Shown here: positions 1 to 64,000 of the stretch, piece after piece | Layout: each line of letters starts with the position of its first letter | Numbering within the stretch: the first letter of the stretch is position 1 | NCBI RefSeq assembly: GCF_008801925.2 | Contig: NZ_CP062803.1 | Location: 1,550,001 to 1,614,000 of the forward strand | Source of the DNA: Cupriavidus basilensis | GTDB taxonomy: Bacteria > Pseudomonadota > Gammaproteobacteria > Burkholderiales > Burkholderiaceae | Reading direction: 5' to 3' | Length of the DNA: 64,000 bases | Notes under the pieces: generated by a model | The model's database searches: none | Told to the model about the DNA's origin: nothing | Seen by the model: only the letters and a program-made list of their open reading frames with translations | Position numbers and translations under genes: made by a program

Positions 1-729
1 GTCGTCCGCGTATTGCAGCACCGGGAAGTAGGAGGGGAAGTGCAGGGTGAATTTCCAGCCCGGCTTGCCGTCTTTTTCAGCGGCATGGCGCGCGGCCTCC
101 AGCGCGTCTTCCGGGATGCCGCTCAGGCGGCTTTCGTCCTCGATCAGCAGCGCGTAGGCATTGGTGGCATCGAGCACGTGGTCGGAGAAGGCCTTGGACA
201 ACTGGGCCTGCTGCTCCTGGATCGCGGCAAAGCGGGGCTTCTTGTCTTCGGGCAGTTCGGCGCCGCCCAGGCGGAAACCGCGCAACTCGTTTTCCATCAG
301 TTGGCGCCGAGCCGTGCTCATGGTGGCGAATTCGGGGCTCGCGGCGATGGCCTTGTACTTGTCATAGAGCGCCAGGCTCTGGCCCAGCGACGACCAGAAC
401 TCGGTCATGCGCGGCAGGTTGTCGCTATGCGCCTGGCGCAAGGGCGGCGTATCCGCCACCGCGCTCAGGTGGCCCACCACGCCCCAGGCGCGTCCCAGCG
501 GCTCGGTGGCGGCTTCCAGCGCTTCCACGGCATTGGCCCAGGTGGCTTCGGTGGCCGGGTCCTCGGCGCGGTCGACGGCGGCTTGCGCGGTCGCCAGCAG
601 CACGTCCAGCGCCGGGCCGATGTGCTCGGGGCGGATCTCGGAGAAACGCGGCAGGTCGGTGAAATCCAGCAGCGGATTGTCGCCGTTTGCGTGATTTGCA
701 GCGTTGGCTTGGTTGGCGGCTTGATCCAT
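1..729 (-). CDS. prlC: M3 family oligopeptidase A (N-terminal part, runs off the window)
   Basis: This is the first 243 residues of a thimet-type zinc oligopeptidase, a cytoplasmic enzyme that degrades short peptides and cleaved signal peptides. The start (NPLLDFTDLPRFSEIRPEHIG after a short Ala/Asn-rich head) matches the conserved N-terminus of the PrlC/OpdA family, in which an opening NPLL is followed by a PEH motif. The frame is open to base 1, so the HEXXH zinc site lies outside the window and catalytic competence cannot be judged. ATG at 727-729. It follows folD in the same direction with 128 bases between them, so the two may be co-transcribed. The family call rests on the N-terminal helical part only. 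Confidence 0.85.
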   Translation of the reverse strand, partial: MDQAANQANAANHANGDNPLLDFTDLPRFSEIRPEHIGPALDVLLATAQAAVDRAEDPATEATWANAVEALEAATEPLGRAWGVVGHLSAVADTPPLRQAHSDNLPRMTEFWSSLGQSLALYDKYKAIAASPEFATMSTARRQLMENELRGFRLGGAELPEDKKPRFAAIQEQQAQLSKAFSDHVLDATNAYALLIEDESRLSGIPEDALEAARHAAEKDGKPGWKFTLHFPSYFPVLQYADD

Positions 730-857
730 GACGTCTCTCTTGGCAGGGCCCGTAAGGGCAATGCCCCGCACATTGGGGCGGGGCGGCAGGATTTCCAGTG
801 CCAGGCAGCCCCGGCGCGCAAGGCGCCGGCGCTGTCCGTGGCAGGCCGATACGACGT

Positions 858-1709
858 TCAGCCGGCTGCGCGCTCGGCGGCTTCCAGCGTATTGATCAGC
901 AGCATCGTAATGGTCATCGGGCCAACGCCGCCCGGCACAGGGGTGATGTAGCCGGCGACTTCCTTGACGCCGTTGAAGTCGACATCGCCGCACAGCTTGC
1001 CATTGTCGTCGCGGTTCATGCCCACGTCGATCACGGCTGCACCGGGCTTGACCATGTCAGCGGTGATGATGTTGCGCCGGCCCACGGCGGCCACGATCAC
1101 GTCCGCGTCGCGGGTATGGGCGCTCAGGTCGCGCGTCTTGCTGTTGCAGATGGTGACGGTGGCGCCGGCCTGCAGCAGCAGCATCGCCATCGGCTTGCCG
1201 ACGATGTTGGAGGCGCCGACCACCACCGCGCGGGCGCCGCGCAGCGGGAAATCGACCGATTCCAGCATTTTCATGCAGCCATAAGGCGTGCACGGACGGA
1301 ACAGCGGGGCGCCGGTCATCAGGGCGCCGGCATTGGCCACGTGGAAGCCGTCCACGTCTTTTTCCGGGGCGATCGCTTCGAGCACTTTGTGGCTGTCGAT
1401 ATGCTTGGGCAGCGGCAACTGCACCAGGATGCCGTGGATGTGCGGGTCGCGGTTCAGGGCATCGATGCGGGCCAGCAGGTCGGCCTCGGACAGGTCGGCG
1501 GGGTAGCGGTCGAGCGAGGAATGAAAGCCATTGTCGTCGCAGGCCTTGACCTTGTTACGCACATAGACCTGGCTTGCCGGGTCTTCGCCCACCAGGACCA
1601 CGGCCAGGCCGGGCCGGTGGCCGCGTTCGGTCAGGCGGGCGGCGCGCTGGGCGGCTTCGGTGCGGAGTTGCTTGGCAAGGGCGTTGCCGTCGATGAGTTG
1701 GGCTGGCAT
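858..1709 (-). CDS. folD: Bifunctional methylenetetrahydrofolate dehydrogenase / methenyltetrahydrofolate cyclohydrolase
   Basis: FolD interconverts 5,10-methylene-, 5,10-methenyl- and 10-formyl-tetrahydrofolate with NADP(H) in the cytoplasm and supplies one-carbon units for purines and formyl-Met-tRNA. The 283-residue length is normal. The sequence opens [16 protein letters not shown], which lines up with E. coli FolD. It contains the substrate-binding region [15 protein letters not shown], the QLPLPKHID motif, the GASNIVGKP nucleotide-binding motif and the C-terminal [10 protein letters not shown] signature. A TTG 33 bases further upstream is in frame, but a perfect TATAAT (1749-1754) would put transcription start near 1741, so the ATG at 1707-1709 is preferred. 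Confidence 0.95.
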
Positions 1710-1748
1710 GGGGATGGGCGCTGGAGAGCTGGAGGTGGTCAAAGCGGA

Positions 1749-1754
1749 ATTATA
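1749..1754 (-). promoter_or_regulatory. Candidate -10 box of the folD promoter
   Basis: The minus strand reads TATAAT here, about 40 bases upstream of the folD ATG. No good -35 hexamer is seen 16-18 bases further upstream, so this is a -10 call only. Confidence 0.4.
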
Positions 1755-1807
1755 AAGGTTGACGCAACCCGGGGCGCGGGAGAGTAGGGCGCTGGTAGCA
1801 TGGCCCC

Positions 1808-2500
1808 ATGGATGCCCTGAACCCTTTTGCCACGGCCGCGGCGGCCGAACATGCCGTCCTCATCGTGCTCAGCGTGGCCGCCATGGCTTGGGCGCTGAGC
1901 CGCCGGCCTTGGCAACTGCTGCGGCGCGACGATTTGCAGCATGGCTGGCTGGGCGCGCTGGTGTTGCTGGCGCTGCTATGGACGGTCCGCGCGACGTTGC
2001 CGGGCGGGCTGGCGATCCAGCTGTTTGGCGCCACCCTGATGGTGACCCTGTTCGGGCTGCCGCTGGCCCTGCTGTCGTTGTTCGTGGTGGATCTGGTGTC
2101 GTTCCTGGGGCTGGGCTACCTGGCTGGCGACACCTGGGCCCGGCTGGACTGGGCGGCGCCATGGCCGCGCTATGTCTGGATGGGGCTCTTGCCGGCCTTG
2201 TTGTCGGCCGCGCTGCAGGGGGCGATGCGCCGGCTGCTGCCGCGTCATCCCTTCGTGTTCATCCTCGGCCATGGCTACTTTGCCGCCGGGCTGGCCGCCT
2301 TGGGCGCGGGGGCGGCGCGCGCGGTCTGGCGTAGCTACAGCGTGGGCGACGGCGTGCTCTCGCTGCCCGATACGCTGACCGCCGTGCTGATCCTGGCGTT
2401 TGGCGAGGCGTTTCTTACCGGCATGCTGGTGGCGGTGTTCGTGGTCTACAAACCGCAATGGGTCGTGACCTTTCGCGACGAGGAATATCTCCGGCGTTGA
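1808..2500 (+). CDS. Polytopic membrane protein, energy-coupling factor (CbiM-like) permease family
   Basis: The 230-residue product is almost entirely hydrophobic, with about six membrane segments (around residues 12-30, 45-62, 72-100, 118-138, 148-170 and 190-218). It ends in a short charged tail, [12 protein letters not shown]. The small-residue-rich segments and the motif [20 protein letters not shown] resemble the CbiM/substrate-specific component of energy-coupling-factor metal transporters as annotated in Burkholderiales. No ATPase or T-component genes are adjacent, so the substrate is unknown and a stand-alone role is possible. It is divergent from folD and convergent with the response regulator that follows. 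ATG at 1808. Confidence 0.55.
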
Positions 2501-2503
2501 GCG

Positions 2504-2550
2504 GGCAGCCCGTCCGCCGGCCAGGCGGGGGCGGACTGCCTTTCTTCTTT
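2504..2550 (+). terminator. Possible rho-independent terminator after the membrane protein
   Basis: GC-rich imperfect stem (GGCAG...CTGCC with inner GTCCG/CGGAC) followed by a pyrimidine run, TTTCTTCTTTC. Placed between two convergent genes. Confidence 0.45.
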
Positions 2551-2561
2551 CTGGCGCGGGC

Positions 2562-3194
2562 TCAACTGCTCTTGGACAGGGCCAGGCGAAGCAGGTCGGC
2601 CACGGTGTTGACGTTGAGCTTTTCCATGATGTTGGCGCGGTGCGCCTCCACGGTCTTGATGGAAATGCCCAGGTCGTCGGCAATCTGCTTGTTCAGCCGG
2701 CCGGCTACGATGCGCTCCAGCACCTGCTGCTCGCGCGTGGTGAGCTTGCCCAGCAGGTCCTTGGCGGCGCGCTGCTCGCGGGCGGCGGAATGGTCGGTGC
2801 GGGCCTTTTGCAGCATGCGCTCCACCAGCGATCGCAGTTCGGACTCATCGAACGGCTTTTCGATGAAGTCGATTGCGCCCTTCTTCATGGTGGAGACTGC
2901 CATCGGCACATCGCCGTGGCCGGTGATGAAGACGATCGGGATATTGATGTTTTCCGCGATCATGCGTTCCTGCAGCTCGGGCCCGCTCATGCCCGGCATC
3001 CGCACGTCCAGGATCAGGCAGGAGACCTGGCCCGAGTCGTAGGCGGAAAGGAACTGTTCGGCGCTGGTAAAGCTGCGAACCTGGTAGCCATTGCCCTCCA
3101 GCAGCCAGGTCAGCGAGTCGCGCATGGCTTCATCGTCGTCGACGATGAAGACGGTCTCGCCGCGGTGGGAGGTGGGGTTTGGCGTTACAGTCAT
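2562..3194 (-). CDS. FixJ/NarL-type response regulator
   Basis: Two-component transcriptional regulator of 210 residues. The receiver domain (about residues 14-125) shows the acidic triad VDDDEAM, the phosphoacceptor in LILDVRMPG (Asp63), the TGHGDVPMAV segment and a conserved Lys in IEKPF. A LuxR-type helix-turn-helix occupies about residues 140-205 (LTTREQQVLERIVAGRLNKQIADDLGISIKTVEAHR). The start at 3192-3194 is set by AGGAGA six bases upstream; a longer frame would begin at a TTG with no ribosome site. It lies 134 bases downstream of the PAS histidine kinase on the same strand, which is almost certainly its partner. Targets are unknown. Confidence 0.92.
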   Translation of the reverse strand: MTVTPNPTSHRGETVFIVDDDEAMRDSLTWLLEGNGYQVRSFTSAEQFLSAYDSGQVSCLILDVRMPGMSGPELQERMIAENINIPIVFITGHGDVPMAVSTMKKGAIDFIEKPFDESELRSLVERMLQKARTDHSAAREQRAAKDLLGKLTTREQQVLERIVAGRLNKQIADDLGISIKTVEAHRANIMEKLNVNTVADLLRLALSKSS

Positions 3195-3328
3195 GAAGTC
3201 TCCTGGGACATCAAAGTCATTTGCCGCCAAGTGTAACCGGGCCGGGCGGCAAGCGACAGGGGCGGCCCTGGCGCGCCTGATCCTGTCTTGTCAATGCCGC
3301 GCGGCCCGCCCGGCGTCTTGTTGGCCGA

Positions 3329-5917
3329 TTATTGGTCGATCAGCGCCGGCTGCAGCGGCAGCATGATCTTGAACGTGCAGCCGATGCCGTCGGCATTGTT
3401 CTCCACCCACAGGCGCCCCTGGTGGGACTCGATGATGGAGCGGCAGATATTCAGCCCCATGCCCATGCCGTCGGACTTGGTGCTGAAGAACGGTTCAAAC
3501 AGGCGTTCCTTCGTGGCCTCGTCAACGCCAGGACCCTGGTCGATCACGTCGATGCGCATATTCGGGCCGATCTCGCCCGGCTCGATGCGCGCGTGCAGGC
3601 GCACCACGCCGGTGGCGCGCAGCGCGGGCAGCCCGGCCATGGCCTCGACGGCATTCTTGAGCAGGTTGACCAGCACCTGCTCGATCAGCACCGGATCGAC
3701 GAACAGCACCACTGGCGGCGGCGGCAGCCGGGTCAGGATGGTGACGCGGCGGCGGGTGGCCTCCAGGTCGGCCAGCCCGACCGCGTCGGCCACGATGTCG
3801 TGCAGCGCGGCTTCGCGGCGCTGGGGCTGGCTGCGTTTCACGAAGCCCCGGATGCGGCTGATGATGGTGCCGGCGCGCACCGCCTGCGCCGAGGTCTTTT
3901 CCAGGATCGGGATCAGGTCCTCGGCGGTGCTGCGCCCGGAGCGCAGCCGGGCCACCGCGCCCATGCAGTAGTTGTTGATGGCCGCCAGCGGCTGGTTCAG
4001 CTCATGCGCGAGCGACGACGCCATCTCGCCCATGGTGGTCAGGCGGCTGGTGAACTGCAGCCGTTCCTCATGCTGGCGCGCCATTTCCTCGGCGGCCTTG
4101 CGCACCGTGATATCGGTGGCGATCTGCATCTGCGCCAGGTGGCCGTCGACCCACTGAATGTAGCGGCGGCGCACTTCGAACCATTTCTGCATGTCGGGCA
4201 CGAAGACTTCCCGCGCGTCCGAGGAGTAGGGCATCAGCTCCGAGGCAGGCAGGCCGGCGTAGGCGTCGACGAAGTCGGTGGCGTCGCTGGAGACCTGCTC
4301 CTTGTCGACCTCGCCGCCGGCCAGCTTCAGGTGGCCCTCGGCTTCCCAGCCGAACAACTGACGGTAGTAGCGGTTGGCGAACAGCAATTCGGGCTTGTCG
4401 GTGGCCAGCACGGACACCGCGGCGTCCAGGCTTTCCAGCACCGTGGTGAAGCGGTCGTGGGCGGCGGCGAGTTCCTCGCGGGCGCGCTTGGGCTCGGTGA
4501 TGTCCGTCATCGAGGCCATCCAGCCGGTGTGCCTGCCGCGGCTGTCCACCAGCGGCGAGACATACATGCGGGCGTAGAAGCTGCTGCCGTCGCGCCGCAT
4601 GGCGCGCATCTCATAGCCGCTGGCCGGGGACTTGCCCTGTAGCGTCAGGTCGATCTGCTTTTGCATCTCCTGATGGTCGTTGGGCGGCCAGTAGGGGAAG
4701 GGCGGAACGCGGCCGACCAGGTCGCTGTCCTGCCAGCCGGTCATGCGGCAGAAGGCGGGATTGACGTAGGTGATGCGGCCGTTCAGGTCGAGCGCACGCA
4801 ACCCGATCAGCATCGAGTTTTCCATCGCGCGGCGAAATGACGTCTCGGCCAGCAGGGCGCGCTGCGCCTCGGAGCGCCGGCTGGTGTGGCGCCACATGCT
4901 CCACAGGCTCCACAAGAGGAAGCACGACAGCCCCACCACCAGCCACAGCAGCATGTTGTTGGGCAGGTTGGAGGCGGGCGGGTAGGCGTCGGCGCGCAGC
5001 GACAGCGAGTGCCCCGGCGGGTCCAGCAACACCTCGTAGGACAGCGCGTTGCCCGGCACCGGCCGCAACGAAGTGCTGGCGCGGATCTGGTTGTTCTTGT
5101 CGATCAGCGAGAAGCGGTAGCGCTCGGTCAGCTCCGGCGGCAGCAGGTGGGTCAGGATGCCGTTGATGGAGTAGAGCGCGCCCAGGGTGCCGAGGAACTC
5201 GTTGTCCCGCACGATCGGCACCTCCATCAGCATGAAGCTGTCGCCGCGGTCGTTGACCAGCGGGCGCGAGTACACCACGCGCTGGGTTTCGCGGGCGGAG
5301 TCGAAGGTATCGAGCACCTCGGGCTCCAGCGGCTGGTCCTGGGTTTCGCGCAGCCGGCTGGCGAATTCGGAGGTGGACGGCAGCGACCAGCGCCCGCGCC
5401 GGGTCGCGTCCAGCCAGTTGACGAAGACGATTTCCGGGTTCTCGCGCAGGATTTCCTGCGCGGCGGTGCGGTAGGCGCCCTGGTCCAGCTGGGCGGCGGC
5501 GATGTCGCGCGCCAGCGAGGCCAGCTGGTCCTGGTTGCTCAGCAGGGACAGGCGCACGCGCTGCTGGGCCCAGGCCGCGTCGCGATAAAGCGCGTCGCGT
5601 TGCTGCTGGCGCTCGGTTTCATGAAGCGACCACAGGATCACGCCCATTGCCACCGTGAACAGCACGATTGCCACCAGCGGGATGAACATGAACCAGCTGG
5701 TTGCCACCAGGTTGCGCCAGCGCAGCCACCACAATCCGCGCGGCGGCCCGTTGACGGCGGCGGGCTCGTCCACGTGGCCAAGCGTATCGAGGGGCGTCAG
5801 CGGGTTGGGCGGGGCGACCAGCGTAGGGTCGCTGCCGCTCGCCTTGGCGGAGCCGGAAGCGGAGGGAGGGACGACTGCGGCGCGGAGGTGGGAAAAGAAA
5901 TCTTTGAGGGACGGCAT
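3329..5917 (-). CDS. Membrane-bound PAS-domain sensor histidine kinase (FixL-like core)
   Basis: Sensor kinase of 862 residues. There is one membrane segment near residues 70-97 (SWFMFIPLVAIVLFTVAMGVILWSL), a predicted periplasmic domain of about 220 residues and a second membrane segment near 322-345. Two PAS domains follow (about 355-480 and 485-615). The phosphoacceptor helix reads AHELNQPLAAINNY (His638), which is the FixL/HWE-like H-box variant. The C-terminal ATPase domain has N (VNLLKNAVEAM), G1 (DVIDQGPGVD) and G2 (GMGMGLNICRSIIESH) boxes. ATG at 5915-5917 was chosen because upstream residues are low-complexity and non-conserved. It is divergent from aceE across a 430-base region, so it may sense or control central carbon flux; this is inferred from position only. 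Confidence 0.88.
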   Translation of the reverse strand: MPSLKDFFSHLRAAVVPPSASGSAKASGSDPTLVAPPNPLTPLDTLGHVDEPAAVNGPPRGLWWLRWRNLVATSWFMFIPLVAIVLFTVAMGVILWSLHETERQQQRDALYRDAAWAQQRVRLSLLSNQDQLASLARDIAAAQLDQGAYRTAAQEILRENPEIVFVNWLDATRRGRWSLPSTSEFASRLRETQDQPLEPEVLDTFDSARETQRVVYSRPLVNDRGDSFMLMEVPIVRDNEFLGTLGALYSINGILTHLLPPELTERYRFSLIDKNNQIRASTSLRPVPGNALSYEVLLDPPGHSLSLRADAYPPASNLPNNMLLWLVVGLSCFLLWSLWSMWRHTSRRSEAQRALLAETSFRRAMENSMLIGLRALDLNGRITYVNPAFCRMTGWQDSDLVGRVPPFPYWPPNDHQEMQKQIDLTLQGKSPASGYEMRAMRRDGSSFYARMYVSPLVDSRGRHTGWMASMTDITEPKRAREELAAAHDRFTTVLESLDAAVSVLATDKPELLFANRYYRQLFGWEAEGHLKLAGGEVDKEQVSSDATDFVDAYAGLPASELMPYSSDAREVFVPDMQKWFEVRRRYIQWVDGHLAQMQIATDITVRKAAEEMARQHEERLQFTSRLTTMGEMASSLAHELNQPLAAINNYCMGAVARLRSGRSTAEDLIPILEKTSAQAVRAGTIISRIRGFVKRSQPQRREAALHDIVADAVGLADLEATRRRVTILTRLPPPPVVLFVDPVLIEQVLVNLLKNAVEAMAGLPALRATGVVRLHARIEPGEIGPNMRIDVIDQGPGVDEATKERLFEPFFSTKSDGMGMGLNICRSIIESHQGRLWVENNADGIGCTFKIMLPLQPALIDQ

Positions 5918-6113
5918 GGTGGGATTGACGACTGACCGAGCAGTGTAGCGGGATTGCGGCGCCCCGTCGCTTGGGGTAAGCGCCAATGCGGCGCTGCGGC
6001 ATTCCTGCCGAAGGCGCGGCGGGTGAATGGCGTTTGGCGGCAAGGGCTGGCGCAGTGTTGTGGTGCGCTGCCGCAATATTTCATATTGTAAGAAACCATA
6101 TCGCAATTTGAAA

Positions 6114-6134
6114 ATTGGGCTTGTCTTGCCCAAT
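6114..6134. promoter_or_regulatory. Inverted repeat overlapping the aceE -35 box; candidate operator
   Basis: ATTGGGC (6114-6120) and GCCCAAT (6128-6134) are perfect arms around a 7-base spacer that contains the -35 hexamer. The outer half-sites ATTGG/CCAAT recall GntR-family PdhR sites (ATTGGT-N3-ACCAAT), but the spacing here is 6 bases longer, so PdhR binding is not claimed. Confidence 0.5.
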
Positions 6135-6149
6135 GTGCTTCCATAGAAT
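6121..6149 (+). promoter_or_regulatory. Sigma-70-type promoter of the aceE operon
   Basis: TTGTCT (6121-6126), a 17-base spacer and TAGAAT (6144-6149). Transcription would start near 6156, giving a leader of about 190 bases before the aceE ATG. Confidence 0.65.
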
Positions 6150-6186
6150 CGGTCCGACCGAAAAGTGCGGACGGCAGTGCTGCGTC

Positions 6187-6238
6187 CGGTCCTGCCAGCC
6201 TCGCTGGCAAGCCCGGGCGAAGCGCTAGCGAAGGACCG
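6187..6238 (+). other. Structured 5' leader of aceE mRNA
   Basis: An inner hairpin, TGCCAGC-CTC-GCTGGCA (6193-6209), lies inside an outer pairing CGGTCCT (6187-6193) with AGGACCG (6232-6238). This is just downstream of the predicted start site and about 110 bases before the ribosome site. No T-run follows, so it does not look like a simple attenuator. Confidence 0.4.
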
Positions 6239-6347
6239 TGCGAAGACACTCGCGGCCGGCGCGCCGTACCGTAGTCACACCGTCAGGCCGGGGCTCCCAC
6301 CACAAGAATCAGGGGGCACCGAGGCAGGAATTCACCAGGAGACAGTC

Positions 6348-9035
6348 ATGTCAGCTGTACCAGAGCAGATCCTCGGCGCAAGCAGCGCCAACGACGCCGA
6401 TCCCCAGGAAACCCACGAGTGGCTTGATGCCCTGCAGGGCGTGATCGCCGCCGAAGGCACCGACAGGGCCGCCTTCCTGATCGACAAGCAGATCGAATAC
6501 GCACGCGTGAACGGCGTCACCCAGCCGTTCCACGCTGAAACGCAGTACATCAACACCATCCCGGTGGAGCAGCAGGCCCGCATTCCCGGCGACCAGGACA
6601 TCGAGCACCGCATCCGCTCGTACACCCGCTGGAACGCCATGGCGATGGTGCTGCGCGCCAACAAGCACACCAACGTTGGCGGCCATATTTCCTCGTTTGC
6701 CTCGGCGGCCACGCTGTATGACGTCGGCTACAACCACTTCTGGCACGCCCCGTCCGAGAAACACGGCGGCGACCTGGTGTTCGTGCAGGGCCACTCGGCC
6801 CCGGGCGTGTATTCGCGCGCCTTCCTGCTCGGCCGCCTGAGCAAGGAACAGCTCGACAGCTTCCGCCAGGAAGTCGACGGCAAGGGCATCTCGTCCTATC
6901 CGCACCCGTGGCTGATGCCGGACTTCTGGCAGTTCCCGACGGTGTCGATGGGCCTGGGCCCGATCATGGCGATCTACCAGGCCCGCTTCATGAAGTACCT
7001 GCATAGCCGCGGCCTGGTGCAGACCGAAGGCCGCAAGGTCTGGGCCTTCCTGGGCGACGGCGAGACCGACGAGCCGGAATCGCTGGGCGCGATCGGCATG
7101 GCCGGGCGCGAGAAGCTGGACAACCTGGTGTTCGTGATCAACTGCAACCTGCAGCGCCTGGATGGCCCGGTGCGCGGCAACGGCAAGATCATCCAGGAAC
7201 TCGAATCCGAGTTCCGCGGCGCCGGCTGGAACGTGATCAAGGTGGTGTGGGGCAGCCGCTGGGACCAGCTGCTGGCACGCGACCACAAGGGCCTGCTGAT
7301 GAAGCGCATGATGGATTGCGTGGACGGCGAGTACCAGACCTTCAAGGCCAAGGATGGCGCCTACGTGCGCGAGCATTTCTTCAATACCCCTGAGCTCAAG
7401 GCGATGGTGGCCGACTGGTCCGACGAGGACATCTGGCGCCTGAACCGCGGCGGCCATGACCCGCACAAGATCTATGCCGCCTACAGCGCCGCCAACGAGC
7501 ATAAGGGTCAGCCCACGCTGATCCTGGCCAAGACCATCAAGGGCTATGGCATGGGCGACGCCGGCCAGGCCATGAACATCAGCCACCAGCAAAAGAAGAT
7601 GCCGGTGGACGCGATCCGCCGCTTCCGCGACCAGTTCAACATCCCGGTCTCCGACGACAAGATCGAGGAAGTGCCGTACATCACCTTCGAGGAAGGCTCG
7701 AAGGAACTGGAATACATGCGCGCCCGCCGCATGGAGCTGGGCGGCTACCTGCCGGCCCGCCGCCAGAAGGCAGAAGCCCTGAAGGTGCCTGAGCTGTCCG
7801 CCTTCGACGCGCTGCTCAAGGCCACCAGCGAAGGCCGTGAAGTGTCCACCACCATGGCCTTCGTACGGATCCTGAACACGCTGCTCAAGGACAAGCAGAT
7901 CGGCAAGCACGTGGTGCCCATCGTGCCCGACGAGTCGCGCACCTTCGGCATGGAAGGCCTGTTCCGCCAGATCGGCATCTGGAACCAGCAAGGCCAGAAG
8001 TACGTGCCGGAAGACCACGACCAGCTGATGTTCTACAAGGAATCGCAGACTGGCCAGGTGCTGCAGGAAGGCATCAATGAAGCCGGCGCCATGTGCGACT
8101 GGATCGCCGCCGCCACGTCGTACTCGACGCACGGCATCCAGATGATCCCGTTCTACATCTATTACTCGATGTTCGGCATCCAGCGTATCGGCGACCTGTG
8201 CTGGGCGGCCGCCGACATGCGCTCGCGCGGCTTCCTGCTGGGCGGCACCTCGGGCCGCACCACGCTCAACGGCGAAGGCCTGCAGCACGAAGACGGCCAC
8301 TCGCATGTGTTCCATGCCGTGATCCCGAACTGCATCTCGTATGACCCGACCTTCCAGTACGAGCTGGCGGTGATCATGCAGGACGGCCTGCGCCGCATGT
8401 ACGCCGAGCAGGAAGACGTCTACTACTACCTGACGGTGATGAACGAGAACTACGAGCATCCGGAAATGCCGGCTGGCGTAGAGGGCGACATCGTCAAGGG
8501 CATGTACCAGTTCAGGAAGGGCGTGGAAAACAGCAATGCGCCGCGCGTGCAACTGCTGGGTTCGGGCACGATCTTCCGCGAGGTGATCGCCGCTGCCGAC
8601 CTGCTCAAGAAGGACTGGGGCGTGGAGTCGGACCTGTGGGGCTGCCCGAGCTTTACCGAACTGGCCCGCGAAGGCCACGACGTGGAGCGTTGGAACCTGC
8701 TGCACCCGACCGAGCCGCAACGCGAGTCGCACGTGACCAAGAGCCTCAAGTCGGTGCGCGGCCCGGTGATCGCCTCGACCGACTATGTGCGCGCCTTTGT
8801 CGACCAGATCCGTCCCTTCGTGCCGCGCCGTTTCGTGGTGCTGGGCACCGATGGTTTTGGCCGCTCGGACACCCGCGAGAAGCTGCGTCACTTCTTTGAG
8901 GTGGATCGTCACTGGGTGACGCTGGCAGCACTGAAGGCGCTGGCAGACGAAGGTGCCATCGGTCGCGACAAGGTGGCCGAAGCCATCAAGAAGTACAACC
9001 TCGACCCCAACAAGCCGAACCCGATGTCGGTCTAA
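6348..9035 (+). CDS. aceE: Pyruvate dehydrogenase E1 component, homodimeric type
   Basis: E1 decarboxylates pyruvate with thiamine diphosphate and transfers the acetyl group to lipoyl-E2 in the cytoplasmic PDH complex. The 895-residue length fits the gammaproteobacterial/Cupriavidus single-chain E1. The thiamine diphosphate motif is visible as GDGETDEP followed by NCNLQRLDGPVRGN; other family segments include HVGGHISSF, ISYDPTFQYELAVIMQDG and FVPRRFVVLGTDGFGRSDTREKLRHFFEVD. ATG at 6348 is chosen from AGGAGA at 6337-6342; the open frame continues upstream only into the structured leader. It is the first gene of aceE-aceF-(Ntn hydrolase)-lpd and is called pdhA in C. necator. Confidence 0.97.
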   Translation: MSAVPEQILGASSANDADPQETHEWLDALQGVIAAEGTDRAAFLIDKQIEYARVNGVTQPFHAETQYINTIPVEQQARIPGDQDIEHRIRSYTRWNAMAMVLRANKHTNVGGHISSFASAATLYDVGYNHFWHAPSEKHGGDLVFVQGHSAPGVYSRAFLLGRLSKEQLDSFRQEVDGKGISSYPHPWLMPDFWQFPTVSMGLGPIMAIYQARFMKYLHSRGLVQTEGRKVWAFLGDGETDEPESLGAIGMAGREKLDNLVFVINCNLQRLDGPVRGNGKIIQELESEFRGAGWNVIKVVWGSRWDQLLARDHKGLLMKRMMDCVDGEYQTFKAKDGAYVREHFFNTPELKAMVADWSDEDIWRLNRGGHDPHKIYAAYSAANEHKGQPTLILAKTIKGYGMGDAGQAMNISHQQKKMPVDAIRRFRDQFNIPVSDDKIEEVPYITFEEGSKELEYMRARRMELGGYLPARRQKAEALKVPELSAFDALLKATSEGREVSTTMAFVRILNTLLKDKQIGKHVVPIVPDESRTFGMEGLFRQIGIWNQQGQKYVPEDHDQLMFYKESQTGQVLQEGINEAGAMCDWIAAATSYSTHGIQMIPFYIYYSMFGIQRIGDLCWAAADMRSRGFLLGGTSGRTTLNGEGLQHEDGHSHVFHAVIPNCISYDPTFQYELAVIMQDGLRRMYAEQEDVYYYLTVMNENYEHPEMPAGVEGDIVKGMYQFRKGVENSNAPRVQLLGSGTIFREVIAAADLLKKDWGVESDLWGCPSFTELAREGHDVERWNLLHPTEPQRESHVTKSLKSVRGPVIASTDYVRAFVDQIRPFVPRRFVVLGTDGFGRSDTREKLRHFFEVDRHWVTLAALKALADEGAIGRDKVAEAIKKYNLDPNKPNPMSV

Positions 9036-9200
9036 ACAGGCCGACTGCACGAACCCCCGCAGGAGCGGCAATGCCGCGTGCGCGGGCGCCGGGCTGATTC
9101 CCGGCGCCTTGCGGCGCGGCGGCGTGACAGATCACGGCGGTGAGGGTAACCTCACACGCTCGTGTTTGTCGTGCGCGCCGGCCTGCCCAGGAGACACTGA

Positions 9201-10871
9201 ATGAGTCAAGCGATTGAAATCAAGGTGCCGGATATCGGCGATTACGACGCCGTTCCCGTCATCGAAGTGCACGTGAAACCGGGCGACACCATCAACGCGG
9301 AAGACGCGCTGGTGACGCTGGAATCGGACAAGGCCACGATGGACGTGCCTTCGCCCCAGGGCGGCACCGTCAAGGAAGTCAGGATCAAGATTGGCGACAA
9401 CGTCGCCGAAGGCACCGTGCTGGTGATGCTGGAGCCCGCCGGCCAGGCTGCCTCCGCGCCCGCCCCGGCCGCAGCCGCACCGGCTGCCGCGCCGGCCCCC
9501 GCCCCGACGCCGGCTCCGGCCCCGGCGGCAGCCAGCGCTCCCGCGCCGGCCGCTGCAGCCGGCCCGGTCGAGGTCAAGGTGCCGGACATCGGTGACTACG
9601 ACTCGGTCCCGGTGATCGAAGTCCACGTCAAGCCGGGCGACACCATCAACGCCGAAGACGCGCTCGTGACGCTGGAGTCCGACAAGGCCACCATGGACGT
9701 GCCGTCGCCGGCCGCCGGCGTGGTCAAGGAAGTCCGGATCAAGGTCGGTGACAACGTCGCCGAAGGCACGCTGATCCTGATTCTCGAAGGCGCCGCCGGT
9801 GCTCCGGCCAGCGCGCCTGCCGCTGCCGCACCGGCTGCTGCCCCGGCTGCCGCTGCCGCTCCGGCTCCCGCACCTGTAGCCAGCGCCCCGGCTCCGGTCC
9901 CCGCAGCCGCGCCCGCCGCGGCTGCTCCGGTAGCCGGCGTGACCGGCACCGCTGCCCATGCCAGCCCCTCCGTGCGCAAGTTCGCGCGCGAACTGGGTGT
10001 GGATGTGTCGCGCGTGCCGGGCACCGGCCCCAAGGGACGGATCACCCAGGACGACGTGCAGGCCTACGTCAAGGGCGTGATGAGCGGTCATGCCGCAGCG
10101 CCGGCAAAGGCTGCCGCTGCCCCGGCTGGTGGTGGCGAACTGAACCTGCTGCCGTGGCCGAAGGTGGACTTCACCCGTTTCGGCGAGATCGAAAGCAAGC
10201 CACTGTCGCGCATCAAGAAGCTCTCGGGCGCGAACCTGCATCGCAACTGGGTGATGATTCCCCACGTCACCAATCACGACGAGGCCGACATCACCGAGCT
10301 GGAAGCCTTCCGCGTGCAGCTCAACAAGGAATACGAGAAGCAAGGCGTCAAGGTCACCATGCTGGCCTTCATGATCAAGGCCGCCGTCGCCGCGCTGAAG
10401 AAATTCCCGAATTTCAACGCTTCGCTCGATGGCGAGAACCTGGTGCTGAAGCAGTATTTCAACATTGGTTTCGCCGCTGACACGCCGAACGGCCTGGTTG
10501 TGCCGGTGATCAAGAACGCCGACAAGAAGGGCGTGATCGAGATCGGCCAGGAAATGAACGAACTGGCCAAGCTGGCGCGCGACGGCAAGCTCAAGCCGGA
10601 CCAGATGCAAGGCGGCTGCTTCTCGATCTCCTCGCTGGGCGGCATCGGCGGCACGTATTTCACGCCGATCATCAACGCGCCGGAAGTGGCCATCATGGGC
10701 GTGTGCAAGTCGTACCAGAAGCCGGTGTGGGATGGTAAGCAGTTCGTGCCACGGCTGACGCTGCCGCTGTCGCTGTCGTGGGATCACCGCGTCATCGACG
10801 GTGCGGAAGCGGCTCGCTTCAACACCTATTTCGGTCAGTTGCTGGCCGATTTCCGCCGCATCCTGCTGTAA
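9201..10871 (+). CDS. aceF: Pyruvate dehydrogenase E2, dihydrolipoyllysine acetyltransferase
   Basis: E2 accepts acetyl groups on lipoyl-lysine and passes them to CoA, and forms the core of the PDH complex. The 556 residues comprise two almost identical lipoyl domains (about 3-76 and 121-194, lipoylated Lys44 and Lys162 in ESDKATM), Ala/Pro-rich swinging linkers, a peripheral subunit-binding domain near residues 250-290 (ASPSVRKFARELGVDVSRVPGTG) and a catalytic domain ending with SWDHRVIDGAEAARF (His529, Asp533). AGGAGA precedes ATG 9201. It sits 165 bases after aceE; no promoter or terminator is obvious in that gap. It is called pdhB in C. necator. Confidence 0.97.
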   Translation: MSQAIEIKVPDIGDYDAVPVIEVHVKPGDTINAEDALVTLESDKATMDVPSPQGGTVKEVRIKIGDNVAEGTVLVMLEPAGQAASAPAPAAAAPAAAPAPAPTPAPAPAAASAPAPAAAAGPVEVKVPDIGDYDSVPVIEVHVKPGDTINAEDALVTLESDKATMDVPSPAAGVVKEVRIKVGDNVAEGTLILILEGAAGAPASAPAAAAPAAAPAAAAAPAPAPVASAPAPVPAAAPAAAAPVAGVTGTAAHASPSVRKFARELGVDVSRVPGTGPKGRITQDDVQAYVKGVMSGHAAAPAKAAAAPAGGGELNLLPWPKVDFTRFGEIESKPLSRIKKLSGANLHRNWVMIPHVTNHDEADITELEAFRVQLNKEYEKQGVKVTMLAFMIKAAVAALKKFPNFNASLDGENLVLKQYFNIGFAADTPNGLVVPVIKNADKKGVIEIGQEMNELAKLARDGKLKPDQMQGGCFSISSLGGIGGTYFTPIINAPEVAIMGVCKSYQKPVWDGKQFVPRLTLPLSLSWDHRVIDGAEAARFNTYFGQLLADFRRILL

Positions 10872-10959
10872 GGCGGGCAGGGCGCGCCGGGCCTCGCGGC
10901 CATGCGCGCCCTTACCTGCAACGTCTGCAACCTGCAACCTGCAAACAGGAAGCGAGCCC

Positions 10960-11577
10960 ATGACTACCTGCGTTGTCGTCAAGAAGGCCGGCGAAGTGGC
11001 GATTGCCGCCGACGCGCTGGTGACGTTTGGCGACACCCGGCTCACGCGCGCCTACGAGCGCAACCAGAAGGTGTTCCCGGTGGGTGACAGCTTCGTGGCG
11101 CTTGCCGGCACCACCGCGCACTTCCCGGTCATGCGCAGCCTGTTGGCGGGGCTGGGCGAGGATTGCCGGCTGGGTTCGCGCGATGACGTCTTCCGGACCT
11201 TCCTCAAGGTGCATGAAAAACTCAAGAACGAGTATTTCATCAACACCAAGGAGGACGAGGACGATCCTTACGAGTCCTCGCAGATCGTCTGCCTGATTGC
11301 CAATCCGGCCGGCATTTTCGGCGTGTATTCGTACCGCGAAGTCTTCTCGTTCGATCGCTTCTGGGGCATTGGCTCGGGGCGCAACTACGCGTTGGGCGCC
11401 ATGCACGCGGTCTACGACCAGCCGGGCCTGGCCGCCCGCGAGATTGCGCGCATCGGGGTGGATGCAGGGGTGGAGTTCGACAAAAGTTCGGCAGGCCCGG
11501 TCGAGGTGCAGGTGGTGCAACTGGCTGACATGGCTGGCGACGGAGCAACCAATAACGATGGCGCGCCCCGCATCTGA
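10960..11577 (+). CDS. HslV-like (proteasome-fold) Ntn hydrolase inside the PDH operon
   Basis: A 205-residue protein that aligns by eye along its whole length with the HslV peptidase. The opening [26 protein letters not shown] matches HslV [25 protein letters not shown], so Thr2 would become the catalytic N-terminal Thr after Met removal. Asp18 and Lys37 fall at the HslV Asp17 and Lys33 positions (the latter after a 3-residue insertion). [15 protein letters not shown] and [17 protein letters not shown] match the C-terminal half of HslV. No HslU-type ATPase is nearby. It lies between aceF (88 bases, AGGA ribosome site) and lpd (28 bases), so it is probably co-transcribed with them. The catalytic residues look intact; the role is unknown. 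It is not HslV itself, which is normally next to hslU. Confidence 0.85.
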
Positions 11578-11605
11578 AGCGGAGCGCGTTCTTGAGGAGC
11601 AAAAC

Positions 11606-13390
11606 ATGAGTGTGATCGAAGTCCAGGTGCCGGATATCGGCGATTTCGACGCGGTGGAAGTCATCGAGGTGCTGGTCAAGGCTGGCGATACGGTCGAGCA
11701 GGAGCAATCGCTGATCGTGCTCGAGTCCGACAAGGCCAGCATGGATGTGCCGTCGTCCGCCGCCGGCAAGGTGGTGGAGGTGCGCATCAAGGTGGGCGAC
11801 AAGGTTGCCAAGGGTGCCGTCATCTGCACGCTGGAGAGCGAAGCCGCAGCCAAGCCGGCCGCCGCGCCGGTCCCTGCGCCCGCGCCTGCGCAGGTATCGG
11901 CGCCTGTCGCGGCCGCGGCTCCGGCTCCCGTGGCCGCCGCGCATGCAGGCAGCGCGGATATTACCTGCGACATGCTGGTGCTCGGCGCCGGCCCTGGTGG
12001 CTACTCGGCCGCCTTCCGCAGCGCCGATCTCGGCATGAACACCGTGCTGGTCGAACGCTACAGCACGCTCGGCGGCGTCTGCCTGAACGTGGGCTGCATC
12101 CCCTCCAAGGCGCTGCTGCACAACGCCGCCGTGATCGACGAAGCCAAGGCCCTGGCGGCCCACGGCATCCTGTTCGGGGAGGCCAAGATCGACCTCGACG
12201 GGCTGCGCCACTACAAGGAAACCGTGGTCGGCAAGCTGACCGGCGGCCTGGCCGGCATGGCCAAGGCGCGCAAGGTACAGGTCGTGCGCGGTATCGGCAC
12301 CTTCCTCGATCCGCATCACCTCGAGGTGCAGGAAACCGAAGGTGACGCCAAGGCGACGACAGGCAAGAAGACGGTGATCCGCTTCGAAAAAGCCGTCATC
12401 GCCGCCGGCAGCCAGGCGGTCAAGTTGCCTTTCATCCCCGAGGACCCGCGCATCGTCGACTCCACCGGTGCGCTGGAACTGCCGGAAGTGCCCAACAAGA
12501 TGCTGGTCATTGGCGGCGGCATCATCGGGCTGGAAATGGCCACCGTGTACAGCACGCTGGGCGCCAGCATCGACGTGGTGGAAATGCTTGATGGCCTGAT
12601 GCAGGGTGCCGACCGCGACCTGGTCAAGGTCTGGGACAAGATGAACAAGAAGCGCTTCGACAAGGTCATGCTCAAGACCAAGACGGTCGGCGTGGAAGCG
12701 AAGCCGGACGGCATCTACGTCAAGTTCGAAGGCGAGCAGGCGCCGGCCGAGCCGCAACGCTACGACCTGGTGCTGGTGTCGGTGGGCCGCGTGCCCAACG
12801 GCAAGCGCATCGGCGCGGAGAAGGCGGGGGTGGCGGTCACGGATCGCGGCTTTATCGACGTCGACAAGCAGATGCGCACCAATGTGCCGCACATCTTCGC
12901 TATCGGCGACATCGTCGGCCAGCCCATGCTGGCCCACAAGGCGGTGCACGAAGCGCACGTGGCAGCGGAAGCCGCGCACGGCGAGAAGGCTTACTTTGAC
13001 GTCAAGCAGATCCCGTCAGTGGCCTACACCGATCCGGAGGTGGCCTGGGCGGGCGTGACCGAAGACCAGTGCAAGGCGCAGGGGATCAAGTACGGCAAGA
13101 GCGTGTTCCCGTGGGCAGCATCGGGCCGTGCCATTGCCAATGGCCGCGACGAAGGCTTTACCAAGCTGATCTTCGACGAGGAAACCCACCGGATCATCGG
13201 TGGCGGCATCGTCGGCATGCATGCAGGCGACCTGATCAGCGAAGTCTGCCTGGCAATCGAGATGGGTGCCGATGCAGTGGATATCGGCAAGACCATCCAC
13301 CCGCACCCGACGCTGGGCGAATCCATCGGCATGGCAGCCGAGATCTACGAAGGTGTCTGCACCGACGTCCCGCCGCCGCGCAAGCGCTAA
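11606..13390 (+). CDS. lpdA: Dihydrolipoamide dehydrogenase (E3) with N-terminal lipoyl domain
   Basis: E3 re-oxidises dihydrolipoamide using FAD and NAD+. The 594-residue protein carries its own lipoyl domain (about 3-76, Lys43 in ESDKASM), an Ala/Pro linker (about 85-118) and then the flavoprotein. Visible motifs are the FAD-binding [12 protein letters not shown], the redox disulfide [13 protein letters not shown] (Cys159/Cys164), the NAD-binding [17 protein letters not shown], the second FAD motif IFAIGDI and the C-terminal catalytic HPHPTLGES (His567). GAGGAGC precedes ATG 11606. It is the last gene before the terminator at 13418-13443. Its length and domain order match the C. necator pdhL product. 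Confidence 0.97.
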
Positions 13391-13417
13391 GCACCGGACG
13401 TTAGCGACACGAGAGTG

Positions 13418-13443
13418 AGGCCCGCCGTATGGCGGGCCTTTTT
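13418..13443 (+). terminator. Rho-independent terminator of the PDH operon
   Basis: AGGCCCGCC-GTAT-GGCGGGCCT, a perfect 9-bp stem with a 4-base loop followed by a T-run. Confidence 0.9.
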
Positions 13444-13574
13444 ACGTCTTGATTCGCAATTAACCGCCATACTTTTTGCCACATACGCTTGCGGCTGCGC
13501 CGGCCAAAGCTTGCCCGCAGCGGGGAGGGCGTGTGTCCTTGTGTCCGAGTACCTGCTTGCCAATGTGTCGCAGG

Positions 13575-13602
13575 CAAAAAAAATCCCGGCGCATGGCCGG
13601 GA
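13575..13602 (-). terminator. Rho-independent terminator of phaP
   Basis: On the minus strand TCCCGGC-CATGC-GCCGGGA is followed by eight T residues. It lies about 170 bases past the phaP stop. Confidence 0.85.
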
Positions 13603-13772
13603 ATGAATCGATATTGGAATACATGGAAACCAGATACCGAGGAGACACCGTAGGAGGGCAGGGCGGCTTGGGTAGCCTTCCGTGCTGCCTTCGTTCGCAA
13701 AATGCGCTGGCCAGGCCAGGCGCGCTTTGCCAACGAACCGGCCGAAGCCGGTCCGTTTCCTGCCGTCGCGGA

Positions 13773-14351
13773 TCAGGCGGCGGTGGTGGCCTTCTTGGTC
13801 GCGGTGCGAGCCGTGGCGCTGGCTTGCTGTGCGGCCTTGGTGGCGGCGCTGGCGGCTGCCTGGAAGTTGGTCTCAGCGATTTCAACAGCTTGCTTGGTGG
13901 CCTTCTGGACCGACTCGTAAGCGTTGTTGGCGGCGCTGATCGCGGACTTCACGATGGCAACGGTCGACTCGGAGCCGGCCGGGGCGTTCTTGGCGAGGTT
14001 CTCGACCAGGGTTTGCACCTTCTTCGAGTTCTCGGCCAGTTGGGCTTCGGCGACCTTGGTGAATTCAGCCTGGGTTTCCGAGGCGATTTCGTACACGTGG
14101 CGGCTGTACGCCAGGGCCTTTTCGGCAACCGGCTGGACCAGCGAGGTCTGGAGAGCCAGGAATTCCTGGGCGTCCTTGGCCGAGAGGGCCTTCTTGGCGT
14201 TGTCCACGTTTTCAGCGAACGTGGCCTTGACGACTTGCAGGTTCAGCTCGACCAGCTTTTCGATGCCTTCAAAAGCTTTGGTGGTCAGGCCAAACAGGGT
14301 TTCGAGGTTGGCTTTTTGCGCTGCGGCGACTTGTTCCGGGGTGAAGCTCAT
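13773..14351 (-). CDS. phaP: Phasin, polyhydroxyalkanoate granule coat protein
   Basis: Small, abundant, amphipathic helical protein that coats PHB granules and limits their coalescence. The 192 residues equal the C. necator PhaP1 length. The order [42 protein letters not shown] and the Ala/Thr/Lys-rich C-terminus match PhaP1 very closely from memory. ATG 14349-14351 is used because GGAGA lies eight bases upstream; the longer METS start lies upstream of that ribosome site. It is convergent with lpdA and lies about 46 kb from phaCAB. In C. necator the gene is repressed by PhaR; a TTGACA hexamer and a nearby dyad are described separately. Confidence 0.96.
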
Positions 14352-14379
14352 GCTGGTCTCCAATAATGAAGTTCAAGGT

Positions 14380-14408
14380 CATGCAAAATTAGGCCGCCCA
14401 GATGTCAA
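14380..14408 (-). promoter_or_regulatory. Candidate phaP promoter
   Basis: The minus strand has a perfect TTGACA (14403-14408). The -10 region 17 bases away is poor (TGCATG, 14380-14385), which would suit an overlapping PhaR or TGCA-type control site, but that is inference. Confidence 0.4.
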
Positions 14409-14559
14409 AGCCATGACGAAATAAGGGTTGAACCTGATTTCTCGTCAGCCAGCCCCAGGCGTAAGGGGGTTATCGGCGCGCTCCGCTTGCTCTGCAAAAT
14501 CGATGGTGCGCCGCAACAATTCCAATTGTAGGGAAAAGAAAATCGGTGTCAAGGGCTTC

Positions 14560-14574
14560 TTGTGCATCGCACAA
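14560..14574. promoter_or_regulatory. Perfect inverted repeat, candidate operator
   Basis: TTGTGC-ATC-GCACAA, a 15-base dyad 209 bases upstream of phaP and 246 upstream of the divergent HDAC-like gene. The TGCA-centred arms resemble motifs reported for PHA regulators, but no specific protein can be assigned. Confidence 0.45.
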
Positions 14575-14819
14575 ATAACTGTTGTTGAAGTCGGTGCACT
14601 GTCACATTTTGGCTGCGTAGCTTCGGCAGGCGTGCCACGCCCGGCACCTTGCGGGGGGAGGAAGGGGAGGGGTGGCGCACCCCGGGACCCGCACAGTGCT
14701 ACCATCGCGGTCTGCCGGAATCGCCGTCTCCCAAGGGCCCGACCCGCCGGCCGATGCGCCACGGCCAAGTCGCCGCGACCGGCCGCCGCCGGTCAGCCTG
14801 CCCGCCTATGTTTGCCCTC

Positions 14820-15794
14820 ATGCTCGCTTTTTACGCCGATCATTTTGTCCTGCCCCTGCCTGAGGGCCACCGCTTCCCGATGCGCAAGTACAGCATGTTG
14901 AGGGAGACGGTCGAGCGCGATGTGCCGGGGCTGGTGCTGGTCGAGGCGCCGCGGGCCGGGGACGATGCCTTGCTGCTGGCGCACACGCCTGCATATGTCG
15001 CGAGCGTCTCCCGGGGCGAACTGGACCCGGCGCGCCAGCGCGAGATCGGCTTTCCCTGGTCGGACGCCATGGTCGAGCGCTCGCGACGCTCCGCTGGTGC
15101 CACCATCGAGGCCTGCCGCGTAGCGCTGCGTGAGGGCATCTCGGTCAACCTGGCGGGTGGCACGCACCATGCCTATGCCGATAAGGGCGGTGGCTTCTGC
15201 GTCTTCAACGATGCGGCCATCTCCGCGCGCCAATTGCGTGGCGATGGCCGGGTGGTGCGCGTGGCCGTGGTCGACCTCGACGTGCACCAGGGCAACGGCA
15301 CCGCCTCCATCCTGCGTGACGATCCCTTCGTCTTCACGCTGTCCCTGCATGGCGAGAAAAACTATCCCTTCCGTAAGGAGGCCAGCGATCTCGACGTAGG
15401 CCTGCCCGACGGCTGCGACGACGAGACTTACGCCCAAGCGCTGCAGGGCGCACTCGATACGCTGTTCGCGCGTTTCGCTCCCGACCTGCTCATTTATCTA
15501 GCCGGGGCCGATCCGCATGAGGGCGACCGGCTTGGACGCCTGAAACTGACGCTGGCCGGCCTGGCCCGGCGGGACTGCCTGGTGTTCGACGCGGCCCTGG
15601 AACGCGGCCTGCCCATTGCCGTGACCATGGCCGGCGGCTACGGCAACCAGATCGAGAACACCGTCGCGGTGCATGCGCAGACCATCGCGCTTGCCGCGCA
15701 ATATCACGAACGCTATGCCCGGCGCGGCAAGCCGGACGCAGCGGGTGCAGGTGCGATCCTGCCCACCGGCGATATGGAGAAGGCACAACGATGA
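14820..15794 (+). CDS. Histone deacetylase-family (acetoin-utilisation/HDAC-like) deacylase
   Basis: Zinc-dependent deacetylase fold of 324 residues. The family motifs are in order: a conserved N-terminus (MLAFYADHFVLPLPEGHRFPM), the catalytic His pair in NLAGGTHHAYAD, FCVFNDAAI, the zinc/Asp-His segment VVDLDVHQGNGT, and a second zinc ligand region LAGADPHEGDRLGRL. The GGGY-like MAGGYG is near the C-terminus. Bacterial members remove acyl groups from small molecules or lysines; the substrate cannot be predicted. An ATG at 14808 would add four residues. Its stop overlaps the next start by 4 bases (ATGA), indicating translational coupling with the exporter gene. Confidence 0.85.
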   Translation: MLAFYADHFVLPLPEGHRFPMRKYSMLRETVERDVPGLVLVEAPRAGDDALLLAHTPAYVASVSRGELDPARQREIGFPWSDAMVERSRRSAGATIEACRVALREGISVNLAGGTHHAYADKGGGFCVFNDAAISARQLRGDGRVVRVAVVDLDVHQGNGTASILRDDPFVFTLSLHGEKNYPFRKEASDLDVGLPDGCDDETYAQALQGALDTLFARFAPDLLIYLAGADPHEGDRLGRLKLTLAGLARRDCLVFDAALERGLPIAVTMAGGYGNQIENTVAVHAQTIALAAQYHERYARRGKPDAAGAGAILPTGDMEKAQR

Positions 15795-16696
15795 GTGCAA
15801 CCAGCCAGGCCCACGCAGCGCGCGGCACCTTGTGGATGGCTGCCATGCCGTGGCTGTTCGTCGTGATCTGGAGCACGGGATTCATCGTCGCCAAGTACGG
15901 CATGCCGCACGCGGAGCCGATGACCTTCTTGTTTCTGCGCTTTGTCGGCGTGCTGGTGCTGATGGTGCCCTTCGTGTTGATGGCGCGCGTCCCGCTGCCG
16001 CAGCGCGCCGGGGCGACCGACTGGCGCATGGTCGGGCACATCGCGCTGGCAGGGCTGTTCCTGCAGGCGGGCTACCTGGGTGGCGTGTGGGCAGCGGTCA
16101 AGCTCGGCATGCCGGCGGGCGTCTCCGCACTGATCGTCGGCATGCAGCCGATCCTGACTGCACTCGCGGCCTCGCGCATGGGCGAGACCATCGGGCGGCG
16201 CCAGTGGCTGGGGCTGCTGCTCGGCATCCTTGGCGTGGGCCTGGTGGTGGCAAACAAACTGTCGGCCAGCGGGCTGTCCGCACCAAGCCTGCTGCTGGCG
16301 CTGGGCGCCTTGTTTTCGATCACCTTCGGCACGCTGTACCAGAAACGCCATTGCCCGATGTTCGACCTGCGCATGGGCTCGGTGATCCAGTTCGCGGCGG
16401 CGGCGCTGGCCTGCCTGCCGTTCATGTTCCTGACCGAAACCCGTCACGTTGAGTGGAATGCCGAGATGGTTGGCGCGCTCGCCTGGTCGGTGGTCGCGTT
16501 GTCCATCGGGGCCATCTCGCTGCTGTTCCTGTTGATCCGACAAGGCGCGGCCACCAAGGTATCCAGCCTCATGTATCTCACCCCGCCGACCACTGCCGCC
16601 ATGGCGTGGCTGTTGTTCGGCGAGAGCTTCCCGCCGCTGGCCGCGCTTGGCATGGCCCTGGCCGCCGGTGGCGTTGCACTGGTGATCCGCCGCTAA
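15791..16696 (+). CDS. EamA/DMT-family transporter
   Basis: Drug/metabolite transporter superfamily protein of 301 residues with ten predicted membrane segments arranged as two EamA repeats of about 140 residues. The first begins WLFVVIWSTGFIVAKYGMPHAEPMTFLFLRF and the second ends SSLMYLTPPTTAAMAWLLFGE. Family members usually export amino acids or metabolites; no specific substrate can be given. It starts within the stop codon of the HDAC-like gene and is followed 21 bases later by a thioesterase gene, so the three are likely one operon. Confidence 0.88.
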   Translation: MSATSQAHAARGTLWMAAMPWLFVVIWSTGFIVAKYGMPHAEPMTFLFLRFVGVLVLMVPFVLMARVPLPQRAGATDWRMVGHIALAGLFLQAGYLGGVWAAVKLGMPAGVSALIVGMQPILTALAASRMGETIGRRQWLGLLLGILGVGLVVANKLSASGLSAPSLLLALGALFSITFGTLYQKRHCPMFDLRMGSVIQFAAAALACLPFMFLTETRHVEWNAEMVGALAWSVVALSIGAISLLFLLIRQGAATKVSSLMYLTPPTTAAMAWLLFGESFPPLAALGMALAAGGVALVIRR

Positions 16697-16717
16697 TTTT
16701 CCCTTTTCGCGCTTTCG

Positions 16718-17170
16718 ATGAAACCGACCGCAGATACCCGCAGCGCCTATCGTCATTTCCAGCCCATCACCACGCGCTGGATGGATAACGACGTCTATGG
16801 CCACGTCAACAACGTCATCTACTACAGTTATTTCGATACCGTGGTGAACACCTACCTGATCCGGGAGGGCGTGCTGGATATCGAGTCCGGCGACACCATC
16901 GGGCTGGTGATCGAGACACAATGCAATTATTTTGCCGCGCTGAGTTTTCCCGACACGGTGGTGGCGGGGCTGCGCGTGGCGCGGCTGGGCAATTCGAGCG
17001 TGCGCTACGAAGTGGGCCTGTTCCGCAACGACGAAGACGTAGCTGCGGCGCAGGGCCATTTTGTTCACGTCTATGTGGATCGCGCCACGCGCCGCCCGGT
17101 GCCGCTGCCGCCCGCACTGCGCGATGCGCTGCAGGCCCTGGTGTGCGAGCCCGCGGATGCCGGTGCATGA
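16718..17170 (+). CDS. Acyl-CoA thioesterase, 4-hydroxybenzoyl-CoA thioesterase (hotdog) family
   Basis: A 150-residue single hotdog-domain protein. The catalytic loop [29 protein letters not shown] carries the Asp and the HVNN helix typical of the YbgC/4HBT group. Such enzymes hydrolyse short- or aromatic acyl-CoA esters in the cytoplasm; specificity cannot be read from sequence. It lies between the EamA exporter (21 bases upstream) and a nitroreductase (28 bases downstream), so it is probably part of the HDAC-like operon. Confidence 0.85.
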
Positions 17171-17198
17171 TCCGGCCCGCGCAAAGGAGTTAACAACC

Positions 17199-17900
17199 AT
17201 GGATTCGCTGCAGAAACGGAGCGTCGCCCTGATCGATCAGGCCATCATCACCCGCCGCTCGGTGCGCGCGTTTCTCGATACGCCGGTGCCGCGCGATGTG
17301 GTCAACGAGATCCTGGCCGTGGCCAGCCGGGCGCCGTCGGGCACCAACGCCCAGCCATGGCGGGTCTATGTCCTGACTGGCGATGCCAAGGTGAAGCTGT
17401 CGGCCGACGTGCTGGCCGCTTACGACGATCCGCAGCGCGACAGCAAGTATCGCGAGGAGTATCCCTACTATCCACGCGAGTGGGTGGCGCCGTACATTGA
17501 CCGCCGCCGCAAGGTAGGTTGGGACCTGTACAGCCTGCTGCAGATCAGCCGCGAGGACAAGGCGCGCATGCATGCGCAGCACGCGCGCAACTTCACGTTC
17601 TTCGGCGCCCCGGTGGGCATGATCTTCACGATCGACCGCATCCTGGAACTGGGCAGCTGGCTGGACTATGGCATGTTCCTGCAAAGCATCATGGTGGCGG
17701 CGCGGGCGCGCGGGCTGGATACCTGTCCGCAGGCGGCGTTCACCCAGTTCCACGCGGTCATCAGCAATCACCTGCGCCTGCCGGCGGATGAAATGGTGGT
17801 GTGCGGTATGGCCCTGGGCCATGCCGACCCCGCCGCCATAGAGAATACCCTTAGTACCGAGCGTGAACCGGTAAGCGGGTTCGCGCGTTTCTTATCTTAA
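17199..17900 (+). CDS. Nitroreductase-family FMN oxidoreductase
   Basis: A 233-residue NfnB/NfsB-like flavoprotein. It opens with the FMN-phosphate-binding RRSVRAFLDTPVP, followed by ILAVASRAPSGTNAQPWRVYVLTG, and near the C-terminus has GLDTCPQAAF and a VVCGMALGHADP segment that closes the FMN site. These enzymes reduce nitroaromatics or quinones with NAD(P)H; the physiological substrate is unknown. The start at 17199 follows a strong AAAGGAGT site. It is the last gene of the cluster begun by the HDAC-like gene; no clear terminator follows. Confidence 0.85.
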   Translation: MDSLQKRSVALIDQAIITRRSVRAFLDTPVPRDVVNEILAVASRAPSGTNAQPWRVYVLTGDAKVKLSADVLAAYDDPQRDSKYREEYPYYPREWVAPYIDRRRKVGWDLYSLLQISREDKARMHAQHARNFTFFGAPVGMIFTIDRILELGSWLDYGMFLQSIMVAARARGLDTCPQAAFTQFHAVISNHLRLPADEMVVCGMALGHADPAAIENTLSTEREPVSGFARFLS

Positions 17901-18111
17901 GACGTTGTCGGCGGCGAAGGCCCGCTTTGATCCGTCGCTGCCTGTTGGCTCGGGGCAACCCGACGGGCGGGTGAGAAAGATGAAACGGTGTGGAATTACC
18001 ACAGTCGACGTCGGTCTTAATGCACGTGTCATGTGATTATTGCACCGCATTTTCCGTAATGTGGAATTGTTTGCAAATCGAACTTTAAAGAGGCTTCGTA
18101 AGTCTTTAATC

Positions 18112-18140
18112 TTGCTAACAATTTCTTTTTTTCCTAAACT
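18112..18140 (+). promoter_or_regulatory. Promoter of the pbpG-like gene
   Basis: TTGCTA (18112-18117), a 17-base T-rich spacer and TAAACT (18135-18140). Transcription would start near 18147, some 25 bases before the ATG. Confidence 0.55.
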
Positions 18141-18171
18141 GGCGCAATCCTAGTTGCGCGCTGAATGAATC

Positions 18172-19407
18172 ATGTTCCGGTCTGATTCCCCCCTATTTTT
18201 GCGATTCTTCGGCTCTACCCCTCTTACTTCGGTTGCGGCCTCTGTGCTGTTGACCGTTTCCATGCTGGCCGCCCCTGTGGCCGATGCCGCGACGAAAACG
18301 TCGGACACCGCCAAAACCAGCAAAAAGTCGGCAAAAGTCGCCAAGTCCGAGAAAAAGTCGGCAAGCTCTCCCTCTAAATCCGCAAAATCCAAGCAGGTCG
18401 CGACCAGCGGCAAGGCCGAGCGCGCCACGACGCGCAAGGTCGTGGTACTGAAGAACGGCAAGCGCACCGTCGTCGCGCAGCGCCAGGCGGTGCCGGTTCG
18501 CGCGGCGTTCATCCCCGCGAAACCCTCGCTGGGCGAGGCGCTCGGCCTGCGTGACACCGAAGACGCGCTCGCGCTACGCTCCAGCGTGGCGCTGGTGATG
18601 GATCAGAACTCCAACGAAGTGCTGTTCCAGAAGAACGCCGCCGCGGTCCTGCCGATCGCCTCGATCACCAAGCTGATGACCGCCCTGGTTGTGATGGACG
18701 CGCGCCAGCCGATGGACGAGGTGCTCACCATCACCGAGGAAGACCGCGACAACGAAAAGCACAGCAGTTCGCGCCTGCGCTTTGGCGCGCAGCTCTCCCG
18801 TCAGGAGGCGCTGCTGCTGGCGCTGATGTCCTCGGAGAATCGTGCGGCATCGGTGCTGGGCCGCAGCTACCCGGGCGGCCTGCCGGCCTTTGTGCAAGCC
18901 ATGAACCGCAAGGCACGCGAGCTCGGCATGAACGACAGCCACTTTGTCGATTCGAACGGCTTGTCGAGCAGCAATGTCTCGAGCGCGATGGACCTCGTGC
19001 GCATGGTCAACGCGGCGTACCGCAATCCCACCATCCGCGAGTTTTCGACGCAGACCGAGCATGAGATCAATGTACTGGGACGTACCCAGCACTACGTCAG
19101 CACCAACCGCCTGGTTCGCGGCGGCAACTGGGAGATCGGCCTGCAGAAAACAGGCTTTATCTCCGAGGCTGGCCAGTGCCTGGTGATGCAGGCACGCGTC
19201 AATGGCCGCAATGTGGTGATGGTGTTCCTGGATTCCGTTGGCAAGCTGTCCCGCTTTGCCGATGCCAATCGCGTCAGGGACTGGCTGGAACACGTGCAGA
19301 CCGGGCCTGGCCGCCCTTTTCCGACGTCCCCAAACCTGACGCAGGGGCCTGGCAGCCCCACTAGCCCCCAGGCAATCCTGACCGCCCAGCAGCCTCGCGG
19401 CATCTGA
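18172..19407 (+). CDS. pbpG: D-alanyl-D-alanine endopeptidase / carboxypeptidase, S11 family
   Basis: Periplasmic low-molecular-weight penicillin-binding protein that trims or cleaves peptidoglycan cross-links. The 411 residues start with a signal peptide (about 1-38, ending VADAA). A Lys/Ser/Ala-rich low-complexity stretch (about 40-100) may bind the wall or nucleic acid. The peptidase domain carries S164-x-x-K167 (SITK), the SEN triad at 221-223 and KTG at 326-328. PbpG-type proteins are about 310 residues; the extra length is the basic N-terminal stretch. It is a single gene between its promoter and the shared terminator at 19451. Confidence 0.9.
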   Translation: MFRSDSPLFLRFFGSTPLTSVAASVLLTVSMLAAPVADAATKTSDTAKTSKKSAKVAKSEKKSASSPSKSAKSKQVATSGKAERATTRKVVVLKNGKRTVVAQRQAVPVRAAFIPAKPSLGEALGLRDTEDALALRSSVALVMDQNSNEVLFQKNAAAVLPIASITKLMTALVVMDARQPMDEVLTITEEDRDNEKHSSSRLRFGAQLSRQEALLLALMSSENRAASVLGRSYPGGLPAFVQAMNRKARELGMNDSHFVDSNGLSSSNVSSAMDLVRMVNAAYRNPTIREFSTQTEHEINVLGRTQHYVSTNRLVRGGNWEIGLQKTGFISEAGQCLVMQARVNGRNVVMVFLDSVGKLSRFADANRVRDWLEHVQTGPGRPFPTSPNLTQGPGSPTSPQAILTAQQPRGI

Positions 19408-19450
19408 TGGCGGCGCCGGAGTGATCTGGCCGCCTGCTGCTTGTAGTCAA

Positions 19451-19480
19451 GAAAAACGCGCCGTCACCGGCGCGTTTTTC
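19451..19480. terminator. Bidirectional terminator between pbpG and the FAD oxidoreductase
   Basis: GAAAAACGCGCCG-TCAC-CGGCGCGTTTTTC, a 13-bp perfect stem with T-runs on both strands, between convergent genes. Confidence 0.9.
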
Positions 19481-19501
19481 TTTGGGGCGTGGGCGGCGCG
19501 C

Positions 19502-20914
19502 TTAGAGCAGCTTGCCCGGATTCATGATGCCGGCCGGATCCAGCAACTGCTTGATGCCCTGCATCATGCGCAGCTCGAGCGGGTCCTTGAGGCGCAGGAA
19601 ATCGTCGCGTTTGAGCTGGCCGATGCCATGCTCGGCGCTGATGCTGCCGCCGTAGCGCGCCACCTCATCCAGCACTTCGGCGGTCAGCGCCTTGCCATGC
19701 TGCGCGGTCCAGTCGCGCTCCGCGCCCGCGGGGCGCGACAGGTTGTAATGCAGGTTGCCGTCGCCGAAATGCCCGAAGATAAACGGGCGGATGCTGGGGC
19801 TGATGGCCTTGAGGCGCGCCTCCATCGACACCATGAAGGCCGGGATCTGCTCGATCGGCAGCGACACATCGTGCTTCAGGTGTGGCCCGTCGGCGCGCTG
19901 GGCTTCGGAGATTTCCTCGCGCAGCTTCCACAGGCTCTGCAGTTGTGACAGCGACGCAGAGACGGCGGCGTCCAGGCACAGCTCGCGCTCCAGCGCCTCG
20001 CCAATCACGCGCTCCAGCAGCACGTTGAGGGCGGCTTCGTCGGTGGTGTCAGCCAGCTCCACCAGCACATAGGCGGGGTAGCGTTGGCTGAAGGGCTCCT
20101 GCACGCCTTCCGCGTGCTTGAGCACGAGGTCGACGCAATCGCCGGTGAAGAATTCGAAGGCTTGCAGGCGAGCGCCGCACTGCGCGAAGAGCAGCTCGAA
20201 GAGCTCCAGCGCCTGCAGCGGGGAGGCCACTGCCGCAAGCACCACCGAGCGTGCGTCGGTGCGCGGAAACAGGCGCAGCGCTGCCGCGGTAATGACGCCC
20301 AGCGTGCCTTCGGAGCCGATCAGCAATTGCTTGAGATCGTAGCCGGTGTTGTCCTTGCGCAAGGCGCGCAGGCCGTGAAAGATCTCGCCGTTGGGCAGTA
20401 CGGCTTCCACGCCCAGCACCAGCTCGCGGGTCATGCCGTAGCGCACCACATTGACCCCGCCCGCGTTGGTCGCGAGATTGCCGCCGATCTGGCAGGAGTC
20501 CTCGGCGGCCAGGCTGAGCGGCAGCAGGCGATGCGCCTCCTGCGCGGCGCGCCGCAGGTTGCCCAGGATGCAGCCCGCTTCGGCGACGAGTGTGTTGGCG
20601 ATGGTATCGATCGAGCGGATCGCGTTCATCCGGTCCATGCTCAGCACCACGTTGGCGGGGCTGCTGTCCGGCGCGGCACCGCCGCACAGGCCGGTGTTGC
20701 CACCACGCGGCACCACCGGGACCGCGGCTTGCTGGCACAAGGCCAGGCAACGTGCCACTTCATCCACCGAGCGCGGGCGCACCACGGCCTGCGCATTGCC
20801 TCGGTAAAGGCCGCGCCAGTCGGCGAGCCACGGCGCAACCTGGTCTGGCTCGGTGGCGACCACGTCGGGGCCTAGCGCTTCGATCAGGCGGGGCAGGAAA
20901 GCTGAGTTTTGCAT
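19502..20914 (-). CDS. FAD-linked D-2-hydroxyacid dehydrogenase (D-lactate/D-2-hydroxyglutarate/glycolate type)
   Basis: A 470-residue GlcD/DLD-type flavoprotein that oxidises a D-2-hydroxyacid to the 2-oxoacid. The FAD-binding domain (about 35-215) includes VVPRGGNTGLCGGA, GGNLATNAGGVNVVRYG and LLIGSEGTLGVIT. The C-terminal substrate/zinc domain has FGHFGDGNLHYN and SAEHGIGQLKRDDF and ends NPGKLL, which is typical of the family. There is no membrane segment. The GntR/FCD regulator ends 30 bases upstream on the same strand. It may act with the nearby lut genes, but whether its substrate is D-lactate, glycolate or D-2-hydroxyglutarate cannot be told. Confidence 0.88.
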   Translation of the reverse strand: MQNSAFLPRLIEALGPDVVATEPDQVAPWLADWRGLYRGNAQAVVRPRSVDEVARCLALCQQAAVPVVPRGGNTGLCGGAAPDSSPANVVLSMDRMNAIRSIDTIANTLVAEAGCILGNLRRAAQEAHRLLPLSLAAEDSCQIGGNLATNAGGVNVVRYGMTRELVLGVEAVLPNGEIFHGLRALRKDNTGYDLKQLLIGSEGTLGVITAAALRLFPRTDARSVVLAAVASPLQALELFELLFAQCGARLQAFEFFTGDCVDLVLKHAEGVQEPFSQRYPAYVLVELADTTDEAALNVLLERVIGEALERELCLDAAVSASLSQLQSLWKLREEISEAQRADGPHLKHDVSLPIEQIPAFMVSMEARLKAISPSIRPFIFGHFGDGNLHYNLSRPAGAERDWTAQHGKALTAEVLDEVARYGGSISAEHGIGQLKRDDFLRLKDPLELRMMQGIKQLLDPAGIMNPGKLL

Positions 20915-20944
20915 GATGGGTCTATCCGGAGTGGCAATGCGGCT

Positions 20945-21691
20945 TCAGGCCGCGGAATGAGTGGGGTCCTGGCCGCTGGTGCGGGGCGTGCCGCGCGCTG
21001 CCATTTGCAGGCCCAGGCGCGCCGCCGCGCCGCGCAGGTGGGCTACCGCCGCGGCCCGTGCTTGTTCAGGGTCGCCCGCGCGAATCGCGTGGAAGATGGC
21101 CAGGTGTTCCTGGTGGACCTGTTCGGACAGGCCCTCCTGCTGGCGGGTATTGAGCCGCGCCACATGCACGGTCTGGTGCAGTTGCAGGTTCAGGTACTGC
21201 AGCAGCTGCAGGTAGTACTTGTTGTGGGTGGCGGTGGCGATCGCCACATGGAACGCGGTGTCCGCCTCAGCGCTGTGGTGCGGGTCGTGCAATTGCGCCG
21301 CGAGCCGGTCCAGCAGCGCCTGCATGCCGGCGACATCCTGCGCGGTGCGCCGCAGCGCCGCCAGCGCGGCGGCGGCGCTCTCCAGGTCGAGCCGCAGCTC
21401 GTAGATGCTGGCCAGTTCGTCGCGATCGATGCCGATCTCCTGCGGCAGCTGGAAGCCGGCATTGCCCACGCGCGAGCGCACCGTGCTGCCCACGCCCTGG
21501 CGGCTTTCAACCAGGCCTTGGGAGCGCAGGTGCTCGGTCACCTCGCGGATGACGGCGGGGCTGACACCGTATTGCTCGGCAAGCTGCTTGCCGGTCGGCA
21601 GCCGGGCGCCAACGGGGTAGGTGCCGCTGGCGATCTCGGCGCGCAACTGCTGGGTTACCTGTTCGGTGAGGGTGATGGCTTTGGTCCGCAT
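20945..21691 (-). CDS. GntR-family regulator, FadR/FCD subgroup
   Basis: A 248-residue regulator with an N-terminal winged helix (about 5-72: VTQQLRAEIASGTYPVGARLPTGKQLAEQYGVSPAVIREVTEHLRSQGLVESRQGVG) and a C-terminal FCD ligand domain (about 95-225: YELRLDLESAAAALAALR, then DTAFHVAIATATHN carrying metal/ligand-binding Asp and His). FCD regulators such as LldR, GlcC and PdhR bind lactate, glycolate or pyruvate, which suits the 2-hydroxyacid dehydrogenase 30 bases downstream. A GGTATATACC palindrome lies 42 bases upstream. Confidence 0.9.
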   Translation of the reverse strand: MRTKAITLTEQVTQQLRAEIASGTYPVGARLPTGKQLAEQYGVSPAVIREVTEHLRSQGLVESRQGVGSTVRSRVGNAGFQLPQEIGIDRDELASIYELRLDLESAAAALAALRRTAQDVAGMQALLDRLAAQLHDPHHSAEADTAFHVAIATATHNKYYLQLLQYLNLQLHQTVHVARLNTRQQEGLSEQVHQEHLAIFHAIRAGDPEQARAAAVAHLRGAAARLGLQMAARGTPRTSGQDPTHSAA

Positions 21692-21732
21692 GCCCAGCAG
21701 GATATAGCTATTCAGGTTATCTGAAAACTAAG

Positions 21733-21742
21733 GGTATATACC
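21733..21742. promoter_or_regulatory. Palindrome upstream of the GntR-family gene
   Basis: GGTATATACC in the short AT-rich region upstream of the regulator; FCD regulators often bind GGT...ACC dyads. The spacing differs from the usual three-base centre. Confidence 0.35.
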
Positions 21743-21864
21743 TAGTATTTGGTTGAGGCTATGCGGAGTGGGAGGGCGAGAGGGGGAAAGGAAAGGGGAA
21801 GCGGGCGAGGCAAGGGTTCGGCGCGAAGGGAGCGTGGCTCCCTGCGCCGTCGACCCCGCCGTAC

Positions 21865-22650
21865 TCAGGCTGCGACGTCAGTCGCGTAGCCCATGCCGCG
21901 CGAGATCTGCAACGCGGTGTCCTTCAGGTTTTGCAGCCAGCTGTCCTGCAGGCGGTCGGCCGGGGCCGAGAGCGACAATCCGGCCACCAGACGGCGCGAG
22001 TCATCGTAGATGCCGGCGGCGATGCAACGCACGCCGAGTTCCAGCTCTTCGTTGTCGCGCGCATAGCCGTTGGTGCGTACCCAGTTGAGTTCGCGCTCGA
22101 GCTTGATCAGGTCGGTGATCGAGGTGCGGGTGTGGCCGGCCAGCCCGGTGCGGGTGGCGTAGTTGCGAACGCGCGCCACTTCATCGGCGGCCAGGAACAG
22201 CTTGCCGACCGAAGTCAGGTGCAGCGGGGCGCGGCCGCCAATGGCGCGCACCACCTGCATGCCGGAGCGCTCGCTATAGGCGCGCTCGATGTAGACGATC
22301 TCGTCGCCTTGCCGCACCGACAGGTTCACCGTCTGGCCCGTCACGCGGTGCAGGGCCCGCATCGGTGCCAGCGCGGCGTCGCGTACCGACAGCCGGGCCT
22401 TGACCAGGTTGCCGAGCTCCAGCAGCCGCATGCCAAGCCGGTAGCTGCCCGGATCGGAGCGGTCCACAAAGCGGCAGGCCACCATGTCATTGAGGATACG
22501 GTGCGCTGTGGAAGGGTGCAGCCCGGTGGTCAGCGACAGCTCCTTGAGGCTGACCGGATCAGCGTGCTGGGCGAGTGCATCCAGCAGGGTCATCATGCGT
22601 TCGATGACCTGGATGGATGTCTTGCCGGGGGCTTTGTCTGCTTCTGCCAT
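21865..22650 (-). CDS. IclR-family transcriptional regulator
   Basis: A 261-residue regulator with an N-terminal winged helix (about 12-75: IQVIERMMTLLDALAQHADPVSLKELSLTTGLHPSTAHRILNDMV) and a C-terminal effector domain (about 90-255) with TSVGKLFLAADE and GVRCIAAGIYDDSRRLVAGLSLSAP, as in IclR/KdgR relatives. It is transcribed away from the lutA-lutB genes across 237 bases, so it is the likely local regulator of that operon. Two short dyads lie between them. Confidence 0.92.
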   Translation of the reverse strand: MAEADKAPGKTSIQVIERMMTLLDALAQHADPVSLKELSLTTGLHPSTAHRILNDMVACRFVDRSDPGSYRLGMRLLELGNLVKARLSVRDAALAPMRALHRVTGQTVNLSVRQGDEIVYIERAYSERSGMQVVRAIGGRAPLHLTSVGKLFLAADEVARVRNYATRTGLAGHTRTSITDLIKLERELNWVRTNGYARDNEELELGVRCIAAGIYDDSRRLVAGLSLSAPADRLQDSWLQNLKDTALQISRGMGYATDVAA

Positions 22651-22659
22651 GGGGAAATG

Positions 22660-22673
22660 TTGCCGTGCGGCAA
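22660..22673. promoter_or_regulatory. Dyad next to the IclR-family start
   Basis: TTGCCG-TG-CGGCAA, a perfect 14-base dyad that begins nine bases upstream of the IclR-type ATG. It could be an autoregulatory site or an mRNA hairpin near the ribosome site. Confidence 0.4.
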
Positions 22674-22705
22674 ATTAAGCGGTTGCCTGATTCTATCTCG
22701 CATTG

Positions 22706-22716
22706 TGAAAATTTCA
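22706..22716. promoter_or_regulatory. Candidate IclR-type operator
   Basis: TGAAA-A-TTTCA, a perfect dyad, with a further GTGAAAT half-site at 22721-22727. Its shape resembles IclR-family operators (TGGAAAT...ATTTCCA). Confidence 0.4.
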
Positions 22717-22887
22717 ATAGGTGAAATGGCATCGCCGAAAGAATCTTCTGATTTTGCTGATGGCGAATGTGTAGAGAAAGGCATGCGAAAATGCGGCGAA
22801 TTCACCCCTGCCGTGCACGCTTTTGTATGCCGGCCGGTGCGCAAGGGCGCATAATTGCGGGGTTTCGGGGTCTGGAAAAGGGAAACA

Positions 22888-23613
22888 ATGCGAGTTGGTC
22901 TGTTCGCCACCTGCCTGGTGGACCTCATGCGTCCGGAAATCGGCTTCTCGGTGCTCAAGTTGCTGGAGAAAGCTGGCTTCGAGGTGATGGTGCCCGAAGC
23001 CCAGACCTGTTGCGGGCAACCTGCCTACAACTCGGGCGAGCGCACGGCATCGCGCGACCTGGCGGAAAAATTCCTGCGCGAGTTCGAAATGTTCGACTAC
23101 GTGGTGATTCCGTCCGGATCCTGCGGCGGCATGGTGCTGCACCACTATGCGGACCTGCTCGGCGACGATCCCGAGTTGAATGGCCGTTACGAAGGCCTGC
23201 GCTCGCGCGTGTTCGAACTGACCGATTTCCTGGTCAACGTGGCCAAGCTGGGCGAGTTCGACTCAAAGTTCACGGGCCGCATTACCTACCATGACTCTTG
23301 CTCCGGCTTGCGCGAACTGGGCGTCAAGAGCCAGCCCCGCGCTCTGCTGGCGCAATTGCCCGGTGTGCAGCTCAGCGAGATGAAGGACTGCGAGGCTTGC
23401 TGCGGATTCGGCGGTACCTTCTCGGTCAAGTACGGCAATATTTCCACGGCCATCGTCGATGAGAAGTGCGCCAACATCAAGGCCAGCGGTGCCGATGCCG
23501 TGGTGCTGGGCGACCTCGGCTGCATGCTCAATATCGAGGGGCGCCTGCGCAGGACTGGCGACACGCGTACCCAGGTGCTGCATATCGCGCAAGTGCTCGC
23601 CGGTGATGCCTGA
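22888..23613 (+). CDS. lutA: Lactate-utilisation iron-sulfur protein A (CCG-domain subunit)
   Basis: A 241-residue protein with two cysteine-rich CCG domains: EAQTCCGQPAYNSGE followed by SGSCGGM (about residues 45-80), and HDSCSGLRELG with DCEACCGFGGTFSVK (about 135-180). These bind [4Fe-4S]-type clusters or heterodisulfide-like centres. It is the LutA/YkgE/LldE component of the enzyme that oxidises L-lactate to pyruvate. The ATG at 22888 replaces an upstream extension. It is separated from lutB by 41 bases and lies opposite the IclR regulator. Confidence 0.92.
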   Translation: MRVGLFATCLVDLMRPEIGFSVLKLLEKAGFEVMVPEAQTCCGQPAYNSGERTASRDLAEKFLREFEMFDYVVIPSGSCGGMVLHHYADLLGDDPELNGRYEGLRSRVFELTDFLVNVAKLGEFDSKFTGRITYHDSCSGLRELGVKSQPRALLAQLPGVQLSEMKDCEACCGFGGTFSVKYGNISTAIVDEKCANIKASGADAVVLGDLGCMLNIEGRLRRTGDTRTQVLHIAQVLAGDA

Positions 23614-23654
23614 TCCCGGCCAGCTGAAAAACAAACCTTAGCGAGATCCCCGCT

Positions 23655-25064
23655 ATGCAAGTTCGCAGCATGGAGTTCAAGGCGCGCGCGGGCCAGAAGC
23701 TGGCCGACCAGCGCCTGCAGCAGAACCTCAAGAAGCTCTCCACCAAATTCGTCACGGCGCGCGCCGACGCCATGCGCGACCTCGACTTCGATGCCACCCG
23801 CGAGGCACTCAAGGAGCGCCGCGACCGCGCGCTGCAGAACCTCGACGTCTGGCTCGCCACCTTCGAGGAAAACGCCACGCGCCGCGGCGCCACCGTGCTG
23901 TTTGCCGAGACCACGGCCGACGCCGCGCGGCTGGTAGCCGAGATTGCGCACAAGCACGGTGTGAAGAAGGTCATCAAGAGCAAATCGATGGTGACCGAGG
24001 AAATGCGCCTGAACCAGGTGCTGGGCGAGATGGGCGTGCAGAGCATCGAGACAGACCTGGGCGAGTACATCCTGCAGATCAACGATGCCGAGCCGCCGTC
24101 GCACATCATCGCCCCGGTAGTGCACAAGGACAAGGAAGAGATCGCCGATCTCTTCGCCAAGGTCCACCACAAACCACGCCTGACCGATATCCCGGAGATG
24201 ACGCGCGAGGCGCGTGAAGTGCTGCGGCCGGAATTCCTGTCGGCCGACATGGGTGTGACCGGCGGCAATTTCATCATTGCCGAAACAGGCTCGGTGGCGG
24301 TGGTGACCAATGAAGGCAACGAAGGCATGTGCACGGTGATGCCGCGTGTGCATGTGGCCGTGACCGGCATCGAGAAGGTGCTGCCAACGCTGGAAGACCT
24401 GGCTACCGTGATGCGGCTGCTGCCGCGCTCGGCCACCGGGCAGGCCATCTCGAATTATTTCTCGCTGCTGACCGGCCCGCGCGCCGAGGGTGAGCGCGAC
24501 GGCCCGGAGCATATGTATTTCGTGCTGGTCGACGGCGGGCGCAGCGGCCTGATCGGCGGCGACTTCCAGGACATGCTGCGCTGCATCCGCTGCGGCGCTT
24601 GCATGAACCATTGCCCGGTGTACCAGAAGATCGGTGGCCATGCCTATGGCTGGGTCTATCCGGGCCCGATGGGCAGCGTGCTGACGCCGAGCTATGTCGG
24701 CATCGCCAACGCGCTGGACCTGCCGCAGGCGGCCACGCTGTGCGGGGAATGCAACCGCGTGTGCCCGGCTTCGATCCCGCTGTCGGACCTGCTGCGCAAG
24801 CTGCGCGAGAAGCAGATGGAGCGTGGCCTGCGTCCCTGGCAGGAGCGGCTCGGGCTGCAAGTGTGGGGCTACGTGGCACGCCGACCGGGACTATACGCCT
24901 TCGCCACCCGCATCGGCGCGCGCTTGCTCTCACGCATGGGCGGCAGCAGCAAGCTGATTGCCAGCTTGCCGATGGCTGGCCGCGGCTGGACCGAGACCCG
25001 CGACCTGCCGGCACCGAGCGGACGCACGTTCCGCGAACTTTACAAAGAAAGGAGGGCGCGTTGA
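23655..25064 (+). CDS. lutB: Lactate-utilisation iron-sulfur protein B
   Basis: A 469-residue LutB/YkgF/LldF protein. The N-terminal two-thirds is a LUD domain (about 65-300: GANVLFAETTADAARLVAEIAHKHGVKKVIKSKSMVTEE-like, then GVTGGNFIIAETGSVAVVTNEGN). A double [4Fe-4S] ferredoxin part follows (CIRCGACMNHCPVYQKIGGH and CGECNRVCPASIPL). The C-terminal DUF3390-like tail has a short hydrophobic patch. It works with LutA in electron transfer during lactate oxidation. An alternative ATG 15 bases downstream is possible. The stop overlaps the start of the next small gene by one base. Confidence 0.93.
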   Translation: MQVRSMEFKARAGQKLADQRLQQNLKKLSTKFVTARADAMRDLDFDATREALKERRDRALQNLDVWLATFEENATRRGATVLFAETTADAARLVAEIAHKHGVKKVIKSKSMVTEEMRLNQVLGEMGVQSIETDLGEYILQINDAEPPSHIIAPVVHKDKEEIADLFAKVHHKPRLTDIPEMTREAREVLRPEFLSADMGVTGGNFIIAETGSVAVVTNEGNEGMCTVMPRVHVAVTGIEKVLPTLEDLATVMRLLPRSATGQAISNYFSLLTGPRAEGERDGPEHMYFVLVDGGRSGLIGGDFQDMLRCIRCGACMNHCPVYQKIGGHAYGWVYPGPMGSVLTPSYVGIANALDLPQAATLCGECNRVCPASIPLSDLLRKLREKQMERGLRPWQERLGLQVWGYVARRPGLYAFATRIGARLLSRMGGSSKLIASLPMAGRGWTETRDLPAPSGRTFRELYKERRAR

Positions 25065-25339
25065 TGGCCACGACCACGAACAATGCACCGGCGCTGGCAA
25101 CCATGCGCGCCGCACTTGAACAACACATCGGCGGCCAGCTCGCGGCCGATGGCCTGGTGCGCAGCTGGCGCGAGGCAGCTCCCGGCCTGGTGCTGCCGCC
25201 GATGTTCGGCCAGGCGATGGAAGAACTGCTGCGCCGGCTGGAGATGGCGGCGGTATTTGCGCAGGATAGCTGCTCGTTCTCGAGCACCGCCGTCACCGAC
25301 CAGCTAAAGCGCTGGCTGGACAAGGCGGCCACAGCCTGA
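25064..25339 (+). CDS. Small protein of unknown function at the lutC position
   Basis: A 91-residue product that begins on the last base of lutB (TGATG overlap) after a near-perfect AAAGGAGGG ribosome site, so it is surely translated and coupled to lutB. It is mostly helical, with no Cys pattern and no membrane segment. It has MRAALEQHIGGQLAADGLVRSWREAAPGLVLPP in the first half and QAMEELLRRLEMAAVFAQDSCSFSSTAVTDQLKRWLDKA in the second. It is far too short to be LutC (about 200-240 residues, LUD domain) and shows no LUD motif. It may be a subunit, assembly factor or antagonist of the LutAB enzyme; no family is recognised. Confidence 0.75.
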   Translation: MATTTNNAPALATMRAALEQHIGGQLAADGLVRSWREAAPGLVLPPMFGQAMEELLRRLEMAAVFAQDSCSFSSTAVTDQLKRWLDKAATA

Positions 25340-25360
25340 GCAGCCACACACTGTGCCCGA

Positions 25361-25398
25361 ATGCAAAAGGCCCCCGCTTGCGCGGGGGCCTTTTGCAT
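25361..25398. terminator. Strong bidirectional terminator after the lut operon
   Basis: A 17-bp perfect stem (25361-25377 with 25382-25398) around TTGC, with A-runs and T-runs in the arms. It separates the lut genes from the convergent ABC ATPase gene. Confidence 0.92.
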
Positions 25399-25430
25399 GG
25401 GTGCGTGGCTAAGCGAGCGCAGCGCGAGGC

Positions 25431-26225
25431 TCAGCCCAGCAGCAGGGCATCGTCATCCAGCTGCTCATGCCGCGTCTGCTCGAACATGCGCAGCAGGTCC
25501 GGCACGTCCAGTCCGGCGCGCTGGTCGCCCGACACGTCCAGCACCACCTGACCCTGGTGCAGCATCACGGTGCGTTGCCCGTAGTCCAGCGCCTGGCGCA
25601 TGCTGTGCGTGACCATCATCGTGGTGAGCTTGGCTTCCTCCACGATCTTGGCGGTCAGCTCCAGCACGAAGGCGGCGGTCTTCGGGTCCAGCGCAGCGGT
25701 GTGCTCGTCCAGCAGCAGGATGCGCGAGGGCTGCAGCGAGGCCATCAGCAAGCTCACGGCCTGGCGCTGGCCGCCCGACAGCAGGCCGATGCGGTCGGTC
25801 AGGCGGTTTTCCAGGCCGAGGTTGAGCAGGCGCAGCTTGTCGCGGAATAGCTCGCGCGAGGGCTTGTTCAGCGCCGCGCGAAAGCCCCGGCGGCTGCCGC
25901 GCGCCATGGCCAGCGCCATGTTTTCTTCAATCGTCAGTGCCTCGCAGGTGCCCGCCATCGGGTCCTGGAAGACACGCGCCACCAGCGGGGCGCGGTCCCA
26001 GGCGGGCTTGCGCGTGACGTCGACGTCGTCGATCGTGATGCGGCCGGTGTCCACCATCTGATCGCCGCTGATGGCATTGAGGAAGGTGGATTTACCGGCG
26101 CCGTTGGAGCCGATCACGGCAACGAACTGGCCCGTCGGGATATCCAGGCTGAGGCCGCGCAGCGCGCGCGTCTCGATCGGGGTGCCGGGATTGAAGGTGA
26201 GTTTCAGGTCTTGTGCGCGCAGCAT
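25431..26225 (-). CDS. ABC transporter ATP-binding protein (TrpZ-like)
   Basis: A 264-residue ATPase with Walker A VIGSNGAGKST (about 38-48), signature LLSGGQRQAVSLLMA, Walker B ILLLDEHTAALDP and H-loop MVTHSM. The ATG (26223-26225) has GGAGGT upstream and sits one base past the permease stop, so the two are coupled. With the permease and solute-binding protein it forms an importer of the TrpXYZ/YtrX arrangement; tryptophan or another aromatic compound is a possible substrate, but nothing in the sequence proves it. Confidence 0.88.
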   Translation of the reverse strand: MLRAQDLKLTFNPGTPIETRALRGLSLDIPTGQFVAVIGSNGAGKSTFLNAISGDQMVDTGRITIDDVDVTRKPAWDRAPLVARVFQDPMAGTCEALTIEENMALAMARGSRRGFRAALNKPSRELFRDKLRLLNLGLENRLTDRIGLLSGGQRQAVSLLMASLQPSRILLLDEHTAALDPKTAAFVLELTAKIVEEAKLTTMMVTHSMRQALDYGQRTVMLHQGQVVLDVSGDQRAGLDVPDLLRMFEQTRHEQLDDDALLLG

Positions 26226-26226
26226 T

Positions 26227-27123
26227 TCAGGCACCTCCGTTCTTGCGGCCGAACAGCTTCTTGCGGGTCCCGGGCAACACCAGGGCACCGGTCACCAGCA
26301 CGGCGGTTACCAGGTTCAGGTCTTGTGCCTTGAGGCCGATGAACTCGCTGTTCAGGGCCAGCGCAATGAAGAAGCGGTAGAGGATGGCGCCCAGCACCAC
26401 GGCCAGCGTGGTGTACACCAGCCGGCGCGCCGGCAGGATGCTCTCGCCGATGATCACCGCGGCCAGGCCGATCACGATGGTGCCGATGCCCATGGAGATA
26501 TCGGAGCCGCCCTGGGTCTGCGCGAACAGCGCGCCCGCGAGGGCTACAAGTCCGTTGGACAGCGCCATGCCCGCCAGCGTGGCGCGGCCGGTGGCGATGC
26601 CCTGGGAGCGCGCCATGCGAGGATTGGCGCCGGTGGCTCGCATGGCCAGGCCGAGCTGCGAGGAGAAAAACCAGTCCAGGCCAAGCTTGGCCACGACCAC
26701 CACGATCAGCAGCAGCGCGGGGCGCAGCATGTAGTCGGGCAGCCAGTCCGGCTGCAGGATGGTGAAGATGGTCGACTCGGTGATCAGCGGCACATTGGGC
26801 TTGCCCATGATGCGCAGGTTGATCGAGTACAGCGCGATCATCATCAGGATACTGGCCAGCAGGTCCATGATCTTGAGGCGCACGTTGAGCCAGCCGGTGA
26901 CGAAGCCGGCAAAGGCGCCCGCAACAATCGCCAGCGCGGTGGCGATGAACGGATCCTGGCCCGAGGCGATCAGCGTGGCCGCCACGGCGCCACCCAGCGG
27001 GAAGCTGCCATCGACGGTCAGATCGGGAAAGTTGAGGATGCGGAAGGAGATCAGCACCCCCAGGGCGACGAGGCTGAAGATCAGGCCGATCTCCAGGGCG
27101 CCCAGCAGGGAAAAGAGGGACAT
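26227..27123 (-). CDS. ABC transporter permease (TrpY-like)
   Basis: A 298-residue inner-membrane permease with about eight or nine hydrophobic segments and LivH-like features: GALEIGLIFSLVALGVLISFRILNFPDLTVDGSFPLGGA, GWLNVRLKIMDLLASILMMIALYSIN and AMRATGANPRMARSQGI, the last being the ATPase-contact loop. The ATG at 27121-27123 starts the conserved part; a GTG 30 bases upstream is also possible. It lies 153 bases after the solute-binding gene, separated by a hairpin. Confidence 0.86.
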   Translation of the reverse strand: MSLFSLLGALEIGLIFSLVALGVLISFRILNFPDLTVDGSFPLGGAVAATLIASGQDPFIATALAIVAGAFAGFVTGWLNVRLKIMDLLASILMMIALYSINLRIMGKPNVPLITESTIFTILQPDWLPDYMLRPALLLIVVVVAKLGLDWFFSSQLGLAMRATGANPRMARSQGIATGRATLAGMALSNGLVALAGALFAQTQGGSDISMGIGTIVIGLAAVIIGESILPARRLVYTTLAVVLGAILYRFFIALALNSEFIGLKAQDLNLVTAVLVTGALVLPGTRKKLFGRKNGGA

Positions 27124-27166
27124 GGGGGAAATCCAGTTGCTTGTGTCCGGCACGGGAGGCCGAATC

Positions 27167-27222
27167 TGAAAACGCCTGGCGCGCTGCCCGGGTCAGGCGG
27201 CGCGGCGCAGGCGTTTCCGGGG
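27167..27222 (-). other. Intercistronic hairpin between solute-binding and permease genes
   Basis: Arms AAACGCCTG and CAGGCGTTT flank a GC-rich loop with additional internal pairing. Such stems commonly stabilise the upstream mRNA so that the binding protein is made in excess. Confidence 0.45.
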
Positions 27223-27276
27223 GCGGGCCCGGATAGAGCCACCTGCGCGCGAACGCGCAGGGTCAGCGTGCCGTGA

Positions 27277-28248
27277 TTACTTGATGACGGTCTTTGCTTC
27301 CTTGATCAGTTCGGGCGACAGCGTCACGCCTTGCTTCTCGGCCGCGCCGGTGTTCACGAACAGCTCCAGCTTGTCGCTGGTTTCCGAAGCGATCGCGCCG
27401 GGCTTCTCGCCCTTCAGGATACGCACCACCACCTTGCCGGTCTGATGGCCGAGGTCGCCGTAGTTGATGCCCAGCGCGGCAATGGCGCCACGCTTGACGC
27501 TGTCGGTATCGGCAGCCACCAGCGGGATCTTGGACTCGTTGGCGACCTTGACCAGGGCTTCGTACGCCGACACCACGTTGTTGTCGGTGTTGGTGTAGAT
27601 CACATCGACCTTGCCGATCAGGCTCTTGGCGGCGGCGCCGATGTCGACCGTGCGCGGTGCGGCGGCTTCCTTCAGCGTCATGCCTTCCTTGGCCAGCATC
27701 GCCTTCAGCTCCTTGACCACCACCACCGAGTTGGCTTCACCGGGGTTGTAGACCATGCCGACCGTCTTGGCCTTGGGCACCACGCGCTTGATCAGGGCAA
27801 CCTGGCGGTCCAGCGGCAGCTTGTCCGACACGCCGGTCACATTGGTGCCCGATGCGCTCCAGCTCTTGACCAGCTGGGCGGCGACCGGATCGGTCACGCC
27901 GGAGTACACCACCGGCACCGACTTGGTGGCGGCCACCACGGCCTGGGCCGACGGCGTGGCGATGGCCACGATCACGTTGGGCTGGTCGCCGACGAACTTG
28001 CGGGCGATCTGCGCGGCAGTGCCGGTATTGCCCTGTGCGCTCTGGTATTCCCACTTCAGGTTCTTGTCGGCGTCAAAGCCGGCGGTCTTCAGCTCGTCGC
28101 GCACGCCGTCACGGATGGCGTCCAGCGCGGGATGGTCGACGATCGAGAGCACCTTGACGGTCTGGGCCTGCACGGCGCCGCCGTACAGCAGCGCGAGGGC
28201 GACGGCGCTGCCCAGGATGGTCTTGGTCGATGTCTTGAGACACTTCAT
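27277..28248 (-). CDS. ABC transporter substrate-binding protein (TrpX/PF04392 type)
   Basis: A 323-residue periplasmic protein. A signal peptide covers about residues 1-29 (TILGSAVALALLYGGAVQAQ, cleavage after AQA). The mature part starts TVKVLSIVDHPALDAIRDGVRDELKTAGF, with PNVIVAIATPSAQAVVAATKSVPVVYSGVTDPVAA, the hallmark of the ABC_sub_bind family, and GMVYNPGEANSV. The ATG (28246-28248) follows GGGGGAGA; the longer frame has no support. It is the first gene of a three-gene importer of unknown specificity. Confidence 0.9.
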   Translation of the reverse strand: MKCLKTSTKTILGSAVALALLYGGAVQAQTVKVLSIVDHPALDAIRDGVRDELKTAGFDADKNLKWEYQSAQGNTGTAAQIARKFVGDQPNVIVAIATPSAQAVVAATKSVPVVYSGVTDPVAAQLVKSWSASGTNVTGVSDKLPLDRQVALIKRVVPKAKTVGMVYNPGEANSVVVVKELKAMLAKEGMTLKEAAAPRTVDIGAAAKSLIGKVDVIYTNTDNNVVSAYEALVKVANESKIPLVAADTDSVKRGAIAALGINYGDLGHQTGKVVVRILKGEKPGAIASETSDKLELFVNTGAAEKQGVTLSPELIKEAKTVIK

Positions 28249-28571
28249 AATTTTTAATCTCCCCCGGATATGGGTTCTGGGTGATGAGCCGCGTTTCGTT
28301 CTCGATAAGAACTGGTCCGCCGTCTTGCCCGGGGGCGCGCTGCGCCAACCGGCCGGTCCATTGTGTGGGCGATACACCAGGCGGCAGGCTGGGGGACGCT
28401 CTTGTACAGCGGATACGACGGCGATAAGCCTGCGAGGATACCATTTTCGAGGCGGAATTTGCCCTGTTTTGCCTTGTTCCAGCGCGTCAGTAGGGGAAAA
28501 CGGCAGGCCCGGAGCACGCGATGGGCGGCTCCGGGCGGCGCACCGTCGCCGGTGCCTGGAAGGCGGTAACG
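28249..28571. other. Intergenic region upstream of the ABC importer
   Basis: 323 bases between the aldo/keto reductase stop and the solute-binding gene on the same strand. No convincing promoter hexamers or terminator seen; short frames here lack ribosome sites. Confidence 0.6.
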
Positions 28572-29630
<1,059 letters not shown>

Positions 29631-29688
29631 GGCTATCCTTGTGAGGCTGGGGTGATAAGGCGCAAAAAGCGGGTTTGGGTCGCGGCCG

Positions 29689-30723
29689 TCAGGCGCGCAG
29701 CGCGGCGGCGCATTCCTTGACCAGCACCGGGCCGCGGTAGATCAGCCCGCTGTACACCTGCACCAGTTGCGCGCCGGCCGCGATCTTGGCTTGCGCATCC
29801 GCACCGCTGAAGATGCCGCCCACGCCGACGATGGGCACCGCGTCCCCAACCACCGCGCGCAGGCTCTTGACCACGCGGGTGGAGGATTCGAACACCGGCC
29901 GGCCCGACAGGCCGCCGGCTTCCTCGCCGTGCGGCAGGCCCTTGACGGCGTCGCGGGCGATCGTGGTGTTGGTGGCGATCACGCCGTCGATCCGGTGGCG
30001 GACCAGCGCATCGCCGATATTGCCGATCTGGTCGGCATCGAGGTCCGGCGCGATCTTCAGCGCGAGCGGCACGTAGCGCTTGTACTTGTCGGCCAGGCGC
30101 TGCTGCGCGCCCTTGAGCGTGGAGAGCAGGTGGTCGAGCTCGCTGGCACCCTGGAGCTGGCGCAGGTTCTTGGTGTTCGGCGAGGAGATATTGACGGTGA
30201 CGTAGCTGGCGTGCGGGTAGACCCGTTCCAGGCAGTGCAGGTAATCGTCCACCGCGCGCTCGATCGGCGTATCGGCGTTCTTTCCGATGTTCAGGCCCAG
30301 CACGCCGCCTTCAGCCTTCCAGCGCGACGCGTTCACATTGGCGATAAAGGCATCCACGCCGCCGTTGTTGAAGCCCATGCGGTTGATCAGCGCATCCGCC
30401 TGCGGCAGGCGGAACATGCGCGGCCGCGGGTTGCCCGCCTGCGGGCGCGGCGTGACCGTGCCCACCTCGATAAAGCCGAAGCCGAAGGCGGCCAGCCCGT
30501 CGATGTAGGCGCCATCCTTGTCGAGCCCGGCGGCCAGGCCAACCGGGTTGGGGAAGCGCACACCCATCACCGTGCGCGGGTCATCGGCGATGGTATTGCC
30601 GATGCAGCCCGCCAGCCCCATGCGCTTGGCGCGGAGCAGGTTGTTGAGGGTGAAATGATGAGCGTCCTCCGCATCCATCGAGAACAGGGCGGGGCGAAAC
30701 AAGGGGTAGAGCGCGTTCAGCAC
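29689..30723 (-). CDS. pyrD: Dihydroorotate dehydrogenase (quinone), class 2
   Basis: Membrane-associated FMN enzyme that oxidises dihydroorotate to orotate and passes electrons to quinone. The 344-residue length is normal. It has an N-terminal amphipathic helix ([29 protein letters not shown]), [32 protein letters not shown], the catalytic Ser region [17 protein letters not shown] and the C-terminal [30 protein letters not shown]. The start is GTG (30721-30723). It lies 101 bases downstream of bpt and is followed by the aldo/keto reductase. Confidence 0.96.
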
Positions 30724-30824
30724 AGGGAATCAGCTTGGAAGTCGGGACCAAGGCGGCATTGTAACGGTTGGGCCAGAGCGGGTGCTGCGCCGCTGGCGCA
30801 GGCATGACTTGCGCAGGCTGTCCG

Positions 30825-31670
30825 CTACAGGCTGTTTTCCGGGGCTTCGTCGCCGGGCTGCGGCGGCACGACCGGCACGGCAGTGGGCGATGCCACGGCG
30901 GGCGCCGCATCCCGCAGCGACGCCGGCGCCGCATCGAACGCGCGCCACTGGTTTGCGGTCAGCACCTGCAGCGGCTGGTAGCGCGCCTTGTAGGCCATTT
31001 TTCGGCTATCGGCGATCCAGTAGCCCAGGTACAGGTGGGGCAGGGCGAGTTCGCGGGCCTGCTGGATCTGCCACAGGATGTTGTAGGTGCCGTAGCTGGC
31101 GTGCACCTCCAGCGGGTCGTAGAAGGTGTAGACCGAGGACAGGCCATCGTCGAGCACATCGATCATGCTGACCATGCGCAGCCGCCCGGCCTCGGGCGAG
31201 CCCGGCGGCTCGCGGAATTCCACCAGCCGCGAGTTGACCCGGCTTTGCAGCAGGAACTGCTCGTACTGGTCGCGGCTGTCCTGGTCCATGCCGCCGCCGG
31301 CGTGGCGCATCGACTGGTACAGCAGGTAGAGCGAATAATGCTCTTCCACGTAGGTCAGAGGCGCCACCAGTGCCTGCAGGCTGCCGTGCTGGCGCCAGGC
31401 CCGGCGCTGGCTGCGGTCAGGGCGGAACTGGTCGACCACCACGCGGCACGGCGTGCAGGCGTGGCATTCATCGCAATAGGGGCGGTAGGTAAAGATGCCG
31501 CTGCGCCGGAAGCCGGCACGCACCAGCCGCGAATAGACATCGGCATTGATCAGGTGCGCGGGCGTGGCGACCTGAGAGCGCGCCATGCGGCCATCGAGGT
31601 AGCTGCAAGCGTAGGGTGCCGTAGCGTAGAACTGCAACGCGGAAAGGGGGAGTTCCTTTAGCTTGCTCAT
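30825..31670 (-). CDS. bpt: Aspartate/glutamate leucyltransferase (bacterial arginyltransferase family)
   Basis: Transfers Leu from Leu-tRNA to proteins with N-terminal Asp or Glu, marking them for ClpAP (N-degron pathway). The 281-residue ATE-like protein shows the N-terminal cysteine cluster [21 protein letters not shown], then [11 protein letters not shown] and the [20 protein letters not shown] core. The Pro/Ala-rich tail (about 245-281) is poorly conserved. The ATG 31668-31670 starts [25 protein letters not shown], the typical N-terminus. It is 91 bases downstream of aat, with which it shares the pathway. Confidence 0.92.
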
Positions 31671-31761
31671 GTGTCTGCAACGGCCAGGGATGAAACAGCA
31701 ACGCGGGAAAGCCGATGGCGCGGCGACCGGGCCTTGCGGCAAGTGGCCAATGCGGTGCGTC

Positions 31762-32502
31762 CTACGGCTGTACCTGAGTCCATCTCTGCAGCACCGTCTT
31801 GTCAAAACCCCACGGCACGATGTCCGGCTGGCGGGTGGCAATGCGGATATGGGCCGCGAACTCCGCACGCGGGATGGGACTCGCCCCGAGCGAAGCCAGG
31901 TGATCGGTTTCCTGCTGGCAGTCTATCATCGCCACGCCGTGGTTGCCGAGGAACGCGCACAGCGCGGCCAGGGCGATCTTGGAGGCATCGGTGCGCCGCG
32001 CGAACATCGATTCGCCATAGAACATCCGCCCGAGCGCCACGCCGTACAGGCCGCCCGCGCGCTCGCCCTGGTACCAGGTCTCCACGCAATGGGCCAGGCC
32101 ATTGCGGTGGAGTGCGCCATAGGCGGCGATGATGTCCTCGGTGATCCAGGTGCCATGCTGGCCATCGCGCGGGGTTTCGGCGCAGGCCTGCATCACGGCG
32201 ATAAAGTCAACGTCGACGCGGACTTCCCAGTCGGGGTCGCGCAGCACGCGCTTGAGGGTCTTGCGAAAGGTGCTGGAAACGCGCAGCGCCTGCGGCGGCA
32301 GCACCATGCGGGGATCGGTGCTCCACCACAGCACCGGCTGGCCTTCGGCATACCAGGGAAAGATGCCTTGCCGGTAAGCCAGCAGCAGGCGCTGGGCCGA
32401 CAGCTCGCGGCTGGCCGCAAGCAGGCCGGGCGCGTCGGAGCCCGGGCCGAGCGCACGCTCGACCGGCGGGAACGGATCATGCGGATCCAGCCAGGTGATC
32501 AT
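31762..32502 (-). CDS. aat: Leucyl/phenylalanyl-tRNA-protein transferase
   Basis: Cytoplasmic enzyme that adds Leu or Phe to proteins with N-terminal Lys or Arg for N-degron proteolysis. It has 246 residues, a normal length. The motifs PFPPVERAL, the family core [58 protein letters not shown] and a closing [15 protein letters not shown] segment are all present. The ATG is at 32500-32502. It lies 28 bases after the Nudix gene and upstream of bpt. Confidence 0.95.
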
Positions 32503-32530
32503 GCGTGCAGTGCGGGCAACGTGCCCGGGT

Positions 32531-33115
32531 TCAGGGTTCGACCGTGGCCCGGGTGGTCAGCGGGCGCATCGGCTTGTCGATATCCAGGCTGTGCAGGCGG
32601 AACGTGCCGTCGGCTAGCCGTCCCGCCGCGCGATCCGCGAAGAAGCAGCGCAACGAATGGATCACGGTGGGGAAGGCCAGTTCGTCCCAGGGTACGTCAG
32701 CTTCCTCGACCAGCTTTACCTCCAGGCTTTCCTCGCCCGCCGAGATGTCCAGGTCTTCCAGCGTTGCCAGGTAGAACATATGCACCTGATGCACATGCGG
32801 CACATTCAGGATCGAGAAGAGCTCACCGATCTGCACCCGTGCGCCGGCTTCCTCCAGCGTCTCGCGCGCGGCGCCCTGCGCGGTGGTCTCGCCGATCTCC
32901 ATGAAGCCGGCCGGCAGCGTCCAGAAGCCGTAGCGCGGCTCGATGGCGCGCTTGCACAGCAGGACCTTGTCCTCCCACACGGGAATGGTGCCGACCACAT
33001 TGCGCGGGTTGACGTAGTGGATAGTGCTGCAGTTGTCGCACACTGAACGCAGGCGCGAGTCGCCTTCAGGGATGCGCAGCACGACCGCATGGCCGCAGTT
33101 CGAGCAGAATTTCAT
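32531..33115 (-). CDS. Zinc-ribbon Nudix hydrolase
   Basis: A 194-residue protein with an N-terminal zinc ribbon (CSNCG at about 4-8 and CDNC at about 26-29) and a Nudix fold. The Nudix box reads [26 protein letters not shown] (about residues 69-94), with the REXXEE core intact. This architecture occurs in NADH pyrophosphatase relatives and in ADP-ribose/NAD-type Nudix enzymes. The ATG (33113-33115) begins [11 protein letters not shown], which fits the ribbon. It is the first gene of the Nudix-aat-bpt-pyrD run. The exact nucleotide substrate is unknown. Confidence 0.88.
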
Positions 33116-33233
33116 GAGGGGCGTCCGGGAGGAATGGCGAAAGTGTATCACCGCCGATGGGGGCTGCCGGGGGTGGGATGCTAGTTTGGGGGTGGGCTAG
33201 CGCGCGGGACCGCACCGAAGTCGAGCGTGCGGC

Positions 33234-33266
33234 GCACAAAACAAAAAACGCCCTGAATTGGGCGTT
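33234..33266 (-). terminator. Terminator of the initiator tRNA gene
   Basis: The minus strand reads AACGCCC-AATTCA-GGGCGTT followed by TTTTGTTTTG, 53 bases past the tRNA 3' end. Confidence 0.75.
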
Positions 33267-33318
33267 GAGGCGTTGGTTTGCTTTGTTTCGACCGTGACTG
33301 CATTGGCATGCAGGCGTT

Positions 33319-33394
33319 TGGTTGCGGGGGCAGGACTTGAACCTGCGACCTTCGGGTTATGAGCCCGACGAGCTGCCAACTGCTCCACCCCGCG
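33319..33394 (-). tRNA. Initiator tRNA-fMet (anticodon CAT)
   Basis: A 76-base tRNA with encoded CCA. The anticodon loop is CTCATAA with the three consecutive G-C pairs of initiator tRNAs (GGG/CCC) in the anticodon stem. The acceptor stem CGCGGGG pairs with CCCCGC leaving a C1-A72 mismatch, the hallmark of formylatable initiators. The D-loop is one base shorter than that of E. coli tRNA-fMet. Confidence 0.95.
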
Positions 33395-33517
33395 TCCGTC
33401 GAAGAAAAAGATTGTAAGACAAATCCTGGCGCAGTGCAACAACCAATTGCGCCGGATTGGTGAAGGGCGCAAGAACTTGCCCCGATAAGGGCCACTGCCG
33501 CAATGGCGCGCCGGCGC

Positions 33518-34270
33518 TCAGGCGGGGCCGTGGCTGGCCTCGCTGCGCTGCCAGACGCTGGCGGCAAACTGGAAGCTGTCCCGCTGCAGCAGGTCGTCGC
33601 GTTGCCAGATGACGCGGTCAGGCCGCACGGTCAGCATCCAGGTGGTGGTGACGCGTGGCTGCGGTTCAGCGAAGGCGCGCGGAGTCAGCAGTGCGGCGCA
33701 GGCGCCGTGCTCAGGGTCGCGCACCGAGGTGTAGCGGATCATGCCGAGGCCAGCTTCGCGGGCCGTACGGGCCAGGGCCTGGCAAGCGTCATAGTGGTCG
33801 GGATCGGTCCACTTCGCGGCGTCTTCGGCAAAGGGCGGCGCGTCGAGCGCGATGCCGTCGGTGCGCACGCTGACCTGGAACAAGGTGTGGGGCCGGGCGT
33901 CGATGCGGGGCAGCGCCGGGCTGTCGAGCAGGAAGCGCCAGCGCCAGTAGCCCAGTTCCGCGCAGGCGGTGCGAATATCGTCCGCGCCGTAGAACACGCC
34001 AGGATCCTGCTCGGCGCGAAAGCGCGAGCCCCAGGGCGAGGGCGGGTAGCGAAAGGGCGTGAACAGAAGATAGTGCAGGTGGCGTGCGTCGGCGGGCACC
34101 GCGGGCTTGCCGGCGTCCAGCACGGCTTCCAGCACGGCCTGCTCCTCCAGGCTGTCGACCAGCGGCATCGTCGACACCACATGCTGAGCCTCAACCGCGC
34201 GCCAGAGCGTGAGCGCAAACGGCTTGCGCTCAGACGCGACCGCGGGTGGCATCCAGATAGTGAACGACAC
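33518..34270 (-). CDS. RES-domain toxin
   Basis: A 250-residue RES-domain protein; characterised RES toxins (ParT, MbcT, Res) attack NAD+ or transfer ADP-ribose. The family marks are LWRAVEA (Arg24, candidate active site), the FYGADDIRTACAELGYWRWRFL segment that carries the conserved Glu, and GMIRYTSVRDPEHGACAAL, which carries the Ser of the R-E-S trio. The start is taken as GTG at 34268-34270 (AGAGGG upstream); an ATG at 34252 is an alternative. Either start lies inside the antitoxin gene, giving a 41- or 23-base overlap, as is usual in these operons. It is followed by the tRNA region, with no terminator seen. Confidence 0.85.
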   Translation of the reverse strand: MSFTIWMPPAVASERKPFALTLWRAVEAQHVVSTMPLVDSLEEQAVLEAVLDAGKPAVPADARHLHYLLFTPFRYPPSPWGSRFRAEQDPGVFYGADDIRTACAELGYWRWRFLLDSPALPRIDARPHTLFQVSVRTDGIALDAPPFAEDAAKWTDPDHYDACQALARTAREAGLGMIRYTSVRDPEHGACAALLTPRAFAEPQPRVTTTWMLTVRPDRVIWQRDDLLQRDSFQFAASVWQRSEASHGPA

Positions 34271-34619
34271 GTACCAGGCCCTCTGTTGTGCGGATCAGGT
34301 CGAGCGGCTTGCCACCCAACGCCAGGTTTTCGTTGGCCAGCCAGAGGCGGGCCTGGTCGCTGTGGCCGAGGATGGCGTCGAGCGAGCGGAACAGGCGCAC
34401 GAACAGCACGCCGAACTCCCATTCCTTGCGATGCGCATCGAGCACATAGCCCCCGGAAGCCATTCGGGACACCGAGGCAGTGCTGATGCCCAGCACGTTG
34501 GCCACGCCTGCCTGGCTGATGCCAAGGAAGCCGGCTGCACGCATGACCGCCTTGGTGAGGGTAGTGCCGGGGTCCGGACTGCCGGCAGGAAGATGCTCCG
34601 GGACTTGCTTGGGTTGCAT
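34230..34619 (-). CDS. Xre/MbcA/ParS-type antitoxin
   Basis: A 129-residue antitoxin. A Cro/Xre-like helix-turn-helix covers about residues 22-62 (TKAVMRAAGFLGISQAGVANVLGISTASVSRMASGG). The toxin-binding domain (DUF2384, about 70-129) includes FVRLFRSLDAILGHSDQARLWLANENLALGGKPLDLIRTTEGLVRVVHYLDATRGRV, the diagnostic MbcA/ParS pattern. The ATG (34617-34619) follows AGGAG. The gene precedes and overlaps the RES toxin. A perfect dyad over the predicted -10/start site is a likely autoregulatory operator. Confidence 0.9.
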   Translation of the reverse strand: MQPKQVPEHLPAGSPDPGTTLTKAVMRAAGFLGISQAGVANVLGISTASVSRMASGGYVLDAHRKEWEFGVLFVRLFRSLDAILGHSDQARLWLANENLALGGKPLDLIRTTEGLVRVVHYLDATRGRV

Positions 34620-34631
34620 CGCCTCGCTCCT

Positions 34632-34647
34632 GTTTCTTCAGAAACAT
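34632..34647. promoter_or_regulatory. Autoregulatory operator of the RES/Xre operon (predicted)
   Basis: TGTTTCT-TC-AGAAACA, a perfect 7+2+7 dyad 13 bases upstream of the antitoxin ATG, abutting the -10 box. A further GTTTC half-site lies at 34661-34665. Confidence 0.7.
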
Positions 34648-34652
34648 TATAG
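34647..34652 (-). promoter_or_regulatory. -10 box of the RES/Xre operon
   Basis: TATAAT on the minus strand, 28 bases upstream of the antitoxin ATG; it shares one base with the operator dyad. The -35 region is not clear. Confidence 0.6.
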
Positions 34653-34730
34653 GCGGCTCGTTTCGTAAGGGAAGCAGGAAAACGCCATCTTTATCCGCAT
34701 GGCTTGGTGGCCTCGCCCACTGCAGAATGC

Positions 34731-34777
34731 GCACTTGTCCTCGCACTTGTCCTCGCACTTGTCCTCGCACTTGTCCT
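34731..34777. repeat. 12-bp tandem repeat, about 3.9 copies
   Basis: Unit GCACTTGTCCTC repeated head to tail with no mismatch until the last base. It lies 112-158 bases upstream of the antitoxin start and about 90 bases past the boxA stop, in a 246-base gap. The minus strand reads GAGGACAAGTGC. It could be a replication-slippage relic or a multi-site regulatory element. Confidence 0.85.
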
Positions 34778-34865
34778 GTATACGACCTTCTGCGGCGCTC
34801 TGCGTTGCGAGGGCGTGGGGCGCAACGTAGCGCGGCCTTCCGCCCGATCAGTACGTCCGCAAGCC

Positions 34866-36101
34866 TCAGTACGTCTCGATGTGCAGCCGTCCCTCTGTCT
34901 TCATGGCCGCTTCCAGTTCACCCCAGGCCAGCCCGGCGCTGGCGCAGACCTCTGCGAACGCAGCCAGCACCCCGTCTTCCATTCCCTTGAGGCCGCAGAT
35001 GTAGACATGGCCGTGGGGATCGTTGAGCAGCGCCGCCACGCGGGCGCCGGCTTCGCGGATGGCGTCCTGCACATAGCGCCGGGGCTGGCCGGGATCGCGC
35101 GAGAAGGCGAGATGGATATCGAGGAAGCTCGGCGGCAGCTTCATCAACGGGCCGAAGTAGGGCAGTTCCCGCGCGTTGCGGGCGCCGAAGAACAACAGGC
35201 GCTGTCCGTCGAATTGCTCGACGTTGCGCCGCATGTGCTCCGTCATGGCGCGCATCGGGGCCGAGCCGGTGCCGGTGCAGATCATCATCACGCTGGCTTC
35301 GCGGTGGTTGGGCATCAGGAAGGTGGTGCCGAACGGGCCGACCACGCGCACTTCGTCGCCGCGCGCGAGATCGCACAGGAAGTTGGATGCCACGCCGCGC
35401 ACCGGCTGTCCTTGATGATCCTGCTCGACGCGCTTCACGGTGAGCGCCAGGTTGTTGTAGCCCGGCCGCTCGCCGTCACGCGGGCTGGCGATCGAGTACA
35501 TGCGGATGTAGTGCGGCTTGCCATTGGCATCGGTGCCGGGCGGCACGATGCCGATGGCCTGGCCTTCCAGCACCGGGAAAAAGTGCTGCCCGAAATCCAG
35601 CACGATGTGATGCACATCGCTCGATGCGTCGTCGGCGGTCAGGCGGTAGTTGCCGGCCACGGTGGCGGTGACGGGGGTGCGCACGCCGTGCAGGTTGACA
35701 TATGGATGCGCCGCCGACCACGGTGCCTTGGGCGAGGTATGCCGGCTGGTTTCCACCTGCTGGGTTTGCGGCTCCTGCCCGGTCTGTGGCGAAGCCGGAT
35801 CCGGCGCGCTATCGACCCCCGCGTCCGCCGGCAAGGGCAGGGCGGCGGGGAGCTCGTCCCATAGCAACTGCGCCTCGATCGGATAGGCCTCGCTTTTGAG
35901 CATCGTGCGCCAGTTGTCGATCGCGCCGGTGGGGCACGGGCCCAGGCAGGCGCCGCAGCCATTGCACACGTCGGCCCTGACCACGTAGTTGCGGTCGTCA
36001 TGGGTGATCGCGTCGATCGGGCAGGTGTCTTCGCAGGTGTTGCAGCGGATGCAGATCTCGGGGTCGATCAGGTGCTGCTTGATGATGTCGGGGGCGCCCA
36101 T
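34866..36101 (-). CDS. boxA: Benzoyl-CoA 2,3-epoxidase reductase subunit
   Basis: BoxA transfers electrons from NADPH to BoxB for epoxidation of benzoyl-CoA. The 411 residues carry two [4Fe-4S] ferredoxin motifs at the N-terminus (Cys17-x2-20-x2-23-x3-27 and Cys46-x2-49-x2-52-x3-56), a poorly conserved linker (about 95-140) and a ferredoxin-NADP reductase module with [25 protein letters not shown] (FAD), [14 protein letters not shown] (NADP) and a C-terminal LHIETY. It is downstream of boxB by 84 bases and is the last box gene on this strand. The RES/Xre locus follows with no clear terminator. Confidence 0.95.
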
Positions 36102-36185
36102 CTCTTTGGTCTCCTTGGCGCGCGGCCGGTCTGTCGCCGGCGCTGCGCCGCATGTTGCCCGTGGGTCAGTCCGGGCTGGTCAGGG

Positions 36186-37610
<1,425 letters not shown>

Positions 37611-37672
37611 GGGGTTGTCTCCTTGTCTTGTTTTTTGTTGCGTGGACGGCTGGCCCAGATGGGCAAACGGGC

Positions 37673-39367
37673 TCAGACGCGGTCCCAGTCGAAGCGGGCC
37701 TTGTTGCCCGAGCCGAACACCTTGAGCGCGCCTTGCTCGCCCACCGCGTTGGGCCGGTTGAAGATCCAGTTCTGCCAGGCGGTGAGGCGGCCGAAGATGC
37801 GGGTCTCCATGGTTTCCACCGGCCCGAAGCGCAGGTTGGCCTCGAGTCCCGTCAAGGCGTCCGGCGACAGGCTGGCGCGCTCCTCGATGGCAATGCGGAT
37901 CTCGTCTTCCCAGTCGATGTCGTCGGGCGTGGCGGTGACGAGGCCGAGCGAGGCGGCGTTGATGGCGTCGAGCGGCGCGCAGATATGGTCCTGCACGGCC
38001 TGGATTGCCACCTCGTCCTGGTAGAAGCGCGCGGCCAGCCGGGTCAGTCCGTTGACGGCCGGATAGCGGCCGAAGTTGGCGGTGCTGGCGAACACGCGCG
38101 GTGCATCGTCCGGCGCGTCGGGCAGATGCAGCATGTAGCTGCGGTCGGCGGCCAGGGCCAGCTCCAGCAACGTGCCGGCAAAGCAGGAGTCCGGCTCGAT
38201 CAGCGCAAACAGCGTGCGCGACGACACCTCCAGGCGCGCCAGCGTGCGGCGCAGCATGCCGATGGTTTCGCGCACGAACCAGTGGCCGGCATGCGCATCC
38301 AGCAGCGCATCGGTGGCCAGCACCTGATGGGGGTCTCCCTCGGTCTTGAGGATCCACATGCCGATATCGAGATGGTTGGCGCGCAGCGTGAGGATGGCGT
38401 CGTCGAGCTCGCGCGCCATCTTCAGCGGCCACCAGTCGGCGCCGGCGGCAAGGATCGCGGCCAGCGCCTGCGGCTGGTGCTTGGCCGGACCGAAGACCGT
38501 CAGCGTGGCCTTGCGGGCATGTGGGTCGATATGCAGCTGGACCGTGTCATAGCGGTAGCCGTGCGCCTCCTGGCGGCGCGACAGCGGTGTGAGCTTCACG
38601 CCATCGTGGCCGGCGGGGCGGTCGCTCTGCGCGGCCAGCGCGAGCGCGCGCTGTTGCACATGCTCTGCGAAGCGCGCCGGCTTGACCACGGCATCGACCA
38701 GCTTCCAGTCGTGCGCCCGCTGCCCGCGCACGCCCTCGGTGGTGGTGCAGAAGATGTCGGCGTGGTCGCGCCGCACCCGGCGCTTGTCGGTGATGCGCGT
38801 GAGCCCGCCGGTGCCGGGCAGCACGCCCAGCAGCGGCACTTCGGGCAGGCTGACGGCCGAGGAGCGATCGTCGACCAGCACGATCTCGTCACAGGCCAGG
38901 GCCAGCTCATAGCCGCCGCCGGCGGTGGTGCCGTTGCAGGCCGCGATGAACTTCAGGCCAGAGTGGCGGCTAGCGTCCTCGATGCCGTTGCGGGTCTCGT
39001 TGGTGAACTTGCAGAAGTTCACCTTCCAGGCGTGCGATGACTTGCCGAGCATGAAAATGTTGGCGCCTGAGCAGAAAATGCGGTCCTTGGCGCTGGTGAG
39101 GACCACGGTGCGCACTTCCGGGTGCTCGAAGCGGATGCGCTGCACGGCATCATGCAGCTCGATGTCCACGCCGAGGTCGTAGGAGTTCAGCTTGAGGGCG
39201 TAGCCGGGGCGCAGTCCGCCGTCTTCGTCGACATCCATGGACAGCGTGGCCACCGGGCCCGCGAACGTCAGTTTCCAGTGGCGGTACTGCGCGGGGTCGC
39301 GCTCAAAGGTGACAGGGGCTTGCTCAGTGGTGGTGGCTGTGGTGGTGGGAGTGGCCGGGGCGGACAT
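37673..39367 (-). CDS. boxC: 2,3-Epoxybenzoyl-CoA dihydrolase (benzoyl-CoA-dihydrodiol lyase)
   Basis: BoxC hydrolytically opens the epoxide ring to 3,4-dehydroadipyl-CoA semialdehyde plus formate. It has 564 residues with two enoyl-CoA hydratase/crotonase-like halves. The first half includes VRTVVLTSAKDRIFCSGANIFMLG and IAACNGTTAGGGYELALACDEIVLVDDRSSAVSLPEVPLLGVLPGTGGLTRI, which form the oxyanion-hole region. The N-terminus is a short Ala/Thr-rich tail before VTFERDPAQYRHW. AAAGGAGA precedes ATG 39365-39367. It is the first gene of boxCBA, read from the TGCA-containing control region at 39382-39424. Confidence 0.96.
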   Translation of the reverse strand: MSAPATPTTTATTTEQAPVTFERDPAQYRHWKLTFAGPVATLSMDVDEDGGLRPGYALKLNSYDLGVDIELHDAVQRIRFEHPEVRTVVLTSAKDRIFCSGANIFMLGKSSHAWKVNFCKFTNETRNGIEDASRHSGLKFIAACNGTTAGGGYELALACDEIVLVDDRSSAVSLPEVPLLGVLPGTGGLTRITDKRRVRRDHADIFCTTTEGVRGQRAHDWKLVDAVVKPARFAEHVQQRALALAAQSDRPAGHDGVKLTPLSRRQEAHGYRYDTVQLHIDPHARKATLTVFGPAKHQPQALAAILAAGADWWPLKMARELDDAILTLRANHLDIGMWILKTEGDPHQVLATDALLDAHAGHWFVRETIGMLRRTLARLEVSSRTLFALIEPDSCFAGTLLELALAADRSYMLHLPDAPDDAPRVFASTANFGRYPAVNGLTRLAARFYQDEVAIQAVQDHICAPLDAINAASLGLVTATPDDIDWEDEIRIAIEERASLSPDALTGLEANLRFGPVETMETRIFGRLTAWQNWIFNRPNAVGEQGALKVFGSGNKARFDWDRV

Positions 39368-39381
39368 CGTGGTCTCCTTTA

Positions 39382-39424
39382 TGCATTATATTGTCGATCA
39401 TCCCTTGCGATGAAATATAGTGCA
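39382..39424. promoter_or_regulatory. Candidate BoxR operator upstream of boxC
   Basis: TGCATTATAT (39382-39391) and ATATAGTGCA (39415-39424) form an imperfect inverted pair 23 bases apart. The same ATATAGTGCA decamer recurs at 40499-40508 upstream of the ligase. The related Azoarcus regulator BzdR binds TGCA repeats, so BoxR binding is expected. Confidence 0.6.
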
Positions 39425-39478
39425 CAAATCCCGCCGGCGCAATCCTTGCGCGATGCTAGGGCGCCAACCCGGTACCAG

Positions 39479-40417
39479 TCACGCGCCGATGATTCGAAGA
39501 TGGGCGCGCAAGGCCTGCAGGGAGGTGGTGGGGTCCTGGCCGCTGGTGTCGATCGTCACGTCCGCGCGGGAGTAGAGCGGGCTGCGCGCCAGCAGGATCC
39601 GGCGCAAATCGTCCATGGCTTCACGGTTGCCTTCCATCGGGCGCATGTCGCCCTGCGCCACCACCCGTGCCATGTGTTCCTCGGGCGAGGTCTGTACCCA
39701 GACCGTGTAGCAGCGTGCCAGCAGGAGGTTGAAGGTGGAGGGCTCCGAGACCAGGCTCCCGGGCGTGGCCAGCACCATGCGGTCGTTCTCGCGCAGCACG
39801 CGTTCAAGTGCACGCATCTCGTAGCGGCGGTAGGCGGCCTGCCCATAGAGCGAGTGGATTTCGGCCAGGCTGGCGCCGGCCTCCTGCTCGATGACGCCGT
39901 TGAGCTCGACGAAGGGCACTTCCATGGCTGCGGCCAGCGCCCGCCCGAGCGTGGATTTGCCGGCGCCGCGCAGCCCGATCAGCGCAATGCGGCGATGGCG
40001 CGCGTCATGGGAGGCGGAAGGCGCCAGGGCATGGTGGCAAGCCTCGCGCACGCGTGACAGGTCGGCCGCGGGCAGTTGCGCCAGCCACTGCACCAGCTGC
40101 GAGAACTCCGAGGCAGGCTGGCCACCAGCAGCGTGCTGGGTCTCCATCTCCGCCAGCACCACCGGCAGCGGCACATCCAGCGCGCGCGCCACCTGGCGCA
40201 GCAGCAACACGGACGCATTGCCGGTGCCGGTCTCCAGGTTGGCGAGGTAGCGCTCGGACACCTCCGCCCCGCGTGCGAGGTCCTTGCGCGACATGCCGCG
40301 CGCCGCGCGCAGCGAGCGGATGCGCTCGCCGAGTTGCGTCAGGTAGGGATCGCGCTCGCCGGCAGGGCGGGCGTCGGCGGAGTCGGGGGCCAGCAGTGGG
40401 TCTGGGTCGCGGCGCAT
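39479..40417 (-). CDS. boxR: Benzoyl-CoA-responsive regulator BoxR (Xre HTH fused to shikimate-kinase-like domain)
   Basis: A 312-residue regulator of the BzdR/BoxR family. It has an N-terminal helix-turn-helix (about 25-85: LGERIRSLRAARGMSRKDLARGAEVSERYLANLETGTGNASVLLLRQVARAL) and a linker. A C-terminal shikimate-kinase-like effector domain (about 135-305) has an intact P-loop, IALIGLRGAGKSTLGRALA, plus ELNGVIEQEAGASLAEIHSLYGQAAYRRYE. In Azoarcus the domain binds benzoyl-CoA and relieves repression. ATG 40415-40417 is preferred because upstream residues are Pro-rich and lie over the predicted operator. It is divergent from the benzoate-CoA ligase and upstream of boxC on the same strand. Confidence 0.93.
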   Translation of the reverse strand: MRRDPDPLLAPDSADARPAGERDPYLTQLGERIRSLRAARGMSRKDLARGAEVSERYLANLETGTGNASVLLLRQVARALDVPLPVVLAEMETQHAAGGQPASEFSQLVQWLAQLPAADLSRVREACHHALAPSASHDARHRRIALIGLRGAGKSTLGRALAAAMEVPFVELNGVIEQEAGASLAEIHSLYGQAAYRRYEMRALERVLRENDRMVLATPGSLVSEPSTFNLLLARCYTVWVQTSPEEHMARVVAQGDMRPMEGNREAMDDLRRILLARSPLYSRADVTIDTSGQDPTTSLQALRAHLRIIGA

Positions 40418-40498
40418 GGCGGGCGGGTTTGGATAGGGAAGGGGAGCGGTTGGGGCCAGGATCGGGGGTGCGATTATAAGGGACGCGACCCTCGTGTC

Positions 40499-40560
40499 AT
40501 ATAGTGCATTTCTCTGCTTGCATAATAGGTGATATGCAATAAAATGCATCAACAAATGCA
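40499..40560. promoter_or_regulatory. TGCA array, candidate BoxR operator between boxR and the ligase
   Basis: Five TGCA boxes at 40505, 40519, 40535, 40545 and 40557, with spacers of 10, 12, 6 and 8 bases. The third and fourth are exactly TGCA-N6-TGCA, the arrangement known for BzdR operators. The block starts with ATATAGTGCA, shared with the boxC upstream region. Confidence 0.65.
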
Positions 40561-40650
40561 GGTCAAGAAGAAAAACAAAAAATCACGACAAACCTGAATC
40601 CGTTCCCGTGGCGAAGTGCGACCCCGGGGACGGCATCGAGGAGTGGAGAC

Positions 40651-42339
40651 ATGACCCCCCCCATTGCATCCCCGTCCCCGGCGGCCGATGCGACTCAAGC
40701 CGCTACAGCGGCGGCCATTTCCGTACTGCCAGCCCGCTACAACGCCGCCGCCGACTTGCTGTCGCGCAACCTGGCGGCAGGCCGCGCCGACAAGATCGCC
40801 TATGTGGACGATGCCGGCCTGCTCAGCTTCGCCGCGCTGGACCAGCGCTGCCGGCGCTTCGCCGCCGCCCTGCTGCATGCAGGGATCCGCCCCGAGGAGC
40901 GCCTGCTGCTGTGCGCGCTGGACACCGTCGATTTCCCCACGGTGTTCCTCGGCTGCCTGCTGGCCGGCGTGGTGCCCGTGGCCGTCAACACGCTGCTGAC
41001 GGTCGACGACTACGCCTACATGCTGGACCACAGCGGCGCGCGCGCGGCCGTGGTCTCGGCGCCGCTGGCAAGCGTCATGCGCGACGCCATCGGCAAAGCC
41101 GGCACCGCGCCCGCGCTGATCCTTGCCGCACCGGATGCCGGTAGTGCCGGCCAGGGGCCGAGCGTGGCCGAGATGGCCGGGCAGGGCATGCCGCTGGAAG
41201 GCGCTGCCGCCACGCGGCCGGACGATATCGCCTTCTGGCTGTATTCGTCCGGCTCAACGGGGCGTCCAAAGGGCACCGTGCACACGCATGGCAACCTGTT
41301 CCATACCGCCGATCTCTATGCGCGCCAAGTGCTTGGCCTGCGTGAGGACGACGTGGTTTTTTCCGCGGCGAAGCTGTTCTTCGCCTACGGCCTGGGCAAT
41401 GCGCTGACGTTTCCGCTTGCCGTTGGCGCCACCACCGTGTTGATGGCCGAACGTCCCACGCCGCAAGCGGTGTTCCGCCGGCTGCGCGAGCAGCGCCCGA
41501 CGGTTTTCTGCGGCGTGCCCACGTTATATGCCGGCATGCTGGCCGCGAGCGACCTGCCGGCTCGGCCGGACGTTGCGCTGCGCGTTTGCACCTCGGCGGG
41601 CGAGGCGCTGCCCAAGGATATCGGCGATCGTTTCCGCGCGCATTTTGGCTGCGACATCCTCGACGGCATTGGCTCCACCGAGATGTTGCACATCTTCCTG
41701 TCGAACCGTCCAGGCGACGTGCGCTACGGCACCACCGGCAAGCCGGTGCCCGGCTACGCGCTGCGGCTGCTGGATGAAGCGGGCCAGCCCTGCGCGCCGG
41801 GCGAGATTGGCGACCTCTTTATCAAGGGCCCGAGCGCCGCGCTGATGTACTGGGGCAACCGCGACAAGACCCGCGACACCTTCGTGGGCGAATGGACCCG
41901 CAGCGGCGACAAGTACCAGCAGGATGCGGATGGCTATTTCATCTACGCCGGGCGCAGCGACGATATGCTCAAGGTGGGCGGCATCTATGTATCGCCATTC
42001 GAGGTCGAGGCCGTGCTGGCCTTGCATCCGGCCGTGCTGGAGGCAGCGGTGATCGGCGTGGCCGATGCCGACGAACTGGTCAAGCCGAAAGCCTTCGTGG
42101 TGCTGCGCCCCGGGCAGTCCTGGCATGATGGCATGGCGGCCGAGCTGCAGGCGTTCGTCAAGTCGCGGCTGGCCCCGTATAAGTACCCGCGCCAGATCGA
42201 GTGCGTGGCCGAACTGCCGAAGACGGCCACCGGCAAGATCCAGCGCTTCCGGCTGCGTCAGCGTGAGCAGGCTGCGCATGCGGCTGCCGATGGCGCGGCT
42301 CCGGCGCCGGCAATCGTGCCAGCGACGACAGACCGATGA
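40651..42339 (+). CDS. Benzoate-CoA ligase
   Basis: Activates benzoate (or a close analogue) with ATP and CoA as the entry step to the box pathway. The 562-residue ANL-family enzyme has the P-loop YSSGSTGRPKGTVHTH, the A5-like GIGSTEMLHIFLSNRPGDVRYGTTGKPVPGYALRLLDE, the hinge YAGRSDDMLKVGGIYVSPFEVE and the catalytic Lys in PKTATGKIQRFRL. The aromatic-CoA ligase subgroup is suggested by FFAYGLGNALTFPL and the synteny. It is divergent from boxR across the TGCA array and overlaps the next gene by 4 bases. Confidence 0.93.
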   Translation: MTPPIASPSPAADATQAATAAAISVLPARYNAAADLLSRNLAAGRADKIAYVDDAGLLSFAALDQRCRRFAAALLHAGIRPEERLLLCALDTVDFPTVFLGCLLAGVVPVAVNTLLTVDDYAYMLDHSGARAAVVSAPLASVMRDAIGKAGTAPALILAAPDAGSAGQGPSVAEMAGQGMPLEGAAATRPDDIAFWLYSSGSTGRPKGTVHTHGNLFHTADLYARQVLGLREDDVVFSAAKLFFAYGLGNALTFPLAVGATTVLMAERPTPQAVFRRLREQRPTVFCGVPTLYAGMLAASDLPARPDVALRVCTSAGEALPKDIGDRFRAHFGCDILDGIGSTEMLHIFLSNRPGDVRYGTTGKPVPGYALRLLDEAGQPCAPGEIGDLFIKGPSAALMYWGNRDKTRDTFVGEWTRSGDKYQQDADGYFIYAGRSDDMLKVGGIYVSPFEVEAVLALHPAVLEAAVIGVADADELVKPKAFVVLRPGQSWHDGMAAELQAFVKSRLAPYKYPRQIECVAELPKTATGKIQRFRLRQREQAAHAAADGAAPAPAIVPATTDR

Positions 42340-43169
42340 TGAAGGGCAAGGGCATGCAAAGCGAATTGGTGGAAATTCCGTTCGACGGCCGCCGTATCCA
42401 GATCGAGATCCAGTGGCTGCGGCCGCAGCGCCAGGAGCGCCCGCTGGTGGTCTTCCTGCACGAGGGGCTGGGTTCGATCAGCATGTGGCGCGACTATCCC
42501 GCCGCGCTGTGCGAGGCTGGGGACTTTCGCGGGCTGGTGCTGTCGCGTTATGGCTATGGGCGCTCCACCCCGCGTCCCGCCCCGGAAAAGTGGGGCGTCG
42601 ACTACATGCATCGCCAGGCGCGCGAGGCACTGCCGGCACTGTTCGAGACGCTCGAGATCGGGCCGGGACGCAAACGTGGCAAGCCCTGGTTGTTCGGTCA
42701 CAGCGACGGCGGCTCGATCGCGTTGATACATGCCGCGAGTTTCCCGCGGGCGGTCGATGGCATCACCGTGCTGGCGCCGCACATCCTGGCGGAGGATATC
42801 TCGGTGAGCAGCATCCGGGCCGCCCGCGAGGCCTATCTGCAGGCGGACCTGCGCAGCAAGCTGGCGCGCCATCACGACGATGTGGATTCCGCCTTTTGGG
42901 GGTGGAACGATATCTGGCTCGATCCCGCGTTCCGCGCCTTCGACCTGCATCCGCTGCTGTCGCAGATCCAATGTCCCGTGCTGGCGGTGCAAGGCGAGGA
43001 CGACGAATACGGCACCATGGCGCAGATTGAGGGTATCCATCGATATGCGCCACAAACCGTCCTGCTTAAACTCCCGCGATGCGGCCACTCGCCTCACCGC
43101 GACCAGCCCAGGCCGTTGACGGACGCGGCAGTCAGGTTTATAACGACACATACTTCATACCTAAAATAA
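42336..43169 (+). CDS. Alpha/beta hydrolase of the benzoate cluster
   Basis: A 277-residue alpha/beta-fold hydrolase. The oxyanion HEGLGS, the nucleophile elbow GHSDGGS, an acid in VQGEDDEYG and the His in RCGHSPH make a complete Ser-Asp-His triad. Its start overlaps the ligase stop (ATGA), so the two are translated together. It may be a thioesterase that protects CoA pools or a ring-cleavage-product hydrolase, but its role in the box pathway is not defined. An internal ATG at 42354 (MQSELVEIPF) is an alternative start. Confidence 0.85.
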   Translation: MMKGKGMQSELVEIPFDGRRIQIEIQWLRPQRQERPLVVFLHEGLGSISMWRDYPAALCEAGDFRGLVLSRYGYGRSTPRPAPEKWGVDYMHRQAREALPALFETLEIGPGRKRGKPWLFGHSDGGSIALIHAASFPRAVDGITVLAPHILAEDISVSSIRAAREAYLQADLRSKLARHHDDVDSAFWGWNDIWLDPAFRAFDLHPLLSQIQCPVLAVQGEDDEYGTMAQIEGIHRYAPQTVLLKLPRCGHSPHRDQPRPLTDAAVRFITTHTSYLK

Positions 43170-43313
43170 TTCCGCGCCCCCTGCGCGTTGGCCTGCAGTT
43201 CCCGCCGTCCGGCAGCTCGCGAGGTCCGCGAATGCCGCGCACGGATGGGAGTCCCGCAGGCTGGCGATGCAGGGCCAGGCGACGGAAGTCGGCTTGACCA
43301 CCAGGAGACATCC

Positions 43314-44495
43314 ATGCATCGCTTCACATCGCGCGGGCTGGCCCCCGCATGCCTAGCCATCGCTGCATCCCTTGCCTTTGCCGCGGGCGCCAATGCCCAG
43401 GGCACCGGCAAGATCAAGGTTGGCTTCATGCTGCCTTACACGGGCACCTATGCGTCGCTGGGCAACGCCATCGAGAATGGCTTCAAGATGTACGTGCAGG
43501 AGCAGGGCGGCAAGCTGGGCGGGCGTGAGATCGAGTACTTCAAGGTGGACGACGAGTCCGATCCGGCCAAGTCGCCGGAGAACGCCACCAAGCTGATCAA
43601 GCGCGACCAGGTCGACGTGGTGGTGGGCACGGTGCACTCGGGCGTGCAGATGGGCATCGTCAAGGTGGCCAAGGAAAACAATACGCTGCTGATCATTCCC
43701 AATGCGGGCGTGGATGAAGCCACCGGTCCGCTGTGCGGCCCCAATATCTTCCGCTCCTCGTTTTCGAACTGGCAGCCGGGCTACGCCATGGGCCATGTGC
43801 TGGCCGAGCGCGGCATGAAGAAGGTGGTCACGCTGACGTGGAAATACGCAGCCGGCGAGCAGTCGGTCAAGGGCTTCAAGGAAGCCTTCGAGGCCAAGGG
43901 CGGCAAGGTGGTGAAGGAGTTGAGCCTGCCGTTCCCCAACGTGGAATTCCAGGCGCTGATCACCGAGGTCGCATCGATCAAGCCCGATGCGGTCTTCGTG
44001 TTCTTCGCGGGCGGCGGCGCCGTGAAATTCGTCAAGGACTGGGCCGCGGCGGGCCTCAAGGACAAGATTCCGCTCTACGCGTCGGGCTTCCTCACCGACG
44101 GCACGCTGGAAGCACAGGGTGCCGCTGCGCAAGGCATCGAAACCACGCTGCACTATGCCGATGGCCTGCCCAACCCGCGCGACAAGAGCTTCCGCCTGGA
44201 ATACGCCAAGGCCTACAAGCTGCAGCCCGACGTGTACGCCGTGCAGGGCTACGACGCCGCGCAGTTGCTGGCCGCAGGCGCCGGCGCGGTCAAGGGCGAC
44301 ATGAGCAGGAAGGCCGAGGTCATCAAGGCGATGGAGCAGACCAAGGTCGATAGCCCGCGGGGGACGTTCACGCTCTCGAAGGCCCACAATCCGGTGCAGG
44401 ATTTCTACCTGCGCAAAGTCGATGGCCGGGAGAACAAACTGGGCGCCGTCGCGGTGAAGGCGTTGGCCGATCCGGCGCGCGGCTGCCGGCTCTGA
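43314..44495 (+). CDS. Branched-chain/aromatic acid-type ABC transporter substrate-binding protein
   Basis: A 393-residue periplasmic binding protein of the LivJ/Leu-Ile-Val type. The signal peptide is about residues 1-28 (ACLAIAASLAFAAGANAQG). The mature part begins TGKIKVGFMLPYTGTYASLGNAIENGFKMYVQEQGGKLGGREIEYFKVDDESDPAKSPENATKLI, the type 1 periplasmic binding fold, followed by DVVVGTVHSGVQMG. AGGAGA precedes the ATG. With the four genes that follow it builds a full importer. Location next to benzoate-CoA ligase suggests benzoate or a related aromatic acid as ligand; this is inferred. Confidence 0.9.
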   Translation: MHRFTSRGLAPACLAIAASLAFAAGANAQGTGKIKVGFMLPYTGTYASLGNAIENGFKMYVQEQGGKLGGREIEYFKVDDESDPAKSPENATKLIKRDQVDVVVGTVHSGVQMGIVKVAKENNTLLIIPNAGVDEATGPLCGPNIFRSSFSNWQPGYAMGHVLAERGMKKVVTLTWKYAAGEQSVKGFKEAFEAKGGKVVKELSLPFPNVEFQALITEVASIKPDAVFVFFAGGGAVKFVKDWAAAGLKDKIPLYASGFLTDGTLEAQGAAAQGIETTLHYADGLPNPRDKSFRLEYAKAYKLQPDVYAVQGYDAAQLLAAGAGAVKGDMSRKAEVIKAMEQTKVDSPRGTFTLSKAHNPVQDFYLRKVDGRENKLGAVAVKALADPARGCRL

Positions 44496-44543
44496 GCGGG
44501 TAATCACCGTGGCCCGCCGCCGCCAAGGCGCCGTGCCGAAGTC

Positions 44544-44565
44544 CGGCCCGGCGCCAGCCGGGCCG
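44544..44565 (+). other. Hairpin between binding-protein and permease genes
   Basis: CGGCCCGGC-GCCA-GCCGGGCCG, a 9-bp perfect stem without a T-run, 48 bases past the binding-protein stop. It probably stabilises the upstream message or slows read-through. Confidence 0.55.
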
Positions 44566-44605
44566 CATACCGCAATCGAGTTGCCGCTTTGCCGCATGGA
44601 TATCC

Positions 44606-45472
44606 ATGGATATCGTTTCCTTCTTCATTCAGTGCCTCAATAGCATCCAGTACGGCCTGCTGCTCTTTCTTGTCGCGAGCGGCCTGACGCTGATCTTCGG
44701 CATCATGGGCGTGATCAACCTCGCCCACGGCAGCTTCTACATGCTGGGCGCCTACCTGGCTTTCACGCTAGCCGGGCTGACCGGCAGCCTGCTAATCGCC
44801 ATTCCGCTGGGCATCGTGCTCGCGGTGGCGTTCGGCTACGTGCTGGAGTGGGTGTTCTTCAGCTATCTCTACGAGCGCGAGCATCTGCAGCAGGTGCTGA
44901 TGACCTACGGGCTGATCCTTGTGTTCGAGGAGCTGCGCAGCATCCTGGTGGACGACGACGTACATGGCGTGACCGTGCCGGCCATGCTCGACTGGGCTCT
45001 GCCGATCGGCAATGACATGACCTATCCGGTCTATCGCCTGTTTATCTCCGCGATCTGCCTGCTGGTGGCCGCGGCCATGTACCTGGTTATCCGCCGCACG
45101 CGCCTTGGCATGATGATTCGTGCCGGCGCCACCAATCGCGAGATGGTGCAGTCGCTGGGCATCAACGTCACGGTGCTGTACCGCTTCGTGTTTGCGCTGG
45201 GCGTGGCCTTGGCGGTGCTGGCCGGCATGATCGCCGCGCCGGTGTCCTCGGTCTATCCGGGCATGGGTAGCCAGGTGCTGATCGTGTGCTTCGTGGTGGT
45301 GGTGATCGGCGGCATCGGCTCGGTCAAGGGGGCCATGGTGGCCTCGCTGCTGCTGGGTTTCGTCGATACGTTCGGCAAGGTGTTCTGGCAGGAGGCCTCC
45401 GGCGTGCTGGTCTACCTGCTGATGGCACTCATCCTGCTCTGGAAACCCCAGGGCTTGTTCAAGGCGGGGTAG
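44606..45472 (+). CDS. ABC transporter permease, LivH family
   Basis: A 288-residue inner-membrane permease with about eight membrane segments. It starts MDIVSFFIQCLNSIQYGLLLFLVASGLTLIFGIMGVINLAHGSFYMLGAYLAF, the classic LivH N-terminus. It carries the ATPase-contact loop GMMIRAGATNREMVQSLGINV and ends with VIGGIGSVKGAMVASLLLGFVDTFGK. It is followed by LivM four bases downstream. Confidence 0.93.
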   Translation: MDIVSFFIQCLNSIQYGLLLFLVASGLTLIFGIMGVINLAHGSFYMLGAYLAFTLAGLTGSLLIAIPLGIVLAVAFGYVLEWVFFSYLYEREHLQQVLMTYGLILVFEELRSILVDDDVHGVTVPAMLDWALPIGNDMTYPVYRLFISAICLLVAAAMYLVIRRTRLGMMIRAGATNREMVQSLGINVTVLYRFVFALGVALAVLAGMIAAPVSSVYPGMGSQVLIVCFVVVVIGGIGSVKGAMVASLLLGFVDTFGKVFWQEASGVLVYLLMALILLWKPQGLFKAG

Positions 45473-45476
45473 GGAT

Positions 45477-46502
45477 ATGCCAAGCGATACCAATGCATTG
45501 GAGGGGCCGGTGCGCGCGCGCAGCCAGCCCATGCCCTGGCTGGGCGGCCTGGGCTGGCTGGCCGCGTTTGCTGTGCTGGCGGTGCTGCCGTTACTGCTGA
45601 ATGCGGATGGGCAGCGTTTTTACATCGAGCTGGTCAGCAAGGTCATGATCATGGCCATCTTCGCGCTGTCGCTGCAGTTGCTGATCGGCTACACCGGGCT
45701 GGTCAGCCTGGGCCATGCGGCTTACTTTGCCATGGCCGCCTACGCCACCGCGATGATGGCGCCGCAGGCCGGTCCGGGCAATGGCTGGCTTTTGCTGTTG
45801 GGCGCGCTTGGCGCGGCCGCGCTGCTGGCGCTGGTAGTGGGCGCGCTGGTGCTGCGCACGCGTGGCATCTATTTCATCATGGTCACGCTGGCCTTCGCGC
45901 AGATGGTGTATTTCGTCTTCCACGACACCAAGATCGCGGGCGGCAGCGACGGTACCTATATCTATTTCCGGCCGGAGTTCGGCTTGTTGGGGGCGCACCC
46001 GTTCGACGTCAACGACGTCACGCATTTCTACTGGCTGGTGCTTGGCGCGCTGGTGCTCACGGTGGCCGGGCTGGCGGTGGTGCTGCGCTCGCGCTTCGGG
46101 CATGCGCTGGTGGGCATCAAGCATAACGAGCAGCGCATGCGCGCTGCCGGCTATGCCACCTATCGCTACCAGCTTGGCGCCTTCGTGGTGGCTGGCACCT
46201 TTGCCGGCCTGGCCGGCTACCTGTATGCCATCCAGTACGGCTTCGTCAATCCGGAGATCGCATCCTGGCACCAGTCCGGCAACGCCATGCTGATGGTGAT
46301 CCTGGGCGGGGCCGGCAGCCTGGCGGGCGCGGTGCTGGGGGCCTTCTCCTTCGTCTTGCTCGCGGAGTGGTTCAGCACGCTGACCAAGCACTGGCAGTTG
46401 CTGATGGGCGGCTTTGTCATCCTGGCGGTGGCTTTGCTGCCGCATGGGCTGATCAGCCTGGCCCGTGGTGCCGCGCGCCGGCGCCAAGGAGGATCACGAT
46501 GA
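45477..46502 (+). CDS. ABC transporter permease, LivM family
   Basis: A 341-residue second permease with about nine or ten membrane segments. LivM marks are LQLLIGYTGLVSLGHAAYFAMAAY, LVLRTRGIYFIMVTLAFAQMVYFVFHDTKIAGGSDG and HALVGIKHNEQRMRAAGYATYRYQLGAFVVAGTFAGLAGYLYAIQYGFVNPE. It starts four bases after livH and its stop overlaps the first ATPase gene by 4 bases (ATGA). Confidence 0.93.
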   Translation: MPSDTNALEGPVRARSQPMPWLGGLGWLAAFAVLAVLPLLLNADGQRFYIELVSKVMIMAIFALSLQLLIGYTGLVSLGHAAYFAMAAYATAMMAPQAGPGNGWLLLLGALGAAALLALVVGALVLRTRGIYFIMVTLAFAQMVYFVFHDTKIAGGSDGTYIYFRPEFGLLGAHPFDVNDVTHFYWLVLGALVLTVAGLAVVLRSRFGHALVGIKHNEQRMRAAGYATYRYQLGAFVVAGTFAGLAGYLYAIQYGFVNPEIASWHQSGNAMLMVILGGAGSLAGAVLGAFSFVLLAEWFSTLTKHWQLLMGGFVILAVALLPHGLISLARGAARRRQGGSR

Positions 46503-47329
46503 ACGCACCTGCACCTGTAGTACCCGCGCCGGTCTTGTCGGCCCGCAAGCTGACTCGCCGCTTTGGCGGCCTCACGGCGGTGGGCGACGTGGACCTGGAT
46601 CTCGCCTTGCATGAGATCCACGCGGTGATCGGCACCAATGGCGCGGGCAAGTCCACGCTGATCAATATGTTGTCGGGCGAGTTGCCGGCATCGTCTGGCG
46701 CGTTGCAATTGCAGGGGCGCGACGTGACCGGCTGGTCGCAGCCGCGCCTGGCGCGCGAAGGCGTGGGCCGCAGCTACCAGCGCAACAATATCTTCCTGCC
46801 GCTGACGGTGCGCGAGAACTGCCGCCTGGCGGCGCAGTCGCGCGCGCAGCGGGCCTGGCGGTTGTGGGAGGGCGCGCAGCGTTGCCGCACCAGTCGCGCG
46901 CTGGGCGACGAAGCCCTGGAGTGCGCCGGCCTGGCCGGCTGCGCGGATACCGTTGCCACGGCGCTGTCGCATGGCCAGAAGCGCCAGCTTGAGGTGGCGA
47001 TGTGCCTGGCCACCCAGCCCACCGTCCTGTTGCTGGATGAGCCTTTGGCCGGCATGGGCGCGGAGGAGTCGGCACGCATGCTTGCGCTGCTGCGTTCGCT
47101 GCGCGATGGCCACGCGGTGCTGCTGGTCGAGCATGACATGGAGGCGGTGTTCTCCGTGGCGGACCGGATCACGGTGATGGTCAACGGCACAGTGATCGCC
47201 TCTGGCGATCCCGAAGCGATCCGCGTCAATCGCGAAGTCCAGCAGGCTTACCTTGGCGAGGAGGTTGAGGAGGACGAGGAGGGGGCGGCCTCCCAACAGG
47301 CGGCCCGGCATAGGGAGCAGGCAGCATGA
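46499..47329 (+). CDS. ABC transporter ATP-binding protein, LivG family
   Basis: A 276-residue ATPase with Walker A GTNGAGKST, signature LSHGQKRQLEVAMCLA, Walker B VLLLDEPLAGMG and H-loop LVEHDM. It binds one of the two permeases and powers uptake. AAGGAGGA precedes the ATG, which overlaps the livM stop. The C-terminal tail is unusually acidic (EEVEEDEEGAAS). Its stop overlaps the LivF start by 4 bases. Confidence 0.93.
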   Translation: MNAPAPVVPAPVLSARKLTRRFGGLTAVGDVDLDLALHEIHAVIGTNGAGKSTLINMLSGELPASSGALQLQGRDVTGWSQPRLAREGVGRSYQRNNIFLPLTVRENCRLAAQSRAQRAWRLWEGAQRCRTSRALGDEALECAGLAGCADTVATALSHGQKRQLEVAMCLATQPTVLLLDEPLAGMGAEESARMLALLRSLRDGHAVLLVEHDMEAVFSVADRITVMVNGTVIASGDPEAIRVNREVQQAYLGEEVEEDEEGAASQQAARHREQAA

Positions 47330-48045
47330 GCGCGCCAAGCGAGATGATTGCGGCACGCGGCGTGCATGCCTGGTATGGCAGCAGCCACGTCCTGCGCGGG
47401 GTCGATTTCAGCGTCGGCACGGGCGAGACCGTGGGCTTGCTGGGGCGCAACGGCATGGGCAAGAGCACGCTGCTGCGTACTCTCCTGGGCCATGTGCGCC
47501 AGCGTGAGGGCACCATCCTCGCCGGCGGGCGCGATGTCTCCCGTGCGCAACCGTATGAAGTGGCACGCCTGGGCGTGGCCTATGTGCCCGAAGGGCGGGG
47601 CATCTTCCCCAATCTCTCCGTGCGCGAGAACCTCTTGATGGCGGCGCGCAAAGGGCCGTCTGGCCGGATGGACTGGGACGAGGCAAGGGTGCTGGACCTG
47701 TTCCCGCGCCTCAAGGAGCGCCTTGGCCACGGCGGCCAGCAACTGTCCGGCGGCGAGCAGCAGATGCTGTCGATCGGACGAGCCCTGATGACCAACCCGG
47801 ACTGCCTGATCCTCGATGAGGCGACCGAAGGCCTGGCGCCACGCATTGTCGCCGAGATCTGGCAGGTCATTGCCACCGTGCGCGCCACCGGCATTGCGTC
47901 CGTGGTGGTGGATCGCAACTACCGCACGGTGCTGGCCAATGCCGATCGCGTGGTGGTGCTGGAGAAGGGCATGGTCGTCATGAACGGGCCTGCGGCCGAA
48001 CTGGCGGTGCAACCCGGCTTGCTGGATCGCTATCTTGGCGTTTGA
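47326..48045 (+). CDS. ABC transporter ATP-binding protein, LivF family
   Basis: A 239-residue ATPase with Walker A GRNGMGKST, Q-loop region PEGRGIFPNLSVRENLLMA (LivF signature), LSGGEQQMLSIGRALM and Walker B CLILDEATEGLAP. The H-loop position reads VVVDRNY instead of the usual EQN/EH segment, so the switch residue is replaced; related LivF proteins commonly lack a canonical His here. It is the last gene of the importer; no terminator is obvious. Confidence 0.93.
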   Translation: MSAPSEMIAARGVHAWYGSSHVLRGVDFSVGTGETVGLLGRNGMGKSTLLRTLLGHVRQREGTILAGGRDVSRAQPYEVARLGVAYVPEGRGIFPNLSVRENLLMAARKGPSGRMDWDEARVLDLFPRLKERLGHGGQQLSGGEQQMLSIGRALMTNPDCLILDEATEGLAPRIVAEIWQVIATVRATGIASVVVDRNYRTVLANADRVVVLEKGMVVMNGPAAELAVQPGLLDRYLGV

Positions 48046-48375
48046 TCCGCACACGCCCCATACTTAATTGTGACTAATTGTGCGCAATTTGTGGCGGTGC
48101 AGCAACGTGCGTATCCCCCTATTCGTGGGCGATTTGGTGGTCCACCCCGCGCAAGCGCTTGACCGGGCGGGACTTCCCTCGCATGCTTGCCACGTCACCA
48201 GCACGAAGCAGGTTCCTCAAGGCGGGATGCTCCCTAGTGGTCGTTACCCGGCACTTCATCTAGAATGGCGCGCGTTTGTGCAATGCAATAGCGGCACGGT
48301 GCCGTTGCGCCATCTCGGGCGCACATATCCGTGCGCCGATGCCGTTGCGCGAGCCTTTCAACCTTACCCTTATCC
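48046..48375. other. Intergenic region between the Liv-type operon and kup
   Basis: 330 bases with no supported gene. A tandem TAATTGTG (48065-48072 and 48075-48082) lies near its start. No convincing promoter or terminator seen; short frames lack ribosome sites. Confidence 0.6.
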
Positions 48376-50274
48376 ATGACCCAGCCCGCAACCAGTCATT
48401 ATTTCGTCGAAAGTCCCAGCAAGCGTGCGCTGGTGATCGGGGCGATCGGCGTCGTCTTCGGCGATATCGGTACCAGCCCGTTGTACGCCCTGAAGGAATG
48501 CTTTAGCACCGAGCACGGCATTCCCTTTAGCGACGCCGCCGTCATGGGGATCATCTCCATGTTGTTCTGGGCGATGATCATCGTGGTTTCGCTCAAGTAC
48601 GTGATGTTCGTCATGCGCGCCGACAACGACGGCGAGGGCGGCATCCTGGCCCTGATGGCGCTGGCGCTGCGCACAGCGGCGCCGCGCTCGCGCATGGCAA
48701 AGCTGCTGATGATGTTCGGCATCTTTGGCGCCTGCATGTTCTATGGCGACGCGGTGATCACACCGGCGATCTCGGTCCTGTCCGCGGTGGAGGGCCTGGA
48801 AATCGCCGCGCCCGGGCTGTCGCACTTTGTCATACCGATCACGCTGGTGATCCTGGCGGCCTTGTTCATGATTCAGCGCAGCGGCACCGCCGCGGTGGGC
48901 AAGCTGTTCGGGCCCATCATGATGGTGTGGTTCGCCGCGCTAGGTGCCCTGGGCGCATACCACATGATGCATGTGCCCTCGATCCTGATGGCGGTCAACC
49001 CGTACTACGCGGTTATCTTCCTGATGGAGCACTCGCTGCAGGCCTTCGTGGTGCTTGGCTCGGTGTTCCTGGTGCTGACCGGCGCGGAAGCGCTGTACGC
49101 CGATATGGGCCACTTTGGCATCCGGCCGATCCGCATGGGCTGGTTCGCGGTGGTGATGCCTTGCCTGATGCTGAACTACTTCGGCCAGGGCGCGATGCTG
49201 CTGCAGAACCCCGAAGCCATCAGCAATCCGTTCTACCTGATGGTGCCGCAGCCCCTGCTGATCCCCATGGTGCTGCTGGCCACGTGCGCCACGGTGATCG
49301 CCTCGCAGGCCGTCATCTCGGGCGCATTCTCGCTGACCAGCCAGGCCATCCAGCTGGGCTTCGTGCCGCGCATGCGCATCCGCTATACGTCGGACGCTGA
49401 AATCGGCCAGATCTACCTGCCGGTCATCAACTGGCTCCTGCTGGTGCTGGTGGTGATCGTGGTGGTGGCCTTCAAGAAATCCGACAACCTGGCGGCCGCC
49501 TACGGCATCGCGGTCACCACCACCATGGTGATCACCACGTTCCTGGCCGCCGTGGTCATGCGCAACGTGTGGAAGTGGAACCCGGTCCTGGTGACCCTGA
49601 TCGGTTCGACCTTCCTGCTGGTCGACCTGGCGTTCTTCTCGGCCAACCTGCTCAAGATCGCCGAGGGCGGCTGGTTCCCGCTGCTGATGGGCGGCACCGC
49701 CTTCTTCCTGCTGATGACCTGGCACAGCGGGCGCAAGCTGCTGCGCGCGCGCAGCCTGGAAGATGGCATTCCGCTCGAGCCGTTTATCGGTGGCCTGCTG
49801 GCGCACCCGCCGCATCGGGTCGAAGGGACGGCTGTGTTCCTGACCGGCAACACCGAGTCGGTACCGGTTTCGCTGCTTCACAACCTCAAGCACAACCGCG
49901 TGCTGCATGAGCGCGTGGTGTTCCTGAGCTTTGTCACGCGCGACGTGCCCTATGTGGACGATGACCATCGCCTGACCTGCAAGGATCTGGGCGGCGGCGT
50001 ATTTATCCTCAAGTCCGAGTACGGCTTCAAGGAAACGCCGGATGTGCAGCGGGTGCTGGATCTGGCCCAGCGCAAGCTCAACATGCACTTCGAGCTGATG
50101 GAAACTTCGTTCTTCATCGCCCGTGAATCGGTGATTCCCTCGAAGCTGCCGGGCATGTCGATGTGGCGCGAAAGCCTGTTCGCGTGGATGCATCAGAACG
50201 GTGCCAAGCCCTCGGACTTCTTCCAGATTCCGGCCAACCGTGTGGTTGAGTTGGGCACCAAGGTGGAGATCTGA
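48376..50274 (+). CDS. kup: Low-affinity potassium uptake protein
   Basis: Kup imports K+ with protons across the inner membrane. The 632 residues have about twelve membrane segments in the first 440 and a cytoplasmic C-terminal domain. The family motif [24 protein letters not shown] opens the protein, followed by [42 protein letters not shown] and [13 protein letters not shown] 48376 is chosen because it starts [19 protein letters not shown] before the first helix. It is a single gene ending at the terminator at 50338-50376. Confidence 0.95.
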
Positions 50275-50337
50275 CGGCAGCCCCCGCGGTTCGCATGCCG
50301 CAGTAGCGGCCGGGCCAGCCTCACTGGCCCGCAGAAA

Positions 50338-50376
50338 GAAAAAAGCCCCTGTGCACATGGCACAGGGGCTTTTTTT
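50338..50376. terminator. Bidirectional terminator between kup and tex
   Basis: AGCCCCTGTGC-ACATG-GCACAGGGGCT, an 11-bp stem flanked by A- and T-runs, between convergent genes. Confidence 0.92.
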
Positions 50377-50394
50377 ACTTCAGTACCGCCAGGC

Positions 50395-52764
50395 TCAGCG
50401 CTTGAGCTTGGCGAAGGCTGCCGCCATGGCGCCCGACGGTTCATCGCGGCGCTGATTGCCGCCGAACCCCTTGCCCTGGCCGGGCCGCTGGCCCTGACCC
50501 TGGCGCGGCGCGTTGCCGCGGTCGGTCTGGCCCGCGCGGACCGGGCCCTGGCCAGGCTCGTCGTCAAGGCGCATGGTCAGGCCAATGCGGTTGCGCTTGA
50601 CGTCCACCTCCATCACCTTGACCTTGACGATCTGGCCAGCCTTGACCGCCTCGTGCGCATCCTTGATGAACTTGGTGGACAGGGCGGAAATGTGGACCAG
50701 TCCGTCCTGATGCACGCCGATATCGACGAACGCGCCAAAGGCGGCAACGTTGGTGACCACGCCTTCGAGCACCATGCCCGGCTGCAGGTGCTTGATGTCT
50801 TCCACGCCGTCCTGGAAGGTGGCGGTCTTGAACTCGGGGCGCGGGTCGCGGCCGGGCTTTTCCAGCTCGGACAGGATGTCGCGCACGGTCGGCAGGCCGA
50901 AGGTTTCATCCGTGAAGGATGTCGGCGACAGGCCGCGCAGCGCTTCGCGATTGCCCATCACTTCCGGCAGGCTCTTCTTGATCTGGTCGAGGATCCGCTT
51001 GACCACCGGGTAGGCTTCCGGGTGGACCGAGGAGCGATCCAGCGGATTGTCGCCATCGTTGACACGCAGGAAGCCAGCGGCCTGCTCGAACGTCTTGTCA
51101 CCCAGTCGCGGCACCTTCTTCAGCGCGGCGCGATTGGGGAAGGCCCCGTTGGCATCGCGGTACTCGACGATATTGCGCGCCAGCACCGTGTTCAGGCCGG
51201 ACACACGGGCCAGCAGCGGGGCAGAGGCGGTATTCACGTCCACGCCCACGGCGTTCACGCAATCCTCCACCACGGCGTCCAGCGCGCGGGCCAGTTCGCG
51301 CTGGTTCACGTCATGCTGGTACTGGCCCACGCCGATCGACTTGGGATCGATCTTGACGAGTTCCGCCAGCGGGTCTTGCAGGCGCCGCGCAATCGAGACC
51401 GCGCCGCGGATCGACACGTCGAGGTCCGGGAATTCCTTGGCGGCCAGCTCCGATGCCGAGTACACCGATGCGCCGGCTTCGCTGACCACGATCTTGGTCA
51501 GCTTGGCCTCAGGCAATGCCTTCATCAGGTCCAGCACCAGCTTGTCGGTTTCGCGGCTGGCGGTGCCGTTGCCGATCGAGACCAGCATGACATTGTGCTG
51601 CTTGGCCATGCGCGCCAGCGTGGCGAGCGAGCCGTTCCAGTCGCGGCGCGGCTCGTGCGGGTAGATGGTGGCGGTGTCGATCAGCTTGCCGGTGGCGTCG
51701 ACCACGGCCACCTTGCAGCCGGTGCGGATGCCCGGGTCGATGCCCATCACGGACTTCGGACCCGCCGGCGCGGCCAACAGCAGTTCGTGCAGGTTGCGGC
51801 CGAACACCTTGATGGCTTCACTTTCCGCGGTTTCGCGCAGCTGCGTCAGCAGCTCGGTTTCCAGGTGCGGCTGCACCTTGACGCGCCAGCACCAGCGGCA
51901 GACATCGGCCAGCCACTTGTCGGCCGGGCGGTTCTGGTTCTGGATGCCGACATGGCGCGCGATCATGCCTTCGCACGGGTGCGGCACCATCGCGTCCTGT
52001 TCCTCGCCCAGGCCGAGCTTGACCATCAGCACGCCCGCATTGCGGCCGCGGAACAGCGCCAGCGCGCGGTGGGACGGAATGGTGCGGATGGTTTCGCTGT
52101 ATTCGTAGTAATCGCGGAATTTCTCTTCTTCCGCGCCTTCCTTGCCTTCCATCACCGAGGAGGTGACCACGCCGTTGCTCCACAGGTGCTCGCGTACTTT
52201 GCCAAGCAGCTCGGCGGTTTCGCCAAACTGTTCCGACAGGATGTCGCGCGCGCCATCCAGCGCGGCCTTGACGTCCGGCACGCCGCCGTCGGCGGTGGGG
52301 TTGCCGTTGACGTACTTGGCGGCCTCCGCCTGCGGGTCCAGCGTGGGATCGGCCAGCAGCGCCAGCGCCAGCGGTTCCAGCCCGCATTCGCGCGCGATCT
52401 GGGCGCGGGTGCGGCGTTTGGGCTTGTAGGGCAGGTAAAGGTCTTCCAGGACCTGCTTGGTTTCCGCACCTTCGACGGCTGCGCGCAGCTCGGGCGTCAG
52501 CTTGCCCTGTTCCTCGATCGAGGCGAGGATGGTGGCGCGGCGCTCTTCCATCTCGCGCAGATAGAGCAGGCGTTCTTCCAGATTACGCAGATGCGTGTCG
52601 TCCAGGTTGCCGGTCACTTCCTTACGGTAGCGCGCAATGAACGGCACGGTCGCGCCTTCGTCGAGCAGTTCTACGGCCGCCGCCACCTGGCGGGGTTGGA
52701 CGGACAGTTCGGCCGCGATGAGCGACACGATCTTTTGCATGACGGAAGCTGGCAGAGTGGACAT
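50395..52764 (-). CDS. tex: RNA-binding transcription accessory protein Tex
   Basis: A 789-residue Tex protein, a cytoplasmic nucleic-acid-binding factor needed for normal transcription of some genes. It has an N-terminal helical Tex domain ([27 protein letters not shown]), a YqgF/RNase-H-like domain ([20 protein letters not shown]), a helix-hairpin-helix part ([39 protein letters not shown]) and a C-terminal S1 domain (about 650-725: [32 protein letters not shown]). It ends in a Gly/Gln/Arg-rich tail ([13 protein letters not shown]). ATG 52762-52764 was used; the upstream ten residues of the open frame are not conserved. Confidence 0.96.
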
Positions 52765-52963
52765 CAGGAAAACAGTCGGTCGAAAGCGGGGCATTTTGCC
52801 ACAAGCTTGCCGCCACGCGGCGAGGCGCTCGGGGACGGGGCGGCCCGCGTGACCCGGGGTGCCCGCAGGGGCGGTGGCGCCGCGCCGGGATGGCCGCCTG
52901 CCCGTATGTCAACAAGCGTGGCAACAAGCGCGGCAACCGACAGGCGGATGTTAGAATCCAAGC

Positions 52964-53776
52964 ATGATCGTCAAGCCACATCCGACCGCCCTTGCGGCCG
53001 CGTTCCCCGACCGCCTCGCCACGCCGGCTGTGCTCCGCGCGGCCCGCTTGCTGCCCGCGCAGTTGCGGCTCGCCGTGCTTGCTACTGGCCTGGCGGCGTT
53101 GTTCCTGCCAACGCTTGGCCTAGCGCAGGCGGCATCCGGTGCCTCGCAGCCTCCTGCCGCTGCTGGCGCGCCGCAAACGCCGCCCCGGGATTTCGCCGCG
53201 GAGCGCAAGGCCATCAGCGACTCGCGCGCCTGGACCACCTATCGCTATGGCCAGGCCGAGCACGATTGCTACAACAAGTTCTTTGTCACGCATTGCATCG
53301 ACAAGGCCAAGGACGCGCAGCGCGCCGAGTTGCAGGTGTTGCGCAAGCGCGAGCTCGAGGTCGGTGACGCCGAGCGCGCATTCAAGGCAGCCGAGCGTGA
53401 CCGGCAACAGGCGATCCAACGCGCCCAGTACGAAGCGGAGCAGCCCAGCCGCGACGCCAACGAGCGCGCCAGCCGCGAAAGCTACGAGCGCAAGCAGCAG
53501 GAGCAGAAACTGCGCGATGCGCAGCACGAGGCCGATGCGCCGCAGCGCGCCGCCAATGCCCAGGCCTACGACAAGAAGCAGGCCGACTTCGATGCCCGCG
53601 TCAAGGCCGCTCAGGAGCAGGGCGCGCAGCAAGCCAAGCAGCGGCAGGAAAATGTAAAGGCTTACGAGCAAAAGCAGCGTGACGCCGAGCAACGGCAGAA
53701 AGACGTCGACGAGCGCCGTGCCAAGGCCAAGGAGCAGCAGGGTCAGGCGTCCGCGCCACGTCCCTTCGGTTTCTGA
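52964..53776 (+). CDS. Secreted or membrane-anchored coiled-coil protein of unknown function
   Basis: A 270-residue protein with an N-terminal hydrophobic segment (about 28-57: LRLAVLATGLAALFLPTLGLAQA) that looks like a long signal peptide. Two cysteines in CYNKFFVTHCIDKAK (about residues 103-112) may form a disulfide. From about 118 to 262 there is a highly charged helix rich in Glu/Arg/Gln/Lys/Ala, predicted as coiled coil. No enzyme motif is seen. Proteins of this shape occur in other Burkholderiales, but I know no function. It is a single gene, divergent from tex. Confidence 0.7.
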   Translation: MIVKPHPTALAAAFPDRLATPAVLRAARLLPAQLRLAVLATGLAALFLPTLGLAQAASGASQPPAAAGAPQTPPRDFAAERKAISDSRAWTTYRYGQAEHDCYNKFFVTHCIDKAKDAQRAELQVLRKRELEVGDAERAFKAAERDRQQAIQRAQYEAEQPSRDANERASRESYERKQQEQKLRDAQHEADAPQRAANAQAYDKKQADFDARVKAAQEQGAQQAKQRQENVKAYEQKQRDAEQRQKDVDERRAKAKEQQGQASAPRPFGF

Positions 53777-53921
53777 GCGGCTAAGCGCCGCGCCCACAGC
53801 CGGGGGCAATACCGGCGACAATAGCCGGTGCCGGACGTCGGCGCGACGCATCTGGCCGCGCCCACGTCATTTGCCGTACCGGCCCGCCGGCGCCCAGCGC
53901 CGGTTTTGAGCGGGGGAGCCC

Positions 53922-54125
53922 ATGGACCGCAACCTGAATACATTATCGCGACAGATCATGGAATTGCAGATCGAGCATCGCGATCTCGATTACCTGATCG
54001 ACCGCATGGCGGCTGATGCCGCGCACGATGAGCTGCAACTGCGCCGCCTGAAAAAGCGCCGCCTCAAGCTCAAGGATGCGATTACCTTGCTGCAGCTTCA
54101 GCTCGAGCCGGACGTGCCCGCCTGA
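53922..54125 (+). CDS. YdcH/DUF465-family small protein
   Basis: A 67-residue, highly charged helical protein, MDRNLNTLSRQIMELQIEHRDLDYLIDRMA..., then DELQLRRLKKRRLKLKDAITLLQLQL. The pattern EHRDLDYLID followed by LRRLKKRRLKLKD is diagnostic of the DUF465/YdcH family. Function is unknown, although family members are widespread. GGGGGAGC precedes the ATG. It lies 58 bases before the helicase gene on the same strand. Confidence 0.88.
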   Translation: MDRNLNTLSRQIMELQIEHRDLDYLIDRMAADAAHDELQLRRLKKRRLKLKDAITLLQLQLEPDVPA

Positions 54126-54183
54126 TTCCCCGATTCCCCTTGCCCCGGGCCGCTCTTGAAGCGGCTCGCCAAAAAGCCTCGCC

Positions 54184-56388
54184 TTGCCCGATTCCGAAGA
54201 CCTGCCCGCCGCCACCGTAACGTCAGATCCGTCTGATCGCACCGCTACGCCCGACACGCCCGACACGCCTGACTCGCTCGAAGCACCGGCGGCCGGCGCT
54301 GCCGGGCCGGCCGGTACGGCGGTTTCGCACGCCGCCCAACTGGCCACCATCTTTGCCGAGACCGGGACCCTGGCCACCGGCATCGAAGGCTATCGCCCGC
54401 GCGCGGCGCAAGAGCAGATGGCCGCCGCCGTGGCAGGGGCGATCGAGCGCGCAGACACGGTCATCGTCGAGGCTGGCACGGGCACGGGCAAGACCTTTGC
54501 CTACCTGGTTCCGGCCATGCTTTGGGGCGGCAAGGTGATCCTCTCCACCGGCACCAAGAACCTGCAGGACCAGCTTTTCCTTCGCGATATTCCCACGGTG
54601 CGCAAAGCGCTCAATGTGCCGGTGTCGGTGGCGCTGCTCAAGGGGCGGGCCAACTACCTCTGCCATTACCACCTGGAGCGGGCCGAGATCCAGGGCCGCC
54701 TGGCTTCGCGCCAGGATGCCGCCTGGCTTCGCGAGATCGCCCGCTTTGCCAAAGTCACGTCGTCGGGCGACAAGGGCGAGCTGGCCTCGGTGCCGGAAAA
54801 CGCGCCGGTCTGGCAGCTGGTCACCTCGACCCGCGACAACTGCATGGGCACGGAGTGCCCGAGCTACAAAGAGTGCTTTGTGATGCGGGCTCGCAAGGAA
54901 GCGCAGCAGGCGGACATCGTGGTGGTCAACCACCACCTGTTCTTTGCCGACGTGGTGCTGCGTGACACGGGCATGGCCGAGCTGCTGCCGGCTGCCAATA
55001 CGGTGATCTTCGACGAAGCGCACCAGTTGCCCGATACGGCGACCCTGTTCTTCGGTGAAAGCCTGTCTACCAGCCAGCTGCTGGAGCTGGCGCGGGACAC
55101 CGTGGCCGAGGGTCTCTCGCACGCGCGGGACGCCGCCGACTGGGTGCGGATCGCGGCCCCCCTGGAGCGTGCCGCGCGGGACCTGCGTCTGGCCTTCACT
55201 CGGGACAATTCCCGCCTGGCGGTGAGCCAGATCGAGGCGGACCCCCGCATCGGCAAGCCATTCTTCGAGACGCTGGACGCGCTCGAAACCGCGCTGTCGG
55301 AATTCGTGACCCTGCTGGAAAGCCAGGCCGAACGTGCCGAGTCCTTGGAGCAGTGCCATCGCCGCGCGGTGGAGCTCGACCAGCGCCTGGCCGCCTGGCG
55401 CAACGATGCCAAGGCGGTGTCACCGCCCGCCGCTGCAGAAGGCGATGAAAAAGCCCCGGCCAGCGCGGCCTTTGGTCCGGAAACCGTGCGCTGGGTCGAG
55501 GTGTTCTCCCAGACCGTGCAGTTGCACCGCACGCCCTTGTCGATCGCGCCGATCTTCACGCGCCAGCGCGAAGGGCACCCGCGCGCCTGGATCTTCACCT
55601 CGGCTACGCTATCCGTGAAGGGCAATTTCACGCACTACGCGGCCCAGCTTGGCCTGGACAAGGACAAGTCGCTGACGTTGCCCAGCCCGTTCGACTACGC
55701 CACCCAGGGCCTGCTTTATGTGCCGCGTGACCTGCCGGCACCGCAGTCGCCGCAGTTCACCGACGCCGTGGTGCAGACCGCGCTGCCGCTGATCGAGGCC
55801 GCCGGTGGCCGCGCTTTCCTGCTGTGCACCACGCTGCGGGCCGTGCAGCGTGCCTCCGACCTGCTTTACGAGGCCTTTGCCGAACGCGGCCTGGAGCTGC
55901 CCTTGCTGGTGCAGGGCCAGGCCAGCCGAACCGAATTGCTGGATCGCTTCCGCGAGCTTGGCAATGCGGTGCTGGTGGGCAGCCAGAGCTTCTGGGAAGG
56001 CGTCGACGTGCGCGGCGAGGCGCTCTCGCTGGTCATCATCGACAAGCTGCCGTTCGCCCCGCCCGACGACCCCGTGCTGGCGGCGCGCATGGAAGTGCTG
56101 CAAAAGAAGGGCCTGAGCCCGTTCGCCGTGCATCAGTTGCCGCATGCCGTGATCACGCTCAAGCAGGGCGCGGGGCGGCTGATCCGCTCGGAATCCGATC
56201 GTGGCGTGTTGGTGATCTGCGATACCAGGCTGGTGGAGAAACCCTATGGCCGCCAGATCTGGCAGAGCCTGCCGCCCTTCAAGCGCACGCGCGAGGCCGA
56301 GACGGTGGTCCACTTCCTGGAGTCGCTGCGCAATGGGGAAAGCGCGCCGGCGGCTGACGACGCCGCGGGGCAAGCCGCGCCCGATTGA
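54184..56388 (+). CDS. DinG/YoaA-family iron-sulfur DNA helicase
   Basis: A 734-residue XPD-like superfamily 2 helicase. Walker A is VEAGTGTGKTFAYLVPAML; the four Fe-S cysteines appear in NYLCHYHL and NCMGTECPSYKECFVMRAR; the DEAH box is VIFDEAHQLPD. C-terminal motifs VGSQSFWEGVDVRGEALSLVIIDKLPF and LKQGAGRLIRSESDRGVLVICDTR complete the motor. It unwinds DNA with 5'-3' polarity in repair. A stop at 54157-54159 leaves TTG at 54184 as the only conventional start before the conserved GIEGYRPRAAQEQM; the first 45 residues are Pro/Thr/Asp-rich and non-conserved. It ends at the terminator at 56416-56449. Confidence 0.9.
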   Translation: MPDSEDLPAATVTSDPSDRTATPDTPDTPDSLEAPAAGAAGPAGTAVSHAAQLATIFAETGTLATGIEGYRPRAAQEQMAAAVAGAIERADTVIVEAGTGTGKTFAYLVPAMLWGGKVILSTGTKNLQDQLFLRDIPTVRKALNVPVSVALLKGRANYLCHYHLERAEIQGRLASRQDAAWLREIARFAKVTSSGDKGELASVPENAPVWQLVTSTRDNCMGTECPSYKECFVMRARKEAQQADIVVVNHHLFFADVVLRDTGMAELLPAANTVIFDEAHQLPDTATLFFGESLSTSQLLELARDTVAEGLSHARDAADWVRIAAPLERAARDLRLAFTRDNSRLAVSQIEADPRIGKPFFETLDALETALSEFVTLLESQAERAESLEQCHRRAVELDQRLAAWRNDAKAVSPPAAAEGDEKAPASAAFGPETVRWVEVFSQTVQLHRTPLSIAPIFTRQREGHPRAWIFTSATLSVKGNFTHYAAQLGLDKDKSLTLPSPFDYATQGLLYVPRDLPAPQSPQFTDAVVQTALPLIEAAGGRAFLLCTTLRAVQRASDLLYEAFAERGLELPLLVQGQASRTELLDRFRELGNAVLVGSQSFWEGVDVRGEALSLVIIDKLPFAPPDDPVLAARMEVLQKKGLSPFAVHQLPHAVITLKQGAGRLIRSESDRGVLVICDTRLVEKPYGRQIWQSLPPFKRTREAETVVHFLESLRNGESAPAADDAAGQAAPD

Positions 56389-56415
56389 CCGCCTGGCGCG
56401 GGCGGTGGCCGACAA

Positions 56416-56449
56416 ACAAAAAACCCGATCTTCCGATCGGGTTTTTTGT
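56416..56449. terminator. Bidirectional terminator between the helicase gene and bamD
   Basis: AAAACCCGATC-TTCC-GATCGGGTTTT with T-runs on both sides, between convergent genes. Confidence 0.9.
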
Positions 56450-56480
56450 TGCCAGCGCACTCAAGCGCCGTGCCTGACGT

Positions 56481-57314
56481 TCAGAACACTTCCCACCAGG
56501 ACTTCTTGTCCTTGCGGCGTTCCCCGTACTTGATGTAATCGCTGTTGGGGAAGTTCTTTTCCATCACGCGGGCGGTATCGTCGCGCAAGTCCTTCATGCC
56601 CAGCGAATCGTACGAGCGGATCATGATGTACAGCGCTTCCTCGTTGGCCGGCGCGCCGTCATAGTCCTTGAGCGCCTGCTGGGCGCGGTTTGCGGCGGCC
56701 AGGTAGGCGCCACGGCGGTAGTAGTAACGTGCCGCATGGACCTCGTGCTGGGCCAGCGAGTTCACGATGTATTGCATGCGCGCGGCAGCATCCGTCGTGT
56801 ACTTGCTGTCCGGGAAGCGCGTGACCAGCGTGTTGAAGGCGTCATAAGCTGCGCGCGCGGCCTTGGGGTCACGCTCGCTCAGGTCCTGGCCGGAAAAACG
56901 GCCAAGCCAGCCCAAATTGTCATTGAAGTTGATCAGGCCCTTCAGGTAATAGGCATAATCCACGTTCGGGTGATTCGGATGCAACTGGATGAAGCGGTCG
57001 ACCGAGGCAAGCGCGGCGGCGGTTTCGCCGTCCTTGTAGTTGGCGTAGGCGGTATCGATCTGTGCCTGCTGGGCGAAACGGCCGAAGGGATAACGTCCCT
57101 CAAGCTTCTCGTACAGCTTCACAGCTCGGGTAAAGTCGCCGGAATCTAGTGCGTCCTTGGCTTCCGAATATAATTTGTTAGCCGACCAGCCGGCAGTTTC
57201 GTCTGGTTGATCCGACAGCAGGCCGCACGCCGATAGCATGACGCAGCCGCCTGCGAGCAGAATCGCTCCAATTCTTGCGCGCCAGCTGGCGCGCTTCATG
57301 CTCATCAATTGCAT
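56481..57314 (-). CDS. bamD: Outer-membrane assembly lipoprotein BamD (ComL)
   Basis: Essential lipoprotein of the BAM complex that inserts beta-barrel proteins in the outer membrane. It has 277 residues, with a lipoprotein signal ending in LSAC (lipidated Cys near residue 30), then tetratricopeptide-like repeats starting [53 protein letters not shown], including [22 protein letters not shown] at 57312-57314 is used; MSMKR (57305) and MKRAS (57299) are alternatives. The TATAAT at 57350-57355 places transcription start near 57343, which excludes the longer frame starting at 57347. Confidence 0.94.
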
Positions 57315-57330
57315 GGGCAACGTATCCCGG

Positions 57331-58548
57331 ATGAAAAATAGCGTCAAGCATTATAGCCCAAGCCCCTTGTCGGAAACCGCCGCCAAGGGCATCGAGCAGC
57401 AAGCTGCCGATTCAACCGACATCTTGAACGAGGTGGAGGACCTGGAAGACCTGACCGATGTGGCCGCGCTAGGCGGCCTGGAGGCAGGAGCGGAGGCATC
57501 TCCAATCGAATTGGAGATGCAGCCGGTAGAGATCGAAGTCGATGGGGCGTCACACGGCGAACGCCTCGACAAGTTGCTGGCACGCCACCTCAGCGGCTTC
57601 TCGCGCAGCCGCCTGCAGCAATGGATCGAGAACGGGGCGGTGCTGGTCGACGGCGAGGTGCGCCGCTCCAAGTCCTCCGTGCAGATGGGCGAGCGCGTCG
57701 TGGTTCGTCCGCAGGCGGCGGCAGAATCGCGCGCCTTCGTGGCCGAAGACGTGCCGCTCAACGTCGTGTACGAGGACGCCACGCTGCTGGTCATCGACAA
57801 GCCCGCCGGCCTGGTGGTGCATCCTGCCGCCGGCAACTGGGGCGGCACGGTGCTAAACGGCCTGCTGCACCGCTACCCGGAGGCTGCAAGCCTGCCGCGC
57901 GCGGGCATCGTCCACCGGCTCGACAAGGAAACATCGGGGCTGATGGTGGTGGCCCGCACGCTGACCGCCCAGACTGACCTGGTGCGCCAGCTGCAGGCGC
58001 GTACCGTCAAGCGCAGCTACCTGGCGCTGGTGTGGGGCGTGACGCCCGAGTCCGGCACCATCGATGCGCCGATCGGCCGTGATCCGCGCGAGCGCATCCG
58101 CATGGCGATCGTGCTCACCAACAGCGGCAAGCCCTCGCGCACCCATTTCCGCACCCTTGGCACGGTGCCGCTCGGGCGCGGCCACGTGTCCATGGTGATG
58201 TGCCAGCTCGAAACCGGTCGCACCCACCAGATTCGCGTCCACTTCGAGTCGATCGGCCATCCGATGGTGGGCGATCCGGTCTATCACCGCGCCGCCACCC
58301 AGCGCGGCCAACGTCCGGCCATCAAGGCACCGCTGCCGGTGCCGCTGGCGCGCCAGGCGCTCCACGCCTTCCGGCTTGGGCTGGTGCACCCGGCCACCGG
58401 CAAGCTCGTATCCTGGGAAGCGCAGCCGCCCGATGACTTGCAGGCGCTGATTGAAGCGCTCGACTTTGACCGTGCCGGCGACGAAGACGAGGACGACGGC
58501 TGGACGGAAGGCGAGGACGGTGCATGGGAATACGGCGATGACGACTGA
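57331..58548 (+). CDS. rluD: 23S rRNA pseudouridine synthase D
   Basis: Converts uridines in helix 69 of 23S rRNA (1911, 1915 and 1917 in E. coli) to pseudouridine. The 405 residues include an S4-like domain (about 75-135: [33 protein letters not shown]) and the catalytic domain with the RluA/RluD motif [20 protein letters not shown] (the catalytic Asp follows Arg-Leu) plus [26 protein letters not shown]. Unusual are acidic extensions at both ends, an about 60-residue N-terminal one and a C-terminal [27 protein letters not shown] 57331 lies 16 bases from the divergent bamD start. Confidence 0.92.
57350..57355 (-). promoter_or_regulatory. -10 box of the bamD promoter
   Basis: TATAAT on the minus strand, inside the first codons of rluD, about 36 bases upstream of the bamD ATG. 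The -35 is weak. Confidence 0.5.
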
Positions 58549-59329
58549 GGCGCCCTGGCTGGTCCCCGACTGGCCGGCGCCGGCGCGGGTGCGCGCGTTG
58601 TCCACCACCCGCCAGGGTGGCGTCAGCGAGGCCCCCTACGGCCTGGCTGACGGCAGCCCGGGCGGGCTGAACCTTGGCACCCACGTGGGCGACGATGCCG
58701 CCGCGGTCGCGGCCAACCGCGCACGGCTGGCGGCGCGGCTGCCGGCCGCACCGGGCTGGCTGGATCAGGTGCATGGCTGCGCGATTGCCACCGAGGACCA
58801 GTTTGCCGCCGATGGCGTGGTTCCGCAGGCGGACGCCAGCATTGCCACCACCGCTGGCCGGGTCTGCGCCGTGATGACCGCTGACTGCCTGCCCGTGCTG
58901 CTGTGCGACCGTGCCGGCACGGTGGTTGGCGCCGCGCACGCCGGCTGGCGCGGGCTGTGCGGCGGCGTGATCGAGGCAACCCTGGCTCGCATGCGCAAGC
59001 AGGTTGGCGAGCCGGCGCAATGGCTGGCCTGGCTCGGGCCGGCCATCGGCCCGGATGCCTTCGAGGTTGGCGCCGAAGTCCGGCAGGCGTTCCTGGCCCA
59101 GGCGCGGCCTGACGAGACGGCGCAGGTGGAGCTTGCCTTTCGCGCCGGCGCGGGCGGCAAGTACTTCGCCGATATCTACGCGCTGGCCCGCATCCGCCTG
59201 GCCCGCGCCGGCTGCACCGCGGTGTACGGCGGCGATGCCTGCACCGTTGGCGATGCACAGCGCTTCTACTCCTACCGGCGCGACGGCGTCACTGGGCGCA
59301 TGGCCAGCCTGGTCTGGCTGGCCGCCTGA
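58538..59329 (+). CDS. pgeF: Peptidoglycan editing factor / purine nucleoside phosphorylase-like (YfiH family)
   Basis: A 263-residue multicopper-polyphenol-oxidase-fold protein (YfiH/PgeF/LACC1 family). The conserved His-Cys-His metal/active-site residues appear in [23 protein letters not shown] and [25 protein letters not shown] and [19 protein letters not shown] close the protein. Family members edit wrongly incorporated amino acids in peptidoglycan precursors or act on purine nucleosides. The ATG (58538-58540) overlaps the rluD stop by 11 bases, so it is coupled to rluD, the usual order in proteobacteria. Confidence 0.92.
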
Positions 59330-59342
59330 AACTTTCCCGGCG

Positions 59343-59603
59343 TCAATCCCGGGCAGGCGGCTGTTCCGGCCCCGCGGATTCTGCAGGTGCCACGGAGGCG
59401 GAGGGCGCTTGCGCGCTCTTCGCCTGCCTGGCTTCCTCTGCCTTGCGCCGGCGCAGGCGCCCCGGGGTGCCCATGATGTACACCAGGATCGCCACCGGGA
59501 ACAGGCCGTAAAAGACGAACGTGGCCAGTCCCGCGACCACGGTATGCTCGGTAATGGCCATCATCAGGACCACATACAGCCAACCGATTGCAACGATGTA
59601 CAT
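59343..59603 (-). CDS. Small two-helix membrane protein of unknown function
   Basis: An 86-residue protein with two hydrophobic segments (about 1-20 and 24-45: MYIVAIGWLYVVLMMAIT and VVAGLATFVFYGLFPVAILVYIMG). A basic stretch GRLRRRKAEEARQAK and an Ala/Pro/Glu tail follow. ATG 59601-59603 is chosen because AAGGA lies upstream; a TTG 24 bases earlier is in frame. It is convergent with pgeF and divergent from phaC. No family is recognised with confidence. Confidence 0.65.
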   Translation of the reverse strand: MYIVAIGWLYVVLMMAITEHTVVAGLATFVFYGLFPVAILVYIMGTPGRLRRRKAEEARQAKSAQAPSASVAPAESAGPEQPPARD

Positions 59604-59975
59604 CAGAAAGTCATCCTTCTCGGGCAAGCTAGCCCCGTGGCCGCAGTGGCGCCAAAGGGAGGCTCGCAGGTTCGCGCTGAGCGCATTTTGCCGTTAGCGC
59701 CGGTCCGCGCATTTTTCCGCATTGACAGGCATAACATTGCAAGGCAACAATGGCCTCGAATGCACTGCAAGGCTGTGTGCTGGCAGGCATTCGCAGGCTC
59801 CGCCGGGACGTTCAGATCCGCGGCGCGGCGTGTCCGGCAAGCATACCGCATGACGTCACCAGCCGAGGGCGTCAGCGCGGGCCGGTTCCGAGGCTGGCGG
59901 CGGGGGAGAGCCCCGCGGTGGTGGTACGCCGCCCAGCCAGCTTTCAAATAAGTGACGGCAGAGAGACGAAACATC
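59604..59975. other. Promoter and leader region of the phaCAB operon
   Basis: 372 bases without a supported gene. It contains the phaC promoter (59722-59751) and a leader of about 218 bases with a GC-rich hairpin near 59897-59913. The short frame at 59750-60055 is a shadow. Confidence 0.8.
59722..59751 (+). promoter_or_regulatory. phaCp: phaCAB promoter
   Basis: TTGACA (59722-59727), an 18-base spacer and AACAAT (59746-59751). The hexamers and spacing are the same as the mapped sigma-70-type promoter of C. necator phaC1; the ATG lies 225 bases downstream of the -10. Confidence 0.85.
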
Positions 59976-61769
59976 ATGGCAACCGGCAAAGGTGCGGCAG
60001 CTTCCACCAAGGAAGACAAGTCCCAACCGTTTTCATTTGCTTCGGGGCCATTTGATCCAGCGACATGGCTGGAATGGTCCCGTCAGGCACAGGCTAACGG
60101 TGCGACGACCCAGCAGGGCATGCCTGGCATGCCATTTATCCCCGGTTTCGAGGCATTGAAGGGTTCCGCCATGGCGGGCGTGAAAATCGCGCCCGATCAA
60201 CTGGCCGACATCCAGCAACGCTACATGAAGGACTTCACCGCGCTCTGGCAAAGCATGGCCGAGGGCGGCGCCAATCCCGCCACGGCCCTGGCCGATCGCC
60301 GCTTTTCCGGCGATGCCTGGCGCAGCAGCGCGGCGTTTCACTACGCCGCCGCTTTCTACCTGATCAATGCGCGCGCCATGAATGAGCTGGCGGGCGCGGT
60401 CGAAGCCGATGCCAAGACCCGCCAGCGCATCCGTTTTGCGATCTCGCAATGGGTCGACGCCATGTCGCCGGCCAATTTCCTCGCCACCAACCCGGAAGCG
60501 CAGAAAAAGCTGATCGACTCCGGCGGCGAATCGCTGCGGGCCGGTGTGCGCAACATGCTCGACGACCTTGGCCGCGGCAAGATCTCGCAGACCGACGAAT
60601 CCGCCTTCGAAGTCGGCCGCAACGTGGCCGTGACCGAAGGCGCGGTGGTCTACGAGAACGCCTACTTCCAGTTGCTGCAGTACAAGCCCGTCACCGACAA
60701 GGTGTTTGCGCGCCCGTTGCTGCTGGTGCCGCCTTGCATCAACAAGTACTACATCCTCGACCTGCAGCCGCAGACCTCGCTGGTGAACTACATGGTGGAG
60801 CAGGGCCACACCGTCTACATGGTTTCCTGGCGCAATCCGGATGCCTCGATGGCCGAGCTCAGCTGGGATGACTACATCGAGCATGCCGCCATCCGCGCCA
60901 TCGAAGTCACGCGCGAGATCAGTGGCCAGGACCAGATCAACGTGCTGGGCTTCTGCGTGGGCGGCACCATCGTCTCCACCGCGCTGGCGGTGCTGGCCAA
61001 GCGCGGCGAGCGTCCCGCCGCCAGTTTGACGCTGCTGACCACGCTGCTCGATTTTGCCGATACCGGCGTGCTCGATGTGTTCGTCGACGAAGCCCACGTC
61101 AAGCTGCGCGAAACCACCCTGGGTGGTGCGGCGGGCACGCCCTGCGCGCTGCTGCGTGGCGTGGAACTGGCCAACACGTTCTCCTTCCTGCGTCCCAATG
61201 ACCTGGTCTGGAACTATGTCGTCGACAACTACCTGAAGGGCAATACGCCGGTCCCGTTCGACCTGCTGTTCTGGAACGGCGACGCCACCAACCTGCCGGG
61301 CCCCTGGTATTGCTGGTATCTGCGCCATACCTACCTGCAGAATGAGCTCAAGGTGCCGGGCAAGCTGACCGTGTGCAACGCGCCGGTGGACCTGGGCAGC
61401 ATCGACGTGCCAACTTACATCTACGGCTCGCGTGAAGACCACATCGTGCCCTGGATGTCGGCCTACGCCTCTACCGCGTTGCTCAAGAACAAGCTGCGTT
61501 TCGTGCTGGGCGCGTCGGGCCATATCGCCGGCGTGATCAACCCGCCGGCCAAGAAGAAGCGCAGCCACTGGACCAACGACAAGCTCCCGGCTTCGGCGCA
61601 GGAGTGGTTCGATGGCGCCACCGAGCATGCCGGCAGCTGGTGGCCGGACTGGGCGGCCTGGCTGGCCAAGCACGCCGGCGCGCGCAAGGCGGCCCCCACC
61701 GACTACGGCAATAAGGACTACCGCGCGATCGAGCCGGCACCGGGCCGCTACGTCAAGGCGAAGGCATAG
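59976..61769 (+). CDS. phaC: Class I poly(3-hydroxyalkanoate) synthase
   Basis: Polymerises (R)-3-hydroxyacyl-CoA, mainly 3-hydroxybutyryl-CoA, into polyester at the granule surface. It has 597 residues; the C. necator enzyme has 589. The lipase-like box GFCVGG holds the nucleophile Cys327, with Asp488 ([10 protein letters not shown]) and His516 ([12 protein letters not shown]) completing the triad. The N-terminal domain (about 1-200) is variable in the first 75 residues but typical after IQQRYMKDF. The C-terminus ends RYVKAKA as in C. necator. ATG 59976 gives [11 protein letters not shown], the known start. Its shine region is weak (AGAGAG). It heads the phaC-phaA-phaB operon. Confidence 0.97.
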
Positions 61770-61779
61770 GATTTGTCCG

Positions 61780-61803
61780 GGCCGGCGCCCTGCGGGGCCG
61801 GCC
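61780..61803 (+). other. Hairpin between phaC and phaA
   Basis: GGCCGGC (61780-61786) pairs with GCCGGCC (61797-61803), followed by TCTTTCC. It may act as a partial terminator or stabilise the message. Confidence 0.45.
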
Positions 61804-61845
61804 TCTTTCCCCCCTTATTTGCATCCAACTCGAGAGGACCTCCCA

Positions 61846-63027
61846 ATGACTGACATTGTCATCGTATCCGCTGCCCGTACCGCGGTGGGCAAGTTCGGCG
61901 GCTCGCTCGCCAAGATTCCCGCGCCCGAGCTGGGCGCCATCGTCATCAAGGCTGCGCTTGAGCGTGCCGGCATCAAGCCCGAGCAGGTCAGCGAAGTGAT
62001 CATGGGCCAGGTGCTGACGGCCGGCTCCGGCCAGAACCCGGCGCGCCAGGCGGCGCTGAAGGCTGGCCTGCCCGTGATGGTGCCGGCCATGACCATCAAC
62101 AAGGTCTGCGGCTCCGGCCTGAAAGCCGTGATGCTGGCCGCCAACGCGATTGCCGCGGGCGATGCCGAGATCGTGGTGGCCGGTGGCCAGGAAAACATGA
62201 GCGCCGCGCCGCACGTGCTGCCGGGCTCGCGCGATGGCTTCCGCATGGGCGACGCCAAGCTGATCGACAGCATGATCGTGGACGGCCTGTGGGACGTCTA
62301 CAACCAGTACCACATGGGCGTCACCGCCGAGAACGTGGCCAAGGAATACGGCATCACGCGCGAAGCCCAGGACGCGTTCGCGACCGGTTCGCAGAACAAG
62401 GCAGAAGCCGCGCAGAAGGCCGGCAAGTTCGACGAGGAAATCGTGCCGGTGCCGATTCCCCAGCGCAAGGGCGACCCGGTGCTGTTCGCCACCGATGAGT
62501 TCGTGCGCCACGGCGTCACGCAGGAAGCGCTGGCTGGCCTCAAGCCAGCCTTCGACAAGGCCGGCTCCGTGACCGCCGCCAATGCCTCGGGCCTGAACGA
62601 CGGCGCCGCCGCGGTGGTGGTCATGTCGGCAGCCAAGGCCAAGGAACTCGGCCTCACCCCGCTGGCCACGATCCGCGCCTACGGCACCGCCGGTGTCGAT
62701 CCCAAGGTGATGGGCATGGGCCCGGTGCCCGCGTCCAAGCGCTGCCTGTCGCGCGCTGGCTGGAGCGTGGAAGAGCTCGACCTGATGGAAATCAACGAAG
62801 CCTTCGCTGCCCAGGCCCTGGCCGTGCACAAGCAGATGGGCTGGGATACGTCCAAGGTCAACGTCAACGGCGGCGCCATCGCGATCGGCCACCCGATCGG
62901 CGCGTCGGGCTGCCGCATCCTGGTCACGCTGCTGCATGAAATGAAGCGCCGCGACGCCCACAAGGGCCTGGCCTCGCTGTGCATCGGCGGCGGCATGGGT
63001 GTGGCGCTGGCTGTGGAACGCAAGTGA
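61846..63027 (+). CDS. phaA: Acetyl-CoA acetyltransferase (beta-ketothiolase)
   Basis: Condenses two acetyl-CoA to acetoacetyl-CoA, the first PHB step. It has 393 residues, the same as C. necator PhaA. The catalytic residues are Cys88 ([15 protein letters not shown]), His349 ([10 protein letters not shown]) and Cys379 ([10 protein letters not shown]). Other thiolase segments are [15 protein letters not shown] and [24 protein letters not shown] precedes ATG 61846; the longer frame in phaC is a shadow. It is 76 bases after phaC and 112 before phaB. Confidence 0.98.
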
Positions 63028-63139
63028 CGATTTGCCGGGCTTGCCGCAGCGAACAAGCGCAGGCCGGTCTGAGGGGTGTGCCGGCGCGGGGGGCTTCCCG
63101 CAGCCGGCGTCAATAAAAACTAGCCATCAAGGAGTAGAT

Positions 63140-63880
63140 ATGACTCAGCGCATTGCATACGTAACCGGTGGCATGGGTGGCATCGGAACGGCCATCTGCC
63201 AGCGTCTGGCCAAGGAAGGCTACAAGGTCGTGGCCGGTTGCGGCCCCAACTCGCCGCGCCGCGAAAAATGGCTCGAGCAGCAGAAGGCCCTGGGCTTCGA
63301 TTTTGTCGCCTCGGAAGGCAATGTTGCCGACTGGGATTCGACCAAGGCCGCGTTCGACAAGGTCAAGGCCGAAGTGGGCGAGGTCGATATCCTGATCAAC
63401 AACGCCGGCATCACGCGCGACGTGGTGTTCCGCAAGATGACGCGCGCCGACTGGGATGCCGTGATCGACACCAACCTGACCTCGCTGTTCAACGTGACCA
63501 AGCAGGTCATCGACGGCATGGCGGATCGTGGCTTTGGCCGCATCGTCAACATCTCGTCGGTCAACGGCCAGAAGGGCCAGTTCGGCCAGACCAACTACTC
63601 CACCGCCAAGGCTGGCCTGCACGGCTTCACCATGGCGTTGGCGCAGGAAGTGGCGACCAAGGGCGTGACCGTGAACACGGTGTCGCCGGGCTATATCGCT
63701 ACCGATATGGTCAAGTCGATCCGCCAGGACGTCCTGGACAAGATCGTCGGCACGATTCCGGTCAAGCGCCTGGGCGCGCCGGAAGAAATTGCCTCGATCT
63801 GCGCGTGGCTGGCGTCCGAGGAGTCGGGTTTCGCGACGGGCGCGGATTTCTCGCTGAACGGCGGCTTGCACATGGGGTAA
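63140..63880 (+). CDS. phaB: Acetoacetyl-CoA reductase (NADPH)
   Basis: Reduces acetoacetyl-CoA to (R)-3-hydroxybutyryl-CoA for PhaC. It has 246 residues, the usual PhaB length. It is a short-chain dehydrogenase with the cofactor motif TGGMGGIG near residue 9, NNAG (ILINNAGITRD), the catalytic Ser in ISSVNGQKGQ, Tyr153 and Lys157 (QTNYSTAKAG), and the C-terminal FSLNGGLHMG. AAGGAG lies upstream of ATG 63140. It is the last gene before the terminator at 63928; phaR is expected just beyond the window. Confidence 0.98.
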   Translation: MTQRIAYVTGGMGGIGTAICQRLAKEGYKVVAGCGPNSPRREKWLEQQKALGFDFVASEGNVADWDSTKAAFDKVKAEVGEVDILINNAGITRDVVFRKMTRADWDAVIDTNLTSLFNVTKQVIDGMADRGFGRIVNISSVNGQKGQFGQTNYSTAKAGLHGFTMALAQEVATKGVTVNTVSPGYIATDMVKSIRQDVLDKIVGTIPVKRLGAPEEIASICAWLASEESGFATGADFSLNGGLHMG

Positions 63881-63927
63881 CGGACAGCGAGCCATCCCGG
63901 TTCTTGTGGATGGCTCTTTGTCTTGGG

Positions 63928-63953
63928 AAGGTCCTCCGCGGAGGACCTTTTTT
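63928..63953 (+). terminator. Terminator of phaCAB
   Basis: AAGGTCCTCC-GC-GGAGGACCTT followed by a T-run of six, 47 bases past the phaB stop. A weaker stem (AGCCATCC/GGATGGCT, 63891-63917) precedes it. Confidence 0.9.
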
Positions 63954-64000
63954 CATTCTGAGGGCTTTCGGCAAGCCTCTTTCCCCGCAACAATATTGCA

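Follow-up and report, generated by a model that had tools for sequence, protein, structure and literature searches.

Betaproteobacteria proteasome homologs (BPH) are counted among the proteasome-like families (PMC8665760, available part) and have been described for Cupriavidus metallidurans and Thiobacillus denitrificans. According to the accessible excerpts of that description (PMC5777263), both proteins form a tetradecameric double ring of 14 subunits with an acidic pore, the active sites (Thr1) face the interior of the barrel, and the proteasome inhibitor epoxomicin binds to BPH. The family is held to descend from HslV, and the HslU-contact residues are not conserved in it. As far as the same excerpts go, no partner ATPase or unfoldase was found, neither standard peptides nor casein were cut, pull-downs contained no subunits of pyruvate dehydrogenase (PDH), and carbonylation patterns were unchanged with BPH. 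Three operon settings prevail among BPH genes, namely with argG, with three PDH genes (C. metallidurans) and with Hsp33 (PMC5777263, excerpts). Fuchs et al. proposed that BPH may act like an uncapped proteasome (PMC5777263; repeated in PMC8665760; excerpts of both). In the open-access papers searched, we found no further one on BPH function beyond these two. The location of BPH in a PDH operon is thus already known. The initial annotation of the locus considered here took this placement to be undescribed; since a PDH-operon BPH is in print for C. metallidurans (PMC5777263, excerpts), that claim fails.

The BPH gene of Cupriavidus basilensis considered here lies in a stretch of 64,000 nucleotides (contig NZ_CP062803.1, positions 1,550,001 to 1,614,000), referred to as the window. 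Its relevant features are:

6348..9035, forward strand: aceE, pyruvate dehydrogenase E1 (Pfam PDH_E1_M and others on 6285-9035; the start at 6348 is our choice within the longer reading frame 6165-9035)
9201..10871, forward strand: aceF, E2 with two lipoyl domains, E3-binding and catalytic domains (Pfam)
10960..11577, forward strand: BPH (Betaproteobacteria proteasome homolog), intact, 205 aa, as judged from sequence matches (5ovu, E-value 1.3e-106; 5ovs, 3.7e-40; PF00227 above cut-off)
10963..10965, forward strand: codon of the predicted catalytic Thr (Thr2; Thr1 once Met is removed), Thr in 96/96 PDH-linked copies; catalytic role according to PMC5777263 (excerpts)
11251..11265, forward strand: acidic run EDEDD of the pore loop, residues 98-102, from the sequence and as described for the C. 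metallidurans protein (PMC5777263, excerpts)
11606..13390, forward strand: lpd, E3 dihydrolipoamide dehydrogenase with an N-terminal lipoyl domain (Pfam)

The frame between aceF and lpd is intact, as initially annotated, with its ATG at 10960 and its stop at 11577. The aceF stop (10871) lies 88 nt ahead of it, and 28 nt separate its end from the ATG of lpd (11606), upstream of which the motif AGGAG is found. The genes sharing the operon with BPH encode E1, E2 and E3 (list of open reading frames and Pfam). A consensus scan of positions 6000-14500 gave no promoter or terminator site in the aceF-lpd interval, and aceF, BPH and lpd are likely co-transcribed. On the other side of the operon, a putative sensor kinase gene (3329-6133, reverse strand) adjoins aceE in divergent orientation, and a likely response regulator gene (2562-3230, reverse strand) lies behind it; the pair is possibly a regulator of the PDH operon. 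The putative sensor kinase is matched in 31 of those 59 loci of the named collection described below that are longer than 14 kb; the 28 loci that lack it are all found further down the list, past Cupriavidus and Ralstonia. The response regulator is matched in none of the 59 loci, which may only reflect the length of their flanks.

Judged by its sequence, the encoded protein belongs to BPH, a family of small bacterial proteins related to the proteasome. A phmmer search against solved structures places it closer to BPH than to any HslV or proteasome chain: the BPH structure 5ovu, which we read from the chain counts as the C. metallidurans protein, scores 357.9 bits (E-value 1.3e-106, residues 2-202) and a second BPH structure, 5ovs, scores 140.9 bits (E-value 3.7e-40), as compared to 26.4 bits for the best HslV chain. 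The Pfam model Proteasome (PF00227) scores 31.3 bits with a cut-off of 22.4, assigning the protein to the proteasome superfamily. The protein starts with Met-Thr-Thr, hence with Thr directly after Met and no propeptide, and carries the active-site residues Asp18, Lys37 and Ser139 (within Gly138-Ser139-Gly140; numbering Met = 1) as well as the long acidic pore loop of BPH with EDEDD at residues 98-102. The proteasome/HslV-like Ntn hydrolase fold put forward in the initial annotation is therefore borne out, with a strong fold match to the BPH structures and PF00227. Membership in HslV itself is rejected: the models TIGR03692 and NF003964 score 32.3 and 32 bits versus cut-offs of 157.75 and 137, and no hslU is found beside the gene. 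The reported absence of HslU holds for the operon but not for the genome, which encodes a true hslV (G000:C1:292279) and hslU (C1:292902; the pair spans 292279-294218). None of the 21 chains listed by phmmer bears the name Anbu, a family set apart here by chain names only. We note that many database entries name this soluble protein 'MFS transporter', an evident annotation error.

To place the locus among its relatives, we consider three sets of genomes. Among 399 genomes drawn from the order Burkholderiales, 151 contain a BPH match (154 matches; three genomes carry two), and the genomic context was read for 150 listed matches, leaving out four weak ones. BPH is located beside hsp33/hsp15 at 64 of these loci, beside argG/yajQ at 50, and between aceF and lpd at 16, with 17 loci elsewhere and 3 at contig edges; hence 114 of 150 loci belong to the former two settings. 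The neighbouring genes were recognized by the Pfam domains HSP33, S4 and DUF520; the small S4-domain gene we take to be hsp15, and the DUF520 gene presumably is yajQ. HslV scores above cut-off in 289 of the 399 genomes, including 15 of the 16 with a PDH-linked BPH (the exception is G323). Because of this co-occurrence, a replacement of HslV by BPH is rejected. The second set is a named collection, in which the order aceF-BPH-lpd is found at 80 of 80 loci (those scoring best against the window protein out of 134 matches, and hence biased to close kin). These loci include Cupriavidus, Ralstonia, Noviherbaspirillum, Collimonas and others (L052 and L056 share one strain name); the gap is 10-291 nt on the upstream side of BPH and -4 to 126 nt on the downstream side. 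Within the window's own family, BPH is present in 79 of 299 genomes and in 3 of 25 genera (80 matches listed), and aceF-BPH-lpd is the order at 30 of 30 loci read; the contexts of G158 (L004) and G652 (L267) were read in addition. At the latter locus BPH matches in two reading frames, which may indicate a broken gene or a sequence error. The expectation of a stable place between E2 and E3 in related genomes thus holds.

The PDH operon persists without BPH in the window's genus. BPH is present in 33 genomes of the genus, and 7 are listed without it, a number taken as complete on the ground that genomes lacking BPH are listed in order of kinship. A PDH aceF was located in 5 of these 7 (G457 and G501 gave none), and lpd directly follows aceF in 5 of the 5, with a gap of 24-64 nt by our count from the matches. 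In BPH-less genomes of other genera (G119, G255, G285 and G403), the gap between aceF and lpd is approximately 20 to 280 nt.

The history of the PDH-linked copies was followed in a tree of 164 rows that omits 64 of the 80 named loci as well as the three at contig edges. A single branch (support 100/93) separates all 32 PDH-linked rows from the rest, and one change of context is counted in 100% of 200 bootstrap trees. A branch with support 100/99 sets the 50 argG-linked rows apart in the same way. In the order sample, PDH-linked loci number 16 and are spread over 7 family codes, none of which shows another context there. These data fit one old change and vertical inheritance over a long time. 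Where the root of the tree lies is unsure, as the HslV outgroup sits on a very long branch, and the direction of the context change is therefore only inferred. Six of the 150 copies in the order sample start with Met-Ser and not with Met-Thr (L213, L229, L232, L234, L239 and L243). Four of them group on a branch of their own next to the argG-linked clade, and three of these four are second copies in their genomes (G118, G157 and G342). Ser1 is tied to BPH outside the Betaproteobacteria in the excerpts of PMC5777263.

The PDH-linked copies are under constraint. Thr2, Asp18, Lys37 and Ser139 are each found in 96 of 96 PDH-linked copies, so that the free N-terminal Thr suggested initially is retained throughout. 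For the window genes versus those of 10 Cupriavidus loci, which we picked from the 80 named ones, dN/dS is 0.06-0.16 for BPH, 0.08-0.16 for aceF and 0.04-0.13 for lpd. These ratios indicate purifying selection on PDH-linked BPH in Cupriavidus, although the gene can be lost. The catalytic set recurs in the hsp33-linked copies (63 of 64 with Ser139), whose pore loop is just as acidic. Acidic loops occur in each of the three contexts, those of argG-linked copies being less purely so (on average 3.6 basic residues per 21-residue stretch, as compared to 2.2 for PDH and 2.0 for hsp33). Among the 50 argG-linked copies, Ala replaces Ser139 in 8 and Ser replaces Thr2 in 2; the eight Ala copies (L205-L209, L211, L212 and L259) all stem from genomes of a single family code (f50). 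Three positions are typical of the PDH-linked clade, Glu33, Tyr125 and Lys175. None of them is catalytic, and a clade-specific change of the active site is rejected.

Taken together, BPH is probably a general ATP-independent housekeeping threonine protease that is carried in the PDH operon by descent and not by a need of PDH. The barrel, with Thr1 inside, would act without ATP on a narrow set of unfolded or damaged segments, as one among several overlapping housekeeping proteases. Its gene would have entered the PDH operon once, in the ancestor shared by a group of Burkholderiales families, and would then have been retained through vertical descent and steady co-expression. This reading is consistent with the family identity, with catalytic residues in 96 of 96 PDH-linked copies and an acidic loop in all three contexts, with HslV present as well in 15 of 16 genomes, and with the published barrel, epoxomicin binding, search without an ATPase partner found and pull-downs free of PDH subunits (PMC5777263, excerpts). 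It also agrees with a single context change (100/93; 200/200 bootstrap trees) amid three main neighbourhoods among 150 loci, and with the direct aceF-lpd joint in 5 of 5 located BPH-less relatives. Because much the same machine adjoins three gene sets, the operon is a weak guide to its substrate. Against a housekeeping protease stand the uncut standard peptides and casein and the unchanged carbonylation patterns (PMC5777263, excerpts), selection as strong as on aceF and lpd, and a PDH place kept in 7 family codes, steadier than co-expression alone might give; the unsure root leaves the direction of the change inferred. The related proposal of Fuchs et al., a stress-response protease that would handle oxidised proteins in the manner of an uncapped 20S proteasome, we regard as doubtful. 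All three neighbourhoods, PDH, argG and hsp33, are tied to oxidative or heat stress (PMC5777263 and PMC8665760, excerpts), and 64 of 150 loci adjoin hsp33 or the small S4-domain gene (Pfam HSP33, S4). However, the neighbourhoods follow descent and therefore amount to few independent events, and the carbonylation result speaks against this role as well.

A role specific to PDH was put forward in the initial annotation as assembly, turnover or repair. It is conceivable but unsupported: 114 of the 150 loci adjoin hsp33/hsp15 or argG/yajQ, PDH operons lacking BPH occur in close kin, and PDH subunits were missing from pull-downs (PMC5777263, excerpts). In the form of a quality control, in which the PDH-linked clade removes unassembled or oxidised E2/E3, for instance by cutting their disordered Ala/Pro-rich linkers, it is unlikely. 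Such cutting would need no unfoldase, and the single, stable relocation to the E2-E3 interval, the 80 of 80 near-kin loci in this order (best 80 of 134), the purifying selection and the clade-typical Glu33, Tyr125 and Lys175 are all compatible with it. Yet casein, a disordered protein, is left uncut and PDH subunits are absent from pull-downs (PMC5777263, excerpts), five BPH-less relatives keep the direct aceF-lpd joint, and neither the catalytic residues (Ser139 in 63 of 64) nor the acidic loop set the hsp33-linked form apart. It is more improbable still that the PDH-linked clade, unlike its hsp33- and argG-linked sisters, is a dedicated unfoldase-free protease of the PDH complex that cuts linkers of damaged or unassembled E2/E3. 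Ntn folds in general can be amidases, and the initial annotation also considered a non-peptide amidase acting on lipoyl or CoA intermediates. Apart from this general capacity, only the place beside lipoyl proteins favours such an activity, and we consider it most improbable: hsp33-linked copies and most argG-linked ones have the same active site, and the active sites lie inside the barrel and bind epoxomicin (PMC5777263, excerpts).

Structures of BPH have been solved. To these our survey adds that its place in the PDH operon would go back to a single old event, preserved by descent, and that the operon persists in near kin without the gene. These BPH-less kin provide a natural comparison for finding the function of BPH; a PDH function should not be read from operon placement alone.

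The closest described system is the BPH of C. metallidurans (5ovu, Rmet_1198), which shares with the window protein a near full-length sequence match, Thr1, the lack of a propeptide, an acidic pore loop of five Asp/Glu residues and a gene within the PDH operon. The C-terminal tail is slightly different; otherwise nothing of substance distinguishes the two. The BPH of T. denitrificans (5ovs, 5ovt) belongs to the same family (E-value 3.7e-40) and has the same catalytic set, but its gene is located with argG (PMC5777263, excerpts) and not in a PDH operon. HslV (ClpQ) has the fold and the catalytic logic in common with BPH, whereas the window protein reaches 32 bits against the HslV cut-off of 157.75 and its gene has no adjoining hslU.
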